A DNA stretch of 64,000 bases, from NCBI GenBank assembly GCA_016788065.1, contig JAEUTI010000077.1:1-64000 (forward strand). The letters are read 5' to 3'. Every line of letters starts with the position of its first letter. Within the stretch, counting starts at the first letter, position 1. Made by a program: the position numbers and the translations under genes. The DNA is from Bacteroidia bacterium (GTDB taxonomy: Bacteria; Bacteroidota; Bacteroidia; AKYH767-A; OLB10). This document shows positions 1 through 64,000 of this stretch, one piece after another. A model generated the notes under the pieces. It searched no databases. It had not been told where the DNA came from and worked only from the letters and a program-made list of their open reading frames with translations.

Positions 1-1454
1 GAATTTTTAAGGGTTTCAAACATGGTGTGAATGATATCGTCAGCAGATTCCCGGAAATCTTTAATATTATGACGAATATCTTTAACCGATTTGGCCGCAT
101 TCATGGTATATTGATTGATAGCTGCCAATTCATGGAGTTCACGTGTTTCGTTTCCGGTTAACTCCTGCTTTTGTAAGGCGAGTGAGAAATCAATAATTTC
201 ACCATTCAAATGCTTTACCATTTCATAATAATCAGAATAGGTTTTCTTATGGGCTGAAACAAGGAGCAATTTATTGGTTGGATCTGTTTCACTCACCGAA
301 TCGTCGTTTATTTCCAGGCCCCGTTTATTCAGTTCAATGGTATTGGCTAAAAGTCTGAAATTTTCCGATTTTAATGCCCTGATTGCACTGTCAGTTTCCT
401 GCAAAAGGGAATTATTGATGTAACGCGTTATTTCAGGATGATCACCTACGTATCGGTGTGATAACCATTTCGAAAATTGCTTTAAAAAGGGGTAAAATAT
501 CAGGATACTAAACAAATTGATAGCGGTTTGGAAAGCAACGAGACTAATCAATGGTTCATCCGGATTTACGATTTGGGCTATGAGTGCAATCAATGGATCT
601 AATGCAATCAAAACTATCATGGATGCAACAACATTAATTAAAAGGTTTCCCAATGCCATCTGCTTTTTAGCCGGTATCCCACCAATAGATCCGATTAATG
701 TTTTGATCGATGTCCCAGGTTCGGAACCTATAACTAAACAGGCTGCTGCTTCAAATCCTAAAGCACCCGAATTTAATGCCGCCAGTGCTATAACAACGGT
801 TGTAGCACTCGACTGGACAATGGCTGTGATTAAAAATCCGGCTAATACAAAAGCCAGATTTCCATAGGCATTTAATGCCGTAATATCGATTGCATTGACC
901 ATCTCGGTAAAACCGTTTTTGATAGTCGATAATCCGATAAATGAAAGAGCAATTCCAAATGCCAGCCGCGTCCAGTGCATGACCTTCTTATTGTTTGGAA
1001 AAAAGAGGATACCAATGGTTGCAATGGCAATAATAGGGTAGGAGACAGCCTGAATATCGAATTTGAACCCAACCAGCACAACTATCCAGGTGTAAACGGT
1101 GCTGCCTAAATTAGCACCTAATACCACCGCCATGGCATTGTTTAATGACAACACGCCGGCACCGACAAATGCCAGTAAAAGTAAATTAACAATCGAACTA
1201 CTTTGAAGTAGTGCTGTTACCAGAATTCCGGTTATTACCGCCTTGGCGGGATGTTGTGTCTGATTTTTTAAAAATAGTTTGAAGGAGCGACCTGCCAAAT
1301 GCTGAATGGCCTGTTCCATCAACATCAATCCGAATAAAAACATTCCAATCCCGGCAAGGGGAGGCCACCAATCAATTGTCTCCGTCGATTCCAATTCCTT
1401 CAATTTGTCATGCAAAATGCTCAATTTTTTCGAGTTTTTTGTCGAAATAATCAA
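1..1454 (-). CDS. Na/Pi cotransporter family protein (partial, C-terminus beyond window)
   Basis: Sodium-dependent phosphate carrier of the NptA/PNaS type, expected in the inner membrane. Reading the minus strand shows two inverted membrane repeats, each with the family's Gln-Ser-Ser motif: LLQSSSIVNLLLL in the first half and AIVQSSATTVVIALA in the second. GANLGST and GSEPGTS follow them. The C-terminal part is a charged helical region (EITRYINNSLLQETDSAI and onward) that looks like the PhoU-like domain fused to many bacterial members. The frame is still open at base 1, so the end is missing. The start is uncertain. An in-frame stop lies at 1506-1508, and the first ATG (1343) falls inside the first membrane segment after WWPPLAGIG. 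I placed the start at a TTG (1454); ATA, ATT or another TTG are also possible. Family call is firm, start is not. Confidence 0.85.
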   Translation of the reverse strand, partial: MIISTKNSKKLSILHDKLKELESTETIDWWPPLAGIGMFLFGLMLMEQAIQHLAGRSFKLFLKNQTQHPAKAVITGILVTALLQSSSIVNLLLLAFVGAGVLSLNNAMAVVLGANLGSTVYTWIVVLVGFKFDIQAVSYPIIAIATIGILFFPNNKKVMHWTRLAFGIALSFIGLSTIKNGFTEMVNAIDITALNAYGNLAFVLAGFLITAIVQSSATTVVIALAALNSGALGFEAAACLVIGSEPGTSIKTLIGSIGGIPAKKQMALGNLLINVVASMIVLIALDPLIALIAQIVNPDEPLISLVAFQTAINLFSILIFYPFLKQFSKWLSHRYVGDHPEITRYINNSLLQETDSAIRALKSENFRLLANTIELNKRGLEINDDSVSETDPTNKLLLVSAHKKTYSDYYEMVKHLNGEIIDFSLALQKQELTGNETRELHELAAINQYTMNAAKSVKDIRHNIKDFRESADDIIHTMFETLKN

Positions 1455-1763
1455 TTTGTCCCATTTGCGAACTATTATGTTAAATAGAAAAATGAAGAAA
1501 TGAACTTATTCGGAAGAAAACAGCAATTAGGAGAAGGGGAAATGCTTGAAATCTGACTCAGTCTGTAATGTATATGCTAGTTGACCACCTAAATTTGTTG
1601 TTCCACTGCTGCATTGTATTCGAGCAAAATTCAGCATTGCTCCGAAAAAAAGAATTCGACATTAAAGTGCTTGGGGATTCTTGAGATTGACACCTTTCTG
1701 AGAGCGAAAAGAATTAACTTAAACACAGAAAGAGGAAGTGTTTATTTTAAAAAAAATAAGGCA
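1455..1763. other. Intergenic region, no gene recognised
   Basis: About 310 bases between the transporter and the cspA terminator. Short open frames exist, but none has a convincing start signal or composition. Two loosely similar patches, TTGACCACCT near 1580 and TTGACACCTT near 1687, are the only repeats seen and are too short to interpret. Confidence 0.4.
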
Positions 1764-1797
1764 AAAAAAAACGCGCTGTTAAGGGCGCGTTTTTTTC
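1764..1797 (-). terminator. Bidirectional intrinsic terminator downstream of cspA
   Basis: Perfect stem ACGCGC (1771-1776) / GCGCGT (1785-1790) with an eight-base loop, flanked by an A-run on one side and a T-run on the other. It sits 15 bases after the cspA stop on the minus strand. Confidence 0.85.
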
Positions 1798-1811
1798 TTT
1801 TGAAGAAAGAA

Positions 1812-2009
1812 TTAGTCCTGTACAACTTTTACGTTTACAGCGTTTAAGCCTTTTCTTCCATTCTGTACTTCAAATGTTACCTTGTCATTTTCACGAATAT
1901 GGTCTACCAGACCAGATGAATGAACGAAGATGTCTTCACCTGAATTGTCTGGTTTAATGAATCCGAAACCTTTTGTGTCATTGAAGAATTTTACTGTTCC
2001 TGTTTGCAT
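1812..2009 (-). CDS. cspA: Cold-shock protein, CspA family
   Basis: Single-domain OB-fold nucleic-acid-binding protein of 65 residues, the usual length for the family. These proteins bind single-stranded RNA/DNA and melt RNA secondary structure. RNP1 is KGFGFI (residues 13-18) and RNP2 is DIFVH (26-30); the start MQTGTVKFFND is canonical. A phylum-type -7 box (TACTTTTG, 2045-2038) gives a short leader, and a strong terminator follows the stop. The neighbouring divergent gene is an RNA helicase, a common functional partner of Csp proteins. Which numbered Csp paralogue this is cannot be said. Confidence 0.95.
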   Translation of the reverse strand: MQTGTVKFFNDTKGFGFIKPDNSGEDIFVHSSGLVDHIRENDKVTFEVQNGRKGLNAVNVKVVQD

Positions 2010-2037
2010 GATATAATTTTGTTAAATATAATTTGGG

Positions 2038-2045
2038 CAAAAGTA
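2038..2045 (-). promoter_or_regulatory. -7 box of cspA
   Basis: TACTTTTG on the minus strand matches TAnnTTTG exactly, about 28 bases before the ATG. No clear TTTG lies 19 bases upstream. Confidence 0.55.
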
Positions 2046-2189
2046 GGTATAATAATTCTAATTTGATGGGAATCAACAAAATATTTACAAGTTGTTGATT
2101 TATAGCGTAAAAGATGCAGATTGGATCGGTTAACCCGAAAAATGAAGAAGGTAAAGGCAACTGTCTTGAGTTGTGTAAGGCTAATTCCC

Positions 2190-2197
2190 TACCTTCG
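2190..2197 (+). promoter_or_regulatory. -7 box of the RNA helicase gene
   Basis: TACCTTCG is one mismatch from TAnnTTTG. It overlaps a GTG at 2197 that would otherwise be the longest start, which argues for the TTG at 2224. Confidence 0.5.
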
Positions 2198-2223
2198 TGC
2201 TTCATTATTTTAAACACAACTAC

Positions 2224-3438
2224 TTGACTTTCGACGATTTCAAATTTGAACAATCCCTGCTTGATGGCATCCATTCCATGGGATATGATAAGCCAACTCC
2301 TATTCAGGAACAGGCTATCCCCATTATCATGGAAGGCAAAGACCTTATTGCCTGTGCACAAACAGGGACAGGAAAAACAGCTGCTTATGTTTTACCTGTG
2401 ATTCAGAAAATCATGCAAAGTGAAATCCGCAAGTGTAACACTTTGGTTCTTGCACCCACACGCGAACTTGCTCAGCAAATTGATCAGCAGGTTGAAGCTT
2501 TTGGATATTTTACCGGTGTTAGCTCCATGCCCGTTTATGGTGGTGGTGATGGTGTAACCTGGGAACAACAGAAACGTGCCATCCGAGAGGGTATTGACAT
2601 CGTTATTGCTACTCCCGGAAGATTGATTTCACACATGGCATCCGGTGAATTAAAAATGGAGCATCTGCAACATCTTATTCTCGATGAAGCCGATCGCATG
2701 CTCGATATGGGTTTTCATGACGATATTATGCGAATCATTAGCTTCCTGCCAAAGAAAAGGCAAACGCTGTTGTTTTCGGCTACGATGCCTCCTAAAATCA
2801 GAACGCTGGCAACGAAAATTTTAGAAGCTCCCGATCAAATTAATATCGCTATTTCCAAGCCCGCTGAAGGAATTATTCAGCAGGTGTACATGGTTAATGA
2901 TGCACAAAAGTCTGATTTAATACAGATTATTTTGGGTGCAGGCGACTACAAAAGCATTATCATTTTTGCCTCTACCAAGGAAAATGTTAAGAAACTCGAT
3001 TCTTTGCTCCGTAGAAAAGGTCTCGAATGCAAAGCATTCAGCTCTGATCTCGAACAACAGGAACGTGAAGAAATTCTCAGAGCCTTTAAAAACCGCAACC
3101 TGAAAGTGCTAATAGGAACAGATGTGTTATCGAGAGGTATTGATGTGGAAGGAATCGATTTGGTTGTAAATTACGACGTGCCTCCCGATCCCGAAGATTA
3201 TGTCCACCGGATTGGAAGAACTGCAAGAGCTGAACGAACAGGTACTGCCATCACTTTTGTCACTGGTGCCGAAGCTTATAAATTCAAGCGAATTGAAGAG
3301 TTAATTGGCAAGTCTGTTGAAAGAGTTCCCAATCCGGAAGGAATTGCAACGGCAACTATTCCGGCACCAGGCACAACAGCACCCGGAAAAGGAAAATTCC
3401 GGAAACCGGGCTTTAGAAGAAAACCTTCCGGAAAATAG
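2224..3438 (+). CDS. rhlE: DEAD-box ATP-dependent RNA helicase, RhlE-type
   Basis: Unwinds RNA duplexes using ATP, with likely roles in ribosome assembly and RNA decay. All core motifs are visible in order: Q-motif region GYDKPTPIQEQAIP, motif I AQTGTGKT, Ia PTRELAQQ, Ib TPGR, II DEADRMLDMGF, III SATMP, then the second RecA domain with RGIDVEGIDLVVNYDVP and HRIGRTARAERTG. A basic Gly/Pro-rich tail (residues about 370-404) replaces a long C-terminal domain, as in RhlE. I chose the TTG at 2224, giving MTFDDFKF, the usual family opening. The longer form from GTG 2197 adds nine atypical residues and overlaps the putative promoter. It converges on the next gene with only two bases between stops. 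Confidence 0.92.
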   Translation: MTFDDFKFEQSLLDGIHSMGYDKPTPIQEQAIPIIMEGKDLIACAQTGTGKTAAYVLPVIQKIMQSEIRKCNTLVLAPTRELAQQIDQQVEAFGYFTGVSSMPVYGGGDGVTWEQQKRAIREGIDIVIATPGRLISHMASGELKMEHLQHLILDEADRMLDMGFHDDIMRIISFLPKKRQTLLFSATMPPKIRTLATKILEAPDQINIAISKPAEGIIQQVYMVNDAQKSDLIQIILGAGDYKSIIIFASTKENVKKLDSLLRRKGLECKAFSSDLEQQEREEILRAFKNRNLKVLIGTDVLSRGIDVEGIDLVVNYDVPPDPEDYVHRIGRTARAERTGTAITFVTGAEAYKFKRIEELIGKSVERVPNPEGIATATIPAPGTTAPGKGKFRKPGFRRKPSGK

Positions 3439-3440
3439 TT

Positions 3441-5210
3441 TTACTTAACTCCGAATTTGGTCTCTAGACTCTGATTTTTACCTATAAGCCTGACCACATA
3501 AATTCCCCTGGTAGTTAAAAATGATTTTGGAATTTTTACGGAATCAGACTTCCCGTCATACACTGTTTCCCAAATCTTTTTTCCGGCGATATCATAAACA
3601 GCTAAGAACCCTGTTTGACCGGCCAGTTCAGAGGTTATTTTAACGATCCAGTTGCCTGAATCACGCTCTTCGTAGACAATCAATCCACCGGTATTTGAAA
3701 ATAAATCTGAAGGCAATCCGGTATTTACAACTTCAGTTATTTGAAGTGTGGTATCGACAGGTAAATTATTTAAATATAAATTATTTCCCGAAGGCCATTC
3801 AATATGCAGGTTTTGAATCGTTGTGGCATCGCCTAAACCGAAGTGTGCTACCAGACTGTTTTGACCGCAATAACCAGTTTGTGAGGAGATTTCCCGCATT
3901 TGTGTGATTGTTTGTCCACCGATAAGTGCTGTGATGTAAATTCGTGTTCCAATCGCCGACCGATTAGTGGTTGTGCCGGTTGCATGTATCTTTAGCCAGT
4001 GATTTGTATTGCCATTATTCAAAAATAATTTGTTGTTTGGAGCAGGCGAACTGCTGCTGTTCTTGCATGTACTTATAACCAGATCCTGAAATCCGTTATT
4101 ATCGAGATCTCCCCAAGCCATACCAAACGAGCAAGGTGTGGTGAAATCAGCTAAAGCCGACAGATTTCGGCTAAAGTTTCCGGTGCCATCATTATCATAC
4201 AGGAAATTCTCAATGGTACCATTGCAGTAACCGTTGGTGACAAACAAATCCACATCGCCATCATTATCATAATCGGCAAATCCCGATCCATAGGAACATC
4301 CTCCATCAGTTACCAAATCGCCGGTTGTTACAGCAGTGAAAGAGCCGTTGCCATTGTTGATGAATAACTGATTGTTTTGTGCTGCAAAGTATTGCGAATT
4401 GGCAATGAATAAATCAAAATCTCCATCATTATCAATGTCACCCCAGCTGGCACTCATCGAACTTTTATTGTCATTTACCGGAGGCACGCCATTCATTTTT
4501 GAAAAATTACCGGTTCCATCATTCAAATAAAAATCGTTGGTCTGGTTTCCTTCATTCGCAACAAATAAGTCCTGGTCGCCATCATTATCAAAATCAATCC
4601 AGGTGGTCCCGCGTGAATTTTTAACATCTGTAACCGGCTGTCCGGTAGTAATAGCTGTGAAATTTCCGGTTCCGTCATTCTGGTAGAGCATATTTTTTTT
4701 GTTTCCATCGCTGTTGGTAATGTATAAATCAATAGAACCATCATTATTATAATCTCCCCACGCAGCTGTCTCCGAATAGGTACCAATTGTGCCGGTCACA
4801 TTCTGAGGTTCGTGATTAAAAGTGCCGTTTCCATTATTTCTGTAGAAATAATTTAGCTGCCCGTACCACGTAACTGCAAAGGCATCGGCATCCCCGTCAT
4901 TATCGACATCGCCGAAAGTTGCACCATCAAAAGGTGCAGCATTACTGACAATAGGGTCGCCAACTACTTCAGTAAAAGTTCCGTTTCCATTATTGGTATA
5001 TAGCATATTTACTGTTCCCGGTTGTTGGCCATTGGTGATGAAAATGTCATCCCAACCATCACCGTTAAGGTCAATAATATTTACACTGCGACTATCAGAT
5101 GGTTGGTTAGTGGGAGGCGTGCCGGTGATTTCGGTGAATTGCTGACCAGTTGCACTTAAAGAAACGAATAGTATTCCTGCCAACATTGGGTATTTTAAAA
5201 CATTTTTCAT
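3441..5210 (-). CDS. Secreted FG-GAP/VCBS repeat protein with ASPIC/UnbV domain and T9SS type A sorting domain
   Basis: Predicted outer-surface or secreted protein of 589 residues. A signal peptide (MKNVLKYPMLAGILFVSLSATGQ) is followed by about seven FG-GAP-like blades, each with a calcium-binding-type DxDxDG run such as DLNGDGWDD, DVDNDGDAD and DYNNDGS. Residues about 405-485 match an ASPIC/UnbV domain (SAIGTRIYI...GLGDA...IEWPSG). The last 80 residues, ending FLTTRGIYVVRLIGKNQSLETKFGVK, form a type A sorting domain, implying export by the type IX system and cleavage of the tail. Such propellers usually bind ligands; the substrate is unknown. A perfect -7 box lies upstream at 5252-5245. Confidence 0.9.
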   Translation of the reverse strand: MKNVLKYPMLAGILFVSLSATGQQFTEITGTPPTNQPSDSRSVNIIDLNGDGWDDIFITNGQQPGTVNMLYTNNGNGTFTEVVGDPIVSNAAPFDGATFGDVDNDGDADAFAVTWYGQLNYFYRNNGNGTFNHEPQNVTGTIGTYSETAAWGDYNNDGSIDLYITNSDGNKKNMLYQNDGTGNFTAITTGQPVTDVKNSRGTTWIDFDNDGDQDLFVANEGNQTNDFYLNDGTGNFSKMNGVPPVNDNKSSMSASWGDIDNDGDFDLFIANSQYFAAQNNQLFINNGNGSFTAVTTGDLVTDGGCSYGSGFADYDNDGDVDLFVTNGYCNGTIENFLYDNDGTGNFSRNLSALADFTTPCSFGMAWGDLDNNGFQDLVISTCKNSSSSPAPNNKLFLNNGNTNHWLKIHATGTTTNRSAIGTRIYITALIGGQTITQMREISSQTGYCGQNSLVAHFGLGDATTIQNLHIEWPSGNNLYLNNLPVDTTLQITEVVNTGLPSDLFSNTGGLIVYEERDSGNWIVKITSELAGQTGFLAVYDIAGKKIWETVYDGKSDSVKIPKSFLTTRGIYVVRLIGKNQSLETKFGVK

Positions 5211-5244
5211 GGTGTTATTTGATTTATGTTTTGGTTATTGATTC

Positions 5245-5252
5245 CAAAAATA
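5245..5252 (-). promoter_or_regulatory. -7 box of the FG-GAP protein gene
   Basis: TATTTTTG on the minus strand, an exact TAnnTTTG match about 35 bases before the ATG at 5210. Confidence 0.45.
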
Positions 5253-5370
5253 TTTAAATGAAAAATAGATTTTCAGAGAATGAGAGGAACACCTTTCAGT
5301 GACATACACACAACACTTTTGAGGCGTTAAATGAACTGCGGGGCGCTTGAATGCAGTTGGTAGGCTGCAA

Positions 5371-5402
5371 ACAGCTGTTGGTCGCTTTTTGGTTGCAGCT
5401 GT
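5371..5402. repeat. Inverted repeat at the LytS promoter
   Basis: ACAGCTG (5371-5377) and CAGCTGT (5396-5402) form a perfect 7-base inverted repeat around 18 bases. The right arm starts immediately after the -33-like GTTG. It could be an operator; too short to be sure. Confidence 0.4.
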
Positions 5403-5422
5403 AAGTAAAATGGCGAAATTTG
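5392..5422 (+). promoter_or_regulatory. Promoter of the first histidine kinase/response regulator pair
   Basis: GTTG (5392-5395), exactly 19 bases, then GAAATTTG (5415-5422): one mismatch to TTTG and one to TAnnTTTG. The box ends four bases before ATG 5427 and ten before ATG 5433, favouring the second ATG or a leaderless message. Confidence 0.45.
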
Positions 5423-5426
5423 CTTT

Positions 5427-6509
5427 ATGTGGATGAAGAAAATCAGCAGACATCTTCTTTTCTGGATTTCCTATACGGTAATCTTGCTTTACAATGAATT
5501 ATTCCTGAGCGCTTCTTTTTCAAAAGATCCCGGGATGGGATTGTTCTTACAGGTATTAGTGGCCCATTTGATCCTTTTGTTGGTGAAAATCCCCTTAGTA
5601 TACTTTATAGCCGGAAGTATTTTACCGGATTGGTTCCAAAACCGGAATAACCGGTTGCTTTTAATTTTCAAAACGATAATCGCATTTATCTGTGCCGTTG
5701 TATTGTACCGGGTGCTGATACACCAGGTTATCTGGCCCTTTATTTACGGGGAAAATCAGGGAGAAATGCCTGTTTTACAATTCATAGCACGCATCTTGTA
5801 TTCGGTAATGGATTTGTTGCTGGTTGTGGCAGTGGCATCAGCTATACAGCTATTGATTCATCGGAGGCATCAGGACAGGAAGGAAAAGGAACTGATAAGA
5901 GAACGGTTGCAGGCAGAATTAATGCAACTGAAAGCTCAGGTGAATCCTCATTTTCTTTTCAATTCTCTCAACACCATTTATGCGCTCATCAAAAGTAATC
6001 CGGCTATAGCCGGAAATGCTGTTATTATGCTTTCATCCATCATGCGTTATTTGCTTCATGGCACCAAGTCGGGTAGGGTATTGTTATCGGAAGAGCTTGA
6101 AATGCTTAAAAATTTTTCTGACCTTCAGCAATTGCGGTTTGGCAACCGGATAACAATTGAATTTGACACTTTTGGAACACATGATCAGGCAATGATTGCT
6201 CCCGTGATTTTACTTTCGTTAGTTGAGAATGCCTTCAAACATGGAACACATGCCGATCCTGAAAGTCCCATAGTCATTCGCTTTAAACTGTTATTGGAGA
6301 ATGAGGTGCTTACTTTTGCAACTGAAAATCCACTGTCAATCCTTAAAGTCGAAGTTGATTCCGGAATTGGATTGAAAAATCTGCACCGGCAATTATCGTT
6401 GTTATACCCGGATTATGATTTAAATGTATCTGAGAACGGAAATATTTTCCGGGTTGAACTCAAAATTCCACTAAATTCGTACGCAGGAAATGAATTGTTT
6501 GGTAGTTGA
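5427..6509 (+). CDS. Sensor histidine kinase, LytS/YehU type
   Basis: Membrane sensor of a two-component system. The N-terminal 150 residues hold about four membrane segments with no recognisable extracellular sensor domain. Next comes a His-kinase domain of the LytS class with the phospho-acceptor motif NPHFLFNSLN (residues about 173-182), then an HATPase with LVENAFKHG (N box) and GIGLKNL (G box). The gene overlaps the response regulator by 20 bases, so the two are translationally coupled and almost certainly partners. Start: ATG 5427 (MWMKK) or ATG 5433 (MKK); promoter spacing suggests the latter. The signal sensed cannot be inferred. Confidence 0.9.
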   Translation: MWMKKISRHLLFWISYTVILLYNELFLSASFSKDPGMGLFLQVLVAHLILLLVKIPLVYFIAGSILPDWFQNRNNRLLLIFKTIIAFICAVVLYRVLIHQVIWPFIYGENQGEMPVLQFIARILYSVMDLLLVVAVASAIQLLIHRRHQDRKEKELIRERLQAELMQLKAQVNPHFLFNSLNTIYALIKSNPAIAGNAVIMLSSIMRYLLHGTKSGRVLLSEELEMLKNFSDLQQLRFGNRITIEFDTFGTHDQAMIAPVILLSLVENAFKHGTHADPESPIVIRFKLLLENEVLTFATENPLSILKVEVDSGIGLKNLHRQLSLLYPDYDLNVSENGNIFRVELKIPLNSYAGNELFGS

Positions 6510-7209
6510 AGATGAACCACTGGCTGCCGGTATAATCATCGATTATATCAGTCAGATTCCGGGATTAGTTCCGGTGGGAAAAGCAGTTTCTGCCATGGAG
6601 GCTTCTGCCATTCTCAGCACTTCTAATATTGACCTCATTTTCCTCGATATTAACCTCCCGGTAATTAGCGGCATCGATTTTGCCAAAACCCTCGACTCCC
6701 GTTACCAGATCATTTTTACAACTGCTTATCACGAATTTGCAATAGAGTCGTATGCTTTAAATGCTGTCGATTACCTGCTAAAACCCATTTCATTCCCTCG
6801 TTTTTTACAGGCGGTTAACAGAGCTTTTGAAAGAAAAGCCGTTGCTCCCAAAGTCGAACCGGTACAGGTCAGAGAAATTGCTGCTGAAAGGAAAAGTTTT
6901 TTCTTTAATACCGATAAAAAACAGATTCGCGTCTTTGCAGATGAAATTTTATATGTGGAAAGTTTGAAGGATTACGTAAAAATAGTCACCCGGAATGGTC
7001 ATGTGGTAACCCGCTATCAATTGGGGGATATGATCCTGTTGCTTAAAGATTCCGGTTTCATTCGTATTCACAAATCGTTTATTGTGAATGCGGCGTTCGT
7101 AACTGCGTACAATGCCCGGGATATAGAAATTGGGAAGATTTCACTACCCATTGGCAGAACGTTCAAGGAGTTTGTCGAGAAGCATTTAGGCGGCTCTGAT
7201 TTGCAATAA
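6490..7209 (+). CDS. LytTR-family response regulator
   Basis: DNA-binding partner of the preceding kinase. A receiver domain (residues 1-120) carries the acidic pocket VVEDE, phospho-acceptor Asp53 in LIFLDINLP, and the conserved Lys in LLKPI. A LytTR DNA-binding domain (about 140-235) shows the typical ILYVESLKDYVKI and FIRIHKSFIVN. LytTR proteins bind short direct repeats, often near promoters of envelope or competence genes. Its targets are not evident here; the sulfotransferase gene that follows is on the opposite strand. Confidence 0.92.
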   Translation: MNCLVVEDEPLAAGIIIDYISQIPGLVPVGKAVSAMEASAILSTSNIDLIFLDINLPVISGIDFAKTLDSRYQIIFTTAYHEFAIESYALNAVDYLLKPISFPRFLQAVNRAFERKAVAPKVEPVQVREIAAERKSFFFNTDKKQIRVFADEILYVESLKDYVKIVTRNGHVVTRYQLGDMILLLKDSGFIRIHKSFIVNAAFVTAYNARDIEIGKISLPIGRTFKEFVEKHLGGSDLQ

Positions 7210-7218
7210 TATTTCTGA

Positions 7219-7971
7219 TCAGATTTTATACCCGCACTTGCTCATAACCGGTCCGCAAATTTTTTCGAATTGCTGTTTTTGCAAATCGCTCCATTGGGAA
7301 TAGGGTGGTAACAAATCCTCTACAAATTTTTTATTTTTTAACTTTGCATAGATCCACCGATACCATTTTGGCTGTGTTTTGTTTACTTTAACATTTCTTG
7401 CTTTTTCCCATTCAGCCTCACTTAAAGAAATGTTTAATGGCTTTAAAATTTTTTCACTGAAATAAGTATAATCTGATTTTACTTTTTCAAACAGAATCAA
7501 TTCTGTATTGCAATTGAGCAATTGCTCTGTTGTGGATGCCCAATTCCAGCAAATTTGGGTGAATTTATCTCCATCCAGCCATTGTTCTACTTCTGTTGTA
7601 TTCTTGGGTATCAAATGGATTTCTCTATCATTTCTTCTGGTATACAAACTCCTCACCACTTCACGTGGATCCCGAACAAAATGAAACACCTTTTTTGGTT
7701 CGAAAATAGTTGACACTTCCGGAACGGAATTTTGCAGGTATCCGTTAACATCAATAAAAAGTCCGTTACTAAACTTTTTCTCTATTTCCTGCTTTTTTCT
7801 TTGCAGATATGGAGTAGCATATACACTACCCGGTAAATACCAACTCAGTAACCAGTATTCACGGTTTCCGATATGTTCGTGAACAGCATGAACATTCGGT
7901 ATACTTCCCAGCACAGATGTCAAAAACTTTGTTCCGGAGCGACCCATTCCGGTGATAAAGGCATATTCCAT
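7219..7971 (-). CDS. Sulfotransferase family protein
   Basis: Predicted PAPS-dependent sulfotransferase of 250 residues that would move sulfate from PAPS to a carbohydrate or lipid. The 5'-phosphosulfate loop is FITGMGRSGTKFLTSVL (residues 5-21). The 3'-phosphate-binding segment is HFVRDPREVVRSLYTRRND. There is no signal peptide or membrane segment, so it is probably cytoplasmic. It stands alone between two convergent two-component systems, with a -7 box upstream at 7996-7989. Bacterial homologues often decorate surface glycans or lipids; the acceptor here is unknown. Confidence 0.85.
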   Translation of the reverse strand: MEYAFITGMGRSGTKFLTSVLGSIPNVHAVHEHIGNREYWLLSWYLPGSVYATPYLQRKKQEIEKKFSNGLFIDVNGYLQNSVPEVSTIFEPKKVFHFVRDPREVVRSLYTRRNDREIHLIPKNTTEVEQWLDGDKFTQICWNWASTTEQLLNCNTELILFEKVKSDYTYFSEKILKPLNISLSEAEWEKARNVKVNKTQPKWYRWIYAKLKNKKFVEDLLPPYSQWSDLQKQQFEKICGPVMSKCGYKI

Positions 7972-7988
7972 AAATTACTATTGAATGG

Positions 7989-7996
7989 CAAAGATA
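7989..7996 (-). promoter_or_regulatory. -7 box of the sulfotransferase gene
   Basis: TATCTTTG on the minus strand (exact TAnnTTTG), 18 bases before the ATG. A second identical box lies at 8031-8024, so there may be two tandem starts. Confidence 0.5.
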
Positions 7997-8103
7997 TTGA
8001 ACTTTTTACAACATTTTCCGCAGCAAAGATACTTTAAGTGTCAATAAATCAATGACTTACGTGGCTGATTTAGCTCTTTTTAAAAAATCAAACAGCTCAT
8101 GCT

Positions 8104-8838
8104 CTAAATCCCCAGGGTAGATTTAATCTTCAGGTACCCGGTTTTGCTCAACGGAATTTGAGTGTTGTCGGTGAGTTTGGCAATGAAGGATTCTTTGCCT
8201 AATGCTTCAATTCTTGTTATCTGGTCGAGTTGCACGATATACGATCGGTGCACTCTTAAGAAGTTATGTTGTTGAAGCATTTCTTCCGTTTTTTGCATGG
8301 TCTGCTTTTTCAGGAAACAATCGTTCAAAATGTGAATTTTTATATAGTCATCATAAGCTTCAACATATCTGATTTCTTCAAAAGGAATAATCCGGATGTT
8401 GTTTCCACTCTTTACTACAATTCGTTTATGAGTTTCAGATGTTTTTAAATCGGGAAGTACAGCAATGTCTGGTTCAGATGGCTTAGCATTTTTATCAGCC
8501 CACTTCGATAGTGCCTTTGCAAATCGCTCTTCACTGATTGGTTTTAGAAGATAGTCGATTGCATTGGCTTCAAAAGCTTTGATCGCAAACTCATCGAATG
8601 CCGTTGTAAAAATAACTGCCGGTGGATTTTCAAGCAGTTCAAGCAATTCAAGGCCTGTTATTTTAGGCATCTGGATATCCAGAAACAAAAGGTCGGGTTG
8701 ATGTTGTTGAATGGCTTTGAGTGCTTCAAAACCATTTTGACAGGTAGCCACAATATCGAATTCCGGGAAGGATTTCAGATATCCCTGAAGCACAGAAATA
8801 GCCAGTGGTTCATCGTCCACAAGTATCACTTTAATCAT
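8104..8838 (-). CDS. LytTR-family response regulator (second system)
   Basis: Receiver plus LytTR DNA-binding protein of 244 residues. The receiver has LVDDE, phospho-acceptor Asp54 in LLFLDIQMP, the switch Thr in VIFTTAFDEFAIKAF and Lys in LLKPI. The LytTR domain follows a linker near residue 130 and contains IRYVEAYDDYIKI and FLRVHRSYIVQ. It is the downstream partner of the kinase at 8835-9863, with start and stop overlapping by four bases. It resembles the regulator at 6490-7209 but is clearly diverged from it. Confidence 0.93.
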   Translation of the reverse strand: MIKVILVDDEPLAISVLQGYLKSFPEFDIVATCQNGFEALKAIQQHQPDLLFLDIQMPKITGLELLELLENPPAVIFTTAFDEFAIKAFEANAIDYLLKPISEERFAKALSKWADKNAKPSEPDIAVLPDLKTSETHKRIVVKSGNNIRIIPFEEIRYVEAYDDYIKIHILNDCFLKKQTMQKTEEMLQQHNFLRVHRSYIVQLDQITRIEALGKESFIAKLTDNTQIPLSKTGYLKIKSTLGI

Positions 8839-9863
8839 GATGCCAACGGTATTTTAATGGTAACGGTAAAATTGTTTTCATGAACGTGGGTTGCAAGCAA
8901 ATCGTTTCTTCCGTACAGCAGGTAAAGTCTGCGGGTGACGGAACTTATTCCGAAACCGGTTCCGGGAACTTGTTTCCTAGCTAAATGGTCAAATGGATTG
9001 GTAATTTTAATGACCAGATGGTCGTTTTCAACCGATGAATAAATTGAAATTAATACTTCATCAAGGGTATCGTATAAACCGAATTTAATGGCATTCTCAA
9101 CCAATGGTTGGAGGAGCAGGGAAGGGAGCTTAATTTGAAGTGTATCAGGTGCAACATGTATGGATGTTTGCAACCTGTTTCCGAAGCGAACTTTTTCAAT
9201 TTCCAGGTAAAGCTTGAGATGTTCGATTTCTTCTTCCAGCGTATTTTTTCGTTCATCCGATTGCCGGATAGTCCCCCTTAAAAAATCTGAAAGCTGATGG
9301 ATCATTTTCTTAGCTAAAGCCGGATCACTTCCTGCCAAAGCACTTACCGAATTTAAGGTGTTAAACAGAAAATGGGGTTGTAGCTGCTGCCTAAGATTTA
9401 ACAATTCGGTTTCTTTCGATATTTTCGATATTTCGTGTAGCCTGCGCGCTTCATCCAAATTTTCTCTGGCAACATGAACCACCCATCCAAAAAGCATAAA
9501 AAGGGTAATCATGAGAATACCAATGATGGTACGAATGGCCATGGTATCACTTAAAAAATCGAGGTAATTGCTCCGGTCAACATATAGTTCCGATAAAATT
9601 TGTCCGGTTGCCCATACCCATATAAAAGATGCCAATACAGCACTTATCATAAAGGATAGTACTCTTCCGGTTGATGGCATCGAGAAACGGACTGCATACA
9701 CCACACCCGCACATATTCCGGCAAGAATAACATTTGAAACCAGACTTTCCACCACTGCTGTCGGTAGATCCAATCCATAGATCATTAATGTGGCAACATG
9801 GAGTGTCGACCATATTAGCCACCAGGAAACACTGATTAGGGTTGTTCTGAAACTTGTTATCAC
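8835..9863 (-). CDS. Sensor histidine kinase, LytS/YehU type (second system)
   Basis: Membrane kinase of 342 residues. About four transmembrane segments occupy residues 1-130. The LytS-class phospho-acceptor region follows (QPHFLFNTLNSVSALAG, about 160-176), then an HATPase with PLVENAIKFG and GTGFGISSVTRRL. Its stop overlaps the start of the response regulator by four bases. Its promoter is a near-consensus TTTA-N19-TACATTTG at 9923-9893, so it can be transcribed separately from the LiaF-like gene upstream. In Firmicutes LiaF restrains the LiaRS system; a similar arrangement here is inference from gene order. Confidence 0.9.
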   Translation of the reverse strand: MITSFRTTLISVSWWLIWSTLHVATLMIYGLDLPTAVVESLVSNVILAGICAGVVYAVRFSMPSTGRVLSFMISAVLASFIWVWATGQILSELYVDRSNYLDFLSDTMAIRTIIGILMITLFMLFGWVVHVARENLDEARRLHEISKISKETELLNLRQQLQPHFLFNTLNSVSALAGSDPALAKKMIHQLSDFLRGTIRQSDERKNTLEEEIEHLKLYLEIEKVRFGNRLQTSIHVAPDTLQIKLPSLLLQPLVENAIKFGLYDTLDEVLISIYSSVENDHLVIKITNPFDHLARKQVPGTGFGISSVTRRLYLLYGRNDLLATHVHENNFTVTIKIPLAS

Positions 9864-9892
9864 CCGATTGATTGATGCTTATTGAATTGGTA

Positions 9893-9923
9893 CAAATGTA
9901 AGGGATGTTGCCCCTAAAGTAAA
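9893..9923 (-). promoter_or_regulatory. Promoter of the second kinase/regulator pair
   Basis: On the minus strand TTTA (9923-9920), 19 bases, then TACATTTG (9900-9893). The -7 box is exact and the spacing is identical to the fabI and tRNA promoters. Confidence 0.6.
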
Positions 9924-9958
9924 CTGCCGGTAATCTGTTGAGCAGAACTACCGGCAGT
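9923..9958. repeat. 10-bp perfect inverted repeat between the LiaF-like gene and the kinase
   Basis: ACTGCCGGTA (9923-9932) and TACCGGCAGT (9949-9958) surround 16 bases. On the minus strand it begins 14 bases after the LiaF-like stop and is followed by TTTACTTTAG, so it may be a weak terminator. It also abuts the -33 element of the kinase promoter, so an operator is the alternative. Confidence 0.6.
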
Positions 9959-9972
9959 AAATTACTTAAATA

Positions 9973-10752
9973 TTAATAACTCTTGAGTGTAATCCCTCCA
10001 AAAATGGCATTTCCGCGTAGTATTAAAACCTTATCGGGATCACCTGAACCCATCTGCAACACGCGATTATCTTCAACACCACCCAGTATAGCTACCAACT
10101 CAGCCGATTGAACAGTCCAGTTGGCTGGGATGATAAGTTTGGCACCACCAAAAACTGCATTTACTTCCAAAACTGCGCGTCCTTTAATGTCGGCCTGACT
10201 GAAATTTATTTCCGCACCACCGAACACACATGATACTTCGCCGCCTTTAAAATTTTTGGTGATGATGTTTTTTTTTACCCCACCAAAAACACTGGAAGTT
10301 TCGAGGAAATCTTCGGAATCACTTTCAGCTGCATTAATACTGTTGAATTTTTTTCGTGCACGGTCCGAAATCCTGCGTGCCGACCCAGGTGTGAGCACAA
10401 TAGCCATCCCGACAAGGATCAGGGCAACAGGCCAGAAGTATGGTTTCAGATTAAAATCGGGAATCCAGTCATCCAGCAAAAAGAAAGCACCAATAAGGAT
10501 AGGTACAATCCAGCCACCGGGATGGAAGTTATGTTTGGCGCCCACAAAAACACCAATAGCAATAAGCAGCATCTGCCAGCTAAAAAACCAATCCGGGAAA
10601 TAAATTCCCATGGTTCTGGCCAGCAATAATCCACCAACCAGCATAATTATTATTCCTGCTAAAACCCTACCCATTGGGTTAGGTGGTACCACCTCGCGTT
10701 GTTGGTACTTTTGTTCAAATTCCTGTTTTTGTTTCGGATCGATGATTTCCAT
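9973..10752 (-). CDS. LiaF-like membrane protein with repeated VFGG C-terminal domain
   Basis: Membrane protein of 259 residues. Four hydrophobic segments (about 28-130, e.g. VLAGIIIMLVGGLLLA and WPVALILVGMAIVLTP) match the LiaI/LiaF transmembrane region. The soluble C-terminus is a beta repeat in which one phrase recurs: SSVFGGVKK, SCVFGGAEI, NAVFGGAKL, VAILGGVED and NAIFGGITL. This is the signature of the LiaF C-terminal (cell-wall-active antibiotic response) domain. It lies immediately upstream of a LytS/LytTR pair on the same strand, so it probably modulates that kinase in response to envelope stress; that role is inferred from Firmicutes LiaFSR. A -7 box (TACATTTG) is at 10776-10769. Confidence 0.85.
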   Translation of the reverse strand: MEIIDPKQKQEFEQKYQQREVVPPNPMGRVLAGIIIMLVGGLLLARTMGIYFPDWFFSWQMLLIAIGVFVGAKHNFHPGGWIVPILIGAFFLLDDWIPDFNLKPYFWPVALILVGMAIVLTPGSARRISDRARKKFNSINAAESDSEDFLETSSVFGGVKKNIITKNFKGGEVSCVFGGAEINFSQADIKGRAVLEVNAVFGGAKLIIPANWTVQSAELVAILGGVEDNRVLQMGSGDPDKVLILRGNAIFGGITLKSY

Positions 10753-10768
10753 GACGTTTAATTTTCAA

Positions 10769-10776
10769 CAAATGTA
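10769..10776 (-). promoter_or_regulatory. -7 box of the LiaF-like gene
   Basis: TACATTTG on the minus strand, an exact match 16 bases before the ATG at 10752. Confidence 0.5.
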
Positions 10777-10859
10777 TACCACCAGCCCAAAGCAGGAAAG
10801 TGCAAATAGGCAGCCTCAGGAGGAAAGTCGGTGAATGCCGGGAATTAGTCGGTGAAGTT

Positions 10860-11060
10860 AGCAGCTAAAGCTGCTGTCATTCGCGGCAGAGCCGCGTCAT
10901 TAGCAGCAAAGCTGCTGTCATTGGGTCATTGGCGGCAAAGCCGCAGTCATTAGGTCATTAATGGTCATTGAAGAAATTCTCTGCTGAGCAGAAACAAAAA
11001 AAAGCTTAATCATTAATCCTTAATTCTTAATCCTTCAAGGGTCATTGGCGGCAAAGCCGC
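10860..11060. repeat. Array of five short triloop hairpins separated by GTCATT units
   Basis: Five perfect hairpins: AGCAGC-TAAA-GCTGCT (10860-10875), CGCGGC-AGA-GCCGCG (10882-10896), AGCAGC-AAA-GCTGCT (10902-10916), GCGGC-AAA-GCCGC (10932-10944) and the same again at 11048-11060. Each is next to one or more copies of GTCATT; about ten GTCAT(T) words occur from 10876 to 11095. Stems differ in sequence but stay paired. The block lies between divergent genes and contains no open frame. It resembles bacterial REP-type elements in general form; I do not recognise the family. Confidence 0.75.
11008..11035. repeat. Heptamer repeat tract (AATYCTT), first copy
   Basis: AATCATT followed by AATCCTT, AATTCTT and AATCCTT in tandem. 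The last 21 bases are identical to both halves of the tract at 13212-13253. A degenerate remnant (CCTTAATTCTT) recurs at 11120-11130, just before the next gene. Confidence 0.75.
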
Positions 11061-11146
11061 GTAAATTGGTCATAGGTCATTTGTCATAGGGGAATTTATC
11101 GGTTGAAAAAATCAATCATCCTTAATTCTTTTCGTATTTTAGCCTC

Positions 11147-12658
11147 ATGAAGTTATTCCGGATCAGCTTTTTAATCATTGTTTTCATCTTTATAGCTTTG
11201 GGTGTAAAGGCTCAATTTAAAAACAATGTTTGGTGTTTTGGTGATAGTGCAGGTGTGAAATTTGATCAGGGAGCAACTCCATTATTTAATTCATCCACAG
11301 TTACCCGCGGTGGAAGCTGCACCATTTCCGATTCGGTTGGTAACTTGCTTTTTTATACTAATACAGATTATTACTTTTTATGGAACCAAGGTTTTGTTTC
11401 CTTAGGTGTTGTATGGGATCGTAACCATAATTTGATGCAAAACGGTGACACGTTAATTGGTTCTCTATTGTTTCAGGAACAGGTTATCGTCCCATGGCCA
11501 GATTCGTCCCATCTTTTTTACATATTTACACCTAGTGTATTGTTTTTTTACGGGTTTTGGTATTCAGTAGTCGATTTGAATCAAAATGGAGGATTAGGGG
11601 CTGTGGTTCAAAAAAATGTGCAGATGACCAATTACCAGGCATCAGATTGTGTAACAGCCGTAAAGCATGGCAATGGCAGAGACTGGTGGGTGTTTTTTAA
11701 AAGGTTTGATGTAGTAAATGATTCTATGTATAGATATTTAGTTACTCCATCAGGAATTGAAGGACCCTTCGTTCAAAATGTAGGCACTCCAACTGATAAT
11801 GGATTCATGCATACCACATTTTCTAAAGATGGATCTAAATATTTGGTGGTTAATTACCGAGGCTTAATTGAAGTTTATGATTTTGATAGGTGCACGGGAC
11901 TTTTTAATAATGTAATCAATATTGAAAATGAAAGAATGCCTTCAATGGTCCCAAAATATACAGGCAACGCTTTTTCAGCTTCTGGCCGTTACATTTATGT
12001 AAGTACAACAGATAATCCTGATACTTACCTGTATCAGTTTGATTTATTAGCTCCTAATATATCAGCGTCCAAAACACTCATATATTCTGTGCAAACTCCT
12101 TCATATTTTGGATATATGCGATTAGCTCCTGACAATAAAATTTATTGCTCCTTAAATTATTATGATGGAATTAACACATATCCTTATTCCGATAGTTTAA
12201 ATAATAATTTCAATCAAAACATGAGCGTCATAAATTATCCGGATAGCGCTGGAACTGCTTGCGATTTTTCTCCATTTAGTTTTTACCTGGGAGGAAACGA
12301 AACGTATTGGGGCATGCCCAATAATCCAGAGTATGAATTGGGAGCCCTTACAGGCAGTCCGTGTGATACGTTGGTATCGCAAAATGAGTTGGCAGGGGCA
12401 GCGGCAGTAGGCAGTCTTCATGTTTACTACCACCCGGCATGGGAGAAAGCATTCATTAACGCCTCTAACTTAAAAGGCAAAACCGGCAAGTTGTTGGTGT
12501 ATGATATGCTGGGAAAAGTTGTTCATTCGGAACCGCTTAGGATACAGAATGGGTACTATACGAGAGATTTGTCGATGATTGGTTATGCTAAAGGGATGTA
12601 TTTGATTACGATTCAAACAGAAAAAGAACGACTCACCAAGAAGATGATGGTGGAATGA
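11147..12658 (+). CDS. Secreted protein with T9SS type A sorting domain, propeller-like
   Basis: Secreted protein of 503 residues with no recognised catalytic domain. It has a signal peptide (MKLFRISFLIIVFIFIALGVKAQ). The mature start NVWCFGDSAGVKFDQGATP resembles a group of Bacteroidota surface proteins that open with a W-FG--AG-DF phrase. The body is a set of beta-rich repeats suggesting a propeller (e.g. TTFSKDGSKYLVVNY, NAFSASGRYIYVSTT, MRLAPDNKIYCS). The C-terminal 80 residues, with LLVYDMLGKVVHSEPL and GMYLITIQTEKERLTKKMMVE, are a type A sorting domain. The gene is visibly AT-richer than its neighbours and is bracketed by heptamer repeats. A near-match -7 box (TATTTTAG, 11135-11142) ends only five bases before the ATG. 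Confidence 0.85.
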   Translation: MKLFRISFLIIVFIFIALGVKAQFKNNVWCFGDSAGVKFDQGATPLFNSSTVTRGGSCTISDSVGNLLFYTNTDYYFLWNQGFVSLGVVWDRNHNLMQNGDTLIGSLLFQEQVIVPWPDSSHLFYIFTPSVLFFYGFWYSVVDLNQNGGLGAVVQKNVQMTNYQASDCVTAVKHGNGRDWWVFFKRFDVVNDSMYRYLVTPSGIEGPFVQNVGTPTDNGFMHTTFSKDGSKYLVVNYRGLIEVYDFDRCTGLFNNVINIENERMPSMVPKYTGNAFSASGRYIYVSTTDNPDTYLYQFDLLAPNISASKTLIYSVQTPSYFGYMRLAPDNKIYCSLNYYDGINTYPYSDSLNNNFNQNMSVINYPDSAGTACDFSPFSFYLGGNETYWGMPNNPEYELGALTGSPCDTLVSQNELAGAAAVGSLHVYYHPAWEKAFINASNLKGKTGKLLVYDMLGKVVHSEPLRIQNGYYTRDLSMIGYAKGMYLITIQTEKERLTKKMMVE

Positions 12659-12722
12659 ATAGGTGATTTGATGATTCTAAATTTAAGTGTCTCTGCTCAG
12701 CAATTGAAATCTTTCTTAAAAA

Positions 12723-12926
12723 ATGTTTGTTGCGGAATTAAAAGTGAAAAACACAAAATTAATAATTAATAGCTGGTTCTTGTCTCGCAACCGATACATC
12801 CATTTCGCAATACGATCACCATTGGACGAGGACGATAGGGAATATTCCCCATATTATTGCATAAGTGATGATCCAAATTTTCACAGCAAGATTAAACGGA
12901 TTTTACAAGAAAAGGAACAAGATTGA
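12723..12926 (+). CDS. Hypothetical small protein, doubtful
   Basis: A 67-residue frame with charged, non-repetitive content (SPLDEDDREYSPYYCISDDP near the middle, ILQEKEQD at the end) and no signal peptide or membrane segment. It follows the T9SS gene by 64 bases on the same strand and starts in an AT-rich stretch without a clear ribosome binding site. I do not recognise it. Composition is protein-like enough to list, but it may be a decayed remnant or chance frame. Confidence 0.3.
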   Translation: MFVAELKVKNTKLIINSWFLSRNRYIHFAIRSPLDEDDREYSPYYCISDDPNFHSKIKRILQEKEQD

Positions 12927-13204
12927 TTCTGTATAAAAAATAGCTTTTACTCTGGATAAAATCTACTTGTTAAATCAAGAATTAATTCTGTCTCTGATTA
13001 ATCTCGCCCTTATCCGGCAAATCTGTTAAATCCGTTGTAAAAAAAGATTTTAATGCGGATTCAGCATACCTATTTTCTGAAGGAATTTATTCGGGTGGTC
13101 AGAATAAATTTAATATTGGAAGTTCATCAAAGAAACGTCGTTTTTCTGAGAATAATCCCATTCATAATTTATCATCAAAACGAAATTTTCTATTGAGCAG
13201 TAAC
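12927..13204. other. Intergenic region, no gene recognised
   Basis: About 280 AT-rich bases between the doubtful small frame and the heptamer tract. No hairpin with a T-run, tRNA or plausible coding frame is visible. Confidence 0.4.
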
Positions 13205-13253
13205 AATCCTTAATCCTTAATTCTTAATCCTTAATCCTTAATTCTTAATCCTT
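13205..13253. repeat. Seven-copy heptamer repeat (AATYCTT) overlapping the end of a coding sequence
   Basis: Exactly 49 bases made of AATCCTT, AATCCTT, AATTCTT, AATCCTT, AATCCTT, AATTCTT, AATCCTT. The last nine bases (13245-13253) encode the stop codon and final residues of the minus-strand gene at 13245-16721. A 21-base segment is identical to 11015-11035. Confidence 0.85.
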
Positions 13254-16200
13254 CCTGACTGTTACCTTCATCACGCTTTCCCCAATTTTTACAAAGTAAA
13301 ATCCGGTAGCAAGTGTACCGGTGGAGATCCTGATTTTGTCAGTGGTAGCATTGACTGAGGAAGAACTTATGAGTTTCCCTGAAGTGCTGTAGATGGATAT
13401 TTGTGTTCCTTTTGGAATGGTTCCTGAGCCGACTGCAATTATGAAGTAATTACTCGCCGGGTTGGGATATAAAGCATAGGTGATTTTGCTGTCGGCTTCC
13501 TGAATTCCTGTGAATTGTGCACTGATGTTGATATTATCCACATACAACACCTGCCCGTAGCGTCCAATATTTTCGAAGCTGAACAAAACCTCATCAAAGC
13601 CCGCATAACCTGAAACATCAACAGTATCGGTACGCCATTGTGATGCCGATGGAACAAACGGTGCCGATGCATTTGCCGGTCCCGTAGCTAACTGATTTCC
13701 GCCTTTCAGATATAAGGATGTAAACGTAGCCCCGCAATCTGTCGATACCAAAACCTCCAGTGTGTCACTGTATGTAGTGCTGTATGGTACATAGGCAACA
13801 TCGAAATATAGTTTTGCCTGCGACATATTTGTAAAATCATATTTAGCGGTCCATAAAGCATCGTGAGCTCCCTGTGCGTCATAATAATAATTGTTGTATT
13901 CCAGGGAGTAATTGCTGGTTCCATATCCACCAACACCACCAATTACATTCCAGTAAGATGGGTTTGATGGTTGTCCTTTGAGTTTCCAGTCAGCAGCAAT
14001 GGTACCCGATTCAAATCCTTCTGCAAATGGAACCGTTCCGGAGGTACTGTTGGTTATGAATGCTGCTTTGGTAATGGTATCAGAATTGGCACCATCTGTT
14101 ACTATGAGAGTGATATCGTAGCTTCCGGCAGCACTATAAGTTGTGGCAGGAAACATTTGAGTGGAAGATGCCGGTGATCCACCCGGAAACGACCACTGAT
14201 AAGTTGCATTTGCAGATGCAACCGAATGCGGAACAAATTTCAAGGTATCTCCGGGACAATAAAATGCTTCGAAATTGGATGAAAAATCTGCTACCAGGGC
14301 AGATGGTTCGTAGAGTTCGTTTTCCCATATTCCTAAATGCCAGGTCGCCAATCGTAGTTTGTTATCACGGTAAAAGGGAACCATTCTTAAAGGATATGAA
14401 ATGTAAGGCAATCCGGTCCCGAATTCATCCCAATCAGTCATGCTTGCATTTCGGTAAAATACCGGTCCGTGATAAGTTCCTAAATAAACTCCGCCATCTG
14501 TTCCATACTGATGTACCATAGTTTCTATCTCAAGTCCATCAAGGGTTGGGGTGGTGATGTTGGTCCAGCTAGCTCCGCCATCATTACTCTGATAAACTTT
14601 AGCTCCATTAGCACCTTTTGGAAAACTGATCCATAGTTTATTTGGATCGTTGTAGCTGAGTGTAAAATTCAAATCACGCTTATTTTGTGGAAGAGTTGCC
14701 AGTGTCCATGTTGCACCACGGTCGGTACTTTTCCAAAGTCTGGAAATGTTGGCAACCTCCTGTTGCGCAAACATCACATCGGTGTTAGCACGACTCTGCT
14801 CAATCCAGTAAACTTTGTCATTTATATTTGTTCCGAAAGCATGCATCTCACCAAAGGCACTTCCGCCATTTTCTGATTTGTATATTTTATTGTCGCGGCC
14901 TGAATAAGCAACATTCCAATAATCCCAGTCAAACATCACTCGTGAACTGGCATTATCGACATAACTTTCATTAGGATCCAGATTCATTGGAAAACTTTGT
15001 GCTATTCCATTCATGGTGTCCGGTAAAACGATTCCATCAATATCACTGAAGTAAGTCTTTCTTTCATTGCTGTAATTCACATAACCTGTGGGAGCTTCAC
15101 CACCTCCTAATGAAATAAACTCTCCGGCCGGATATCCATCACGGCGACCGGCATTACCATTGTGGTAGCGGCCTCCAACCATGATATCATCATTCCATCC
15201 CTGATCGAATCCCCAAAAGGCGCTGCCATAAATGCCCACACACCTCGATTCATGAGTTGCCACAAAATCGGTTGAGTAGTTAATGCCCCCATCATTGGCA
15301 AACCAGAATTCTTCGGTAGTAGGGGAGGTCTTGTATATTTTAAACTCCTGATTATCAGGGTGTATTCTGGCAACACTTCCTACGTATCCACCAACAGGCT
15401 GATAGGTGGTGCCGCCGTTATTGCTACGCCACATGCTCAATCCGCCAATTAAAATCCGGTCAGCATCCAACTGGGAAACCGCCAGTGTGGTGTTGTAATA
15501 AATCTGGTTGTAGGTATTGTTATCGCCATTAAACGACATCATATTTGGGTGGGTGGCGGCATTATAAGGAGCACCAATTTGTCCGTGTGGATGCGTCCAG
15601 TTTTCACCGCTATCATCACTACGGTAAACACCAATCTGACCATGTAATTGCAATTGTGCAGTGGCCTGACTTTCTCCAACCAGCAACACATAAACGCGAT
15701 CGGGATCGGCTTCAGTAACTGCAATACATCCGCCATAGCTGGTAATTTTTCCGGCATCCACAGCAGGAACCGTAAACCAACCGTTGGGTTTGATGGTATA
15801 CGTGAGTCCTGAATCGATAGACTTATGTACCGAAGCAATTTTGGAAACAGCATCATGAATGAGTGCATACATTACAGAGCCATCACCGGGCTTTACGGCA
15901 ATTGACTGACATTCGCCGGTAACTATCAGATTGAAAGTTAAACCGCCATCAACTGACCGGTACAGACCATTTTCAGCCCCAGCAAAAACTACAGTCGGGT
16001 TGTCGGGGTGATGCTTAAATTGCCAGATGTATTTGTTGTTTAATGTCGTTACCGGAAGCCAGGTGTCGCCGCCATCAACGGAACGGTAAGTAATTTCGTC
16101 GGCACAAACCAAAACTTCATTTTCGTTGGCCGGATGAATTGCCACAGCGCTGACTGTGGTCATGTCCTCGTTGAGTGATTTAAATTCCCACAGCAAACCT

Positions 16201-16721
16201 TTATTCACCGATTTGTACACACCGCCATTTTCACCACCTGCGAAAAGCACATCGGGATTACTCATACTTTGATCGACGCAATAAACGTTAGCATGCCATG
16301 AAACCTGATCAACAGGGTCGGTAGTATTGAACCTGATTCGGGTATGTTTTTCAGGACCTGCAAATGACCAGGGACCACCGGTGGCCATGGTTTTAGAGGT
16401 GCGTGACTGCATCTGTAATTTGCGTGATTCGCGTTGATTGGCATCGGGAATCTTAACAAATCCTGATTCATCCAGAAAAGGCTGGACATATTTGCGCCAG
16501 TGCTTGTAATAAGCAGTATGTCGTGTTTTAACGAATTTATGGGTTCGATAGTAGGCCGAATAAGCAGTTTCAACCTCATAAAAGTTGGGATTATCGGAAT
16601 ACATCAAACGGGCCCAAGCGGGAATTCCGGCATCAGTGGATGCCGCCGGTTTGATGGCAATCTGAGCCATTGAAAAATCACTCATTAATATCAAGCAAGC
16701 AAAAATCAGCAGGCGTTTCAT
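13245..16721 (-). CDS. Secreted BNR/sortilin-type propeller protein with PKD domain and T9SS type A sorting domain
   Basis: Large exported protein of 1158 residues. A signal peptide (MKRLLIFACLILMSDFSMAQ) precedes many BNR/Asp-box repeats such as SVDGGDTWLP, SDDSGENWTH, SNNGGTTYQP, STDRGATWTL and SNDGGASWTN. These indicate one or two large propellers of the VPS10/glycosidase-like class. A PKD domain follows near residues 800-885 (YQWSFPGGSP, YSAAGSYDITLIVTDG), then a jelly-roll-like module (PFAEGFESGTIAADWK onward) and a type A sorting domain (ALYPNPASNYFIIA ... GFYFVKIGESVMKVTVRKD). I chose the ATG at 16721 because it begins the signal peptide; an upstream ATG at 16814 adds 31 residues unlike an export signal. 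Enzymatic activity is not established. The stop lies inside a heptamer repeat. Confidence 0.88.
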   Translation of the reverse strand: MKRLLIFACLILMSDFSMAQIAIKPAASTDAGIPAWARLMYSDNPNFYEVETAYSAYYRTHKFVKTRHTAYYKHWRKYVQPFLDESGFVKIPDANQRESRKLQMQSRTSKTMATGGPWSFAGPEKHTRIRFNTTDPVDQVSWHANVYCVDQSMSNPDVLFAGGENGGVYKSVNKGLLWEFKSLNEDMTTVSAVAIHPANENEVLVCADEITYRSVDGGDTWLPVTTLNNKYIWQFKHHPDNPTVVFAGAENGLYRSVDGGLTFNLIVTGECQSIAVKPGDGSVMYALIHDAVSKIASVHKSIDSGLTYTIKPNGWFTVPAVDAGKITSYGGCIAVTEADPDRVYVLLVGESQATAQLQLHGQIGVYRSDDSGENWTHPHGQIGAPYNAATHPNMMSFNGDNNTYNQIYYNTTLAVSQLDADRILIGGLSMWRSNNGGTTYQPVGGYVGSVARIHPDNQEFKIYKTSPTTEEFWFANDGGINYSTDFVATHESRCVGIYGSAFWGFDQGWNDDIMVGGRYHNGNAGRRDGYPAGEFISLGGGEAPTGYVNYSNERKTYFSDIDGIVLPDTMNGIAQSFPMNLDPNESYVDNASSRVMFDWDYWNVAYSGRDNKIYKSENGGSAFGEMHAFGTNINDKVYWIEQSRANTDVMFAQQEVANISRLWKSTDRGATWTLATLPQNKRDLNFTLSYNDPNKLWISFPKGANGAKVYQSNDGGASWTNITTPTLDGLEIETMVHQYGTDGGVYLGTYHGPVFYRNASMTDWDEFGTGLPYISYPLRMVPFYRDNKLRLATWHLGIWENELYEPSALVADFSSNFEAFYCPGDTLKFVPHSVASANATYQWSFPGGSPASSTQMFPATTYSAAGSYDITLIVTDGANSDTITKAAFITNSTSGTVPFAEGFESGTIAADWKLKGQPSNPSYWNVIGGVGGYGTSNYSLEYNNYYYDAQGAHDALWTAKYDFTNMSQAKLYFDVAYVPYSTTYSDTLEVLVSTDCGATFTSLYLKGGNQLATGPANASAPFVPSASQWRTDTVDVSGYAGFDEVLFSFENIGRYGQVLYVDNINISAQFTGIQEADSKITYALYPNPASNYFIIAVGSGTIPKGTQISIYSTSGKLISSSSVNATTDKIRISTGTLATGFYFVKIGESVMKVTVRKD

Positions 16722-16741
16722 AGGTTTGGTTTTTGGAAACG

Positions 16742-16749
16742 CTAAGGTA
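16742..16749 (-). promoter_or_regulatory. Possible -7 box of the BNR protein gene
   Basis: TACCTTAG on the minus strand, one mismatch from TAnnTTTG, 20 bases before the ATG at 16721. Confidence 0.3.
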
Positions 16750-16827
16750 CGATTGATAACAGATAAACCTTGTATTTGAATCAGCTTATTTAGGCAAAAC
16801 TCGTGTTTAGTCATAATGCAAATTATG

Positions 16828-16874
16828 GGACATTTGCAGGCCTGCTCTTCATTTCAAAACCCCTGCAAATGTCC
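16828..16874. repeat. 13-bp perfect inverted repeat
   Basis: GGACATTTGCAGG (16828-16840) and CCTGCAAATGTCC (16862-16874) surround a 21-base spacer. ATGGGACATTT recurs as a direct repeat at 16966-16976 inside the small frame that follows. It could be a regulator site, a small mobile-element remnant or an RNA hairpin. Confidence 0.65.
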
Positions 16875-16887
16875 TATAATTAATATT

Positions 16888-17022
16888 ATGTTAAATAGAC
16901 TTTTGAGAAGTCTACCCCCTGACTTACAGCAGTTTGAGAATCGGGCAATTCAGGAATTGATTGAAATGGGACATTTTTGTGGTCTCTCTGAAGTTTTGAA
17001 TGAGCTACCTATCGCCGACTAA
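16888..17022 (+). CDS. Small protein of unknown function (44 aa)
   Basis: Short frame MLNRLLRSLPPDLQQFENR... ending NELPIAD. It begins 13 bases after the inverted repeat and ends 8 bases before a strong terminator. The sequence is amphipathic and helix-like, with no signal peptide or membrane segment. Reading from an upstream ATG (16816) adds 24 residues translated through the inverted repeat, so I prefer the shorter form. I do not recognise it. The case for a gene rests on position between a structured upstream element and a terminator, and the terminator could equally serve only the gene on the other strand. Confidence 0.4.
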   Translation: MLNRLLRSLPPDLQQFENRAIQELIEMGHFCGLSEVLNELPIAD

Positions 17023-17029
17023 AATCCAT

Positions 17030-17061
17030 AAAAAAAGGAGACAATTTCTTGTCTCCTTTTT
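17030..17061. terminator. Bidirectional intrinsic terminator
   Basis: Stem AAGGAGACAA / TTGTCTCCTT with a TTTC loop, A-run before and T-run after. It lies 20 bases beyond the stop of the minus-strand TPR gene and 8 beyond the stop of the small plus-strand frame. Confidence 0.9.
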
Positions 17062-17081
17062 AAGGTTAATTCGGTGCCTTA

Positions 17082-18203
17082 TTACTTGCCTTCCAGCTTG
17101 TTTTTAATGGCTTCATATTTGGCTGTTTCATTGATTCTGGCATACAATTGTTTCAATGAAACCATGGTATTGGTATCAGTTGGATTCAGTTCTAAAGCCT
17201 TCTCCAGAAACGGCATTGCTTCTTTAAAACGGGCATCGAATTTCTCCTTTGCCTTGCCATATTCGGCATTAGATTTCAAATCATTAGCCTTATTAGCCAT
17301 CTCAGCTGCTTCGTTAAAATACATAGCACCCAGATTATAATAAGCGTCAAAATAATCAGGCTTCAGCTCAATAGCTTTTTTATAAGATGTTGCAGCCAGA
17401 TCTTTCTTGTTAACCTTGTCATATACAGTACCTTGTGCAAAATGAAGGTTTGCATTTGCTGGATCACCCTGAATGGCCAGGTTTAATGATTCGAGAGCTT
17501 CTTTGTCTTTGCCACTATACAAATACATGTTAAGTTCTTCGATCACCAGACTGTTATCTGCCGGAAATGCTGTTCTGCCGGCTTGAATGGTAGATAAAGC
17601 TTTGGCACTATCGCTTTCAGATTTATACAGATTTCCCAGGAAAATATAGATCTTAGGCTCTTTATAACGCATGGTAATCAACTTGTTATAATAGGTTTTA
17701 GCCTTTTCTTTATTTCCGGAACGTTCAGCACTGTAAGCCGCATTAAGAGTCGCCAACGTGTCATCGGGTGTTATGTTCAGCACATTCTCAAAATCAACTA
17801 ATGCCAAATCATACTTCTTAGCATTAAAATTCTCGACACCTGAACCAAATAAGCCGTTTCCAATTACACTCATATTCTGCTGAATTTCTTCCTGAAACTC
17901 ATACTTCGGTTCAATTTCCAACGCCTTTTTATACGACTCATAAGCTTTTACAAGTGCCTGTGGATCAAGGCCTCCGAACTTCGGATGCTTGTGCATTTTC
18001 TGATAAATCAAACCTCTGTAATACCAGGTTTTTGCCATACCCATGGTTGATTCATTAGCAATGGCTTCATCAATGGCTGTTCTGGCCTTGTCGAGTTCAT
18101 CATACTTATAATAGTTAAATGCTGTCTGGACTTTAACTTTCTGTGCAAAAGCACCACTTGAAGCATAAACTAATACTGCAAATAATACCAGTAATTTTTT
18201 CAT
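17082..18203 (-). CDS. Exported tetratricopeptide-repeat protein
   Basis: Protein of 373 residues with a signal peptide (MKKLLVLFAVLVYASSGAFAQ), so probably periplasmic. The rest is TPR helices: YYRGLIYQKM, LVDFENVLNITPDDTLATLN, AYSAERSGNKEKAKTYYNKL, LHFAQGTVYDKVNKKDLAAT and YYNLGAMYFNEAAEMANKAN. TPRs are protein-binding scaffolds; nothing here names the partner. It lies 44 bases downstream of gyrA on the same strand, without a clear promoter or terminator between them, and ends at a strong terminator. Co-transcription with gyrA is possible. Confidence 0.88.
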   Translation of the reverse strand: MKKLLVLFAVLVYASSGAFAQKVKVQTAFNYYKYDELDKARTAIDEAIANESTMGMAKTWYYRGLIYQKMHKHPKFGGLDPQALVKAYESYKKALEIEPKYEFQEEIQQNMSVIGNGLFGSGVENFNAKKYDLALVDFENVLNITPDDTLATLNAAYSAERSGNKEKAKTYYNKLITMRYKEPKIYIFLGNLYKSESDSAKALSTIQAGRTAFPADNSLVIEELNMYLYSGKDKEALESLNLAIQGDPANANLHFAQGTVYDKVNKKDLAATSYKKAIELKPDYFDAYYNLGAMYFNEAAEMANKANDLKSNAEYGKAKEKFDARFKEAMPFLEKALELNPTDTNTMVSLKQLYARINETAKYEAIKNKLEGK

Positions 18204-18247
18204 TTTTAGTTATTTATGATTTATATTAAAGTTTTACTTTAAGTAAA

Positions 18248-20860
18248 TTAAGCTTCCGGTTCCGGGTCAATGTTTTCACCTGTTACGTCAGCTTCCGGAT
18301 CTTTGCTTTCACCATTAGCTTCGGTAGTGTCTTCACTGATTATAGAATTATCTTCAGCATTCACCATGGGTGTTCCATCTTCATTCAGCATCACGGCTGT
18401 TTCTTCAATTTCAGCTACTTCTTCATCAATTTGAGCTACAGATGCAATCTGGTCGCCATCATCGATTCTGATTAACCGGACACCTTGCGTTGCACGTCCC
18501 ATAACTCTCAGGTCGCCGACACGCATTCTGATGATAACACCGGATTTGTTAATGATCATCAGCTCATCTTTTTCAGTTACTGTCTTGATGGCAATCAGAT
18601 CACCGGTTTTATCCGTAATATTCAGTGTTTTCACCCCTTTACCACCACGGTTGGTTACGCGGTAATCATCGATATCGGAACGTTTTCCATATCCATTTTC
18701 TGAAACTACCAGAATTGATTCACGGGAAGCGTCTTTTACACAAACCATACCAACTACTTCATCCTTCTCGTGACCAAGAGTTACTCCACGAACACCGGTG
18801 GCATTCCGGCCCATTGGACGAACAGTTGATTCATTGAAACGGATAGCTCTTCCGGAACGTAACGCCATCAGAATTTCAGAACGTCCGTCAGTTAAACGCG
18901 CCTCCAGCAGTTGATCTCCTTCACGGATATTTACTGCATTGATACCATTCTGACGCACTCTTGAATAGGCTTCCAGAGAAGTCTTTTTAATTGTTCCGTC
19001 TTTAGTACAAAGAATGATGAAGTTATTGTTCAGATATTCCTCATTGGTCAGGTTCAGTACATTGATAAATGCCTTCACCTTATCATCTGCAGGAATGTTT
19101 ACTATATTCTGAATTGCACGTCCTTTGGAAGTTTTGTTTCCTTCAGGAATTTCATAGGTGCGCAACCAGAAGCAACGTCCTTTTTCAGTGAATAAAAGAA
19201 TATAATTATGGTTGGTAGCGACAAACAAATGCTCCACAAAATCCTCATCTCTGGTTACAGTACCTTTTGCACCGCGTCCACCTCTCGATTGCAGGCGGTA
19301 TTCAGTCAATGGCGTACGTTTGATGTAACCTAAATGCGAAATGGTAACTACCACGGCATCATCGGCAATGATATCTTCCATGGAAATTTCATCGGCAGCA
19401 TAAACGATTTCAGTGCGACGCTCATCTCCGTATTTAGCTCGCATTTCGATCATTTCATCTTTCAGAATGCTCATTCTAAGGGTCTCATTATTAAGTACTT
19501 CCTTATAATGATCAATCATTTTCATCAGTTCCGTATACTCATCTCTGATCTTATCTCTTTCCAATCCGGTTAACCGTTGCAATCTCATTTCGAGAATAGC
19601 CTTGGATTGAATTTCCGATAACTGGAAAGTCTCCATCAGGCCGGTTTTGGCTTCATCAGGTGTGATCGATTTTCTGATTAAGGCAATCACTTCATCCAAA
19701 TGATCCAAAGCAATCAGCAACCCTTCCAGGATGTGCGCTCTTTTCTCAGCTTCGGCAAGTTCAAATCTGGTCTTACGAATCAACACATCATGACGGTGCT
19801 CCAGGAAATGGTGAATCAGATCTTTCAGATTCAGCATCATCGGGCGACCTGCTACCAGTGCAATGTTATTCACACTGAAAGAAGATTGTAGACCGGTGTA
19901 TTTATAAAGATTGTTCAGGACTACATTAGCCTGAGAATCGCGTTTAATTTCATAGATAATCCGCATTCCATCACGATCCGATTCATCGCGGATATCTGAA
20001 ATACCTTCAAGTTTCTTTTCATTGATCAGCTCAGCGGTTTTCTTAATCATTTCCGCTTTGTTGGTCTGGTAAGGAATTTCGGTAACAATAATCCGCTCCC
20101 TGCCATTATCCATCGTTTCAATGATAGCCTTGGCACGCATCATCACACGGCCGCGGCCGGTCATCAATGCTTCCTTCACTCCATTGTATCCGTATATGAT
20201 TCCTCCTGTTGGAAAATCCGGAGCCTTTACATACTTCATCATATCTTCAACAGAAATTTCTCTGTCGTCGATATAGGCAATTACAGCATCCAAAACCTCG
20301 GTGAGGTTATGCGGAGCCATATTGGTGGCCATACCTACTGCAATTCCGGAAGCACCATTTACCAGCAGGTTCGGGATTTTTGCCGGCAAAACTGTAGGCT
20401 CGTACAAAGTATCATCAAAGTTCAGTCTGAAATCGACTGTTTCCTTTTCAATATCAGCCAGCATTTCTTCTGCTATTTTCTTCAGTCTGGCCTCTGTATA
20501 TCGCATTGCTGCGGGACTGTCACCATCGACCGACCCAAAGTTACCCTGACCATCTACCAATGGATACCGGAGTGACCATTCCTGAGCCATCCTTACCATG
20601 GTATCATAAACCGAACTGTCGCCATGTGGGTGATACTTACCAAGCACCTCCCCTACAATTCTTGCTGACTTTTTATAAGCCCTGTTGGATAAAACACCCA
20701 GGTCGAGCATTCCATAAAGCACCCTGCGGTGAACAGGTTTCATACCATCTCTTACATCTGGTAATGCACGGGAAACAATCACCGACATTGAATAATCAAT
20801 GTACGCCGATTTCATCTCATCTTCAATGTTAATCCGAATTACTTTTTCGCCTTCAGCCAT
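18248..20860 (-). CDS. gyrA: DNA gyrase subunit A
   Basis: Breakage-reunion subunit of the type II topoisomerase that introduces negative supercoils. The active-site Tyr is in [10 protein letters not shown] (about residue 120), after the resistance-determining region [17 protein letters not shown]. Both quinolone-contact positions there (second Ser and Asp) are the susceptible residues. The C-terminal beta-pinwheel carries a GyrA box, [10 protein letters not shown], which supports GyrA over ParC. A long acidic tail (last 55 residues, rich in Glu/Asp) is typical of the phylum. I chose ATG 20860 ([16 protein letters not shown]); the frame extends 19 residues further upstream to 20917 with atypical sequence. 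Length 870 aa fits. Confidence 0.95.
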
Positions 20861-21117
20861 TTCTAATTTGTTAATATTTTTTTCTTGGTTAATTTTACAA
20901 TCGACTACCGGAATCAACCGACATTATGTCAGTATCTTTTCCCGGTTTCTGAAATTTGTCTCAAACCATTGATAATACAGGGGTTTGAGGTGTTTTTAAG
21001 TTTGGTTTTTTTAGTTCATTTTAAGGTTCACGAAATTAACAATTATCTGGCATATTTTATGTTGAAAAATCATGAATAATATCAACAATCGGTCAATATG
21101 TTATTAACTATAATGGC
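20861..21117. other. gyrA-clpC divergent intergenic region with a hairpin
   Basis: No gene recognised. CTCAAACC (20960-20967) and GGTTTGAG (20982-20989) form a perfect 8-base stem with a 14-base loop, followed on the plus strand by GTGTTTTT. This looks like an intrinsic terminator although no plus-strand gene ends here. Confidence 0.45.
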
Positions 21118-21125
21118 TATGTTTG
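21118..21125 (+). promoter_or_regulatory. Possible -7 box of clpC
   Basis: TATGTTTG is an exact TAnnTTTG match about 93 bases before the clpC ATG. No clear -33 element is visible 19 bases upstream. Confidence 0.4.
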
Positions 21126-21218
21126 TTGAAGACAATCAAATCTAACCGGTGCGGAAAATTGGCTCTAACTGAACTTTTTGACCTCACTTAACGTTTCAAA
21201 ACTTATTACATCAATTAT

Positions 21219-23765
21219 ATGGAAGCAAAATTCTCGCCCCGCGTCAAGGATGTCATTTCCTACAGTCGTGAAGAAGCTCTTCGCCTTGGTCATGAATACA
21301 TTGGTACTGAGCACCTTCTGCTGGGATTAATCCGCGAAGGTGAAGGCATGGCCATCAAAATCCTTAAGTCCTTAAACATCAATCTGGCCGATTTAAGAAA
21401 GTCGGTTGAAGGTGCTGTAAAAGGAAGTACCGGTAATTCGGCCAATGTTGGTAACATTCCACTAACCAAACAAGCTGAAAAAGCACTTAAGATAACATAT
21501 CTGGAGGCTAAGATTTTCAAGTCCGACATCATAGGCACAGAACACCTGTTACTGGCTATTTTGAAAGATGAAGACAATATTGCCACTCAAATTTTAAATC
21601 AATTTGGCGTAAACTACGATATCATGAGAGAAGAACTCGATCTGTTCAGGTCAAATTTCCGTTCCGAAGCACCACAGAATCCATCTGATGATGATCCGTA
21701 TGCAAAGGATGACGACACTCCGGGTATGGGAACCGGTAAAAAATCGGGTGATTCCAAATCTAAAACCCCTGTTCTCGACAATTTTGGCAGGGACCTGACA
21801 AAAGCTGCCGAAGAAGGAAAATTAGACCCTATCGTTGGCCGTGAAAAAGAAATTGAAAGGGTTTCTCAGATTCTTTCCCGCCGTAAGAAAAACAATCCGA
21901 TTTTAATTGGTGAACCCGGTGTTGGTAAGTCTGCGATTGCCGAAGGTTTGGCGCTCCGCATTGTCCAGCGCAAGGTTTCCAGAGTTTTGTTCAATAAAAG
22001 AATCGTTACACTGGATCTTGCTTCATTAGTTGCAGGTACCAAATACCGCGGTCAGTTTGAAGAACGTATGAAAGCCGTAATGAATGAACTCGAAAAATCA
22101 CCTGATGTGATTCTTTTTATCGATGAAATTCATACTATTATTGGAGCCGGTGGAGCCAGCGGATCTCTCGATGCCAGCAATATGTTTAAGCCGGCATTAG
22201 CACGTGGTGAAATACAATGTATCGGAGCTACTACACTCGATGAATACCGTCAGTACATAGAAAAAGATGGTGCTTTGGATCGTCGTTTCCAAAAAGTACT
22301 TGTCGATCCTACTTCCGTTGATGAAACTGTAGAAATTCTGCACAACATCAAGGAAAGATATGAAGAACATCACCATGTAAATTACACTGAAGAAGCAATC
22401 AAAGCTTGTGTTACACTTACTGCAAGGTATATCACCGACCGTTTCCTTCCCGACAAGGCTATTGATGCCCTGGATGAAGCTGGAAGCCGCGTGCATATCT
22501 CGAATATTCATGTACCACCTAATATTGTAGATCTTGAAAACAAGATTCAGGATATTAAAGTGGAGAAAAATAAGGTTGTAAGAAGTCAGAAGTATGAAGA
22601 AGCAGCCCGTTTGCGTGATACTGAAAAGCAGCATCTCGAGGAACTGGAAACTGCCAAGAAACAGTGGGAAGAAGAGACAAAAAACCAACGTTACACTGTT
22701 TCAGGTGAAGATGTTGCTGCTGTAGTTGCAATGATGTCGGGTGTTCCTGTGCATCGTATTGCTCAGGCAGAAACTGCACGACTGATTAAAATGCCTCAAG
22801 AGTTACAAGGCAAAGTTATTGGTCAGGATGAGGCTATCAAAAAAGTAGTAAAAGCAATTCAACGTAACCGTGCGGGATTAAAAGATCCAAATAAACCAAT
22901 AGGTTCATTCATATTCCTGGGTCCTACCGGAGTTGGAAAGACTGAATTGGCAAAAGTACTTGCTCAATATTTATTCGATTCTGAGGATGCTTTAATACGC
23001 ATCGACATGAGTGAATACATGGAGAAGTTTGCAGTATCAAGACTCATTGGTGCGCCTCCCGGATATGTAGGTTATGAAGAAGGTGGTCAGCTGACTGAAA
23101 AAGTTCGTCGCAAGCCATACGCTGTGATCTTACTCGATGAAATTGAAAAAGCGCATCCCGATGTATTCAATCTGTTGCTTCAGGTGCTCGATGATGGTCA
23201 GTTAACTGACAGTCTCGGACGTAAAGTAGATTTCAAGAATGCAATTATTATTATGACCTCCAACATTGGTTCACGTCAGCTGAAAGATTTTGGTGCAGGA
23301 GTTGGTTTTTCAACGAATGCCAAATCTAGTGTTGCAGATGAGCATGCAAGGGGAGTAATTGAAAATTCATTGAAGAAAGCTTTCGCTCCTGAATTCCTGA
23401 ACCGTATTGATGATGTAATTGTATTCAACTCTCTTGGTAAGGAAGAAATTCATAAAATTATCGATATCGAACTCGAACACCTTTATAAACGTGTGACCGA
23501 GCTTGGCTATAAACTTAAACTGAGTGATGAAGCTAAAGACTTCATTTCAGACAAAGGTTTTGATGCTAATTTCGGAGCCCGTCCGCTGAAAAGAGCTATT
23601 CAGAAATATGTTGAAGATGCCCTTGCAGAAGAGATTATCAAAGGTGAACTGACCGAAGGTGATCAGATTGAACTGAGCTTCGATAAAGAAAACAATACTC
23701 TTAAGGCAGTGGTTCAAAAATCTGTGGTTCCACCAAAGTCAAAAAAGAAGAAAGAAGAAAACTGA
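21219..23765 (+). CDS. clpC: ATP-dependent Clp protease ATP-binding subunit ClpC
   Basis: AAA+ unfoldase of 848 residues that feeds proteins to ClpP. An N-terminal double Clp repeat (1-145, opening [20 protein letters not shown]) is followed by AAA-1 with Walker [10 protein letters not shown] and Walker [11 protein letters not shown] middle domain with a UVR-like motif ([20 protein letters not shown]) identifies ClpC rather than ClpA or ClpB. AAA-2 has GPTGVGKTE and [11 protein letters not shown]. The ClpP-binding tripeptide VGF is present in [10 protein letters not shown] Lys-rich tail ends the protein. A strong terminator follows. Confidence 0.96.
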
Positions 23766-23787
23766 TTCATCATGATATAAAATCAGC

Positions 23788-23815
23788 AAGCCCCGCTTAT
23801 GGCGGGGCTTTTTTT
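23788..23815. terminator. Intrinsic terminator between clpC and fabI
   Basis: Stem AAGCCCCGC (23788-23796) / GCGGGGCTT (23802-23810), five-base loop, then seven T. Serves clpC; the flanking A residues may let it also act on fabI from the other strand. Confidence 0.92.
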
Positions 23816-23838
23816 ATGCTTGTTTTTTATTTTTGTCG

Positions 23839-24651
23839 TTATTCTGCGCAACGTTCTACCACTTCGGCACTTACTCCGGTGAAAGAGAAGCCACCATCGT
23901 GGAAAAGGTTTTGCATGGTTACCATACGGGTGTGGTCCGAGAACATCATCACGCAGTAATCAGCACAGCTTTCTGCGGAAGCATTTCCCAAAGGAGACAT
24001 TTTATCTGCATAGTTAAAGAATCCGTCGAAGCCCTTTACACCACTACCGGCAGTAGTTCTTGTTGGTGATTGTGAAATGGTATTTACTCTCACCTTGCGT
24101 GCTTTTCCATACTGATAACCGAAAGAACGGGTGATAGATTCAAGCAATGCTTTTGCATCAGCCATGTCGTTGTAATCTGGGAATACCCTTTGCGCAGCGA
24201 TATAAGAAAGTGCCACTACGCTACCCCACTCATTGATGGCATCGAGACGCATGGCAGTTTGAAGTGTTCTGTGCAGTGATAAAGCAGAAATATCGAGAGT
24301 TTTATGAAAGAAATCGTAATTGGTTTCTGTATAGGGAATACTCTTTCTGACATTCGGTGACATTCCGATAGAATGCAATACGAAATCAATTTTACCACCT
24401 AAAATTTCAACCGATTTGGTGAACAAATTTTCCAGATCCTCATTGATGGTTGCATCGGCAGGAATTACCTGTGCACCTGTTTCAGCTGCCAGTTGATTGA
24501 TGGCACCCATTCGCATGGCGACCGGAGCATTGGTTAAGGTAAAAACAGCACCTTCTTCGTGTGCCTTTACTGCTACTTTCCATGCAATGGAATTCGGGTC
24601 AAGAGCACCAAAAATAATCCCTCTTTTCCCTTTCAATAGTTGATTTCCCAT
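23839..24651 (-). CDS. fabI: Enoyl-[acyl-carrier-protein] reductase (NADH)
   Basis: Last step of each fatty-acid elongation cycle, reducing trans-2-enoyl-ACP. A short-chain-dehydrogenase fold of 270 residues. The NAD-binding start is IIFGALDPNSIAW (FabI-type, lacking the classical GxxxGxG). HSIGMSPN lies in the cofactor pocket, and the catalytic pair is in FPDYNDMADAKALLE (Tyr-x6-Lys) with the second FabI Tyr ten residues earlier in ALSYIAAQ. It lies 48 bases downstream of recN on the same strand but has its own consensus promoter, so it is independently expressed. Confidence 0.95.
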   Translation of the reverse strand: MGNQLLKGKRGIIFGALDPNSIAWKVAVKAHEEGAVFTLTNAPVAMRMGAINQLAAETGAQVIPADATINEDLENLFTKSVEILGGKIDFVLHSIGMSPNVRKSIPYTETNYDFFHKTLDISALSLHRTLQTAMRLDAINEWGSVVALSYIAAQRVFPDYNDMADAKALLESITRSFGYQYGKARKVRVNTISQSPTRTTAGSGVKGFDGFFNYADKMSPLGNASAESCADYCVMMFSDHTRMVTMQNLFHDGGFSFTGVSAEVVERCAE

Positions 24652-24673
24652 AATCTTTGTTTTAATAAAGGTT

Positions 24674-24704
24674 CAAATGTAGGTTTTTTTATTTTCGCCT
24701 CAAA
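24674..24704 (-). promoter_or_regulatory. fabI promoter, full consensus
   Basis: On the minus strand TTTG (24704-24701), exactly 19 bases, then TACATTTG (24681-24674). Both elements match the Bacteroidota sigma-ABfr consensus. It overlaps the recN stop codon. Confidence 0.8.
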
Positions 24705-26361
24705 CACCCAGTAATTCCCGGGCATTGGCTAGAGCAGCTTTGGTAGGCTGTTCGCCGCTCAGCATTTTGGCCACCTCCTCTACCCTTTCAGCTTTTGAAA
24801 GTTTCTTTATTGCAGTGGTTGTCAATTCTTTATCAGTATTTTTGTAGACAAAGAAATGCTCTTCACCTTTCACTGCCATTTGAGGAAGGTGCGTTATGGC
24901 GATGACTTGTCGTTCACGGGCCATATCGACCAGAATATTACCCACTTTATGAGCTACTTCTCCGGAAATACCGGTATCAATTTCGTCGAAAATAATGGTA
25001 GGCAATCCGCTTAATTTTGCAATAATGGATTTCACTGCAAGCATCACCCGTGATAACTCTCCACCGGAAGCAACCTTATTGAGTTCGCGATATTCCACAC
25101 CTTTGTTGGCACTGAAAAGGAATTTGATGGTATCGCTTCCATTTGTTCGGAATTGATCTTCAGGTAACGCATTCAATTCAATTTTCAGAATCGCATGTTT
25201 CATTCCCAGATCACGGAGTAATGTGGCCACATTTTTTTCAATCTCGGGAATTGCTTTTTCCCTTTTTTGGTGCAACTCCTGGGCAAGCAACTTCAATGAA
25301 TTCCTGATTTCAGCAGATGATTTTTCAAGTACACGAATCTGATCTTCGAGTGAAGTCATATTCATCAGCTTTTCACTCAAACCCGCATGCACTGAAATAA
25401 GTTCATCAACGGTATTCACTTTATGTTTTTGCTGAAGCTTGTAAATTACATCCAGTCGGTCGGCCATAAATTCAGCAGCTTTGGGATCAATAATTACATC
25501 TTGTTCTAAAGATTCCAATTCATTGCCGATATCTTTCAATTCTATTTGCGTTGATTTGATACGCTCCAGAATTTCGTTTGCCTTTGGAAATACTTTGGCA
25601 ACAGATTGAATGGTCTGGAGAACGGTAGCCAGAGCAGTCAGCAAATTCTCCTCGTCACCATTTATAACGGTGCCGGCCTTTGATAATGCCAGCTTAATCT
25701 CTTCGCTGTTATTCAGAATTTCAAGTTCCTGTTCGAGCGTTTGTTGTTCGCCGCTTTTCAGTGCAGCTTCATCAAGTTCATTGAACAGGAATTGATAATA
25801 ATCGGAATCCTTTTTAGCTTTTTCTTCTTCAGCTCGCAGTTGTTTCAATTGTTCAATTGCTGAAGTGTAGCTTTTGTAACTGCTGAGGTATTTAATTAGT
25901 AGCTTTTGATTACCGGCAAAGCTATCGGCAACCAGCATCTGAAATCCGGAATCATTTAAGGTGAGCGTTTCGTGCTGGGAATGGATTTCAATAAGCCGGT
26001 TTCCCAGTTCTTTCATCACAGAAAGATTTACCGGAGTATCATTTACAAAGGCTCTGGATTTCCCTTCCGGATTAATTTCTCGTCTTAATAAAGTTTCCTT
26101 TTCGTAATCGAGGTCATTTATTTTAAAGAATTCTTCGAGGTGATAATTATCGATATTGAAAGTTCCTTCCACCACACATTTGGAAGTTTTTTTCAATAAG
26201 GATGAAGAATCGGCCCTGTTTCCAATCAACAAAGCAAGTGCACCGAGCAAAATAGATTTTCCGGCTCCTGTTTCACCGGTAATAGTGGTCATGCCTTTTG
26301 AAAAAGTGATATCCAGCTCTTCAATCAGCGCATAATTTCGGATAGATAATCGTTGAAGCAT
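24700..26361 (-). CDS. recN: DNA repair protein RecN
   Basis: SMC-like ATPase of 553 residues acting early in double-strand break repair. N-terminal Walker A is ITGETGAGKSILLGAL (about 29-44). A long coiled-coil middle (about 150-370) separates it from the C-terminal half with the ABC signature VASGGELSRVMLAVK and Walker B TIIFDEIDTG. MLQRLSIRNYALIEEL is the standard RecN opening. It is the last gene of the bamD-rpoZ-coaBC-DUF4835-recN cluster, 70 bases after the DUF4835 stop. Confidence 0.96.
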   Translation of the reverse strand: MLQRLSIRNYALIEELDITFSKGMTTITGETGAGKSILLGALALLIGNRADSSSLLKKTSKCVVEGTFNIDNYHLEEFFKINDLDYEKETLLRREINPEGKSRAFVNDTPVNLSVMKELGNRLIEIHSQHETLTLNDSGFQMLVADSFAGNQKLLIKYLSSYKSYTSAIEQLKQLRAEEEKAKKDSDYYQFLFNELDEAALKSGEQQTLEQELEILNNSEEIKLALSKAGTVINGDEENLLTALATVLQTIQSVAKVFPKANEILERIKSTQIELKDIGNELESLEQDVIIDPKAAEFMADRLDVIYKLQQKHKVNTVDELISVHAGLSEKLMNMTSLEDQIRVLEKSSAEIRNSLKLLAQELHQKREKAIPEIEKNVATLLRDLGMKHAILKIELNALPEDQFRTNGSDTIKFLFSANKGVEYRELNKVASGGELSRVMLAVKSIIAKLSGLPTIIFDEIDTGISGEVAHKVGNILVDMARERQVIAITHLPQMAVKGEEHFFVYKNTDKELTTTAIKKLSKAERVEEVAKMLSGEQPTKAALANARELLGV

Positions 26362-26431
26362 AGGTTAAAATAAAAGCCTGATGATGTAATTTAATAGAAA
26401 TATTCAGGAATAAAGAAGACTCATTAATACC

Positions 26432-27331
26432 TTATTTATTCATGATAGCCTGGTATTTCGTACCATTGGCAGGATCGATTTCATTGAGCACATTCAGCAT
26501 CCTGGTTTTGACTTCAGGGAAGGCGCCCGAGAAGATATTTACGATTTCGTCTGATTTAGAATAGAGGACTGTTTGCATTAAGAAACTTCCCGGTTTATCA
26601 TCATGCAAAGGTTTTAAAGCTTCAATTGCAGTAGCAATATTAGTCACTGCATCATCTTTCTTTTCAGACATGATATCGAGGCCCTGACGGTGGAATTCAT
26701 AATTAAAAGAACGCAAAGGTTTAAATACCGGATTGTTTAGATTTTCGGAAAGCCAGTAGCGATTTCGGGTACTTTCGAAAGCACGCCAGCCTCTGTCGGG
26801 ACTGTTTTGCATGTTAGCAACAATTGTTTGTGCCTGCTGTAAATAAGGACTGCCACCCATTGGCGAAAACGAATCATAGTCCATACCTATTATTATATAG
26901 GCATAAAACGCCAGCACCGAAGCGAGATTGGGATTGGTAGCAGTTTGATTGAATTCTATGGTTTGAAATTCTATATAACGGAACTGAAAATTCTCGTCAT
27001 TATAATTTAATAAAGGAGAGTAATAGGAAGTTTTGTAAACAGGGCGACGTGCAGAAATCTGGATGGTACCTTTGAATTCATCATTGGATACCCTTTCATT
27101 GATGGTAATCTGCATGGTGCATTCGATACGTTCCTGATTAGAAAATTCATCTCCGGTCCACCGGGTATTATTCATGAATTCGTAAATGGCAGTCTGCAAA
27201 GTGGTATAAATTTTCTTGTCACTACTTTGAATCTGCGGAGTAAGAACAGTTACGGTGCAATTCAGTTCCTGAGCAAGAGCGGCAAAATGAACGGTCAGGG
27301 ATACTATAATAAGGAGTGATATTTTTTTCAT
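26432..27331 (-). CDS. DUF4835 family protein, probable type IX secretion protein PorD
   Basis: Exported protein of 299 residues with a signal peptide (MKKISLLIIVSLTVHFAALAQ). The mature part opens ELNCTVTVLTPQIQSSDKKI and contains the family-typical GDEFSNQERIECTMQITI and YNDENFQFRYIEFQTIEFN. The DUF4835 family is found in Bacteroidota next to coaBC and recN, exactly as here. I recall it being linked to type IX secretion as PorD, but this name should be checked. The ATG at 27331 overlaps the coaBC stop by four bases and starts the signal peptide; a start at 27346 adds five unlikely residues. Confidence 0.8.
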   Translation of the reverse strand: MKKISLLIIVSLTVHFAALAQELNCTVTVLTPQIQSSDKKIYTTLQTAIYEFMNNTRWTGDEFSNQERIECTMQITINERVSNDEFKGTIQISARRPVYKTSYYSPLLNYNDENFQFRYIEFQTIEFNQTATNPNLASVLAFYAYIIIGMDYDSFSPMGGSPYLQQAQTIVANMQNSPDRGWRAFESTRNRYWLSENLNNPVFKPLRSFNYEFHRQGLDIMSEKKDDAVTNIATAIEALKPLHDDKPGSFLMQTVLYSKSDEIVNIFSGAFPEVKTRMLNVLNEIDPANGTKYQAIMNK

Positions 27332-28539
27332 GATTTTCGGAGGCAAGAGATGAGGTGATCAACAATATCGGTGGCAACTTCCTCTTTCGTTTTTAAATTG
27401 TATGGAGTAGCAACCTTGGTATTTTTCTCAATAATAGTAATTTTATTGGTATCAAAATTAAAACCGGCTCCGGAATCTTTCATGGAATTGAGAACTATCA
27501 TATCCAGATTTTTTCTTTCCAGTTTTGAGACAGCATTTTGAAGTTCGTTATCGGTTTCAAGTGCAAAGCCAATCAGGAATTGCGAATCCTTTTTGAGTTT
27601 GCCCATTGAAGCAAGAATATCGGTTGTAGGAATTAAATCGATTTGCAGATTATTTCCTGTTTTTTTCATTTTAGAATCTGCAGGATTTCCAGGAGTAAAA
27701 TCTGCTACAGCGGCAGCCATAATTGCTATGTCGGAATCGGCATAAACTTTCATACAGGCATCATGCATATCAGCCGCTGAGGTAACGTGCATTAATTTAA
27801 TAGCACCATTTGAAGGAGCTTTAACACCGGGTCCCATTACAAGAGTAACCTGTGCTCCTCTTCGTTGCATTTCTTCAGCCAGCGCCACCCCCATTTTTCC
27901 TGAGGAATGATTGGATATAAATCGCACGGGATCGATTGCTTCCCGGGTTGGACCGGCTGAAATCAGCACCTTTCGTCCTTTTAATAAAGGGTCGGGCGAT
28001 AACGCTTTTATGAGATTTTCAACTATAGTTTCAGGTTCCACCATTCTTCCGGCCCCTTTCAGTCCACTGGCAAGTTCACCCGACTCAGGTCCTAAAATGC
28101 AGTTACCAAACGACAGAATTCTGGTAATATTTTGGGTTGTGGTAGGGTGAGCAAACATATCGAGGTCCATTGCCGGAGCAATAAAAACCCGACATTTTGC
28201 AGATAAATATGTGGCTAACAATAAGTTATCGCAGTAACCGGCAGCAATTTTAGCGATGGTATTTGCCGAAGCGGGTGCAATCAGCATGGCATCAGCCCAA
28301 AGGCCGAGTTCTACATGGTTGTTCCAGGTTCCTGAAGCTGGGGAGCTGAATTCGGTAAAAACAGGCTTTTTAGAAAGTGTTCCGAGGGTGAGCGGGGTCA
28401 CGAAATCGTGAGCCGACTTGGTCATAATAACCTGAACTTCAGCACCTTCCTTAATAAGTAGACGAGTTAATTCGGCGGATTTATAGGCGGCAATACTACC
28501 GGTGACCCCTAAAAGGATTTTCTTTCCGCTGAGCCTCAT
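27328..28539 (-). CDS. coaBC: Bifunctional phosphopantothenoylcysteine decarboxylase/phosphopantothenate-cysteine ligase
   Basis: Two consecutive steps of coenzyme A synthesis. The N-terminal CoaC flavoprotein half (1-180) has GVTGSIAAYKS, the catalytic His in NHVELG, the FMN-binding APASANTIAKIAAGYCDNLL, a variant PAMDLDM substrate loop (often PAMN) and GRMVEP. The CoaB half begins at GRKVLISAGPTREAIDPVRF with the SNHSSGKMG loop. Length (403) fits the family. It lies 12 bases after rpoZ and overlaps the next gene by four, indicating one operon. Confidence 0.96.
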   Translation of the reverse strand: MRLSGKKILLGVTGSIAAYKSAELTRLLIKEGAEVQVIMTKSAHDFVTPLTLGTLSKKPVFTEFSSPASGTWNNHVELGLWADAMLIAPASANTIAKIAAGYCDNLLLATYLSAKCRVFIAPAMDLDMFAHPTTTQNITRILSFGNCILGPESGELASGLKGAGRMVEPETIVENLIKALSPDPLLKGRKVLISAGPTREAIDPVRFISNHSSGKMGVALAEEMQRRGAQVTLVMGPGVKAPSNGAIKLMHVTSAADMHDACMKVYADSDIAIMAAAVADFTPGNPADSKMKKTGNNLQIDLIPTTDILASMGKLKKDSQFLIGFALETDNELQNAVSKLERKNLDMIVLNSMKDSGAGFNFDTNKITIIEKNTKVATPYNLKTKEEVATDIVDHLISCLRKS

Positions 28540-28551
28540 GTTGAGGAAAAA

Positions 28552-28869
28552 TTATTGTTCTTTGGCAGGATTCCTATGGTAGATTTTACCATCAAGATAT
28601 TCCTGAAGGGCAATAAGGACGGGCTTTGGCAGTCTTTCGTAGAACTTTGAAATCTCAATTTGTTCCCGGTTTTCAAAAACCTCTTCCAGATTATCGGTAC
28701 TGGCAGTGAATTCAGACAATTTATTCTGAAGTTCTTCTTTCAGTTCTGAGGATATGTGATTGGCTCTTTTAGCTATAACTACCAGTGATTCATATATATT
28801 ACCGGTTCCTTTTTCAAATTTAAGGAGGTCACGGGTAACGGTGGTAGAAGCGGCATTTTTATAAGACAT
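28552..28869 (-). CDS. rpoZ: DNA-directed RNA polymerase omega subunit
   Basis: Small subunit (105 residues) that assists beta-prime folding. The Rpb6/omega-like core is visible in TGNIYESLVVIAKRANHISSELKEEL, where the YE-lhvvakRA phrase of the family is clear. A C-terminal extension (KFYERLPKPVLIALQEYLDG) is common in Bacteroidota. The gene sits between bamD and coaBC; in many bacteria rpoZ is likewise next to coaBC. It has its own -7 box (TACTTTTG, 28902-28895) in the 39-base gap after bamD. Confidence 0.85.
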   Translation of the reverse strand: MSYKNAASTTVTRDLLKFEKGTGNIYESLVVIAKRANHISSELKEELQNKLSEFTASTDNLEEVFENREQIEISKFYERLPKPVLIALQEYLDGKIYHRNPAKEQ

Positions 28870-28894
28870 GGTTCCTTCAGTATTAAATGAGGTG

Positions 28895-28902
28895 CAAAAG
28901 TA
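28895..28902 (-). promoter_or_regulatory. -7 box upstream of rpoZ
   Basis: TACTTTTG on the minus strand, an exact TAnnTTTG match 25 bases before the rpoZ ATG and within the bamD-rpoZ gap. Confidence 0.45.
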
Positions 28903-28908
28903 ATAAAA

Positions 28909-29733
28909 TTATATGAGATTGGCACTTTTTTCCAGCTTTTTCAGGCGGTCCTGGCATTCCAGGAAGATTTTCTCGGCATCGCGGTTAAATTTGCCTGAGG
29001 GGAAAGCATCGATCAGTTTGTAGTAACTTTCGATAGCATATTTATAGCGTTCGGCTTTTTTAGAATCGATACTTTGGTTGGCATATAAATAAGCGGAACG
29101 GAAGGCATAATAAAGGCACTCCTCTTTATATATAGATGACGGATACGATTTGATTACATTTTGAAATGCTGTTAATGCTGCTTTATTCTGTCCGGTTTTA
29201 AAATAAAGTTTAGCGTTATTAAATTCTTTCGTTTCGAGTTTGAGGCGAAGTTCATCGATCAGTTGATTGCAATTTTGAACTTTATCGGATTGCGGATATC
29301 TGTTTACAAAAAGTTGAAACTGTCGGATTGCGTCAAGTGTATTTTTTTGGTCGAGTGATGAAACCGGTGAATCGAGATAATAACAATATGCATTTTTAAA
29401 TAATGCTTCTTCAGCTTTTGCGGAACCAGGAAAAGTTTGGTTGAAATTATTAAAGTGATATGCAGCGATGGTATAATCTCCGGTTTCAAAATAACATTGT
29501 GCATAATAGAAGTATGTTTCTTCAGCACGGTTTGTTCCTCTGAAAACAGTAATTAATTCTTCAAACAACTGCAGTGCCTGGAAATAACTTTTCTTTTCAT
29601 AATACTTAACTGCTGCCTGATATTTCGCTTCCATATCAGTGCTCTTTTGTATTTTACTAAACTTACTGCATGAACTAAAAGTAAGAATTGAAAAAAGTAA
29701 AATTACAGTAAATGGGATCAGGTTTCTTTTCAT
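28909..29733 (-). CDS. bamD: Outer-membrane protein assembly factor BamD (lipoprotein)
   Basis: Essential lipoprotein partner of BamA in beta-barrel insertion. The signal peptide ends in lipobox LTFSSC, giving an acylated N-terminal Cys. The mature protein is five TPR-like helical pairs in BamD/YfiO order: AAVKYYEKKSYFQALQLFEEL, AEETYFYYAQCYFETGDYTI, FNQTFPGSAKAEEALFKNAY, RYPQSDKVQNCNQLIDELRL and onward. It heads the operon. The -7 box TATCTTTG (29745-29738) ends only four bases before the ATG, so the message may be leaderless. Confidence 0.92.
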   Translation of the reverse strand: MKRNLIPFTVILLFSILTFSSCSKFSKIQKSTDMEAKYQAAVKYYEKKSYFQALQLFEELITVFRGTNRAEETYFYYAQCYFETGDYTIAAYHFNNFNQTFPGSAKAEEALFKNAYCYYLDSPVSSLDQKNTLDAIRQFQLFVNRYPQSDKVQNCNQLIDELRLKLETKEFNNAKLYFKTGQNKAALTAFQNVIKSYPSSIYKEECLYYAFRSAYLYANQSIDSKKAERYKYAIESYYKLIDAFPSGKFNRDAEKIFLECQDRLKKLEKSANLI

Positions 29734-29737
29734 GATA

Positions 29738-29745
29738 CAAAGATA
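29738..29745 (-). promoter_or_regulatory. -7 box of bamD
   Basis: TATCTTTG on the minus strand, exact TAnnTTTG, four bases from the ATG. Confidence 0.5.
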
Positions 29746-29771
29746 AGAATAATTTTGGAAACATTTTTTTG

Positions 29772-29779
29772 TATATTTG
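29772..29779 (+). promoter_or_regulatory. -7 box of the acyltransferase gene
   Basis: TATATTTG, exact TAnnTTTG, implying an untranslated leader of about 105 bases before the ATG at 29891. Confidence 0.5.
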
Positions 29780-29890
29780 CGTCATTAACAATTTGTTGTT
29801 GAAAACATTCTGACCTTACGTGTTTTAAAAAGAAAAATTGTGTTGATCTTTCGGAATAATTTCCAAGGCAAAAAACTATAAGCCGGACGT

Positions 29891-31135
29891 ATGACAGATT
29901 TGTTTGAAAAACTACTTAAGAACCGCGGACCATTAGGGATGCATTCGAAAGAATCTTATGGTTACTTTATGTTCCCCAGACTAGAGGGGGAAATTTCAAA
30001 CAAGATGATTTTTCGCGGTAAAGAAAAACTAGTGTGGAGTCTCAATAATTATCTTGGATTAGCTAACCATCCTGAGGTCAGAAAAGCCGACGGAGATGCT
30101 GCTGTTAAATATGGCAATGCACTTCCGATGGGCGCCCGGATGATGTCGGGGAACAGTGTTGAGCACGAACAATTGGAGAAAGAACTTGCCGAATTCGAAA
30201 TGAAAGAGGCTTCCATCCTACTCAATTTTGGGTACCAGGGAATGGTTAGTGCTATCGATTGTTTGGTTGACCGCCATGATGTAATAGTATACGATTCGGA
30301 ATCTCATGCCTGCATTATTGATGGTGTGAGACTACATATGGGTAAGCGTTTTGTTTATCCGCATAATGATATCGCCAACCTGGAAAAACAATTAGAAAGA
30401 GCTACCAAACTGGCAACAGAAACCGGTGGCGCAATCCTTGTTATTACAGAAGGTGTGTTTGGAATGTCGGGTGATCAGGGCAAGCTGAGAGAAATTGTTG
30501 CCTTAAAGAAGAAGTATTCCTTCCGGTTATTTGTTGATGATGCACATGGTTTTGGAACCATGGGTAAAACAGGCGCAGGTACCGGCGAAGAGCAAGGTGT
30601 TCAGGATGGAATCGATATTTATTTCGGCACATTTGCCAAGTCAATGGCATTAATAGGAGCATTTATTGCAAGTGATGCGCAGGTGGTTGATTACCTCAAA
30701 CACAATATGCGTTCACAAATATTTGCCAAATCATTGCCAATGCCTTTGGTAGTAGGGGCACTCAAACGTCTGGAGTTATTAAGAACCCAGCCCCGTTTAA
30801 AAGACGATTTATGGAATATTGTTAGGGCGCTGCAAAAAGGATTAGTAGCAGCAGGCTTCGAAATCGGCAAAACTGAATCGCCGGTTACTCCGGTTTACCT
30901 GAATGGATCAATTCCGGAAGCCACCAATCTGATTATCGATTTACGGGAAAATTATGATATCTTCTGCTCCATGGTAGTTTATCCGGTGGTACCAAAAGGT
31001 GTAATCATGCTGCGGTTAATTCCAACAGCTGTGCACACCCTGGAAGATGTAAAGTATACCATTGACGCCTTCACCAAAATTCAAGTTAAGTTGAAGGCCG
31101 GACAATACCAGGCTGATAAAATAGTACCTGTATAG
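29891..31135 (+). CDS. Alpha-oxoamine synthase family enzyme: serine palmitoyltransferase or cysteate acyltransferase
   Basis: PLP-dependent enzyme of 414 residues that condenses an amino acid with an acyl thioester. The Schiff-base lysine is Lys250 in GTFAKSMAL, the ring-stacking His139 is in YDSESHACIIDGV, and FVDDAHGFGTMG holds the PLP-nitrogen Asp. In Bacteroidota this family makes 3-ketosphinganine for sphingolipids (Spt) or the analogous cysteate product for sulfonolipids; I cannot separate the two by eye. Glycine C-acetyltransferase (Kbl) is a less likely alternative given the N-terminal extension MTDLFEKLLKNRGPLGMHSK. The gene stands alone, divergent from bamD. Confidence 0.82.
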   Translation: MTDLFEKLLKNRGPLGMHSKESYGYFMFPRLEGEISNKMIFRGKEKLVWSLNNYLGLANHPEVRKADGDAAVKYGNALPMGARMMSGNSVEHEQLEKELAEFEMKEASILLNFGYQGMVSAIDCLVDRHDVIVYDSESHACIIDGVRLHMGKRFVYPHNDIANLEKQLERATKLATETGGAILVITEGVFGMSGDQGKLREIVALKKKYSFRLFVDDAHGFGTMGKTGAGTGEEQGVQDGIDIYFGTFAKSMALIGAFIASDAQVVDYLKHNMRSQIFAKSLPMPLVVGALKRLELLRTQPRLKDDLWNIVRALQKGLVAAGFEIGKTESPVTPVYLNGSIPEATNLIIDLRENYDIFCSMVVYPVVPKGVIMLRLIPTAVHTLEDVKYTIDAFTKIQVKLKAGQYQADKIVPV

Positions 31136-31316
31136 ATTTAAGATGTGGACGGAATCTGTATTCCATGAAATGGATTTACATGATTGCAAATTGTGAATTA
31201 GGTTCACTACACATCAAAGGAATTATCTAAATGAGTTGAGTAAGAGCTCATTGTAACCTTTAGAAAAGAAACTAAGTAAAAAAGTGTATTAACCAATTAA
31301 TTAATTAACAAAAATC

Positions 31317-31769
31317 ATGATGAAAAAAAAATCAGTAAAGAAATCTGCTTCTAAAGCGAAGTCTGTTTCTGCAAAGAAAGCCGCTCCTAAAAAGAAAGCT
31401 GCTGCGAAAAAAGCTGCTCCAAAAAAGAAAGCTGCTGCTAAGAAAAAAGTTGCAAAGAAAGTAGCTAAAAAAGCTGCTGCTCCTAAGAAGAAAGCTGCTG
31501 CTAAGAAAGCTGCTCCAAAGAAAAAAGCTGCTACTAAAAAGAAAGCTGCTAAGAAAAAAGCTGCTAAGAAAGTAATGTCAGCGAAAAAAGCTGCTCCTAA
31601 AAAGAAAGCTGCTGCTAAGAAAAAAGCTGCTCCTAAGAAGAAAGCTGCTGCTAAGAAAAAAGCTGCTCCTAAAAAGAAAGCTGCTGCGAAAAAAGCTGCT
31701 CCTAAGAAGAAAGCTGCTGCTAAGAAAGCTGCTCCTAAGAAGAAAGCTGCTGCTAAAAAGAAGAAATAA
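31317..31769 (+). CDS. Histone H1-like Lys/Ala/Pro-rich DNA-binding protein
   Basis: A 150-residue protein built almost wholly of Lys, Ala and Pro. After a short leader (MMKKKSVKKSASKAKSVSAK) the unit KKAAPKKKAAAKK recurs about ten times with small variations, interrupted once by VMSAKK. This is the composition of bacterial histone H1-like proteins (Hc1/BpH1 type), which bind DNA through charge and compact the nucleoid. Nothing else is in the operon. The near-identical DNA units make length change by slippage or recombination likely. Either of two adjacent ATGs could start it. An intrinsic terminator follows. Confidence 0.8.
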   Translation: MMKKKSVKKSASKAKSVSAKKAAPKKKAAAKKAAPKKKAAAKKKVAKKVAKKAAAPKKKAAAKKAAPKKKAATKKKAAKKKAAKKVMSAKKAAPKKKAAAKKKAAPKKKAAAKKKAAPKKKAAAKKAAPKKKAAAKKAAPKKKAAAKKKK

Positions 31770-31789
31770 TTCTTTAAAGCATAAATTTG

Positions 31790-31818
31790 AAAAGCCTGCC
31801 GTTCCCGGTGGGCTTTTT
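31790..31818 (+). terminator. Intrinsic terminator of the histone-like gene
   Basis: An 11-pair stem from AAAAGCCTGCC to GGTGGGCTTTT (two G-T pairs) with a six-base loop, ending in a T-run. Confidence 0.8.
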
Positions 31819-31861
31819 ACGTTTCGTCCCCTTCCCTCCTGTACCTTTTCCCAAATTTCCT

Positions 31862-31869
31862 TATCTTCG
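31862..31869 (+). promoter_or_regulatory. Possible -7 box of recQ
   Basis: TATCTTCG, one mismatch from TAnnTTTG, 34 bases before the ATG. Confidence 0.4.
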
Positions 31870-31903
31870 CTGTCTATACTGCTTTTAAAGGACAATTTTC
31901 AAT

Positions 31904-33847
31904 ATGCCCGATAAACCACTTCAGATATTACGTCAGTACTGGAAACACGATCGTTTCAGACCCTTGCAGGAGGATATTATTCGTTCGCTCTTACAAGGAA
32001 ACGATACACTGGCCTTGTTGCCTACAGGTGGCGGCAAATCGGTTTGTTTTCAGGTTCCGGCGCTTGCACTGGAAGGTGTCTGTATTGTAATCTCGCCACT
32101 TATTGCCCTCATGAAAGATCAGGTCGAAAACTTGACCGATAAAGGTATCAAAGCTGTTGCGGTATATTCCGGAATGAGCCGCGATGCCGTGGATGTGGCA
32201 CTCGACAATTGCATTTATGGTCAGGTTAAGTTTTTATACCTGTCTCCTGAACGCCTTCTTTCGGAATTAGTGAAGGAACGAATCGCCAAGATGAAGCTGA
32301 GCATGATTGCTGTCGATGAGGCGCATTGTATTTCTCAATGGGGATACGATTTCCGCCCGCCATACCTTCGAATTGCAGAGATTCGGGAACTACATCCCGG
32401 CACACCGGTGATGGCTTTAACAGCCACTGCAACCCCTGAGGTGCGCGATGATATTATGAAGCAACTGGCTTTCCGAAAGCCGAATTTCTTCACCAAATCG
32501 TTCGAGAGAAAGAACCTGAGCTATCTGGTTTATCATGTCGAAGACAAGATTTCAAGGATGGTAGAAATACTTTCCAAAGTGAGAGGAACCGGAGTGGTTT
32601 ACGTCAGAAACCGGAAACGAACCCGGGAGTTTGCCAAGGTACTTCAGCAACATAAAATTTCAGCCGATTACTATCATGCCGGTTTGCATCCCGAACTGAG
32701 AAGTCAGAAACAAGACGACTGGAAACATAACCGCACCAGAATAATGGTTTGTACCAATGCCTTTGGAATGGGCATCGACAAACCCGATGTTCGCATTGTC
32801 ATTCACATGGACCTGCCCGATAATCTGGAATCCTATTATCAGGAAGCCGGTCGCGGAGGTCGTGATGAGCAAAGTGCTTTTGCTATTGTTTTGTATAATG
32901 AATCCGACATTCTTGACCTGAAAAATCGACGGGAAAGCTCCTTCCCTCCCATCAAAGAAATTAAGAATGTGTATCAGGCACTCGCCAATTATCTTCAGGT
33001 GCCAGTCAATTCAGGCATTGGTGTGAGTTTTGATTTTGAAATAACAAGGTTCATAGCAAACTATAATTTTAATCCGCTTACAACTCTAAGTTGTCTGCGT
33101 TTGCTTGAATCGGAAGGCTTAATTTCATTGACGGATGCTGTATTTTCACCTTCAAAAATTCACTTTAAAGTCAGCAATTTTGACCTCTATAATTTTCAGG
33201 TTTCTCACCCCCGATACGACCTATTCATAAAAACAATTTTACGTTCCTGTGAAGGTGTATTCGACGATTTTGTGAGAATTAATGAGCCCGAACTGGCAAA
33301 CCGTTTACAATTTACATACGACGATGTGGTGTCACGGTTGAACTATTTGCATCAGGCAGGAATTTTGTCTTATTCACCCCGAAAGGATTTACCCCAACTT
33401 ACATTCACACAACCACGTGAAGAAGCTGCATATCTGAGTATCGATGAAAAGAAATATCTGAAAAGGAAAGAACTGTACATTTCCAAATCGGAAACTGTAA
33501 TTTCCTATGTGACTTCTACCCATTTGTGCCGGAGTATGGTTTTGCTGGATTATTTTGGAGAAACCGGTTTGCACCGATGTGGAAATTGTGATTATTGCCG
33601 GGAACTGAATAAACTAGATTTGAATGCTATTGAAATAGAAAAATTCAGTACTCAGGTGACCGAAAAAGTTGCATCCGGACCTGCAACAATGGAAGAAATT
33701 ATGGAGCTTTTAAAACCATTAAACAGTGAAAAGATTTTGCATCTCATAACCTGGATGGTAGATCAGAAAATGATAAAATATAATAATAGTGGCAGACTGG
33801 TAATTTCTAAACCGAAAGGAAAAAAGTCAGGTGAAACTTCCAAATGA
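31904..33847 (+). CDS. recQ: RecQ-family ATP-dependent DNA helicase
   Basis: 3'-5' DNA helicase of 647 residues for recombination and replication repair. Walker A is LLPTGGGKSVCFQ, motif II with the RecQ aromatic loop is VDEAHCISQWGYDFRPPYL, and the second RecA domain has TNAFGMGIDKPDVR and the arginine-finger region YYQEAGRGGRD. The four-Cys zinc site is CRSM...HRCGNCDYC near residue 560. The remaining C-terminus (about 70 residues) looks winged-helix-like and I see no HRDC domain, so this is a short RecQ form; some genomes have a second copy with HRDC. It overlaps the next gene by 17 bases. Confidence 0.93.
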   Translation: MPDKPLQILRQYWKHDRFRPLQEDIIRSLLQGNDTLALLPTGGGKSVCFQVPALALEGVCIVISPLIALMKDQVENLTDKGIKAVAVYSGMSRDAVDVALDNCIYGQVKFLYLSPERLLSELVKERIAKMKLSMIAVDEAHCISQWGYDFRPPYLRIAEIRELHPGTPVMALTATATPEVRDDIMKQLAFRKPNFFTKSFERKNLSYLVYHVEDKISRMVEILSKVRGTGVVYVRNRKRTREFAKVLQQHKISADYYHAGLHPELRSQKQDDWKHNRTRIMVCTNAFGMGIDKPDVRIVIHMDLPDNLESYYQEAGRGGRDEQSAFAIVLYNESDILDLKNRRESSFPPIKEIKNVYQALANYLQVPVNSGIGVSFDFEITRFIANYNFNPLTTLSCLRLLESEGLISLTDAVFSPSKIHFKVSNFDLYNFQVSHPRYDLFIKTILRSCEGVFDDFVRINEPELANRLQFTYDDVVSRLNYLHQAGILSYSPRKDLPQLTFTQPREEAAYLSIDEKKYLKRKELYISKSETVISYVTSTHLCRSMVLLDYFGETGLHRCGNCDYCRELNKLDLNAIEIEKFSTQVTEKVASGPATMEEIMELLKPLNSEKILHLITWMVDQKMIKYNNSGRLVISKPKGKKSGETSK

Positions 33848-34427
33848 TTATTATTTGCAGTCCGATGTGGTTGCCGTTGCCCGCGATTTGATCGGAAAAG
33901 TTTTGTTTACCAGAATTGGCGGACAAGTTTGTGGCGGGGTAATTACCGAAACCGAAGCCTATGCCGGAGAAACAGACAAAGCCAGTCATGCATATGGCGG
34001 CAGAAATACAGAACGCACCCGGGTGATGTATGCAAAAGGAGGAATTTCGTATGTTTATTTATGCTATGGAATTCATCATCTCTTTAATATTGTGACTAAT
34101 ATTTCCGGGGTTCCCCATGCGGTTTTGATACGAGGAATTTATCCTATGGTGAATGTTGAAACCATGCTGAAAAGACGTAAAACGAATGCTCCTGCTTCCC
34201 CAACTACATTCAATGGTCCCGGAAAAGTTACCATGGCGTTGGGAATTGGAATGGAGCATAATCAATTGAATTTATCGGGCAAAACTATTTGGCTTGAAGA
34301 CCGAAAATTGCGCATTAATCGCGGGAAAATACTGATCACTCCCCGAATCGGAGTCGATTATGCGAAGGAGGATGCCCTGCTTCCCTATCGCTTTTACTTA
34401 TCAGCAATCGACGTGAATAACCTGTGA
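33831..34427 (+). CDS. DNA-3-methyladenine glycosylase, AAG/MPG family
   Basis: Base-excision repair enzyme of 198 residues removing alkylated and deaminated purines. Family landmarks in order: ARDLIGKVL, the catalytic Glu in VITETEAYAG, SHAYGGRNTERTRVMY, YVYLCYGIHHLFNIVT, then AVLIRGIYP and NGPGKVTMALGI. The start overlaps the recQ stop by 17 bases in another frame, so the two repair genes are translationally coupled. Confidence 0.93.
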   Translation: MKLPNDYYLQSDVVAVARDLIGKVLFTRIGGQVCGGVITETEAYAGETDKASHAYGGRNTERTRVMYAKGGISYVYLCYGIHHLFNIVTNISGVPHAVLIRGIYPMVNVETMLKRRKTNAPASPTTFNGPGKVTMALGIGMEHNQLNLSGKTIWLEDRKLRINRGKILITPRIGVDYAKEDALLPYRFYLSAIDVNNL

Positions 34428-34471
34428 ACAGGAACAGTTCATTATTGTGATATTGTTTTTAATTTTACCAC

Positions 34472-35269
34472 ATGGAAATATTTCATATTGGCTTTTTAAG
34501 CATCCGGTTGCTGGATATCATTGATATCCTGTTGGTGGCCTTTTTGCTTTATAAACTTTATGAATTGCTCAAAGGTGGTGTGGCGATGAATATTTTCATC
34601 GGATTAATATCTATTTACCTCCTTTGGTGGTTATGTGTTAAGGTCCTTGATATGCAGCTTTTGGGTGCATTATTGGGACAGTTTATAGGGGTTGGTGTTA
34701 TAGCTTTGATCATCGTTTTTCAGCAGGAAGTCAGGCGGTTTCTCATCCTTCTTGGTGCCAATAGTTTTTTAGCTAAAAACACCTTTGCCAGGAATTTATT
34801 CAAATGGAATTTTCAATTTCAAAAGGCTTCGGCAACGAATATTACTCCTATTGTGAAGGCCTGCACCAACATGGCTAAGAACCGCACCGGTGCATTGATA
34901 GTTGTTGCCCGAAATTCAGATTTGAAATTTTATGCTACTACCGGAGACATCATGGATGCGGAAGTTTCAAAACGATTAATCGAGAGCATTTTCTTTAAAA
35001 ATAGTCCCATGCACGATGGAGCTATTATTATTACCGGAAACAAGATAAAGGCTGCGCGTTGTGTGTTGCCGGTTACTGATAATGCTGAATTGCCTGCTCA
35101 TTATGGAATGCGCCATCGTGCGGCACTTGGAATTTCTGAGCAGAGTGATGCTTTGGCCATTGTGGTATCAGAAGAAACAGGAGGCATAGCTGTTGCTCGT
35201 GATGGTGAGTTAAGAGCTAATTTAACAGCCGAAGAGCTTGAAAAAATACTTTCCAGAGAACTCCAATAA
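34472..35269 (+). CDS. cdaA: Diadenylate cyclase CdaA
   Basis: Makes the second messenger c-di-AMP from two ATP, important for osmotic and envelope balance. Three N-terminal membrane helices (about 5-85; LLGALLGQFIGVGVIALIIVFQQEVRR) precede the DAC domain. Both active-site motifs are intact: DGA in MHDGAII (about 182) and RHR in GMRHRAALG (about 214), followed by EETGGI. It begins 44 bases after the glycosylase gene on the same strand and its stop directly abuts the stop of the convergent next gene. Confidence 0.95.
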   Translation: MEIFHIGFLSIRLLDIIDILLVAFLLYKLYELLKGGVAMNIFIGLISIYLLWWLCVKVLDMQLLGALLGQFIGVGVIALIIVFQQEVRRFLILLGANSFLAKNTFARNLFKWNFQFQKASATNITPIVKACTNMAKNRTGALIVVARNSDLKFYATTGDIMDAEVSKRLIESIFFKNSPMHDGAIIITGNKIKAARCVLPVTDNAELPAHYGMRHRAALGISEQSDALAIVVSEETGGIAVARDGELRANLTAEELEKILSRELQ

Positions 35270-37195
35270 TCAGTTTTTCTTTAAGGAAGGATCGAGTTTG
35301 TATGCCTTAGCAAGATAGGCATCGGAATTCGCTTTGTCGCCTTTAAACTGGTAAGTAATTCCAATGAAAAAGTAAGCCTGAGCATAATTCGGATCCCATT
35401 TTATAGCCTGAAATAAGCTCGATAAAGCATTGTCATATTGCTGCATCATTCCATAGGCACTGCCGGCATTTGCATGGGCTTCGGCATACCTTGGGTCTTG
35501 TTGTGTGGCTTTCAGAAATGCTTTCAGTGCTTCCGGATAATTTCCCGTTGAGAAATAAACTGTACCTATATTATTATGAATTGTGGCATAGCCGGGGTTA
35601 AGTTTCAGTGCACCCTGATAACAAATCATAGCACTGTCAAGCTTATTCATCTTATAATAAGCAACGCCCATTTGAGTAAATGCATCAGCAAAATAGGGAT
35701 AGATTTCAATGGATTTCTTTAAGGAACCAATTCCCTTATATAGTATAGAATCACGCACTTCATTGCTTTTACCTTCCCAAACTTCGGGTTTCACCAGATA
35801 ATTTCCCAGATAATAATGGGTACGGGTACTGTTTGGAGAATTTTTAACTCCGTCTAAATAAAGCGTATAATTGTTTTTCCAAACCGGGTTTTGAGCAAAG
35901 GTTTTAAAGGAATAAGCAACCACAAGCAGCGATAATGGAATTAACAATTTGGGTTGCAAAAGGGGTTGCATTGATGCTTCCGCAGGTTTTTCAACGGAGC
36001 TTGCGAGTTTTGAAATACCAAGTGCAACTGCCATGCAAAAGCCCAGTGAAGGAGCATATAAAAACCTTTCTCCCATGGATGATCCGATAGTTATAAAAAT
36101 ATTGGAGAAGATGGAAATGGTGATGAAGTAATATAAAATGGAATATGAAAAGAGGTTTTTGTTTTTAAGTGTCTTAATTGCAAAAACCAGCAGGCTTAAA
36201 TGTACCAGGGCTGCTGCTATGAAATATGGGTCAGCGGCATTAACTAATGGGATCTGATTAAAGGAATAATCGAATACCAGCGGATGTGGGAATACCAGTA
36301 ATTTAAGATACAGACCAAGAATGAGGACGGCGGTACAAAAGCGTGTGACGGGATCTTTAGCGGCCATCAGTAAGTTGTCGGCTACACTTACACTATCGGT
36401 TGTGGCGCCTGAAAGTACTGCGGCACGAATGATCAGGAACAAAAATGCAGCCGATGCAACCGGAATCAGTTTCTTGAGACTGTCGACAGGTTTTTCGTCG
36501 GTGAAGAACCATGCAGTGAGCGGAAAAACAGCGAGGAAAGTGATTGCAGATTCTTTTGAAAGCAATGCAATCAGGTATAATGCTGCAGCGGTGAGAAGTG
36601 TCGATGTTTTTTTATTTCTTATGGAAGTGATATATCTTTCAAGTGCCCAAATGCTGAAAAGGAAAGCCAGAATTTCGTCACGGCTTTTAATACTTGCAAC
36701 TACTTCGGTATGCACCGGATGTGCGATAAAAAGAGCTGCACTGATAAAAGCAAACAATACATTTCCTTTGGAGATTCGTAATAAGGAGAAATACAAAATC
36801 CATCCTGTTAAAGCATAAAACAACACATTCATCCAGTGGCCTGCTTTTGGACTTTGTTTACCCAGATCCCATTCGGCAGCGAACATGGCTTTTACCACCG
36901 GACGATATAAGTCATCGGATGTGAAATGATAGCCATAACGATAGCTTGTTTTGAAAATTTCAGGAATGGCAGCGATACCCTGTTTCGTGACTCTGTTTTC
37001 GAGAATTACGGAATAATCGTCGAGCGTATAACCGTGATTCAGGGTATTTGAATAGAGAATAAATCCCAGCACAGCTATTATAATCCCACCTAATAATCCG
37101 GTTGATTTACTCTTTTCAAGAGAAGCCTCTTTTGATTTTTTAGGTTCAGCGGTAAACTTATCTTTTCGGGTAGCTCGTTTTTTTTCCATATTCAA
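35270..37195 (-). CDS. TMTC-like membrane protein with C-terminal TPRs (putative GT-C glycosyltransferase)
   Basis: Protein of 641 residues. After a charged 30-residue cytoplasmic start come about ten membrane helices (32-425). The first periplasmic loop carries HGYTLDDYSVI; paired acidic residues there are the usual GT-C catalytic feature. YRPVVKAMFAAEW, AHPVHTEVVASIKSRDEILA and LLSKESAITF follow, as in TMTC proteins. Five TPRs fill residues about 440-640 (YYLGNYLVKPE, AYYKMNKLDSAMICYQGALK, GTVYFSTGNYPEALKAFLKA). TMTCs in animals O-mannosylate proteins; a lipid-linked sugar donor and exported acceptors here are inference. It is preceded 8 bases away by a TPR lipoprotein gene. Confidence 0.78.
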   Translation of the reverse strand: MNMEKKRATRKDKFTAEPKKSKEASLEKSKSTGLLGGIIIAVLGFILYSNTLNHGYTLDDYSVILENRVTKQGIAAIPEIFKTSYRYGYHFTSDDLYRPVVKAMFAAEWDLGKQSPKAGHWMNVLFYALTGWILYFSLLRISKGNVLFAFISAALFIAHPVHTEVVASIKSRDEILAFLFSIWALERYITSIRNKKTSTLLTAAALYLIALLSKESAITFLAVFPLTAWFFTDEKPVDSLKKLIPVASAAFLFLIIRAAVLSGATTDSVSVADNLLMAAKDPVTRFCTAVLILGLYLKLLVFPHPLVFDYSFNQIPLVNAADPYFIAAALVHLSLLVFAIKTLKNKNLFSYSILYYFITISIFSNIFITIGSSMGERFLYAPSLGFCMAVALGISKLASSVEKPAEASMQPLLQPKLLIPLSLLVVAYSFKTFAQNPVWKNNYTLYLDGVKNSPNSTRTHYYLGNYLVKPEVWEGKSNEVRDSILYKGIGSLKKSIEIYPYFADAFTQMGVAYYKMNKLDSAMICYQGALKLNPGYATIHNNIGTVYFSTGNYPEALKAFLKATQQDPRYAEAHANAGSAYGMMQQYDNALSSLFQAIKWDPNYAQAYFFIGITYQFKGDKANSDAYLAKAYKLDPSLKKN

Positions 37196-37203
37196 ACAGG
37201 TTA

Positions 37204-37758
37204 TTACTGAGCAGCAGAAATAATGGCGCTATCGACGGCAGTGGCATTTTGTTCAAATTCGCGGATCAGCTCTTCCGGTGTTTTGCCGAGGTGTTCCAGA
37301 GAAAAGGATGCATCGCCACTTAGCGGGTGATCGGGATATTGTTTCAGAAAAGCTTCGTAATATGGTTTTGCTTTGGCAGGATTTCCATCCTGATTTTCAT
37401 AGATAAAACCTTGCAAAAACAATGCTACGGGAGCATCAGGTGACTTGGGATAATTGCTGATCAGTTTACTGAAAGTTTCTATTGCGAGTTCCGTATTATT
37501 AATTTTGGAAGCCAGGTCACCTGCTTTGAACAAGTAATTGGCTGACAAACTGTCATGAGGAAATTTAGTTACATAATCGTTGTACAAAGCAATCATTTCT
37601 TTAGCCTTTTCAGGAACCAGAGTTCTGGATGAGTCCGACATCAATTGCTTTTCAAGCGTTGCTATTTTTTGGTTCAGTTCTTTTTGTGGATTACTGCAGC
37701 TAACAAGGAATGTTATTAATAAACTAAAGATCGTGATTTTTGGAAAGTGTGCTTTCAT
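37204..37758 (-). CDS. TPR-type lipoprotein, YbgF/BamD-like
   Basis: Lipoprotein of 184 residues: signal peptide MKAHFPKITIFSLLITFLVSC with Cys acylation site, a short coiled-coil (QKELNQKIATLEKQL), then three TPR-like pairs (YLFKAGDLASKINNTELAIE, FSKLISNYPKSPDAPVALFL, YYEAFLKQYPDHPLSGDASF). The coil-plus-TPR order recalls CpoB/YbgF, but similarity is loose. I chose ATG 37758 because it begins the lipoprotein signal; the frame is open to 37827 without one. Eight bases separate its stop from the TMTC-like gene, so the two are probably one unit. Confidence 0.8.
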   Translation of the reverse strand: MKAHFPKITIFSLLITFLVSCSNPQKELNQKIATLEKQLMSDSSRTLVPEKAKEMIALYNDYVTKFPHDSLSANYLFKAGDLASKINNTELAIETFSKLISNYPKSPDAPVALFLQGFIYENQDGNPAKAKPYYEAFLKQYPDHPLSGDASFSLEHLGKTPEELIREFEQNATAVDSAIISAAQ

Positions 37759-37786
37759 AAGTATGAAGTTCTTAAAGTTAAAAGAA

Positions 37787-38593
37787 TTATTTGAATGGTG
37801 AGCCCGGTTCTTTGGCCATGTGATCATAAACGAGTTTATCGAGCCATCCGGGAATGAATTTATTCAGAAATATTGTCAATTTTCCATTCGAGGTAAGTAC
37901 CAGATCGCGTTTGCGGTTCACAACTGCTTTGTAAATATGTTCGGCAACAGTTTCAGCCGACATCATTTTTTGTTCATCGCGGGGTGATTCAGATTGCGGT
38001 TTTCCATCGGGACCTAATGCTGCATTTCGTATGGCACTGGCAGTAAATCCGGGACAGGCAACCAGCACATGAAGATCTTTTTTCAGGTTCTCGGTTCGAA
38101 GCGTTTCAAGAAATCCTTCCATAGCAAATTTTGATGCGGAATATCCGGTTCTTCCGGGTAAACCTTTTTTGCCGGCTATAGATGAAATACCAACTACCGA
38201 ACCTTTGTTTTTGAGAATGTGAGGAAGTGCGAAATGCGTGCAATACACGGTCCCCCAAAAGTTGGTATTCATGAGTTGATGCAACACATCCAGGTTGGTA
38301 TCTGCAAATAATCCGCGCATAGAAATTCCTGCGTTATTAATGAGTACATCAATACCATTAAACTCGCGAAGTGTTTCATCAATTATTTTCTGAGCATCAG
38401 ATAGGATGCTAACATCCGCTTTGACCGCTATTGCTTTTGCTCCTGTTTTTTGGATTTCTTTCAGAGTGTCGGACAGGTTAGCCTCATTACGGCCGGTGAT
38501 TACCACATTGGAGCCCCTGGAGGCAAAAAACAAGGCACAAGCCTTCCCTATTCCGGAAGATGCGCCTGTTATGATTACTGTTTTCCCTTTCAT
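37787..38593 (-). CDS. Short-chain dehydrogenase/reductase family oxidoreductase
   Basis: Classical SDR of 268 residues. Rossmann start TVIITGASSGIGKACALFF (TGxxxGxG), NNAGIS after strand 4, catalytic Ser in VGISSIAGKKG and Tyr-x3-Lys in TGYSASKFAM. GRNEANL after strand 2 suggests NADP preference. The C-terminus (FLNKFIPGWLDKLVYDHMAK) resembles members acting on lipids or hydrophobic ketones, but no substrate can be named. It has a -7 box at 38611-38604 and shares a very short divergent promoter region with the next gene. Confidence 0.92.
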   Translation of the reverse strand: MKGKTVIITGASSGIGKACALFFASRGSNVVITGRNEANLSDTLKEIQKTGAKAIAVKADVSILSDAQKIIDETLREFNGIDVLINNAGISMRGLFADTNLDVLHQLMNTNFWGTVYCTHFALPHILKNKGSVVGISSIAGKKGLPGRTGYSASKFAMEGFLETLRTENLKKDLHVLVACPGFTASAIRNAALGPDGKPQSESPRDEQKMMSAETVAEHIYKAVVNRKRDLVLTSNGKLTIFLNKFIPGWLDKLVYDHMAKEPGSPFK

Positions 38594-38603
38594 TTTGCGT
38601 TCA

Positions 38604-38630
38604 CAAATTTAGCAAAATATGGTACTTTCG
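38604..38630. promoter_or_regulatory. Divergent promoters: SDR gene (minus) and GNAT-like gene (plus)
   Basis: Minus-strand TAAATTTG (38611-38604) is an exact -7 match 10 bases before the SDR ATG. Plus-strand TACTTTCG (38623-38630) is one mismatch off, 6 bases before ATG 38637. The boxes are 11 bases apart, so the two promoters overlap physically. Confidence 0.5.
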
Positions 38631-38636
38631 CACACT

Positions 38637-39815
38637 ATGAAAATCATTGAAGTAAAATCGGAGACCGATAAAAAGGAATTTCTGGAGTTGCCATTGCGAA
38701 TTTATGCGAATGATCCGGAATGGATTCGTCCTATGAATCATGATGTTGAGATGGTTTTTGACCCGAAAAAGAATAAATTTTTCAGGCATGGAAGGCTTAT
38801 GCGATGGCTATTAAGAGACGCAAATGATTTGGTCATAGGTCGTGTAGCAGCTTTTGTAAACGATAAAACTGCGAACAAAAATGATCAACCAACCGGAGGA
38901 ATGGGCTTTTTTGAGTGTATTAATGATCAGCAGGCAGCAAATTTGCTTTTCGACAAATGTGTGGAATGGTTAAAGTCGGTTGGTATGGAAGCCATGGATG
39001 GTCCCATTAATTTCGGTGAACGCGATCGCTGGTGGGGTTTGTTGGTAGATGGATTTTATGAGCCGGTTTATGCAATGAACTACAATCCACCCTATTACAA
39101 GCAATTGTTCGAGAGTTTTGGTTTTAAGGAACATTTTCAGCAATACTGTTTTGCTTTAAAAGTACATCAGGATATTGATCCGAAATTTGAGAAAGCCTAT
39201 CATTTACTTTCAAAGAATCCGGATTATCGGGCTGAGCACATTAAGAAGAATAACCTTGAAAAATATGCAGCCGATTTTACAGAAATTTACAACAAGGCAT
39301 GGGCAAAACATGCAGGAGGAAAAAATATAACGCTGGAGCAAACGGTATCGCTTTTTAAAAAGATGAAACCGGTGATGGAAGAAGATATTATATTTTTTGT
39401 CTATCATAAAAATCAGCCTGTAGGTGCCTGGTTGAATTTACCTGAATTGAATCAATACTTCAAACATCTTGATGGCAAATTCGGACTGTTGCAAAAACTT
39501 CGGTTTCTATGGTTGAAGCATTTTGGTAAGAATGAAAAATTATATGGTATTGTTTTCGGGGTGATTCCCGAACAACAAGGCAAAGGTGTGGATGGATTTA
39601 TGATCTGGAGTGGTGCTCAATGGATTCGCAAAAGGAATAAATACAAGGACATGGAAATACAGTGGATTGGTGATTTTAATCCTAAAATGATCTCCATTGT
39701 TCGGGCACTTGGGACACAAATCTGCCGTACATTGATCACTTACAGGTATCTTTTTGATCGGACAAAGCCCTTTCAGAGGCTTAAAATCATCGATTCTGAC
39801 AATTTAAAAAACTGA
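38637..39815 (+). CDS. GNAT-like acyltransferase-fold protein
   Basis: Cytoplasmic protein of 392 residues belonging to a Bacteroidota family annotated as GNAT-like or hypothetical. Visible features: an N-terminal segment MKIIEVKSETDKKEFLELP, RDANDLVIGRVAAFVND (beta strands typical of GNAT), MDGPINFGERDRWWGLLVDG, and near residue 300 GIVFGVIPEQQGKGVDGFMI. The last has the V-P-x2-Q-G-x-G acetyl-CoA loop pattern of GNAT motif A. The substrate is unknown. I start at ATG 38637 because the -7 box lies between it and an upstream in-frame ATG at 38619. Confidence 0.75.
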   Translation: MKIIEVKSETDKKEFLELPLRIYANDPEWIRPMNHDVEMVFDPKKNKFFRHGRLMRWLLRDANDLVIGRVAAFVNDKTANKNDQPTGGMGFFECINDQQAANLLFDKCVEWLKSVGMEAMDGPINFGERDRWWGLLVDGFYEPVYAMNYNPPYYKQLFESFGFKEHFQQYCFALKVHQDIDPKFEKAYHLLSKNPDYRAEHIKKNNLEKYAADFTEIYNKAWAKHAGGKNITLEQTVSLFKKMKPVMEEDIIFFVYHKNQPVGAWLNLPELNQYFKHLDGKFGLLQKLRFLWLKHFGKNEKLYGIVFGVIPEQQGKGVDGFMIWSGAQWIRKRNKYKDMEIQWIGDFNPKMISIVRALGTQICRTLITYRYLFDRTKPFQRLKIIDSDNLKN

Positions 39816-39860
39816 CATTCAGTTATTTTGCCTGAATGTTAATAAAATTACAGATACTCT

Positions 39861-39891
39861 TTTGAAAACATCAGAGTAGTTCCTATTTTTG
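39861..39891 (+). promoter_or_regulatory. tRNA-Lys promoter, full consensus
   Basis: TTTG (39861-39864), exactly 19 bases, TATTTTTG (39884-39891). Both match the Bacteroidota consensus. Confidence 0.8.
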
Positions 39892-39929
39892 CAGCCTCGT
39901 TTGGCCTACTTGCCAAAAACCAAATACCC

Positions 39930-40005
39930 GATTCCGTAGCTCAGCTGGTAGAGCATTACACTTTTAATGTAGTGGTCCTGGGTTCGAGTCCCAGCGGGAT
40001 CACCA
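39930..40005 (+). tRNA. tRNA-Lys (anticodon TTT)
   Basis: Full cloverleaf: acceptor GATTCCG/CGGGATC (one T-G pair), D arm GCTC-AGCTGGTA-GAGC, anticodon stem TTACA/TGTAG with loop CTTTTAA (anticodon TTT at 39963-39965), T arm CTGGG-TTCGAGT-CCCAG, discriminator A and an encoded CCA. An intrinsic terminator follows within six bases. Confidence 0.97.
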
Positions 40006-40010
40006 GAATG

Positions 40011-40045
40011 AACTGCTCAGCTTTATGTTGAGCAGTTTTTTTTTG
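40011..40045 (+). terminator. Intrinsic terminator of tRNA-Lys
   Basis: Stem AACTGCTCA (40011-40019) / TGAGCAGTT (40029-40037), followed by a run of T. Confidence 0.9.
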
Positions 40046-40077
40046 TGCTTGTCATTGTTAATTCAAATTGCACCAAC

Positions 40078-40108
40078 TTTGAAAAATGATAAAGTTTATC
40101 TAACTTTA
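40078..40108 (+). promoter_or_regulatory. Promoter of the T9SS cargo gene at 40156
   Basis: TTTG (40078-40081), exactly 19 bases, TAACTTTA (40101-40108), one mismatch in the -7 box. Confidence 0.6.
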
Positions 40109-40155
40109 AGGGCAATTTTGGTGAATTTCAATTCAAATCACTTATCCCTGGTTAA

Positions 40156-41778
40156 ATGAAGAATTTTTGTATATTAATTTGTGTATTGTTTACATTAAAT
40201 GTTCAATCACAAACAAGTTTCAACATGCTGCTTGATACTACTTTTCTAATGAAAGATAGATCGCCAAAGGCGGAAATTAGTCCTTGTGCAGATGGTGGAT
40301 TTGCTATTGCCGGTGCTGATCATGATCAAACCTTTCTATTAAAGTTCGATTCCAATGGAAATTTACTATGGAGCAAATCACCTTTGAATTTGGTCTCATT
40401 CTATGGTGGATCCACTATTAGCTTGTTACCTACATCAGATAGTGGGTTTTATATGAATAGTCAATATGGAGAAGGTTTGTTAGAAAATCTTGGAGTTCCA
40501 AATTTGCATAAATATGATAAAAATGGTAATCTCTTACACTGCAAAACGATTGAAAATAGTAGTGTTCCATTGGGGGATTATGGTAACAATTTATATAGAA
40601 TGTTTCTAGAAAAATACAATGATAATCTGCATATTATTGGAAATTCTTATGAATACGACTGGAATCTGGAGGAACTGTGCTGCTATTTTCATTATCAATG
40701 TAAACTAGATTCCACTTTGTCGATGATTAACAGACGATTTGCTGAAAATATACTTTATGATTCACTCAATGTGCCATTTTATGTAAACAAAATTAACCCT
40801 AATTGGCTTTCATTAAATTATTTTGGCTATCAAAAATATGATACTTCTGGTGTGAAATTCGGAACAAATTATTATAATTATGATAGTACATTATTTAAGG
40901 TTGTCCCAAGCATAACAATATGCCAGGATTCCAGGAATTATTATTCTCTAAATCAGGTGTTGTATAATTCACAGCCTTCATTAGCGATTCATAAAATGGA
41001 TTTAAATATGAATACACAATACTTCATGATTTTGGATACTTCCTTATCATTTTTTCAGTATCCTGTGTATTACATGGCTATGAATAAGAGTGAAAATGGA
41101 AATATTTTAATTTCCGGACTCTATCAGAAACCATCATTATATCGTGTTCCTTTCATGTTAGAATGGGATACTGCCGGATTTGTAAATAGTGTTTTTGTCG
41201 GAGATGGGACCGAACAGAATTATATAGATTGTGAAATTGACACCATAAACAATGCGGTTTTGTTTTTAAGAACTGACGATATTATTTTAGGAAAGGTAAA
41301 TTATAGAAAGGAATTTCTATCATCCCCTTCATGTGGATTTAATACTTTAAATTTTCAACCATTCAGTGTATTATTAGTTGATTCCGCTGTAATTGATTCT
41401 ATCCCTCCAATAAACCCCACCGAACCCCATGTTCTTTTTATAGGGCATTCCGTTTTACCTGTTTCAATAGGACAATCTTCTCCCCTATGTGGGGTTTTTT
41501 CTGAAACGACTGAGATCGATAATAGCAATTGTGCCGCTTGGGTTTCTCCGATTCCTGCAGGTGATAAATTTTCTTTGTTCGTGAATTGTGAAGCTGGCGA
41601 TCTTTCTTCTATTTTGATAATCAATTCTATAGGACAGGAATCACCGGCTAGATTTTATCGAGAAAATAACCAAACATACATTGTCAATTCCTCATCAATA
41701 TCATCAGGGCTTTACTCAATTTTGGTCAAGTTTGACAATGGGCGAATTTTGAGCAGGAAAATAATTATTCAAAATTAA
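40156..41778 (+). CDS. Secreted protein with T9SS type A sorting domain, unknown function
   Basis: Secreted protein of 540 residues with a signal peptide MKNFCILICVLFTLNVQSQ. The N-terminal half has propeller-like phrases in which a line on stored or displayed data recurs (DGGFAIAGADHDQTFLLKFD, DSNGNLLWSKS, SDSGFYMNSQ, LHKYDKNGNLLHCKTI). This is the pattern of a family of T9SS beta-propellers without known enzymes. The last 85 residues (AWVSPIPAGDKFSLFV ... GLYSILVKFDNGRILSRKIIIQN) form a type A sorting domain. The gene is markedly AT-rich compared with its neighbours and lies directly after tRNA-Lys. It has its own promoter. Confidence 0.83.
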   Translation: MKNFCILICVLFTLNVQSQTSFNMLLDTTFLMKDRSPKAEISPCADGGFAIAGADHDQTFLLKFDSNGNLLWSKSPLNLVSFYGGSTISLLPTSDSGFYMNSQYGEGLLENLGVPNLHKYDKNGNLLHCKTIENSSVPLGDYGNNLYRMFLEKYNDNLHIIGNSYEYDWNLEELCCYFHYQCKLDSTLSMINRRFAENILYDSLNVPFYVNKINPNWLSLNYFGYQKYDTSGVKFGTNYYNYDSTLFKVVPSITICQDSRNYYSLNQVLYNSQPSLAIHKMDLNMNTQYFMILDTSLSFFQYPVYYMAMNKSENGNILISGLYQKPSLYRVPFMLEWDTAGFVNSVFVGDGTEQNYIDCEIDTINNAVLFLRTDDIILGKVNYRKEFLSSPSCGFNTLNFQPFSVLLVDSAVIDSIPPINPTEPHVLFIGHSVLPVSIGQSSPLCGVFSETTEIDNSNCAAWVSPIPAGDKFSLFVNCEAGDLSSILIINSIGQESPARFYRENNQTYIVNSSSISSGLYSILVKFDNGRILSRKIIIQN

Positions 41779-41875
41779 AGAAATTGTGAATGGGTTATTT
41801 TTAAATATTGATAATCCATTATTTACGAATGTTTATGGAATTATATATTCATAGTTTTTTTAATTGTAAATTACT

Positions 41876-41883
41876 TATTTTTG
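41876..41883 (+). promoter_or_regulatory. -7 box of the 65-aa protein gene
   Basis: TATTTTTG, exact match, about 50 bases before the ATG at 41934. Confidence 0.45.
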
Positions 41884-41933
41884 AAGTGTCAATTAAAGTA
41901 GTTAAATTGCATTTAATCAATTAAATATCAGAC

Positions 41934-42131
41934 ATGAACGAAGACTTAAAGAAGGCAGTAATCAAGGCACTCGAGAAAAACCATAAAAATGGGCCATTAA
42001 CAGCGAGAAACCTGGCAAGTATCTATGAAAATATTATTGAGGCAAATGCGACCTTACCTGCCGATAAAATCGCATCTATGATTAATGATGCTGATATAGC
42101 AAGTGATAGTGATGAAGATGATGATGAGTAA
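41934..42131 (+). CDS. Small protein with acidic tail, unknown function (65 aa)
   Basis: MNEDLKKAVIKALEKNHKNG opens an amphipathic helix. The middle (LTARNLASIYENIIEANATL) is helical, and the protein ends in a run of Asp/Glu/Ser (DIASDSDEDDDE). No signal peptide or membrane segment, so cytoplasmic. The gene is self-contained: an exact -7 box at 41876-41883 and a strong terminator 21 bases after the stop. I do not recognise the family. The acidic tail suggests binding to a basic partner; that is speculation. Confidence 0.7.
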   Translation: MNEDLKKAVIKALEKNHKNGPLTARNLASIYENIIEANATLPADKIASMINDADIASDSDEDDDE

Positions 42132-42151
42132 TCAACGTCGCACAAACTTTT

Positions 42152-42180
42152 AAAAACAGGTATTCACTACCTGTTTTTTT
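42152..42180 (+). terminator. Intrinsic terminator after the 65-aa protein gene
   Basis: AACAGGTA / TACCTGTT stem with a TTCAC loop, A-run before and T-run after; it may also serve the convergent gene. Confidence 0.88.
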
Positions 42181-42205
42181 GTTTCTGACAATTGTTTAGC
42201 AACGG

Positions 42206-44068
42206 CTATTTTATTAAAGTAACCGTTCCGGTAAATCGTGATTTCTTTTGACTGGTACAGGTGAAGTTAACATCGATTAGATAAATACCTGTACCTGCAT
42301 CTCCCCCATCCCAACCGGTATCAGGATTTGAAGATGAATAAATAGATTGACCCCATCTGTTGTACACATCCATTTTGTATTCGCTCACACGCATGTCAGG
42401 ACTCACAATTACTTCCAGTTTTTCATTTTTTCCATCCCCATTTGGAGTAAACGAATTGGGGACATAATAGAGATCACAAGGAAGATTATCCTTTACGGAC
42501 ACCACCACTTCATCAGATGCAGTGCAGCCATTGACAGAGGTTGCAGTTACCTGATAAGGAGAAGAATTTTGGGGATAAGCTGTAATTTGTGCTAAGAGCG
42601 GATCCGTAAATATAGAAGGTCCGTTCCATGAAAATGATGTCGCAAGTGAGGCAGATGCTTCCAATACCACTTCATTTCCAATAAGTATAGTTGTATCATT
42701 TCCTGCATCAACAGCTATCCCATCTGAATTAAATGGAATGAGAAATGAATTTGGAAACACCAATTCGCAACCCGATCCATCCATCAAAATAATTCCATCT
42801 ACAACCCCGGTTCCTATATTCGGAATTACAATGGACAGGTTATTAGTTGTTACCGGAGGTTGTGAAATGCCATTGAAGTTGTAACTGACATTGTAAGGGG
42901 GAAAACCGGGAATAGCAGGGCTTACTTCAATGACCAGTGAATCGAGAATGGTATTACAAACTCCGGAGTTAGTAGCGTAAATGGTATCTATTAATGCTGC
43001 AATTCCCGGATTGACAAAAACCTGTTGCGTAATTTGTCTGCTGCCACCACAAAAATCGGTTGCACTCAGAGTGACCAGATAAGTTCCACCTGAATCGTAG
43101 GTAAAAAGTGGATTCACAGCAGTAGAACTATTTCCGGTTCCGGATGTTCCAAAATCCCACACAAAATTGGCCGCACAATCAGTTAAATTGTTGAACTGAA
43201 TTACAGGTTGACAAGCATTGTTTTGTACGGCAGTGAATGCAGTAACGGGAAATACATTAAATATTTTCACATTGTCGAAGCCAATGCCATCAGAATAGGT
43301 TTGTGAACCTGCTCCAAAAACTACTCTTAAGCGGACATCGGGTTTATTCGCTGCCTGAGTTAAACAGTGCGTTGCAGTAATCCATCCATTGGTACCATGA
43401 CTATCGGGATTGGAACAAGCACCACCACTTCCTTGTCCACAACCACCCGACCATCCTGAATTACCACCACCGAAGCTAAACGAAACATTGCTGCATCCAC
43501 CGGATGTACTGTTCAGATAATTGACACCTGACTTATTGTACCAATTAGTTTCTCTGCAATTAACTGAAGAAGGAAATGTTTCATAGGAACTACCGGAGTA
43601 CGCACCCACATCACTCCAGTTCAAACCTCCATTGATTGAAATCTGCAGTTTTGCTCCATCGAAAGTCTGCTCGCAATGCAAATTAAAATCGATGCTCACC
43701 ATTGGAGAAGCAATGCCTGTCAGATCAATTGAAGGACTTTCAACAAATGATCTTTCACAGCAATTGTAAAAATTGCCATTGGTAGTTGCTCCCGGAAAGG
43801 AAATACACTGTGTTAAAGGATCAGCAGCACTTGCACCTGCATCTCCTGTTACAAAGCAAGGAGTTCCATTGGACGCTATATTGGGAAGTGTAGGAATTCC
43901 ATGTTTCCATGATGGTGCATAACCGCCGATGGTCCAGCCACCGGTTCCACTATTAAAATTTTCGCTATAAACTTGTGTAGTTACCTGAGAATAAACTTGT
44001 TGAGAAAGTAAAAGCCATCCCCAAAGGAGTATACATATGCTCTTAAACACTAAGGGAAACCGGTTCAT
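42206..44068 (-). CDS. Secreted protein with PKD domain and T9SS type B (gliding-motility-associated) C-terminal domain
   Basis: Exported protein of 620 residues. The signal peptide ends near LLLSQQVYSQ. Residues about 35-270 form a jelly-roll-like, Cys-containing domain (VYSENFNSGTGGWTIGG, VSIDFNLHCEQTFDGAKLQI, GIGFDNVKIFNV). A PKD domain follows (FVWDFGTSGTGNSS, YDSGGTYLVTLSATDFCGG) and then an Ig-like stretch. The final 90 residues (LYYVPNSFTPNGDGKNEKLE ... DVYNRWGQSIYSS ... GTGIYLIDV) are a type B/CHU_C sorting domain, which sends the protein to the type IX system. An exact -7 box (TAATTTTG, 44083-44076) ends eight bases before the ATG. Cargo function unknown. Confidence 0.9.
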   Translation of the reverse strand: MNRFPLVFKSICILLWGWLLLSQQVYSQVTTQVYSENFNSGTGGWTIGGYAPSWKHGIPTLPNIASNGTPCFVTGDAGASAADPLTQCISFPGATTNGNFYNCCERSFVESPSIDLTGIASPMVSIDFNLHCEQTFDGAKLQISINGGLNWSDVGAYSGSSYETFPSSVNCRETNWYNKSGVNYLNSTSGGCSNVSFSFGGGNSGWSGGCGQGSGGACSNPDSHGTNGWITATHCLTQAANKPDVRLRVVFGAGSQTYSDGIGFDNVKIFNVFPVTAFTAVQNNACQPVIQFNNLTDCAANFVWDFGTSGTGNSSTAVNPLFTYDSGGTYLVTLSATDFCGGSRQITQQVFVNPGIAALIDTIYATNSGVCNTILDSLVIEVSPAIPGFPPYNVSYNFNGISQPPVTTNNLSIVIPNIGTGVVDGIILMDGSGCELVFPNSFLIPFNSDGIAVDAGNDTTILIGNEVVLEASASLATSFSWNGPSIFTDPLLAQITAYPQNSSPYQVTATSVNGCTASDEVVVSVKDNLPCDLYYVPNSFTPNGDGKNEKLEVIVSPDMRVSEYKMDVYNRWGQSIYSSSNPDTGWDGGDAGTGIYLIDVNFTCTSQKKSRFTGTVTLIK

Positions 44069-44075
44069 GGAATTG

Positions 44076-44083
44076 CAAAATTA
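44076..44083 (-). promoter_or_regulatory. -7 box of the type B T9SS cargo gene
   Basis: TAATTTTG on the minus strand, exact TAnnTTTG, eight bases before the ATG; implies a very short or absent leader. Confidence 0.45.
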
Positions 44084-44350
44084 CCACAAAACGGTGTTGG
44101 TCTCTAAAATGCGGTTCAATTTAACCCAAAATAGAAATGGTAATTGTGTTCATGTTATTGATAATCAAATATTTAATAGATTCCATAATGTAGATTGGAT
44201 ACTTACTTGTAAAATCTCATGCACTGATGGGAATTTTCATTTTTCCGCAGATGCAGGAGCTGCTTTTACCAATTCATACCGGCCATTCGCCAAAAAAACG
44301 GTTTTGCTTTAGAATAGCAGGTGTAAATTGATGTCAAACCAACAATAAAA

Positions 44351-44971
44351 ATGAAAACTAAAATTTACATCTTACTATTGATTATTGCTGCGGGAATCAG
44401 CAAAAGTCCGATGGTATTTGCTGCAGGCAAGCCATTAACAGATTTGAATGTGATCACTTATTCACAAGGTAAATGGGGAGGTCAGAAAAGTCAGGAGTTG
44501 AAAATGATTTTCGACCGGTATTTTCCTGATGGTTTAATAATTGGAACGGAGAATAAAATTGTATTTACCGATCCTTCTGAAATTGAAAAATTCCTTCCTT
44601 CCGGGATGAGTTCAAAACCGTTGCCTTTTGGTCAAATGACTAATCCGGGTACAGTTTACAAAAATGCATTGGCAGGAGAAACTGTAACGCTGGCATTAAA
44701 TCTGGCACTCGATCATTATCGTCGTGAAGGAATGGTAAGTCTTGCTGAACTTGTTATTCGTGAAGGCGAAATGAAAGGAAAAACGGTAGCAGAATTATTC
44801 CGGGAAGCCAACCAAAAATTAGGAGGAGGTTATTCGGTTTATTCATTTGATATTTTAACAGAAGCACTATATGCAGTAAACAGGAATTTCAATGATCAGG
44901 GAATCGACAAGGGTTTTTTGGGAAATACTTTTGATCAGGAAATAGTAAGGGCATCGGCAAACAACAAGTAA
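44351..44971 (+). CDS. Exported protein of unknown function (206 aa)
   Basis: Signal peptide MKTKIYILLLIIAAGISKSPMVFAA, then a soluble domain of about 180 residues (LTDLNVITYSQGKWGGQKSQ, MIFDRYFPDGLIIGTENKIV, GETVTLALNLALDHYRREGM, IREGEMKGKTVAELFREANQ). No catalytic motif, lipobox or sorting domain is apparent, so it is probably periplasmic. I do not recognise the family. The gene stands alone, with the T9SS type B cargo gene divergent upstream and a convergent small gene downstream. Confidence 0.75.
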   Translation: MKTKIYILLLIIAAGISKSPMVFAAGKPLTDLNVITYSQGKWGGQKSQELKMIFDRYFPDGLIIGTENKIVFTDPSEIEKFLPSGMSSKPLPFGQMTNPGTVYKNALAGETVTLALNLALDHYRREGMVSLAELVIREGEMKGKTVAELFREANQKLGGGYSVYSFDILTEALYAVNRNFNDQGIDKGFLGNTFDQEIVRASANNK

Positions 44972-45020
44972 TATGAAGTTCATCCAATTTTTCAATTATC
45001 TGCTTGAAACAAAGTTACTG

Positions 45021-45326
45021 TTACAGCAAATTGCTGTAAAGTTGCTCCACCAGCCTGCTTTCGAATTTCTTAAGCTTTTCCTGAGATGGTAGCAATAAGC
45101 CTTTAGCTTGTTTACTGGTAATTTCAAGTCTGGTTTGTGAAGTGCTTTGGGAGCAAATTTTTATCAGGATTTCGATGTTGGGACCAATGAGTCCTGATTT
45201 TTTCAAACCATGAATAGTTCCTTCTTCTGCATTGGTACGAATAATGTGAATACCATTTTTTAGGATGAGTTTCTGGCATCTTCGAAAAATGCTTTCAGAG
45301 TCGAGAAAGTAGCTGATGACGGTCAT
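45021..45326 (-). CDS. Hypothetical cytoplasmic protein
   Basis: About 101 residues from ATG 45326 (MTVISYFLDSESIFRRCQKL). The frame is open to 45425, adding 33 residues (with LLTFTLCRWAIFELF) that look less protein-like. The body, GIHIIRTNAEEGTIHGLKKS then ILIKICSQSTSQTRLEITSK and a helical tail KLKKFESRLVEQLYSNLL, alternates strands and a helix. I do not recognise it. It follows the flavin reductase gene on the same strand, about 120 bases apart with the shorter start. Confidence 0.5.
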   Translation of the reverse strand: MTVISYFLDSESIFRRCQKLILKNGIHIIRTNAEEGTIHGLKKSGLIGPNIEILIKICSQSTSQTRLEITSKQAKGLLLPSQEKLKKFESRLVEQLYSNLL

Positions 45327-45444
45327 TTTGGAGCTTTTGAACAACTCAAAAATAGCCCATCTGCATAAAGTGAATGTTAGCAAGTTATTTCTTAAGAATT
45401 TCTTAATGGTGGCCAGCCAAATCAACCCTTAAAATGCCATTAAA

Positions 45445-46074
45445 TCAAATCTGAGAAGGGATTGCATCAGGCTTTGGGTAACTTAAACGGACTAACTTAC
45501 TGGCTTCGTAATAAGCATCGAGATTACTTCCTGCAAGCGTTCCTGCAAGAGCAAGATCAACAAATCCATCTTCGGATAGGAAGTCTTCTGAAAGCCATAT
45601 TTCAGTAACTGCACCGATCAAAATAAGAGTATTGTTTGCAGCAACAGGCATTTCGCTTTGCAGTTTCATACCAATTCTGATGGATGATTCCATAACATAG
45701 GGAGCTGAATGGGTGGAAGAATACCAGGGTGTTAATCCACAAGCTTTAAATTCAGAAGTGTCGGAGGGAAATTTAGCTCCGGTATGATGTGCTTTGACAA
45801 CAATATCTTTATTCAGATGATTGATGGTAAAGCTTCCTGTTTTACGAATATTTTCAAGAGTATGCCTATTCACTTCACCTTCCGGCCGGAAAACCATCCC
45901 CAGCAAGGGCGGATTTGCTCCGATATGAAAAAAGGAATTGAATATTGCCAGATTTTCCACACCAATTTCATTGACGGTTCCTACCAAAGAAACCGATTTA
46001 AAACCAGGTATAGAATTGATCAGATTTGCGCGATATCTTGAAGCTAATGCTTCGAAATCATGAATTCTTTTCAT
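45445..46074 (-). CDS. Flavin reductase family protein
   Basis: FMN-binding split-barrel protein of 209 residues. Typical features: an N-terminal strand pair VSLVGTVNEIGVENLAIFNS, the FMN-contact segment FFHIGANPPLLGMVFRP, TLENIRKTGSFTINHL, then LILIGAVTEIWLSEDFL near residue 160. Members reduce flavin with NAD(P)H for partner monooxygenases or act as oxidoreductases; no partner gene is nearby. Start ATG 46074 fits the family length. Confidence 0.85.
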   Translation of the reverse strand: MKRIHDFEALASRYRANLINSIPGFKSVSLVGTVNEIGVENLAIFNSFFHIGANPPLLGMVFRPEGEVNRHTLENIRKTGSFTINHLNKDIVVKAHHTGAKFPSDTSEFKACGLTPWYSSTHSAPYVMESSIRIGMKLQSEMPVAANNTLILIGAVTEIWLSEDFLSEDGFVDLALAGTLAGSNLDAYYEASKLVRLSYPKPDAIPSQI

Positions 46075-46126
46075 AAAACTATTGCAGTAGAATTAAAAAT
46101 AAAAAACATTATTAACAGCAAATCGA

Positions 46127-46795
46127 TTACTTCAATTTGTCGTGGAATGCTTTCCGGAATTTATCCAGTTTCGGTTTAATTACAAAAGTGCAATAGGGTT
46201 CAGAACCATTTAGATTAAAATACTGCTGATGATAATTTTCAGCCTTATAAAATTTGGTAAACGGACTAATTTCAGTGACAATGGGTGAAGGAAATACTTT
46301 TTTCCCATTCAGGTGTTCCTTGAATTCAGAAGCCAGTTTTCGCTGTGCTTCATTATGATAAAAAATCACCGAACGGTATTGAGTACCTACATCAGCTCCT
46401 TGTCTGTTAAGTGTAGTTGGATCATGACTTGCCCAGAATGCTTCCAGTAATTCTTCAAAAGAAATTACAGAGGGATCAAAGGTTATCTGAATCACTTCAG
46501 CATGGCCGGTTTGGCCGGTACAAACTGATTTATAATCCGGATCTTCGGTTTGGCCACCGGAGTAACCGGAAGTAACAGTAGCAACTCCTTTTAGCGATTG
46601 GAAAATTGCTTCGGTACACCAAAAGCAGCCATTTCCAAATGTAGCTGTATCAACTGATTGATTGGTATTCATTAAACTATCGGGTTTTAGGTTTTCGTTA
46701 TCCGGAGTAGAGCTAAATGCTTGTTCCGAGGGTTGACCGTTACATCCCGCAAAGGAAATAACGACCAATAGCACTATTTGAGTGATGTATTTCAT
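46127..46795 (-). CDS. msrA: Peptide-methionine (S)-S-oxide reductase, lipoprotein form
   Basis: Repairs oxidised methionine in proteins. The catalytic Cys is in FGNGCFWCTEAIFQ, followed by GVATVTSGYSGG, HAEVIQITFDP, DPTTLNRQGADVGTQYRS and the C-terminal FYKAENYHQQY, all canonical for MsrA. The N-terminus (MKYITQIVLLVVISFAGC) is a lipoprotein signal with Cys at residue 18, so the enzyme is exported and anchored to the envelope. ATG 46795 is preferred because an exact -7 box lies 12 bases upstream, inside the longer frame that begins at 46858. Confidence 0.94.
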   Translation of the reverse strand: MKYITQIVLLVVISFAGCNGQPSEQAFSSTPDNENLKPDSLMNTNQSVDTATFGNGCFWCTEAIFQSLKGVATVTSGYSGGQTEDPDYKSVCTGQTGHAEVIQITFDPSVISFEELLEAFWASHDPTTLNRQGADVGTQYRSVIFYHNEAQRKLASEFKEHLNGKKVFPSPIVTEISPFTKFYKAENYHQQYFNLNGSEPYCTFVIKPKLDKFRKAFHDKLK

Positions 46796-46807
46796 AATTA
46801 GTATCAG

Positions 46808-46815
46808 CAAAGATA
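46808..46815 (-). promoter_or_regulatory. -7 box of msrA
   Basis: TATCTTTG on the minus strand, exact TAnnTTTG, 12 bases before ATG 46795. Confidence 0.55.
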
Positions 46816-46883
46816 ACAGTTGAAAAGGCATTCTGTTTTGAAAAGGAACCATTTTCACAGACTGAAAATTGATTATTCCTTAC

Positions 46884-46891
46884 TAAATTTG
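46884..46891 (+). promoter_or_regulatory. -7 box of the small-gene cluster 46910-48075
   Basis: TAAATTTG, exact TAnnTTTG, 18 bases before the ATG at 46910. Confidence 0.5.
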
Positions 46892-46909
46892 TAGAATAAT
46901 TCTAAAAAA

Positions 46910-47179
46910 ATGGAAGAGCTTAAAAAACAATTAATGCAAAGAACCGGAATCAGTGATGTACAGGCAACTGAGGCATTGAAACTGGTTTCAGAATATTTGA
47001 AGCACCGGCTTCCCGGCATCATCCATAATCCACTCGACAAAGCATTTCAGGGTATTGATTTTGAGGAGAATCTGAAAAGTCAGGTTGGAGAAATCGGCAG
47101 AGAAGTCAAAAATAAAGCAGACGTGCTTGCTGATGATCTGAAAGTGGCTTTTGAGAAGGTGTTCAAGAACAAGCCATAA
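46910..47179 (+). CDS. Small helical protein, unknown function (89 aa)
   Basis: MEELKKQLMQRTGISDVQATEALKL begins an all-helical soluble protein. VSEYLKHRLPGIIHNPLDKA is followed by a charged helix REVKNKADVLADDLKVAFEK. The TGISDVQATEAL...YLKHRLP pattern recalls small DUF2267- or DUF937-like helical bundles, but I cannot assign it. It is the first of three genes that read in the same direction with 2 and 27 bases between them, ending at a strong terminator. Confidence 0.7.
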   Translation: MEELKKQLMQRTGISDVQATEALKLVSEYLKHRLPGIIHNPLDKAFQGIDFEENLKSQVGEIGREVKNKADVLADDLKVAFEKVFKNKP

Positions 47180-47181
47180 AG

Positions 47182-47499
47182 GTGATCATATTCGTTTTAC
47201 CATTTATGCGCAGAAGGGGAATGGCTATTTTCCCATTCATTTTCCTTAACAAAGAAGCTGCAAAAAAGGATGTTGTATTGTTGAATCATGAAAAAATTCA
47301 CATCAGGCAGCAACTTGAGCTTTTAATTGTACCTTTCTATCTGATTTATGTTGTCAATTACCTGTATGAATTGATTCAGACCTGGAATCATGAACAGGCT
47401 TATCGTAAAATACTATTCGAGCAGGAAGCCTATAACAACGAATCGGATCTTGAATACCTGAATAAAAGGAAAAAATTTGCATATATTGATTACTTGTAA
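47182..47499 (+). CDS. Small membrane protein with HExxH motif (105 aa)
   Basis: Starts at GTG 47182, two bases after the preceding stop and next to an AAAGG stretch; ATG 47206 is the alternative. LLNHEKIHIRQQLELLIVPF contains HEKIH, the zinc-peptidase pattern HExxH, directly before a hydrophobic stretch (LLIVPFYLIYVVNYLYELI). A second conserved-looking phrase, WNHEQAYRKILFEQEAYNNE, follows; its Glu residues could supply a third zinc ligand as in gluzincins. At 105 residues this is very small for a peptidase. Activity is unproven. Confidence 0.7.
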   Translation: MIIFVLPFMRRRGMAIFPFIFLNKEAAKKDVVLLNHEKIHIRQQLELLIVPFYLIYVVNYLYELIQTWNHEQAYRKILFEQEAYNNESDLEYLNKRKKFAYIDYL

Positions 47500-47526
47500 A
47501 AATACTAACCACATAAAAATACTGCC

Positions 47527-48075
47527 ATGTTTGAAACATTAGTACAATTGGTAAAGGACCATGCCGGAGATGCAATCATCAATAATCCGGCAATTCCAAA
47601 TGAAAAAAATGATGAAGCTATTCAGCATGCTTCGAAATCTATTGTAAGCGGTTTACAGGGAGAACTGGCTTCGGGAAATGCTAAAGATGTAATTAGTTTG
47701 CTGACCGGAAAATCCGGAATTGGGCAAAATCCTGCAGTAGCAAAAATATCCGGAGATGTTGCTTCCGGATTAGCTGAGAAGTTTGGCTTGAACTCATCGC
47801 AAGCTGCAGGAATGGTGGCTTCCCTCCTGCCAGGCGTTTTAGGCAGTCTGGTAAATAAAACCAATGATCCAAACGATAAGAGTATCGATTTGGGTGGGAT
47901 TTTTAGCAGTCTGACCGGAGGAAAATCATCCGGTATTGACTTCGGCAAAATGCTCGATAAAGATGGTGATGGTTCTTCTATGGACGATATAGCAGGTATG
48001 TTATCGGGTGGTGCAAAAGATGCGATGAAAGGACAGTTAGGAGATATGCTAGGTGGATTTTTTGGCAAAAAATAA
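47527..48075 (+). CDS. DUF937/YidB-like protein, glycine-rich C-terminus
   Basis: Soluble protein of 182 residues. The N-terminal half is helical (MFETLVQLVKDHAGDAIINN, AIQHASKSIVSGLQGELASG). The middle SSQAAGMVASLLPGVLGSLV is the hallmark of DUF937/YidB-type proteins, and the C-terminus is Gly/Asp/Ser-rich (MLDKDGDGSSMDDIAGMLSG, MLGGFFGKK). The DKDGDGS run could bind calcium. The first gene of this cluster shows a faint resemblance to its helical half. Function unknown in all relatives I can recall. Confidence 0.7.
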   Translation: MFETLVQLVKDHAGDAIINNPAIPNEKNDEAIQHASKSIVSGLQGELASGNAKDVISLLTGKSGIGQNPAVAKISGDVASGLAEKFGLNSSQAAGMVASLLPGVLGSLVNKTNDPNDKSIDLGGIFSSLTGGKSSGIDFGKMLDKDGDGSSMDDIAGMLSGGAKDAMKGQLGDMLGGFFGKK

Positions 48076-48090
48076 ATTCCTTCTACAAAT

Positions 48091-48129
48091 AAAAAACGGC
48101 TTTCACTTCAAAAGTGAAAGCCGTTTTTT
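48091..48129. terminator. Strong bidirectional terminator
   Basis: Stem ACGGCTTTCACTT (48096-48108) / AAGTGAAAGCCGT (48112-48124), three-base loop, with A-run and T-run. It separates two convergent genes. Confidence 0.93.
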
Positions 48130-48144
48130 TAGGAGCAAACTTTT

Positions 48145-49074
48145 TTAAAATTTGTAAGAGAAACCTACTCCCAGAACTTCTTTAAATTGAGTTCTTGGTC
48201 CGGCTTCATCAATAATACCATCGCTGTTATTATCGACAGCAATGATGGTGTTATCATCATAAATTAATTGGGTTGCCAAAGTAGCAGTGATGTATTTGTT
48301 TACTTTCATTGAAATAAGCACTTCCCAGTTAACATCGATGTTTTGTGGATCTTCCAGGTAATTGCTGAATAATTCCAGCTTCGTTTGGAGGTTAACATTT
48401 TCAATGATGTCTTTTTTGTAAAGAGCACGGATAGATGCACCAAATTCGGTACGCATTTTTTCTCCGTCTTTCACTTTTTCGAACAGCTCATTGTATTCAG
48501 CAGGGTCAACACCATAAGCACCTGCATCGGCAAGATCCTGGTCGTTAACGATAATAATTCTGCCTGTTAATGGAGCAATCATAACCGAAAAGTTATCGTT
48601 TGGTTTGTAATCCATACCCAAAGCCAGTGTAATGTAAGCCGGAGCCAGAAAGTTTGAAATTTTAGTCGAATCATCGGGGTAATTGTAGCCCGGAGTGAAT
48701 TGACTTTTAAATCCTAACAATGCTGAATAATACCAGTGTTTGAAGGCATAGCGACCATACTTGGTAGCCAAATCAATTTTATCTTCACTTTTTATCGGAT
48801 CGGCATCACCATTTTGAGTTAAACCATATCCTAAATCAATGGAGTTGTCCCAGATATTTTTTCCTTTGTTGTAATTGGCATAATAGTTAAACAATGCAAT
48901 ACCTGAGATTGAATTCTGACCACCGGCAGCCCAATTAGAGAGACTTACCTGAGTGAAATTTAATCCGACAATACCACCTGTTTTCCAGGAAGTATCTACA
49001 GCAGCAGCATCCTGCGCCATTGACGAGGAACTGATTACTGCAATTGTTGAAATTGTAAGTAATAAACGCTTCAT
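48145..49074 (-). CDS. DUF3078 family outer-membrane protein
   Basis: Predicted beta-barrel of 309 residues with a signal peptide MKRLLLTISTIAVISSSSMAQ. The DUF3078 opening is clear: WKTGGIVGLNFTQVSLSNWAAGGQNS. Alternating strands follow (DNSIDLGYGLTQNG, KHWYYSALLGFKSQFTPGYN, APAYITLALGMDYKPN), and the chain ends in Phe (GVGFSYKF), as barrel proteins do. The function of the family is not known. It lies downstream of mscL on the same strand, but a terminator separates them. Confidence 0.85.
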   Translation of the reverse strand: MKRLLLTISTIAVISSSSMAQDAAAVDTSWKTGGIVGLNFTQVSLSNWAAGGQNSISGIALFNYYANYNKGKNIWDNSIDLGYGLTQNGDADPIKSEDKIDLATKYGRYAFKHWYYSALLGFKSQFTPGYNYPDDSTKISNFLAPAYITLALGMDYKPNDNFSVMIAPLTGRIIIVNDQDLADAGAYGVDPAEYNELFEKVKDGEKMRTEFGASIRALYKKDIIENVNLQTKLELFSNYLEDPQNIDVNWEVLISMKVNKYITATLATQLIYDDNTIIAVDNNSDGIIDEAGPRTQFKEVLGVGFSYKF

Positions 49075-49107
49075 AATTTTTTATTTAATAAGTTTAGATG
49101 ACAAGAA

Positions 49108-49133
49108 AAGGCAGCCCATTTCGGAGCTGCCTT
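49108..49133 (-). terminator. Intrinsic terminator of mscL
   Basis: AAGGCAGC / GCTGCCTT stem, followed on the minus strand by TTTTCTTG, 15 bases after the mscL stop. Confidence 0.8.
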
Positions 49134-49147
49134 CTTTCCTGAATTAA

Positions 49148-49573
49148 TTATTTCTTAAGAAGATCTCTGATTTCAGAAAGCAATTTCTCTTCGTTTGAAG
49201 GGCCAGCCGGAGGTGGCGCAGGTTCTGCTTTCTTCATAGAATTGATTCCCTTGATAACCATGAAAACAGCAAAAGCTACAATGATAAAATCAATCAGGTT
49301 AGTGATGAAAACACCATACTTGATAGATACTTCTGCTACTGCCGGAATGATAGTTCCATCAGCGTTTTTAATTTCAGCAACTGCATCCTGTAAGATGAGT
49401 TTTTTGTCGTTAAAATCAACGCCGCCGGTTAGCATTCCAACCATTGGCATAACAATTCCTTCAACAAATGATGATACAATTTTTCCGAAAGCAGCTCCCA
49501 TCACGAAGGCTACAGCGGTGTCGACAAGATTGCCTCTGACGGCAAATTCTTTAAATTCTTTAATAAATCCCAT
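49148..49573 (-). CDS. mscL: Large-conductance mechanosensitive channel
   Basis: Homopentameric tension-gated pore releasing solutes on osmotic downshock. [35 protein letters not shown] is the family N-terminal helix plus pore-lining TM1. A periplasmic loop follows, then TM2 ([20 protein letters not shown]). A Pro-rich linker ([10 protein letters not shown]) leads to the cytoplasmic bundle helix [14 protein letters not shown]. Length 141 is normal. Confidence 0.96.
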
Positions 49574-49714
49574 GGCAGTAGGTTTTTAGAGTGGTTAATA
49601 ATTTAGTTTGTTGCTGCAAAGAACGGAAAAATTACAAAGAATGTGCTAAAAATCAGGATTGTGTTGTGGCAAACTATCTACAAATGCCATTTAAATAGAA
49701 TCTTTCTAAACAAG

Positions 49715-51481
49715 TCAGTTTTGAGGTACTTCCTTGAATTGAATTTCATAAAGCTGATAGTAGAAACCACCTTTAGCCAGGAGTTCCTGATGGTTACCTG
49801 ACTCTACGATTTTCCCCTGATCCATTACAATGATTTTCGAAGCATTCTGAATAGTTGCGAGTCGGTGAGCAATTACAATAGAAGTACGGCCTTTGGTAAT
49901 GACTTTTGTAGCATGTGTTATCATTGCTTCACTTTCCGAATCAATGGAAGACGTGGCTTCATCCAGGATTAGCACTGAAGGATTAAAAACATAAGCTCTG
50001 ATGAATGAGATCAGCTGCCTCTGCCCCATTGAAAGCATTGCACCCCGTTCACCGGGATTAAATTGGAGGCCGCCCGGCAATTTGTCGATGAATGAATCGG
50101 CACCTACTTGTCGGGCGCCATGCTGCACCTGAGCTAAAGTGATAGATGGATCATCAAGTGTGATATTTTTTTCAATAGTGTCGGAAAAAAGAAAAACATC
50201 TTGCAGTACCAATGCGATATTGCTGCGAAGTGATTTTACATCATAATCATATAAGTCGATATCATCGATCAGAATCTGTCCTTTGGAAATATCATAAAAC
50301 CGGTTAATCAGATTGATAATAGTGGATTTTCCGGCTCCGGTAGCTCCAACAAATGCAAGTGTTTCTCCCGGGTGTGCAATGAAAGATACATCTCGCAGCA
50401 CCCAATCTTCATTTTGATAAGCAAACCACACATTTCGGAATTCTATTTTCCCTTTCAGGTTATCAGCTGTTTTGTAAGTTCCTGCAAGTTGATTTCCGGA
50501 AGGCGTATCAAATACCTTAAAAATCCGCTCTGAGCTTACCATTCCCATTTGAAGCGTATTGAACTTATCTGCCAATTCACGAATAGGCCGGAACAGCATA
50601 TTGATTAGCATAATAAAAGATACTACCGTTCCAAAACTTGCCTGACCTTCTATTACGTTACCGGCACCCCACCATACTATGAGTCCAATGGAAATTGCGG
50701 ACAAAATTTCCACAACCGGAAAAAAAATACTGTAATACCAGACCGATTTTACATTGGCGATGCGATGTTGTTTGTTGATCTCTTTAAAATTTTCGAATGA
50801 AATTTGTTCCCGATTAAAAACCTGAACTATTTTTATCCCGGTAAGATGTTCCTGAACAAAAACGTTCAGTGCAGCAACCTGAGTCCGGACATCATTAAAT
50901 GTCTTTTTAATTTTATTCTTAAAGATATTGGTAGCGATCAGCAATAACGGCAATGTGCTTAAGCTGATGAGGGTAAGTTGCCAGTCGACATAAAACATAT
51001 AACTGATGATAACCACCAATTGTAAAATATCCCCAATAATTACAATCAGACCATCTGAAAATATATCTGCAATAGTTTCCATATCGGAAACAGTTCGTGT
51101 TACCGGAGTACCTACGGGAGTTTTATCGAAATAAGGCATTTTAAACCTGACAATGTGATTGAAGAGTTTCACACGCATATCACGTATTACAAACTGGCCC
51201 AATAAGTTGGTCTGGTGACTGTGAAAAAATTGCAGGAGACTTTGAAATAACAGCACGCCAATCATCAGCATGGTCATGTTCAGCAGACCTATCAGGTCAC
51301 TGTTGGTTATATAGCCATCCAATGTTAATTGTGTCAGCCAGGGACGAACAGGACCAAGTAATGCCAGACCTACTGTTAAAACAACAGTATACCAAAAAAT
51401 GCTTTTATAGGGTGAGACGAAAGCAAAGACTCTTTTCAGAACGGGTAAATCGATTGCTTTTCCGGTGACTCCAGTGCTCAT
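49715..51481 (-). CDS. ABC transporter, fused permease and ATPase (MsbA-like exporter)
   Basis: Half-size exporter of 588 residues expected to dimerise. Six membrane helices occupy residues 15-320. The ATPase domain has Walker A FVGATGAGKSTIINLI, Q-loop VLQDVFLFSDT, signature LSMGQRQLISFIRA (LSxGQ, where the usual Gly is Met), Walker B VLILDEATSSID and H-loop IVIAHRLAT. Relatives export lipids, LPS precursors or drugs; the substrate is not evident. It begins 6 bases after truA on the same strand, so they are probably co-transcribed. Confidence 0.9.
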   Translation of the reverse strand: MSTGVTGKAIDLPVLKRVFAFVSPYKSIFWYTVVLTVGLALLGPVRPWLTQLTLDGYITNSDLIGLLNMTMLMIGVLLFQSLLQFFHSHQTNLLGQFVIRDMRVKLFNHIVRFKMPYFDKTPVGTPVTRTVSDMETIADIFSDGLIVIIGDILQLVVIISYMFYVDWQLTLISLSTLPLLLIATNIFKNKIKKTFNDVRTQVAALNVFVQEHLTGIKIVQVFNREQISFENFKEINKQHRIANVKSVWYYSIFFPVVEILSAISIGLIVWWGAGNVIEGQASFGTVVSFIMLINMLFRPIRELADKFNTLQMGMVSSERIFKVFDTPSGNQLAGTYKTADNLKGKIEFRNVWFAYQNEDWVLRDVSFIAHPGETLAFVGATGAGKSTIINLINRFYDISKGQILIDDIDLYDYDVKSLRSNIALVLQDVFLFSDTIEKNITLDDPSITLAQVQHGARQVGADSFIDKLPGGLQFNPGERGAMLSMGQRQLISFIRAYVFNPSVLILDEATSSIDSESEAMITHATKVITKGRTSIVIAHRLATIQNASKIIVMDQGKIVESGNHQELLAKGGFYYQLYEIQFKEVPQN

Positions 51482-51487
51482 ATAATA

Positions 51488-52261
51488 TTATCCGGGAAAT
51501 TGAAATCCGGCAGGTTCTGTTAAGTATGGATAAGTAATTCTGGTGAGATAAAGACCCGCGGCAGGTGCAGATGTTCCGGCCTGGCTTCGGTTTTTAGCAA
51601 GCAGTATCTCATCCAGAGCTTCAGGAGGCATTTTCGCAGTGCCTACATCCAGTAAAGTTCCTACAATAGCTCTCACCATCCCACGCAGGAAGCGGTCGGC
51701 AGTAATTGTGAAGACAAGCATTTCATTGCGGTATTCCCACTGTGCATGTGTGATTTTGCAATTGTTGGTTTTTACCTGAGTATTGGATTTGCTGAAAGAG
51801 CTGAAATCGGTATGTGATTTTATAATATCACATGCTTTTTGCATGAGATTTAAATCCGGATTCCGGAAACCATGAAATGCATAATCTCTGAGGAACGGAT
51901 TTTTATTTCTGCAAATGAAGTATTCATAAGTCCGGGATGTGGCATCAAACCGGGCATGTGCATTTTCCGGCACATCAATAATTTCATGAATGGCAATATC
52001 GTCGGGTAAAATTGCATTCAGCTGATAAAGCATTCTACCGGGATCGGCAATTGGCTCAGATAAGTCAAAATGTGCATAAAACATTCTGGCATGTACCCCT
52101 GCATCGGTTCTGCCGCAACCTGTGGTAGCAACTTCATGACCGGAAATCACAGTAAGTGCCTGATTCAGTTTTTCCTGCACAGAAATTGCATTTTCCTGAA
52201 TTTGCCAACCCGAATAATGGGTTCCCTGAAAGGAAAGGCGTACAAAATAACGATGAGTCAT
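51488..52261 (-). CDS. truA: tRNA pseudouridine synthase A
   Basis: Isomerises U38-U40 in the tRNA anticodon stem. The catalytic Asp is in TTGCGRTDAGVHARMFYAHF (GRTDAGVHA). FQGTHYSGWQIQEN opens the fold, and FRNPDLNLMQKACDII and FLRGMVRAIVGTLLDVG are typical of the C-terminal half. An exact -7 box lies upstream; the leader holds a small GC hairpin. Confidence 0.96.
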   Translation of the reverse strand: MTHRYFVRLSFQGTHYSGWQIQENAISVQEKLNQALTVISGHEVATTGCGRTDAGVHARMFYAHFDLSEPIADPGRMLYQLNAILPDDIAIHEIIDVPENAHARFDATSRTYEYFICRNKNPFLRDYAFHGFRNPDLNLMQKACDIIKSHTDFSSFSKSNTQVKTNNCKITHAQWEYRNEMLVFTITADRFLRGMVRAIVGTLLDVGTAKMPPEALDEILLAKNRSQAGTSAPAAGLYLTRITYPYLTEPAGFQFPG

Positions 52262-52292
52262 GACATATATCCGGTTCCTTCCCGGAAAGGTG

Positions 52293-52300
52293 CAAAGGTA
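52293..52300 (-). promoter_or_regulatory. -7 box of truA
   Basis: TACCTTTG on the minus strand, exact TAnnTTTG, 31 bases before the ATG. Confidence 0.55.
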
Positions 52301-52395
52301 CGAAGTTGAGGAATAAAAGACCTGAAAGAATAATTTGCTGATAGAATCGTTAATAAGTCGTTATTCGTTAGAACTTTAGCAGGCATTGTTTTTAA

Positions 52396-52403
52396 TACCT
52401 TTG
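52396..52403 (+). promoter_or_regulatory. -7 box of the moxR-bat leader
   Basis: TACCTTTG, exact TAnnTTTG; a TTTA lies 17 bases upstream. Transcription would begin near 52410, about 95 bases before the moxR ATG. Confidence 0.55.
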
Positions 52404-52409
52404 CGATCA

Positions 52410-52493
52410 GACAGAAAACGGATAAAACCGTTAATTATAGCTTTGTCTTCATAAAAATTTCATGGATTGGGCTCTAATATTGAGCCCGTTTTT
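52410..52493 (+). ncRNA. Candidate leader RNA or small RNA ending in a terminator hairpin, upstream of moxR
   Basis: Between a -7 box and the moxR ATG lie two hairpins: AACGG-ATAAAA-CCGTT (52417-52432), and GGGCTC-TAATATT-GAGCCC followed by GTTTTT (52469-52493), an intrinsic-terminator shape ending 12 bases before the ATG. AAAACGG (52415-52421) is also complementary to CCGTTTT (52486-52492) in the terminator's 3' side, so the two could pair instead and release the terminator. The boundaries are inferred from promoter and terminator positions; I do not recognise a known RNA family. Confidence 0.5.
52469..52493 (+). terminator. Terminator-like hairpin in the moxR leader
   Basis: Six-base perfect stem GGGCTC/GAGCCC, seven-base loop, then GTTTTT. 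Lies inside the untranslated leader rather than after a gene, so it may be an attenuator. Confidence 0.65.
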
Positions 52494-52504
52494 AAACGCA
52501 TCAT

Positions 52505-53491
52505 ATGACAGATATCAGGGAAATTAATGAGCGCATCCAGCAGGAAAGTGCATTTGTAGAGCTTTTAAATCTGGAGGTAGGAAAAGCCATCATAGGCCAG
52601 AAATATATGCTGGAAAGGCTTTTAATAGGTTTACTTTCAAATGGTCACCTGTTATTGGAAGGTGTTCCGGGATTGGCTAAAACACTGGCAATAAAATCGC
52701 TGGCATCAGCTATACATTCTAAATTCAGCAGAATTCAGTTCACGCCTGATTTATTGCCGGCGGATTTGCTGGGAACCATGATATACAACCAGAAAAAGGA
52801 GGAGTTTACTGTTCGTAAAGGACCTTTATTTTCCAACTTTATATTGGCCGATGAAATTAACCGTGCCCCTGCTAAAGTGCAAAGTGCCTTGCTGGAGGCT
52901 ATGCAGGAGCGTCAGGTAACCATTGGTGAGGAAACTTTCCATTTGGAAGAACCATTTTTGGTTTTAGCAACCCAGAATCCTATTGAGCAGGAAGGAACTT
53001 ATCCCCTGCCTGAAGCTCAGCTGGATCGTTTCATGCTGAAAATTGTGATTGGTTATCCAAATAAGGAAGAGGAACGTTTGATCATTCGCCAGAATCTAAA
53101 TCCTGAACCAATTAAAATAAATCCGGTTGTTACAACCAATGAAATTCTGAAAGCCCGTAAAGTGGTGAAGGAAGTTTATATGGATGAGAAAATCGAAAAG
53201 TACATTCTGGATATAGTATTCGCAACCCGTTTCCCTGCCGACAATAATCTTGGTAAACTGAAGCAATTAATCAGTTACGGAGCATCGCCACGGGCAAGTA
53301 TAAACCTTGCGCTTGCTTCCAAAGCTTATGCATTTGTGAAGCGTCGCGGGTATGTTATTCCTGAAGATGTGCGAGCTGTTTGTCACGATATTCTTCGTCA
53401 TCGTATTGGTTTAACTTATGAAGCGGAAGCAGAAAATGTTACAACCGATGAAGTCGTAAATGAAGTTTTAAATGCTGTTGAAGTGCCATAG
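52505..53491 (+). CDS. MoxR-family AAA+ ATPase
   Basis: Chaperone-like ATPase of 328 residues that typically works with von Willebrand A (VWA) proteins to mature or insert cofactors into complexes. Walker A is LEGVPGLAKTLAIKSLA, Walker B ILADEINRAPAKVQSALLEA, sensor 1 LATQNPIEQEGTYPLPEAQL (all classic MoxR), with the lid domain after YGASPRASINLALASKA. It is first in an eight-gene cluster with a DUF58 protein and batABCDE. Expression may be governed by the leader hairpin just upstream. Confidence 0.95.
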   Translation: MTDIREINERIQQESAFVELLNLEVGKAIIGQKYMLERLLIGLLSNGHLLLEGVPGLAKTLAIKSLASAIHSKFSRIQFTPDLLPADLLGTMIYNQKKEEFTVRKGPLFSNFILADEINRAPAKVQSALLEAMQERQVTIGEETFHLEEPFLVLATQNPIEQEGTYPLPEAQLDRFMLKIVIGYPNKEEERLIIRQNLNPEPIKINPVVTTNEILKARKVVKEVYMDEKIEKYILDIVFATRFPADNNLGKLKQLISYGASPRASINLALASKAYAFVKRRGYVIPEDVRAVCHDILRHRIGLTYEAEAENVTTDEVVNEVLNAVEVP

Positions 53492-53536
53492 TCGATAGAA
53501 CTGGCTATTGTTATTTGAAACTTAAATCAGAAAATT

Positions 53537-54412
53537 GTGGAAACCACTGAACTTTTAAAGAAAGTCAGGAAAATAGAGATTAAGACAAGAGGATTGTCAA
53601 ATCAGATATTCTCCGGCGAATACCACTCCGCCTTCAAAGGCCGGGGAATGGCATTCAGTGAGGTACGTGAATATATGCCGGGTGATGATATCCGCAACAT
53701 CGATTGGAATGTAACCGCACGCTTCAATCATCCTTTTGTAAAGATTTTTGAGGAAGAGAGGGAATTAACAGTGATGTTATTGGTTGATATCAGTGCATCT
53801 GGTGATTATGGTACCCGCCGTCAATTTAAGAGGGAACTGATTACTGAATTGTGTGCGGTACTTTCGTTCAGTGCCATTCAGAACAATGATAAAATTGGCG
53901 TGATATTTTTTAGTGATAAGATTGAAAAATTCATCCCACCAAAGAAAGGAAAATCACACATACTTCGTATTATTCGGGAGCTGATTGACTTTAAGCCTTC
54001 TTCGCCCGGAACAGATATTGGTGGTGCTTTACGGTACTTTACCAATATGATTAAGAAGCGTAGTATTTCATTCCTGATTTCAGATTTTCAGTCAGCCGGT
54101 TATGATGATGCACTTAAAATAGCTGCCAGAAAGCACGATTTGGTGGCTATCCGCATTTATGATCACCGGGAGTCGGAATTGCCGGATATTGGACTCATCA
54201 GAATGCAGGATGCAGAAACGGGTTCTTTATTATGGGTCGACAGTTCAAATAAATCTACCCGTGAACAGTATCGGGCAAATTGGCTCAAGACCCAGAAAAC
54301 GACTGAAGAGTTATTTGCCAGAAGCGGTGTTGACCAGGTGAAAATTGCTACCGATCAGAATTATGTTCAACCATTGATAAATCTGTTTAAGAAAAGGGAG
54401 AAAAGGGCGTGA
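53537..54412 (+). CDS. DUF58 domain-containing protein
   Basis: Cytoplasmic protein of 291 residues that accompanies MoxR. The DUF58 motif GRGMAFSEVREYMPGDDIRNIDWNV is at residues about 37-61. A degenerate VWA fold follows with a MIDAS-like DISASGDYG and later ISFLISDFQSAGYDD. Starts at GTG 53537; no ATG is available before the conserved region. It lies 45 bases after moxR and overlaps the next gene by four. Confidence 0.93.
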   Translation: METTELLKKVRKIEIKTRGLSNQIFSGEYHSAFKGRGMAFSEVREYMPGDDIRNIDWNVTARFNHPFVKIFEEERELTVMLLVDISASGDYGTRRQFKRELITELCAVLSFSAIQNNDKIGVIFFSDKIEKFIPPKKGKSHILRIIRELIDFKPSSPGTDIGGALRYFTNMIKKRSISFLISDFQSAGYDDALKIAARKHDLVAIRIYDHRESELPDIGLIRMQDAETGSLLWVDSSNKSTREQYRANWLKTQKTTEELFARSGVDQVKIATDQNYVQPLINLFKKREKRA

Positions 54413-55398
54413 AGCAACCATCAACATTCAAATTTTTTAAGATGACTGCCTGTAACCATTTTCTGATTGTGTTACTTGCTTTATTTTCTTTTGGAAATTC
54501 TCAGCTTAAAGCGCAGGATGTTCAGGCAACTATTTCAGCAGATACCAATGCCATTTTGATCGGGAATCAATTCCGAATGACTCTGGAACTGAAACATCCG
54601 GCCAACGTAACGGCACAATGGCCTAACATACCCGATACTTTTTCGCTGATGGAAGTTGTGCAGCGATCGCCGATTGATACCATCCAGGTTGCATCGGGTA
54701 ATTCTATAACCAATTCTCAACATTTTGTAATTACAAGTTTTGATTCCGGTTATCATGTAATTCCTCCGTTTACATTTAACTATAAACTTTCTGGTGATAC
54801 AACCACCTATTCATCAGAAACAGAGCCTTTACTTATTACCGTAACTTCAATTCCGGTTGATACAACCCGGGCAATTAAAGATTTAAAAGGTCAGGTTCAT
54901 ATTTCCTTTTCATGGATTGAACTACTACCCTATTTAGGAATATTGTTGCTGGCAGTGTTAGCAGGATTTTTAGTTTACCGTTATCTTGAGAACAGAAAAC
55001 GGAAAGTCGTTGCACCTGTGATTGCAGAAGTAAAAAGACCTGCCCATGAGATTGCTCTGGAAGCATTGAAAGAGCTTGATGAACGCAAATTATGGCAGCA
55101 AGGCAATTACAAGGCTTACTACACGGGATTATCCGACATTACCCGAACTTTTATTGAAAACCGGTGGTCAGTTGCAGCAATGGAAATGACCACAGATGAA
55201 ATACTCCATCTGACCATCATTGCGAATCAGATTCCGGACAATTTCACTCAGGTAAAATATCTTTTAGAATTGGCCGACCTGGTAAAATTTGCCAAAGTTA
55301 TACCCATTGCAAACGACAATGAACAAAGTATGAGAGCTGCCATAGCATTTGTAAATGGCAATATCTCAGGTAACTTAAAACCGGAGGATGCATCATGA
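54409..55398 (+). CDS. Bat-operon membrane protein, BatD-like/DUF4381-like
   Basis: Protein of 329 residues: signal peptide (about 1-36), a periplasmic beta-rich domain (VQATISADTNAILIGNQFRM, FVITSFDSGYHVIPPFTF), one membrane helix (LLPYLGILLLAVLAGFLVYR, about 175-195), and a cytoplasmic helical domain (PAHEIALEALKELDERKLWQ, YYTGLSDITRTFIENRW). The layout matches the protein usually found between DUF58 and BatA in Bacteroidota. The periplasmic part resembles a single BatD module. Starts at GTG 54409, overlapping the previous stop; overlaps batA by four. Confidence 0.8.
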   Translation: MKQPSTFKFFKMTACNHFLIVLLALFSFGNSQLKAQDVQATISADTNAILIGNQFRMTLELKHPANVTAQWPNIPDTFSLMEVVQRSPIDTIQVASGNSITNSQHFVITSFDSGYHVIPPFTFNYKLSGDTTTYSSETEPLLITVTSIPVDTTRAIKDLKGQVHISFSWIELLPYLGILLLAVLAGFLVYRYLENRKRKVVAPVIAEVKRPAHEIALEALKELDERKLWQQGNYKAYYTGLSDITRTFIENRWSVAAMEMTTDEILHLTIIANQIPDNFTQVKYLLELADLVKFAKVIPIANDNEQSMRAAIAFVNGNISGNLKPEDAS

Positions 55399-56390
55399 TT
55401 TTTGGAATTGAGTTTGCAAATCCCGGCTATTTATTCCTGCTGCTGCTGTTGCCTTTGATGGTTTTTATTCATTGGAGAATAAGGACACGTCGGCGTACCG
55501 ATATCAGGGTTTCAGATATTAAAATTCTGAGTGGCTATCGAAAATCGTTCAGGCAAAAAATAGGCTGGTTGCCTTTGGTTTGCCGTTTGCTGGCTGTAGT
55601 GCTCATAGTGGTTGCATTAGCGCGACCCAGATCATCTTCAAAAGGCACCAATGTGACCTCCGAAGGAATTTCTATTGTATTGGCAATGGATGTCTCCAGC
55701 AGTATGTTGGCTGAAGATTTGCGACCAAACCGGATTGAAGCATCTAAAAGAGTTGCTGCTGATTTCATTTCAGGAAGGCCGACAGATTTAATGGGGCTTG
55801 TGGTGTTCAGCGGTGAGAGTTTTACACAGTGTCCTATTACCAGTGATCATTCGGTGTTGCTCAATCTGATGGGTGATATAAAAAGTGGCGTATTGGAAGA
55901 TGGTACTGCTTTGGGCGAAGGATTGGCAACTGCTATTGCAAGAATAAAAGACAGCAAAGCAAAAAGTAAAGTCATTATTTTGCTTACTGATGGGGTAAAT
56001 AATTCTGGTTCTATTGCACCTGTTACTGCCGGGGAAATTGCCAAAACCTTCGGTATCCGCGTTTATACTATTGGTGTAGGCAGAAATGGTACAGCCCCCT
56101 ACCCCTTTAAAACTCCTTTTGGAATCCAGTATCAGAATGTGGATGTTCAGATAGATGAGGAAATTCTGCAACAGATTTCTGAGGCAACAGATGCAAAATA
56201 TTTCAGAGCGACTGACAATCGTAAACTGAAGGCCATTTATGAGGAAATAGATAAGATGGAAAAGACGAAAGTGGAGGTAACTGAATTCAGACGATATTCT
56301 GAAGACTTCTTTCCTTACGCACTTGCCGCAGCCTTATTGTTAATATTAGAATTCATTTTACGTTTCACAATTTTAAGAAGTTTACCCTGA
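55395..56390 (+). CDS. batA: BatA: membrane-anchored von Willebrand A protein
   Basis: Aerotolerance operon protein of 331 residues. Two N-terminal membrane helices (about 10-30 and 58-78), a VWA domain with an intact MIDAS (AMDVSSSMLAEDLRPNRIEA, later Thr and TDGVNNSG), and a C-terminal membrane helix (YALAAALLLILEFILRFTIL). VWA domains bind metal-dependent partners and here presumably assemble with MoxR. The start overlaps the preceding stop by four bases. Confidence 0.92.
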   Translation: MIFGIEFANPGYLFLLLLLPLMVFIHWRIRTRRRTDIRVSDIKILSGYRKSFRQKIGWLPLVCRLLAVVLIVVALARPRSSSKGTNVTSEGISIVLAMDVSSSMLAEDLRPNRIEASKRVAADFISGRPTDLMGLVVFSGESFTQCPITSDHSVLLNLMGDIKSGVLEDGTALGEGLATAIARIKDSKAKSKVIILLTDGVNNSGSIAPVTAGEIAKTFGIRVYTIGVGRNGTAPYPFKTPFGIQYQNVDVQIDEEILQQISEATDAKYFRATDNRKLKAIYEEIDKMEKTKVEVTEFRRYSEDFFPYALAAALLLILEFILRFTILRSLP

Positions 56391-56397
56391 TAAAATT

Positions 56398-57456
56398 ATG
56401 TTCAGGATAGCAAACCCGGATTACTTATACCTGTACGCTTTGGTACCGGTTTTTCTGCTGTTGTTTCTGCTTATGAAACGGTGGAAGCGCCGTGCATTGG
56501 CAACATATGGCGATATGCATGTGATCGGAAGGTTGGTCGAAAATGTCTCTGTTTCGAAGCCATGGCTAAAGTTTACATTTTTGATGCTTGCCTATTGCTC
56601 TCTTGTAATGGCAATAGCAAGGCCCCAGATAGGATCCAAGTTGGAAGAAGTAAAACGCCAGGGCGTGGATGTAATGATAGCTCTGGATGTCTCGAACAGC
56701 ATGAATGCGGAGGATATCAGGCCAAGCAGACTGGAGCGAAGCAAACAGGCTATTTATCGGCTGATAGATCAACTACAGGGTGATCGCATTGGATTGGTGG
56801 TATTTGCAGGTCAGGCATATGTGCAATTACCCATTACTACTGATTACGGTGCCGCAAAACTATTTCTCTCCACTATTAACACCGGTATAGTGCCTACACA
56901 GGGCACTGCAATTGGAAGTGCCATCGAGAAATCGGTTGCCTCTATTGGAGACTCCGCAAAACATAACAGTGCAATAATCGTTATTACTGATGGGGAAAAC
57001 CATGAAGATGATGCTATTTCTGCTGCGAAAGAAGCAGTCAGCAAGGGTATTACAGTTCATACTGTGGGGATGGGGTCTCCGGGCGGTGCACCTATCCCGG
57101 TTTTGAGAAACAATTCCCGAACAGGATTTTTACAGGACCGGAATGGCACTACGGTGATCACCAAACTGGATGATGCCATGCTTCAGCAGATTGCAGATGC
57201 GGGGAAAGGTAAATTTATCAGAGCCACCAATTCTGATGATGGCGTAAATGTTCTGATGAAAGAAATCAGTGCCATGGAAAAGAAAGAGTTTGCTTCTAAA
57301 TTATTCACTGATTATGAGGATCAGTTTCAATATTTTTTAGCATTATCTTTACTATTTTTACTCCTCGATTTCCTGATTTCAGAACGTAGAAGTGAATTTA
57401 TTGCCAAATTGAATCTTTTTGGTGAAAGAAAAGAAAAGGAGGTTAAAAAATCATGA
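56398..57456 (+). CDS. batB: BatB: membrane-anchored von Willebrand A protein
   Basis: Paralogue of batA, 352 residues, same layout: two N-terminal helices, VWA with MIDAS ALDVSNSMNAEDIRPSRLER and VITDGENHED, C-terminal helix (YFLALSLLFLLLDFLISERR) and a short basic tail. Starts 7 bases after batA and overlaps batC by four. The two VWA proteins probably form one membrane complex. Confidence 0.92.
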   Translation: MFRIANPDYLYLYALVPVFLLLFLLMKRWKRRALATYGDMHVIGRLVENVSVSKPWLKFTFLMLAYCSLVMAIARPQIGSKLEEVKRQGVDVMIALDVSNSMNAEDIRPSRLERSKQAIYRLIDQLQGDRIGLVVFAGQAYVQLPITTDYGAAKLFLSTINTGIVPTQGTAIGSAIEKSVASIGDSAKHNSAIIVITDGENHEDDAISAAKEAVSKGITVHTVGMGSPGGAPIPVLRNNSRTGFLQDRNGTTVITKLDDAMLQQIADAGKGKFIRATNSDDGVNVLMKEISAMEKKEFASKLFTDYEDQFQYFLALSLLFLLLDFLISERRSEFIAKLNLFGERKEKEVKKS

Positions 57457-58190
57457 AAAAAGATAAACTGTTTCTTTTGACTTCATTGTTACTGATGGTA
57501 ACCATGACTGCTTTTGCACAAAAAGAAAAGAAGGAAATAAGAGCCGGTAATGACAGGTATGAGAAAGGTAATTATAGTGATGCAGAAACCGAATATCGCA
57601 AGGCTCTCGAAAAGAATCAGTCCTCCTACCCCGGTACCTATAATTTAGGGGGTGCATTGTACCGTCAGAAAAAATTTGATGAAGCAGTTCAGCAATATCA
57701 GCAAGCTATCGACAAAACCACTGATCCTAAGGAAAAAGCCTCTTCCTACCACAACCTTGGAAACTCAATGGTCAAGGCTCAGAAATATGCGGAAAGCATT
57801 GATGCTTACAAAAAGGCCTTGAAGCTTAATCCTTCCGATAATGATACGCGGTATAATTTGGCTTATGCTCAGGCCATGTTAAGAAAGCAGCAAGAGCAGC
57901 AACAACAGGATCAGCAGAACCAAAATCAGGACCAGCAAAATAAAGATCAGAAAAATCAGCAAAACAAGGATCAGCAGCAAAAAGATCAAAAGAACCAGGA
58001 TCAGAAGTCGCAGGATCAAAAAAATAAGGAGCAGCAAAAAGATCAGCAAAAAAAAGAGGCACAACAGCCTAAAATTTCCAAAGAAGATGCGGAACGTTTG
58101 TTGAAAGCATTGAAAAATGATGAACAGAATCTGCAACAAAAATTATCCCGCAAGGAAGGTGAAAAAATAAGGATTGAAAAAGATTGGTAA
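57453..58190 (+). CDS. batC: BatC: TPR protein with low-complexity Gln/Lys/Asp tail
   Basis: Exported protein of 245 residues: signal peptide MKKDKLFLLTSLLLMVTMTAFAQ, TPRs in residues about 30-140 (RYEKGNYSDAETEYRKALEK, AVQQYQQAIDKTTDPKEKAS, KYAESIDAYKKALKLNPSDN), then about 70 residues almost only of Gln, Asp, Lys and Asn (KDQKNQQNKDQ-like units). A final charged helix (KISKEDAERLLKALKNDEQN) follows. The TPRs probably bind the periplasmic parts of the Bat proteins. The repetitive tail can vary in length. Confidence 0.9.
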   Translation: MKKDKLFLLTSLLLMVTMTAFAQKEKKEIRAGNDRYEKGNYSDAETEYRKALEKNQSSYPGTYNLGGALYRQKKFDEAVQQYQQAIDKTTDPKEKASSYHNLGNSMVKAQKYAESIDAYKKALKLNPSDNDTRYNLAYAQAMLRKQQEQQQQDQQNQNQDQQNKDQKNQQNKDQQQKDQKNQDQKSQDQKNKEQQKDQQKKEAQQPKISKEDAERLLKALKNDEQNLQQKLSRKEGEKIRIEKDW

Positions 58191-60040
58191 TGAATATTAG
58201 ATCGCTGCATATTATGAAACGTTTTCAGGGTCTCCTGTTGGTATGGCTCCTGTTTATTTGTGCAGGTACATCTCGTGCTCAAACATTCACCGCAGGGGTC
58301 AGCAAGAATCCGGTTGGTTTAAATGAGCAATTTCAGTTGTCATTTACTTTGAGTTCTTCCGGGTCGGCTTTTAAAGCACCTTCTTTATCGGACTTCATGG
58401 TATTGTCGGGTCCGAATCAAAGTACCAGCATGCAATTCGTGAATGGAAGTATGTCACAGTCGCTTACTTTCAGTTACATTTTACAGCCAAAGAAAGAGGG
58501 TTCCTTTAAAATTGAGTCGGCTGCTGTAGAATCGGGTGGCAAACTTTTGCTTTCAAATCCTCTCACCATTACAGTAAATAAAGGCAGTGGTGGCGGACAA
58601 GCCGGTCAGCAGGGAAATGATCAAAAGACGAATATATCTACCAACAATATTTTCCTGAAAGTCAGCATAGATAAATCGAATGTTTATCTCGGTGAAGCTA
58701 TTGTGGCAACTTATAAACTTTACACCAATGTTCAGGTGGTGAATTACAGTATCAACAAAGTTCCGGCATTTAATGGCTTCTGGAGTCAGGATATGCAAAT
58801 GCCGGCACAGTTGCAATTGAAGACGGAAGTTGTAAATGGAGTTACGTATCAGGTTGGAGAAATTAAAAAGGTAGTCTTATTTCCCCAGCAAAGTGGCACA
58901 CTCACCCTGGAACCTATGGAAGGCGAATGTATTGCACGAATTCAGGTTAAAAGAAATCGTTCCGGGAGTCCGTTTGATATTTTCAATGATCCTTTTTTTA
59001 ATGATCCTTTTTTTGGAGGCGGCGGAATCAGGGATGTAAAGTTTGCTGTTAAAAGCACTCCGGTTAAAATTACAGTCAAAAGTTTGCCGGCTAATCCTCC
59101 TGCTTCTTTCAATGGGGCTGTGGGTAGGTATTCCATAGAAGGATTAATTGATAAATCGAATCCAAAAGCAAATGACGCTGTTTCCTTTAAATTGAAATTA
59201 AGTGGGAAAGGAAATATTAAACTGGCTGAAGCTCCGGAATTTGAACTTTCACCGGATATAGAAAAGTATGATCCGAAAATAACCGATAATATCGCGGTTA
59301 ATGAAAAAGGTGCCTCAGGGGTAAGAACTTTTGAGTATTTACTAATCCCACGACACCAGGGAAATTATTCATTTGGTCCGGTGGAATTTACCTATTTCGA
59401 TCTCGATAAAAAAGGGTACGTAACTCTCAAAACACCGGCTTATCAGTTAAAAGTGGAACGTGGTGCCGAAGGCGGTGGAACAGCTGTTGCTTCTACAGGC
59501 AAGGCCGACTTTCAGATACTAGGCAGGGACATAAGATTTATTAAAACCAGTCCTACCCTGTTCACAGATACCAGTGACGATTTTTACGGTTCACTAATTT
59601 TTTGGATTTTAATTTTAGCCGGAGTTGCCGGATTTGCATTTTTAGTTGTGTTCAGAAGAAAGCAACTGGCATTGAATGCAGATATGGCAGCTGTGAAAAG
59701 CAGGAAAGCTACCCGGATGGCACGCAAGCGACTTGAAACAGCTGGATCTTTATTGAAATCAGGAAATCAAACCGGTTTCTATGATGAAACAGGAAAGGCT
59801 CTTTGGGGTTATTTAAGTGACAAATTGAAATTGCCGGTATCCACTCTTACCAAAGAAAGCGTGGTAGCTGCATTGACCACTGCTTCAGTGACCCAGACGA
59901 CTACCAATCGGTTGGTTGAAACGTTAGATTATTGTGAGTTTGCTCGCTTTGCAAGAATGGAAGGTGGAAAAAATCCTGAGCAGGTTTATCAGGAGACTGT
60001 TAATTTAATCACTCAATTGGAAGATGAAATCAAGAATTAA
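58190..60040 (+). CDS. batD: BatD: membrane protein with periplasmic Ig-like modules
   Basis: Signal peptide (MKRFQGLLLVWLLFICAGTSRAQ after a short leader), then a large periplasmic part of beta modules (VSKNPVGLNEQFQLSFTLSS, VSIDKSNVYLGEAIVATYKL, AVGRYSIEGLIDKSNPKAND), each opening with the BatD phrase V-x5-vx-GE. One membrane helix (LIFWILILAGVAGFAFLVVF, about 468-488) follows, then a cytoplasmic helical tail. I start at ATG 58190, which shares bases with the batC stop (TAATG); ATG 58214 is the alternative and TTG 58184 less likely. Overlaps batE by 17 bases. Confidence 0.9.
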   Translation: MNIRSLHIMKRFQGLLLVWLLFICAGTSRAQTFTAGVSKNPVGLNEQFQLSFTLSSSGSAFKAPSLSDFMVLSGPNQSTSMQFVNGSMSQSLTFSYILQPKKEGSFKIESAAVESGGKLLLSNPLTITVNKGSGGGQAGQQGNDQKTNISTNNIFLKVSIDKSNVYLGEAIVATYKLYTNVQVVNYSINKVPAFNGFWSQDMQMPAQLQLKTEVVNGVTYQVGEIKKVVLFPQQSGTLTLEPMEGECIARIQVKRNRSGSPFDIFNDPFFNDPFFGGGGIRDVKFAVKSTPVKITVKSLPANPPASFNGAVGRYSIEGLIDKSNPKANDAVSFKLKLSGKGNIKLAEAPEFELSPDIEKYDPKITDNIAVNEKGASGVRTFEYLLIPRHQGNYSFGPVEFTYFDLDKKGYVTLKTPAYQLKVERGAEGGGTAVASTGKADFQILGRDIRFIKTSPTLFTDTSDDFYGSLIFWILILAGVAGFAFLVVFRRKQLALNADMAAVKSRKATRMARKRLETAGSLLKSGNQTGFYDETGKALWGYLSDKLKLPVSTLTKESVVAALTTASVTQTTTNRLVETLDYCEFARFARMEGGKNPEQVYQETVNLITQLEDEIKN

Positions 60041-60806
60041 AATTTTACTTGTTCTTGTAATTGGAATTTGCGGAATTGTTCCGGCATCCTTGCTTCCTGT
60101 ATACGGACAGTCGGAGCAAGAGATTTTTGCTGCTGCGAACAAATTGTATATGGACGAAAAATTCGAAAAGGCTATTGAGAAATATGAGCAATTAGTTACC
60201 ATGAACAAAGTTTCATCGGATGTTTATTTTAATCTTGGAAATGCCTATTACAAAACCGGGAATTTTGCTTCGTCTGTTCTGAATTATGAAAGAGCAAAGA
60301 GGTTAAGTCCTTCAGACCCTGATATTGAATACAACCTTCGGATGGCCAATCTGAATACTATAGATAAAATTGAACCCCTTCCCAGAGTATTTTATGAGAA
60401 ATGGTGGGATGATTTTGTGAATGAGGGCTCGGTCAGCATCCGGGCAATGTGGATAATAATTTTATTATTCTCGGCATTGGCTGTTTTTGCATTGTATTTG
60501 TTTGTGAATAAAATTGTGATTAGGAAAGTATCCTTTTTCGTTACCATTGGATTGATTTCTGCATCGTTATTTACCTGGTATCTCACTCACATGCAGTACA
60601 AGCATTTGAATAATCATAAAGGTGCTGTAATTTTCTCGGACAGTGCTTATATCAAAAGTTCGCCTGATGAAAAAAGCTCCAATTTGTTTCTGTTGCATTC
60701 AGGTACCCGGATTGAGGTTTTGGATGAACTTTCAGGTTGGAAAAAAATCAGAATTGCCAATGGCAGTGAGGGTTGGATCGTTGCTGATGCTTTGGTTATT
60801 ATCTGA
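60024..60806 (+). CDS. batE: BatE: TPR and SH3-like membrane protein
   Basis: Last gene of the bat operon, 260 residues. Signal peptide (MKSRIKILLVLVIGICGIVP onward), two TPRs (LYMDEKFEKAIEKYEQLVTM, YFNLGNAYYKTGNFASSVLN, YERAKRLSPSDPDIEYNL), two membrane helices (about 130-190), and a C-terminal bacterial SH3-like domain (AVIFSDSAYIKSSPDEKSSN ... GSEGWIVADALVII). This order is typical of BatE. The start lies inside batD in another frame. Confidence 0.9.
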   Translation: MKSRIKILLVLVIGICGIVPASLLPVYGQSEQEIFAAANKLYMDEKFEKAIEKYEQLVTMNKVSSDVYFNLGNAYYKTGNFASSVLNYERAKRLSPSDPDIEYNLRMANLNTIDKIEPLPRVFYEKWWDDFVNEGSVSIRAMWIIILLFSALAVFALYLFVNKIVIRKVSFFVTIGLISASLFTWYLTHMQYKHLNNHKGAVIFSDSAYIKSSPDEKSSNLFLLHSGTRIEVLDELSGWKKIRIANGSEGWIVADALVII

Positions 60807-60812
60807 TTTATT

Positions 60813-61307
60813 TTGAAAGTACTGCTCCTATCCGACACACACAGCTATCTCGACGACAGCATAATTAAATATACCAAAGATGTTGATGAAATCTGGCATG
60901 CCGGTGATTTTGGAAATGCGGGATTAGCAAGTGCACTTGCTGCTCAGAAACCTTTGCGGGGTGTATATGGAAATATCGACGGACAGGACATCCGGCAACA
61001 ATTCCCTCTGGAGCTATTTTTTATTGCTGCCGGCGTCAGAGTCCTGATGATCCATATTGGAGGTTATCCCGGAAAGTTTCCTGAATCAGTAAAACAACGA
61101 ATAAGATTTCATCGCCCCGATCTGTTTATTTGCGGGCATTCACATATTTTAAAAGTTGTTCGCGACAAGCAATATGGCAACATGTTATGTGTGAATCCGG
61201 GTGCTGCCGGGAAACAAGGCTTCCAGCAAATCCGGACCATGATAAGAATGGAATTGGAGTCTGGTAAAATTGCCGGTCTTGAAGTGATAGAATTGGGTCC
61301 GAAATAA
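60813..61307 (+). CDS. Metallophosphoesterase, YfcE/MJ0936 type
   Basis: Phosphodiesterase of 164 residues. Metal-binding blocks: LLLSDTHSYLD (Asp, His), IWHAGDFGNAG (Asp), RGVYGNIDGQ (Asn), VLMIHIGGYPGK (His), FICGHSHIL (GHxH). Starts at TTG 60813; no ATG precedes the first metal ligand. It begins 6 bases after batE and is probably translated from the same message, though its function is unrelated to Bat as far as known. Confidence 0.9.
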   Translation: MKVLLLSDTHSYLDDSIIKYTKDVDEIWHAGDFGNAGLASALAAQKPLRGVYGNIDGQDIRQQFPLELFFIAAGVRVLMIHIGGYPGKFPESVKQRIRFHRPDLFICGHSHILKVVRDKQYGNMLCVNPGAAGKQGFQQIRTMIRMELESGKIAGLEVIELGPK

Positions 61308-61308
61308 A

Positions 61309-61785
61309 TTACCGGATGCGATCTGCAGCTCTTACCAACATTTCATCTTTACGGATAGCACGGCGGGATGCCAATAGAAGAAACACCTGAGCAGCTATTA
61401 GATAAACACCAGCGAGATAATGAGCGCGGGCAGTTTTAACTTCCATTTCCTCGGAATAGTAGAAAACCAGAATCAGTTCAATTGCTGCAAAAACTCCGGC
61501 AAGCATGCACATTCTCATTTGAGCTGGTCGATTTTTATATAAGAATATAGTGTAAAGGGCTGCAGTCAGGATCAATAAATTGAGAACCATAATGCCATAA
61601 TTGGTCGATAAACTGGTAATGGTATCCCCTACTTTTGATGTTACTTCATTGATATTTAAAGTGTTAATGGATGATATACCTGTTGCATCGGCTGCACCAG
61701 CCTTTTCACTTAATGGAACAAAAAACAAGGCGGCAGAAATGCCGGCAACAGCCAGAAGTAACAGGGACTGAATACGTTGAATCAT
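61309..61785 (-). CDS. DUF4293 family membrane protein
   Basis: Small integral membrane protein of 158 residues with four helices: MIQRIQSLLLLAVAGISAAL, GIMVLNLLILTAALYTIFLY, MCMLAGVFAAIELILVFYYS and YLAGVYLIAAQVFLLLASRR. A short loop between the first two carries NTLNINEVTSKVGDT. The opening MIQRIQSLLLL and position divergent from rho match DUF4293 in many Bacteroidota. Function unknown. Confidence 0.85.
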   Translation of the reverse strand: MIQRIQSLLLLAVAGISAALFFVPLSEKAGAADATGISSINTLNINEVTSKVGDTITSLSTNYGIMVLNLLILTAALYTIFLYKNRPAQMRMCMLAGVFAAIELILVFYYSEEMEVKTARAHYLAGVYLIAAQVFLLLASRRAIRKDEMLVRAADRIR

Positions 61786-62097
61786 AATGTGGCTAATTTA
61801 ATAAGATCAAAACAAGTCGCAAATATGCTTTATTTCCACTGATTTCTGAAACAAACGGGACATAAAATCGTTTTAATAATAAATCTTCAAAAAAATTTGG
61901 AGATTATAAGTATAACTGCTAACATTGCAGTGTTCTTACAAAGACTATTGAAAACACATTTTCTTTTTCAATACTTTTATTGATTCCGGTCACCAACAAT
62001 TCCTTAATGTATTAATATCAGTATTGGATATTCATTTTATGTTATGATCCCGCCAGGGGTTTCAAATTTTATAAGCAAACACACTTAAATTATTTTC
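61786..62097. other. Leader region of rho, no gene recognised
   Basis: 312 AT-rich bases between DUF4293 and rho. No strong hairpin or exact promoter box seen; TACTTTTA near 61971 is one mismatch from the -7 consensus. The length would allow an autoregulatory leader, as rho has in other bacteria, but the sequence gives no direct proof. Confidence 0.35.
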
Positions 62098-63741
62098 ATG
62101 TACGACATTAGTTCGCTGAATGAGAAGCTACTTCCTGAGCTTCGCGAAATTGCAAAAAAGCTGAGTGTACCAGGCTCAGAAGGTCTTAAAAAGCAAGATC
62201 TTATTTACAAAATTCTGGATTTTCAGGCACAACATCCTGATGTTGTTACTTCTATTATGGCCGTGTCGGCGCCTGCTGAACCGGAACCGGTAACAGCCCC
62301 TGTTGCAGCTCCGATTGTTTTGAATCAGGAGTCGGCTTCAGATGATTCAGATGGGCGACCAAAACGCCGTAGAATACCACCACCAAAACCTCCGGGTTCA
62401 CCTGAGGAGCCAATAGTTGATTTATTTGCAGGAATGCCTAGTAGTATCAACACAGTTTCGGAGCCTGCTCCGGTTTCAGTTCCTGCAAGTATTCCGGCTC
62501 CCGTGCGTTCTGCGATGCCGCAACATGAAGTTCCAGTCAGGAATGAACCCAATTTTAACAGAGAGCCAATTGCTCCAAGAGATAGTTTTTCGAGAGAGCG
62601 TAAGATTGCTGAGCCGGTATACGATTTCGATGGCATCATTAACAGTGAAGGTGTTTTGGAGCTGGCGCCTGAAGGATTTGGCTTCTTAAGATCTTCAGAT
62701 TACAATTATCTGGCATCACCTGATGATATTTATGTTTCTCAATCACAAATAAAACTTTTCGGACTTAAAACAGGAGATACCGTAAAAGGTACAGTCCGCC
62801 CACCTAAAGAAGGTGAAAAATATTTCCCTCTTGTTAAAGTAGATCTTATTAATGGACAAGATCCGGCTGTTGTCCGCGACAGAGTTCCATTTGAACACCT
62901 AACTCCCCTTTTCCCTTATGAAAAACTTAGAATGGCAGGCGATAATGCCAGTTATTCTGCTCGGGTAATGGATATGTTTACACCAATTGGTAAAGGTCAA
63001 AGAGCCTTGATTGTAGCTCAGCCAAAAACCGGTAAAACGGTTTTGCTTAAGGAAGTTGCAAATGCTATTGCAGCTAGTCATCCCGAAGTATATCTGATCA
63101 TTCTATTGATTGATGAGCGTCCGGAAGAGGTAACTGATATGGCACGAAATGTTCGTGCTGAAGTGGTTTCATCAACCTTCGATGAACCCGCAGAACGACA
63201 TGTTAAAATTGCGAATATCGTTCTTGAAAAAGCAAAACGCATGGTTGAATGCGGGCATGATGTGGTGATTTTGCTCGACTCTATCACACGTTTGGCACGT
63301 GCTTATAACACAGTTGCTCCTGCATCCGGAAAAATCTTATCGGGTGGTGTTGATGCTAATGCTCTACACAAACCTAAAAGATTCTTTGGTGCAGCCCGTA
63401 AAATTGAAAAAGGCGGTTCTTTAACTATCATTGCTACTGCACTTATTGATACCGGTTCGAAAATGGACGAAGTAATCTTTGAAGAATTCAAAGGAACCGG
63501 TAACATGGAATTACAACTTGATCGTAAACTGGCTAACAAGCGTATATATCCTGCGATTGATCTGGTGGCATCTTCAACACGTCGTGAAGATCTGCTTCTC
63601 GATAAAGAGATGTTACAAAAGATGTGGATTCTCAGAAATCACCTGGCCGATATGAACCCAATGGAAGCTATGGAATTTTTACTGGACAGAATGAGAGGAA
63701 CAAAAACTAATGAAGAGTTCCTTATTTCTATGAACTCATAA
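62098..63741 (+). CDS. rho: Transcription termination factor Rho, with long disordered insertion
   Basis: Hexameric RNA translocase of 547 residues, about 130 longer than the E. coli protein. A Rho_N domain (1-45; [20 protein letters not shown]) is followed by an insertion (about 55-180) rich in Pro, Ala, Glu and Arg ([35 protein letters not shown]). The RNA-binding cold-shock-like domain follows ([20 protein letters not shown]). The ATPase has Walker [26 protein letters not shown], Walker [18 protein letters not shown]-loop [20 protein letters not shown] and an intact arginine-finger region. Such insertions are usual in Bacteroidota Rho. A strong terminator follows. Confidence 0.97.
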
Positions 63742-63756
63742 GATAGGATACCTCAT

Positions 63757-63797
63757 AAAAAAAACGGCGATTGATTATTCAGTCGCCGTTTTTTTTT
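63757..63797. terminator. Intrinsic terminator downstream of rho
   Basis: Stem ACGGCGA (63764-63770) / TCGCCGT (63783-63789) flanked by an A-run and a T-run of eight or more; works in both directions for the convergent genes. Confidence 0.92.
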
Positions 63798-63815
63798 GTG
63801 AAAATGATTAATCAT

Positions 63816-64000
63816 TTATCGAATGATCAATTTCTTCATCTGAGTTGAATTATTAGTTTTAAGAAATGCGATATAAATTCCTGCAGGAAACTGTGTCAAA
63901 TCGATTTCAGTTTCCTGATCAACCAGTAGAGCAGTAAAAATGAGTTTACCTGTTACATCTTTTATTTCAAGTGTTGCATACTCATTCTCACCATTAACAA
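63816..64000 (-). CDS. T9SS type A sorting domain of a secreted protein (partial, N-terminal part beyond window)
   Basis: Only the last 60 residues are inside the window: NGENEYATLEIKDVTGKLIF, LLVDQETEIDLTQFPAGIYI and the end NSTQMKKLIIR. This is a typical type A sorting domain (the GxLIF strand, then L-x-QFPAGIYIAFL and a basic end). The frame is open to base 64000. What the cargo is cannot be seen. Confidence 0.85.
   Translation of the reverse strand, partial: VNGENEYATLEIKDVTGKLIFTALLVDQETEIDLTQFPAGIYIAFLKTNNSTQMKKLIIR

Follow-up and report, generated by a model that had tools for sequence, protein, structure and literature searches.

The block at positions 10860-11060 of the window, the whole 64,000-nt stretch of DNA analysed here, is best explained as an array of a REP-like dispersed repeat, short and non-autonomous, that is confined to one Bacteroidota genus, is non-coding, grows head-to-tail and gains and loses units, a reading to which we assign a probability of about two in three (0.68). 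As an earlier note on the sequence had stated, it lies between divergent units, with the gene of a LiaF-like membrane protein (Pfam LiaF-TM; 9973..10752, minus strand) on the left and that of a T9SS sorting domain protein (11147..12658, plus strand) on the right, both outside the repeat. The five perfect hairpins reported in that note were all recovered, at 10861-10874, 10883-10895, 10903-10915, 10932-10944 and 11048-11060, with 5-bp stems that reach 6 bp in some and with loops of TAAA, AGA, AAA, AAA and AAA in this order. On the plus strand, the main array consists of unit 1 of stem type A (AGCAGC-TAAA-GCTGCT; 10860..10875), a GTCATT tag and unit 2 of stem type G (C-GCGGC-AGA-GCCGC; 10876..10895), a GTCATT tag and unit 3 of type A (A-GCAGC-AAA-GCTGC-T; 10896..10916), two GTCATT tags and unit 4 of type G (G-GCGGC-AAA-GCCGC-A; 10917..10945), and a terminal run of three GTCATT words (10946..10969). 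The layout as a single hairpin array holds for these four clustered hairpins, but the fifth stands about 100 nt away behind a TTAATCCTTAATTCTTAATCC-type repeat: a GTCATT tag and unit 5, of type G, occupy 11041..11060 (plus strand), and the intervening plus-strand segment at 10970..11040 is made of different intergenic repeats (GAAGAAATTCTCT..., TTAATCCTTAATTCTTAATCC) that also occur near other arrays and are partly conserved in the congener. Degenerate GTCATT/GTCATA words follow at 11061..11090 on the plus strand.

The density of tags and hairpins in the block was exceptional within the window. The plus strand of 10850-11100 contained nine GTCATT and two GTCATA words, in agreement with the count of about ten given before, and any other 251-nt stretch, sampled in 25-nt steps, held at most two GTCATT per strand. 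The hairpin core GCNGCNAAGCNGC occurred three times in the window, always in the block, versus 0.07 copies expected from dinucleotide shuffles. An Rfam search at gathering score matched one tRNA in the window and nothing at the block, and a reading as an Rfam RNA was rejected on this ground; intrinsic terminators were likewise rejected, as the stems, inspected by eye, lacked a trailing T run.

The earlier note had named a single occurrence of the block in the genome as a finding that would refute it. This is not the case: 21 multi-unit arrays, the block among them, were found in this 4.26-Mb genome (G000), and the search of the genome and its relatives that the note had proposed showed that GTCATT-hairpin arrays recur in the sole other genome of the genus compared (G011). 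The pattern GTCATT-N-GCNGC-NNN-GC (GTCATTNGCNGCNNNGC) gave 59 matches in G000, 50 in G011 and three on a stray contig of a third record (G024), and its reversed-pattern control gave none. A tighter pattern was found in 2 of 24 genomes of the family; among the 42 genomes of the order, GTCATTNGCNGCNNNGCNGC was found in two, both of this genus. Scanning of the genome_contigs collection returned 16 stretches, 15 of them in MAG KLAP29, which was judged to be the G011 assembly, and one in a Saprospiraceae MAG. The latter contig shares 95.3% identity over 1062 nt with the G011 locus, which assigns it to the same lineage and makes misbinning probable. No match to the repeat was obtained in the viral_contigs, phage and plasmid collections, and a phage or plasmid origin was rejected accordingly. 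As far as the collections searched show, the GTCATT-hairpin family is genus-restricted, and a literature search found no published description of it.

The unit reads GTCATT-N-GCRGC-loop-GCYGC, with the next tag following after 0 or 1 base; its palindrome is GC-rich and 5 bp long, or 6 bp where the flanking bases pair. A relaxed scan yielded 175 candidate units, chance matches included, of which 83 had GCGGC/GCCGC stems, 61 GCAGC/GCTGC, three GCAGC/GCCGC and none GCGGC/GCTGC. The loops of these candidates measured 3 nt in 145, 4 nt in 25, 2 nt in four and 5 nt in one, the commonest being AGA (43) and AAA (42), followed by GGA, TAAA and ATA (12 each). After 15 single-unit clusters were left out (seven of them within called ORFs, with real units present among the rest), 160 units remained in 38 clusters of at least two, and 137 of the 160 were perfect members of the two types. 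The switch between GCAGC/GCTGC and GCGGC/GCCGC stems was thus real in that two types are present, but they differ by one base pair only. Among the pair changes that set the 160 units off from their nearest stem type, 26 were one-sided and one was two-sided, so that the paired-arm covariation reduces to the single base pair separating two unit types; compensation across the stem outside these types is nearly absent. The G011 orthologue of unit 1, with GCAGC-GAA-GCCGC, exemplifies a one-sided change.

Several observations indicated that units are copied. All units of one array share one strand and orientation, and opposite-strand multi-unit arrays were found only at the two sides of one gene (L075, and L092 in G011). 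Arrays at orthologous positions differ in their number of complete units, as in the window array, with five in G000 and three in G011. One G011 array (L179) is a series of ~30-nt copies that are almost identical; in several of them the stem is shortened, a change that was copied together with the remainder of the unit. Loops were identical in 86 of 327 pairs within arrays versus 886 of 6960 pairs between arrays. The differences in unit number, the L179 run and the within-array loop identity together support copying, which accounts better for the paired stems than structural selection does. Of the two options in the earlier proposal of selection on, or copying of, structure, copying therefore stands and selection on the stem is unsupported, and the note's own counter-case, a simple expansion of one unit without paired changes, proved partly true. 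We suggest that the two stem types represent two founder units copied as wholes, in which case both arms would seem to change together. Slippage, or unequal recombination between tags and units, would lengthen and shorten the arrays, which would spread by ectopic recombination or by a putative enzyme acting in trans. A host function of the arrays is not required by the evidence.

The genomic position of the arrays resembled that of known REPs. The three unit scans clustered units differently, into 41, 38 and 38 arrays, and, with mechanical ORF calls, 36 of 38 clusters of at least two units did not overlap a called ORF. Among the 33 clusters with both neighbours, 13 lay between convergent, 14 between codirectional and six between divergent genes, and 15 of 38 started no more than 35 nt from a same-strand stop codon, making it possible, judging from position, that arrays are transcribed as 3' UTRs. 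This distribution agrees with the bias of REPs towards 3' ends and the spaces between codirectional and convergent genes that is described in the part of PMC3733652 drawn on here. The same part of that paper (Di Nocera et al. 2013), which includes Bacteroidetes, treats CGTC-tagged REPs, and these share with the GTCATT units a short palindrome beside an unpaired GTC-containing tag, an intergenic position near gene 3' ends and the lack of a flanking transposase gene. The tag possibly corresponds to the terminal CGTC (variants TGTC and CCTC): behind the stem, from which it is separated by no more than one base, GTC forms CGTC or NGTC, but the word is likewise present in front of every stem and continues into GTCATT. 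In the descriptions available in PMC3733652, moreover, CGTC REPs have stems of 8-9 bp starting with A-T pairs, loops of 4-5 nt and mainly head-to-head dimers with rare clusters, whereas GTCATT units have GC-rich stems of 5-6 bp, loops mostly of 3 nt and head-to-tail clusters. They also have no CCA tail, which CGTC REPs possess.

Strict membership of either the CGTC REPs or the RAYT-associated REPs fails, on grounds of tag, stem, loop or orientation, and the block is REP-like, yet grows as tandem arrays and carries no gene of its own. A genome from another genus of the same family (G013) contains 19 copies of GTCATTGCGAG, which we take to be the start of typical CGTC repeats, within CGTC-REP-like palindromes, and CGTCATTGCGAG...GCAATC is presumably such a typical repeat; GTCATTGCGAG was absent from both G000 and G011. 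A shared origin of the GTCATT start in the G013 repeat and in the units of this genus is possible. Intergenic runs of short words that vary among close relatives are also known as heptamer direct repeats, such as TAACTGA in Beggiatoaceae, Cyanobacteria and Bacteroidetes, but these, in the part of PMC4679880 that describes them, are plain direct repeats, whereas most GTCATT words alternate with hairpins.

Among the competing explanations, the one that survives best, although we regard it as unlikely, is a REP family mobilised by a RAYT, in which a RAYT-like HuH protein would cut single-stranded DNA at GTCATT-tagged hairpins and move units in trans. RAYT-associated REPs and REPINs are likewise lineage-specific, dispersed, intergenic palindromes, and a hairpin beside a conserved short tag at gene 3' ends fits REPs in general. 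Furthermore, G000 possesses a single RAYT-like HuH gene (contig C91, 51172-51624), which scored 59-62 bits against NF047646, below the cut-off of 80 (best score in its own genome, 59.3 bits), and whose product has DHIH, WQ and YIIANP stretches resembling class 2 motifs tabulated in the part of PMC6006769 used here. The protein had no match in a Pfam search, and its gene was missed by the PF01797 search, so that other divergent transposases could be missed too. However, no units were present in the ~6 kb around this gene, whereas RAYT REPs and REPINs have a RAYT gene flanked by the repeat, a GTAG/GGAG-type tetranucleotide foot in place of GTCATT, and a mainly inverted, dimeric arrangement as opposed to direct arrays; the stems here are also only 5-6 bp long. 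The PF01797 search returned two IS200-like Y1_Tnp genes in G000, again with no units in the surrounding 4.5-6.5 kb, which differs from what IS200/IS605 ends or MITEs would present. Their proteins carry YIKNQKKHH and YIRNQERYH, a form that PMC6006769, in the part cited, lists under subclass 1.2 without REPs; the two genes resemble that subclass, which, according to the same part, generally lacks typical terminal hairpins. The REP/IS200 link raised in the earlier note is only partly upheld: the location is REP-like, but no transposase gene found is flanked by units.

A slightly weaker candidate, also doubtful, is that selection maintains the hairpins as functional structures in RNA or DNA, such as mRNA 3'-end stabilisers, protein-binding sites or replication signals. 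The perfect pairing of the 137 array units is consistent with this, as is the position of many arrays immediately behind stop codons, where transcription is probable. An alignment of 28 orthologous units between G000 and G011 also revealed a slowly changing tag, with differences at 5 of 163 positions versus 100 of 1430 in the left flanks, 14 of 88 in the loops and 11 of 28 at the base before the stem. The stems, however, differed at 26 of 280 positions (two scan-misframed units included), no less than the flanks, so the most conserved part of the unit is the GTCATT tag, not the stem. The near absence of compensation beyond the two types also departs from what a functional structured RNA would display.

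The order of stem types offered a further point for functional structures. Abutting units (19-22 nt) were of unlike type in 34 of 42 pairs (18 AG and 16 GA) versus an expected 0.49, pairs with longer spacers (27-36 nt) in 36 of 65, and, once orthologous arrays had been removed, abutting pairs in 21 of 28 (p=0.014 by permutation within arrays). When pairs of units with AAA loops were modelled as RNA, like neighbours cross-paired and unlike neighbours did not, but a model run of four alternating units did cross-pair. For the 23 of 28 non-redundant arrays with mixed types, local pairing in the observed versus the shuffled order was 0.269 versus 0.309 for RNA (p=0.95) and 0.598 versus 0.570 for DNA (p=0.15). 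The stem-type order thus does not favour local hairpins, and the idea that alternation serves independent folding was rejected. Plain copying, the account preferred here, does not predict that abutting units alternate in type; instability of like neighbours and duplication of mixed groups are candidates for the cause. A more elaborate proposal would join these data into an alternating code, with abutting units obligatorily unlike so that neighbouring palindromes neither cross-pair nor recombine, and with arrays acting both as strings of independent hairpins and as preferred junctions that reshuffle genes and intergenic cassettes within the genus; we consider it improbable.

Differences in both arms within similar surroundings were seen in a few orthologous units (window unit 2, L072, L104 and L105), and either unit replacement or template switching could equally have produced them. 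Replication template switching inside hairpins, which would keep the arms matched and convert stem types, and which has been proposed as maintaining RNA hairpins in the part of PMC8794818 cited here, fits paired changes with the same loop in similar context at L072/L097 and L105/L110 and in the closing pair of L104/L109, but it is very improbable as the general explanation, as one-sided changes far outnumber paired ones, most type switches are equally explained by unit replacement, and inverted loops, one possible mark of the process, were found in 2 of 175 units, both TCT and at one orthologous locus.

Comparison with G011 placed the REP-like arrays at some of the sites where gene order differs between the two species, whose aligned flanks are ~92-95% identical. 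Collinearity of the window with G011 contig C3 extended to 11073, the array end; the next gene matched contig C190 from 11129, followed by C303 from 13246, and there was no further contig change within the 19.9 kb of window tested, although G011 is in 350 contigs and the synteny baseline of the window is only about 20 kb. The gene behind the array on C3 is the one that in G000 stands behind the L077 array. In G011, the orthologues of the genes that precede the L077, L076 and L083 arrays have other repeats behind them in place of an array, and contig C88 contains a collinear 15-kb block whose end coincides with the stop codon at which an array starts. Collinearity thus ends at the arrays in the window and at the L077, L076 and L083 loci. 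At least six other arrays (L073, L087, L104, L105, L106 and L107) have collinear flanks, so breaks of synteny at arrays are not general; the orthologue comparison leaves out several arrays, for example L074, L080, L085, L086 and L108. G011 offered no clean empty site: where an array is absent, the whole intergenic stretch differs, and insertion was therefore not seen as an event. From the sequence comparison, arrays can be viewed as junctions or as portions of intergenic DNA that has been exchanged. The T9SS gene family next to them, with 39 matches in G000, among them the window gene (11147-12658), and 31 in G011, may itself drive the exchange.

Further features were observed around the arrays. 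Several genes of the T9SS family adjoin arrays. At three G011 loci without an array (L157, L131 and L188), other repeats such as CCTGAGCGTAGTCGAAGGG and AGACGCATAGCAATGCGTCTCTACA are present instead, and at L084/L098 the two species share, at 96% identity but in different surroundings, a ~159-nt block with one unit. Runs of TTAATTC/TTAATCC and ATCATCT/ATCATTT as well as CTCTGCGTCTCCCTAACTCTGCGTTC stand beside arrays at 10970-11040 of the window and at L072-L112, many of them with an apparent 7-bp periodicity. At L075 (G000 contig C38, 3030-3830) and L092 in G011, a four-helix-bundle gene (23S rRNA IVP, PF05635) is bracketed by two arrays of opposite orientation. Its neighbours are a 382-aa gene, presumably encoding a DinB polymerase, on one side and a DnaE-type polymerase gene on the other. 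The IVP ORF differs between the species at 2 of 366 positions, as against 93.1% identity over the 2.1-kb alignment around it. In the DnaE-type gene, the likely start codon (ATGAC, MTAFSHSNYSLRYGT; L075:3031, minus strand) lies inside a reversed GTCAT tag, so that the array forms the leader of this gene. An association with IVP genes is not claimed, since units were found in the fetched flank at 2 of 8 G000 matches (L114 and L115), one of them on both sides, which is too few; this flank scan leaves out L120, the eighth match, located beside the fourth.

The GTCATT-hairpin repeat provides a two-species case in which a palindromic repeat family can be followed as its units come and go, as it replaces intergenic regions and as it occupies sites of differing gene order, and a canonical-looking repeat of the CGTC type that shares the GTCATT start is present in another genus of the family. 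It is also a warning that the apparent concerted change of both arms of a hairpin can stem from two copied founder units and not from structural selection.
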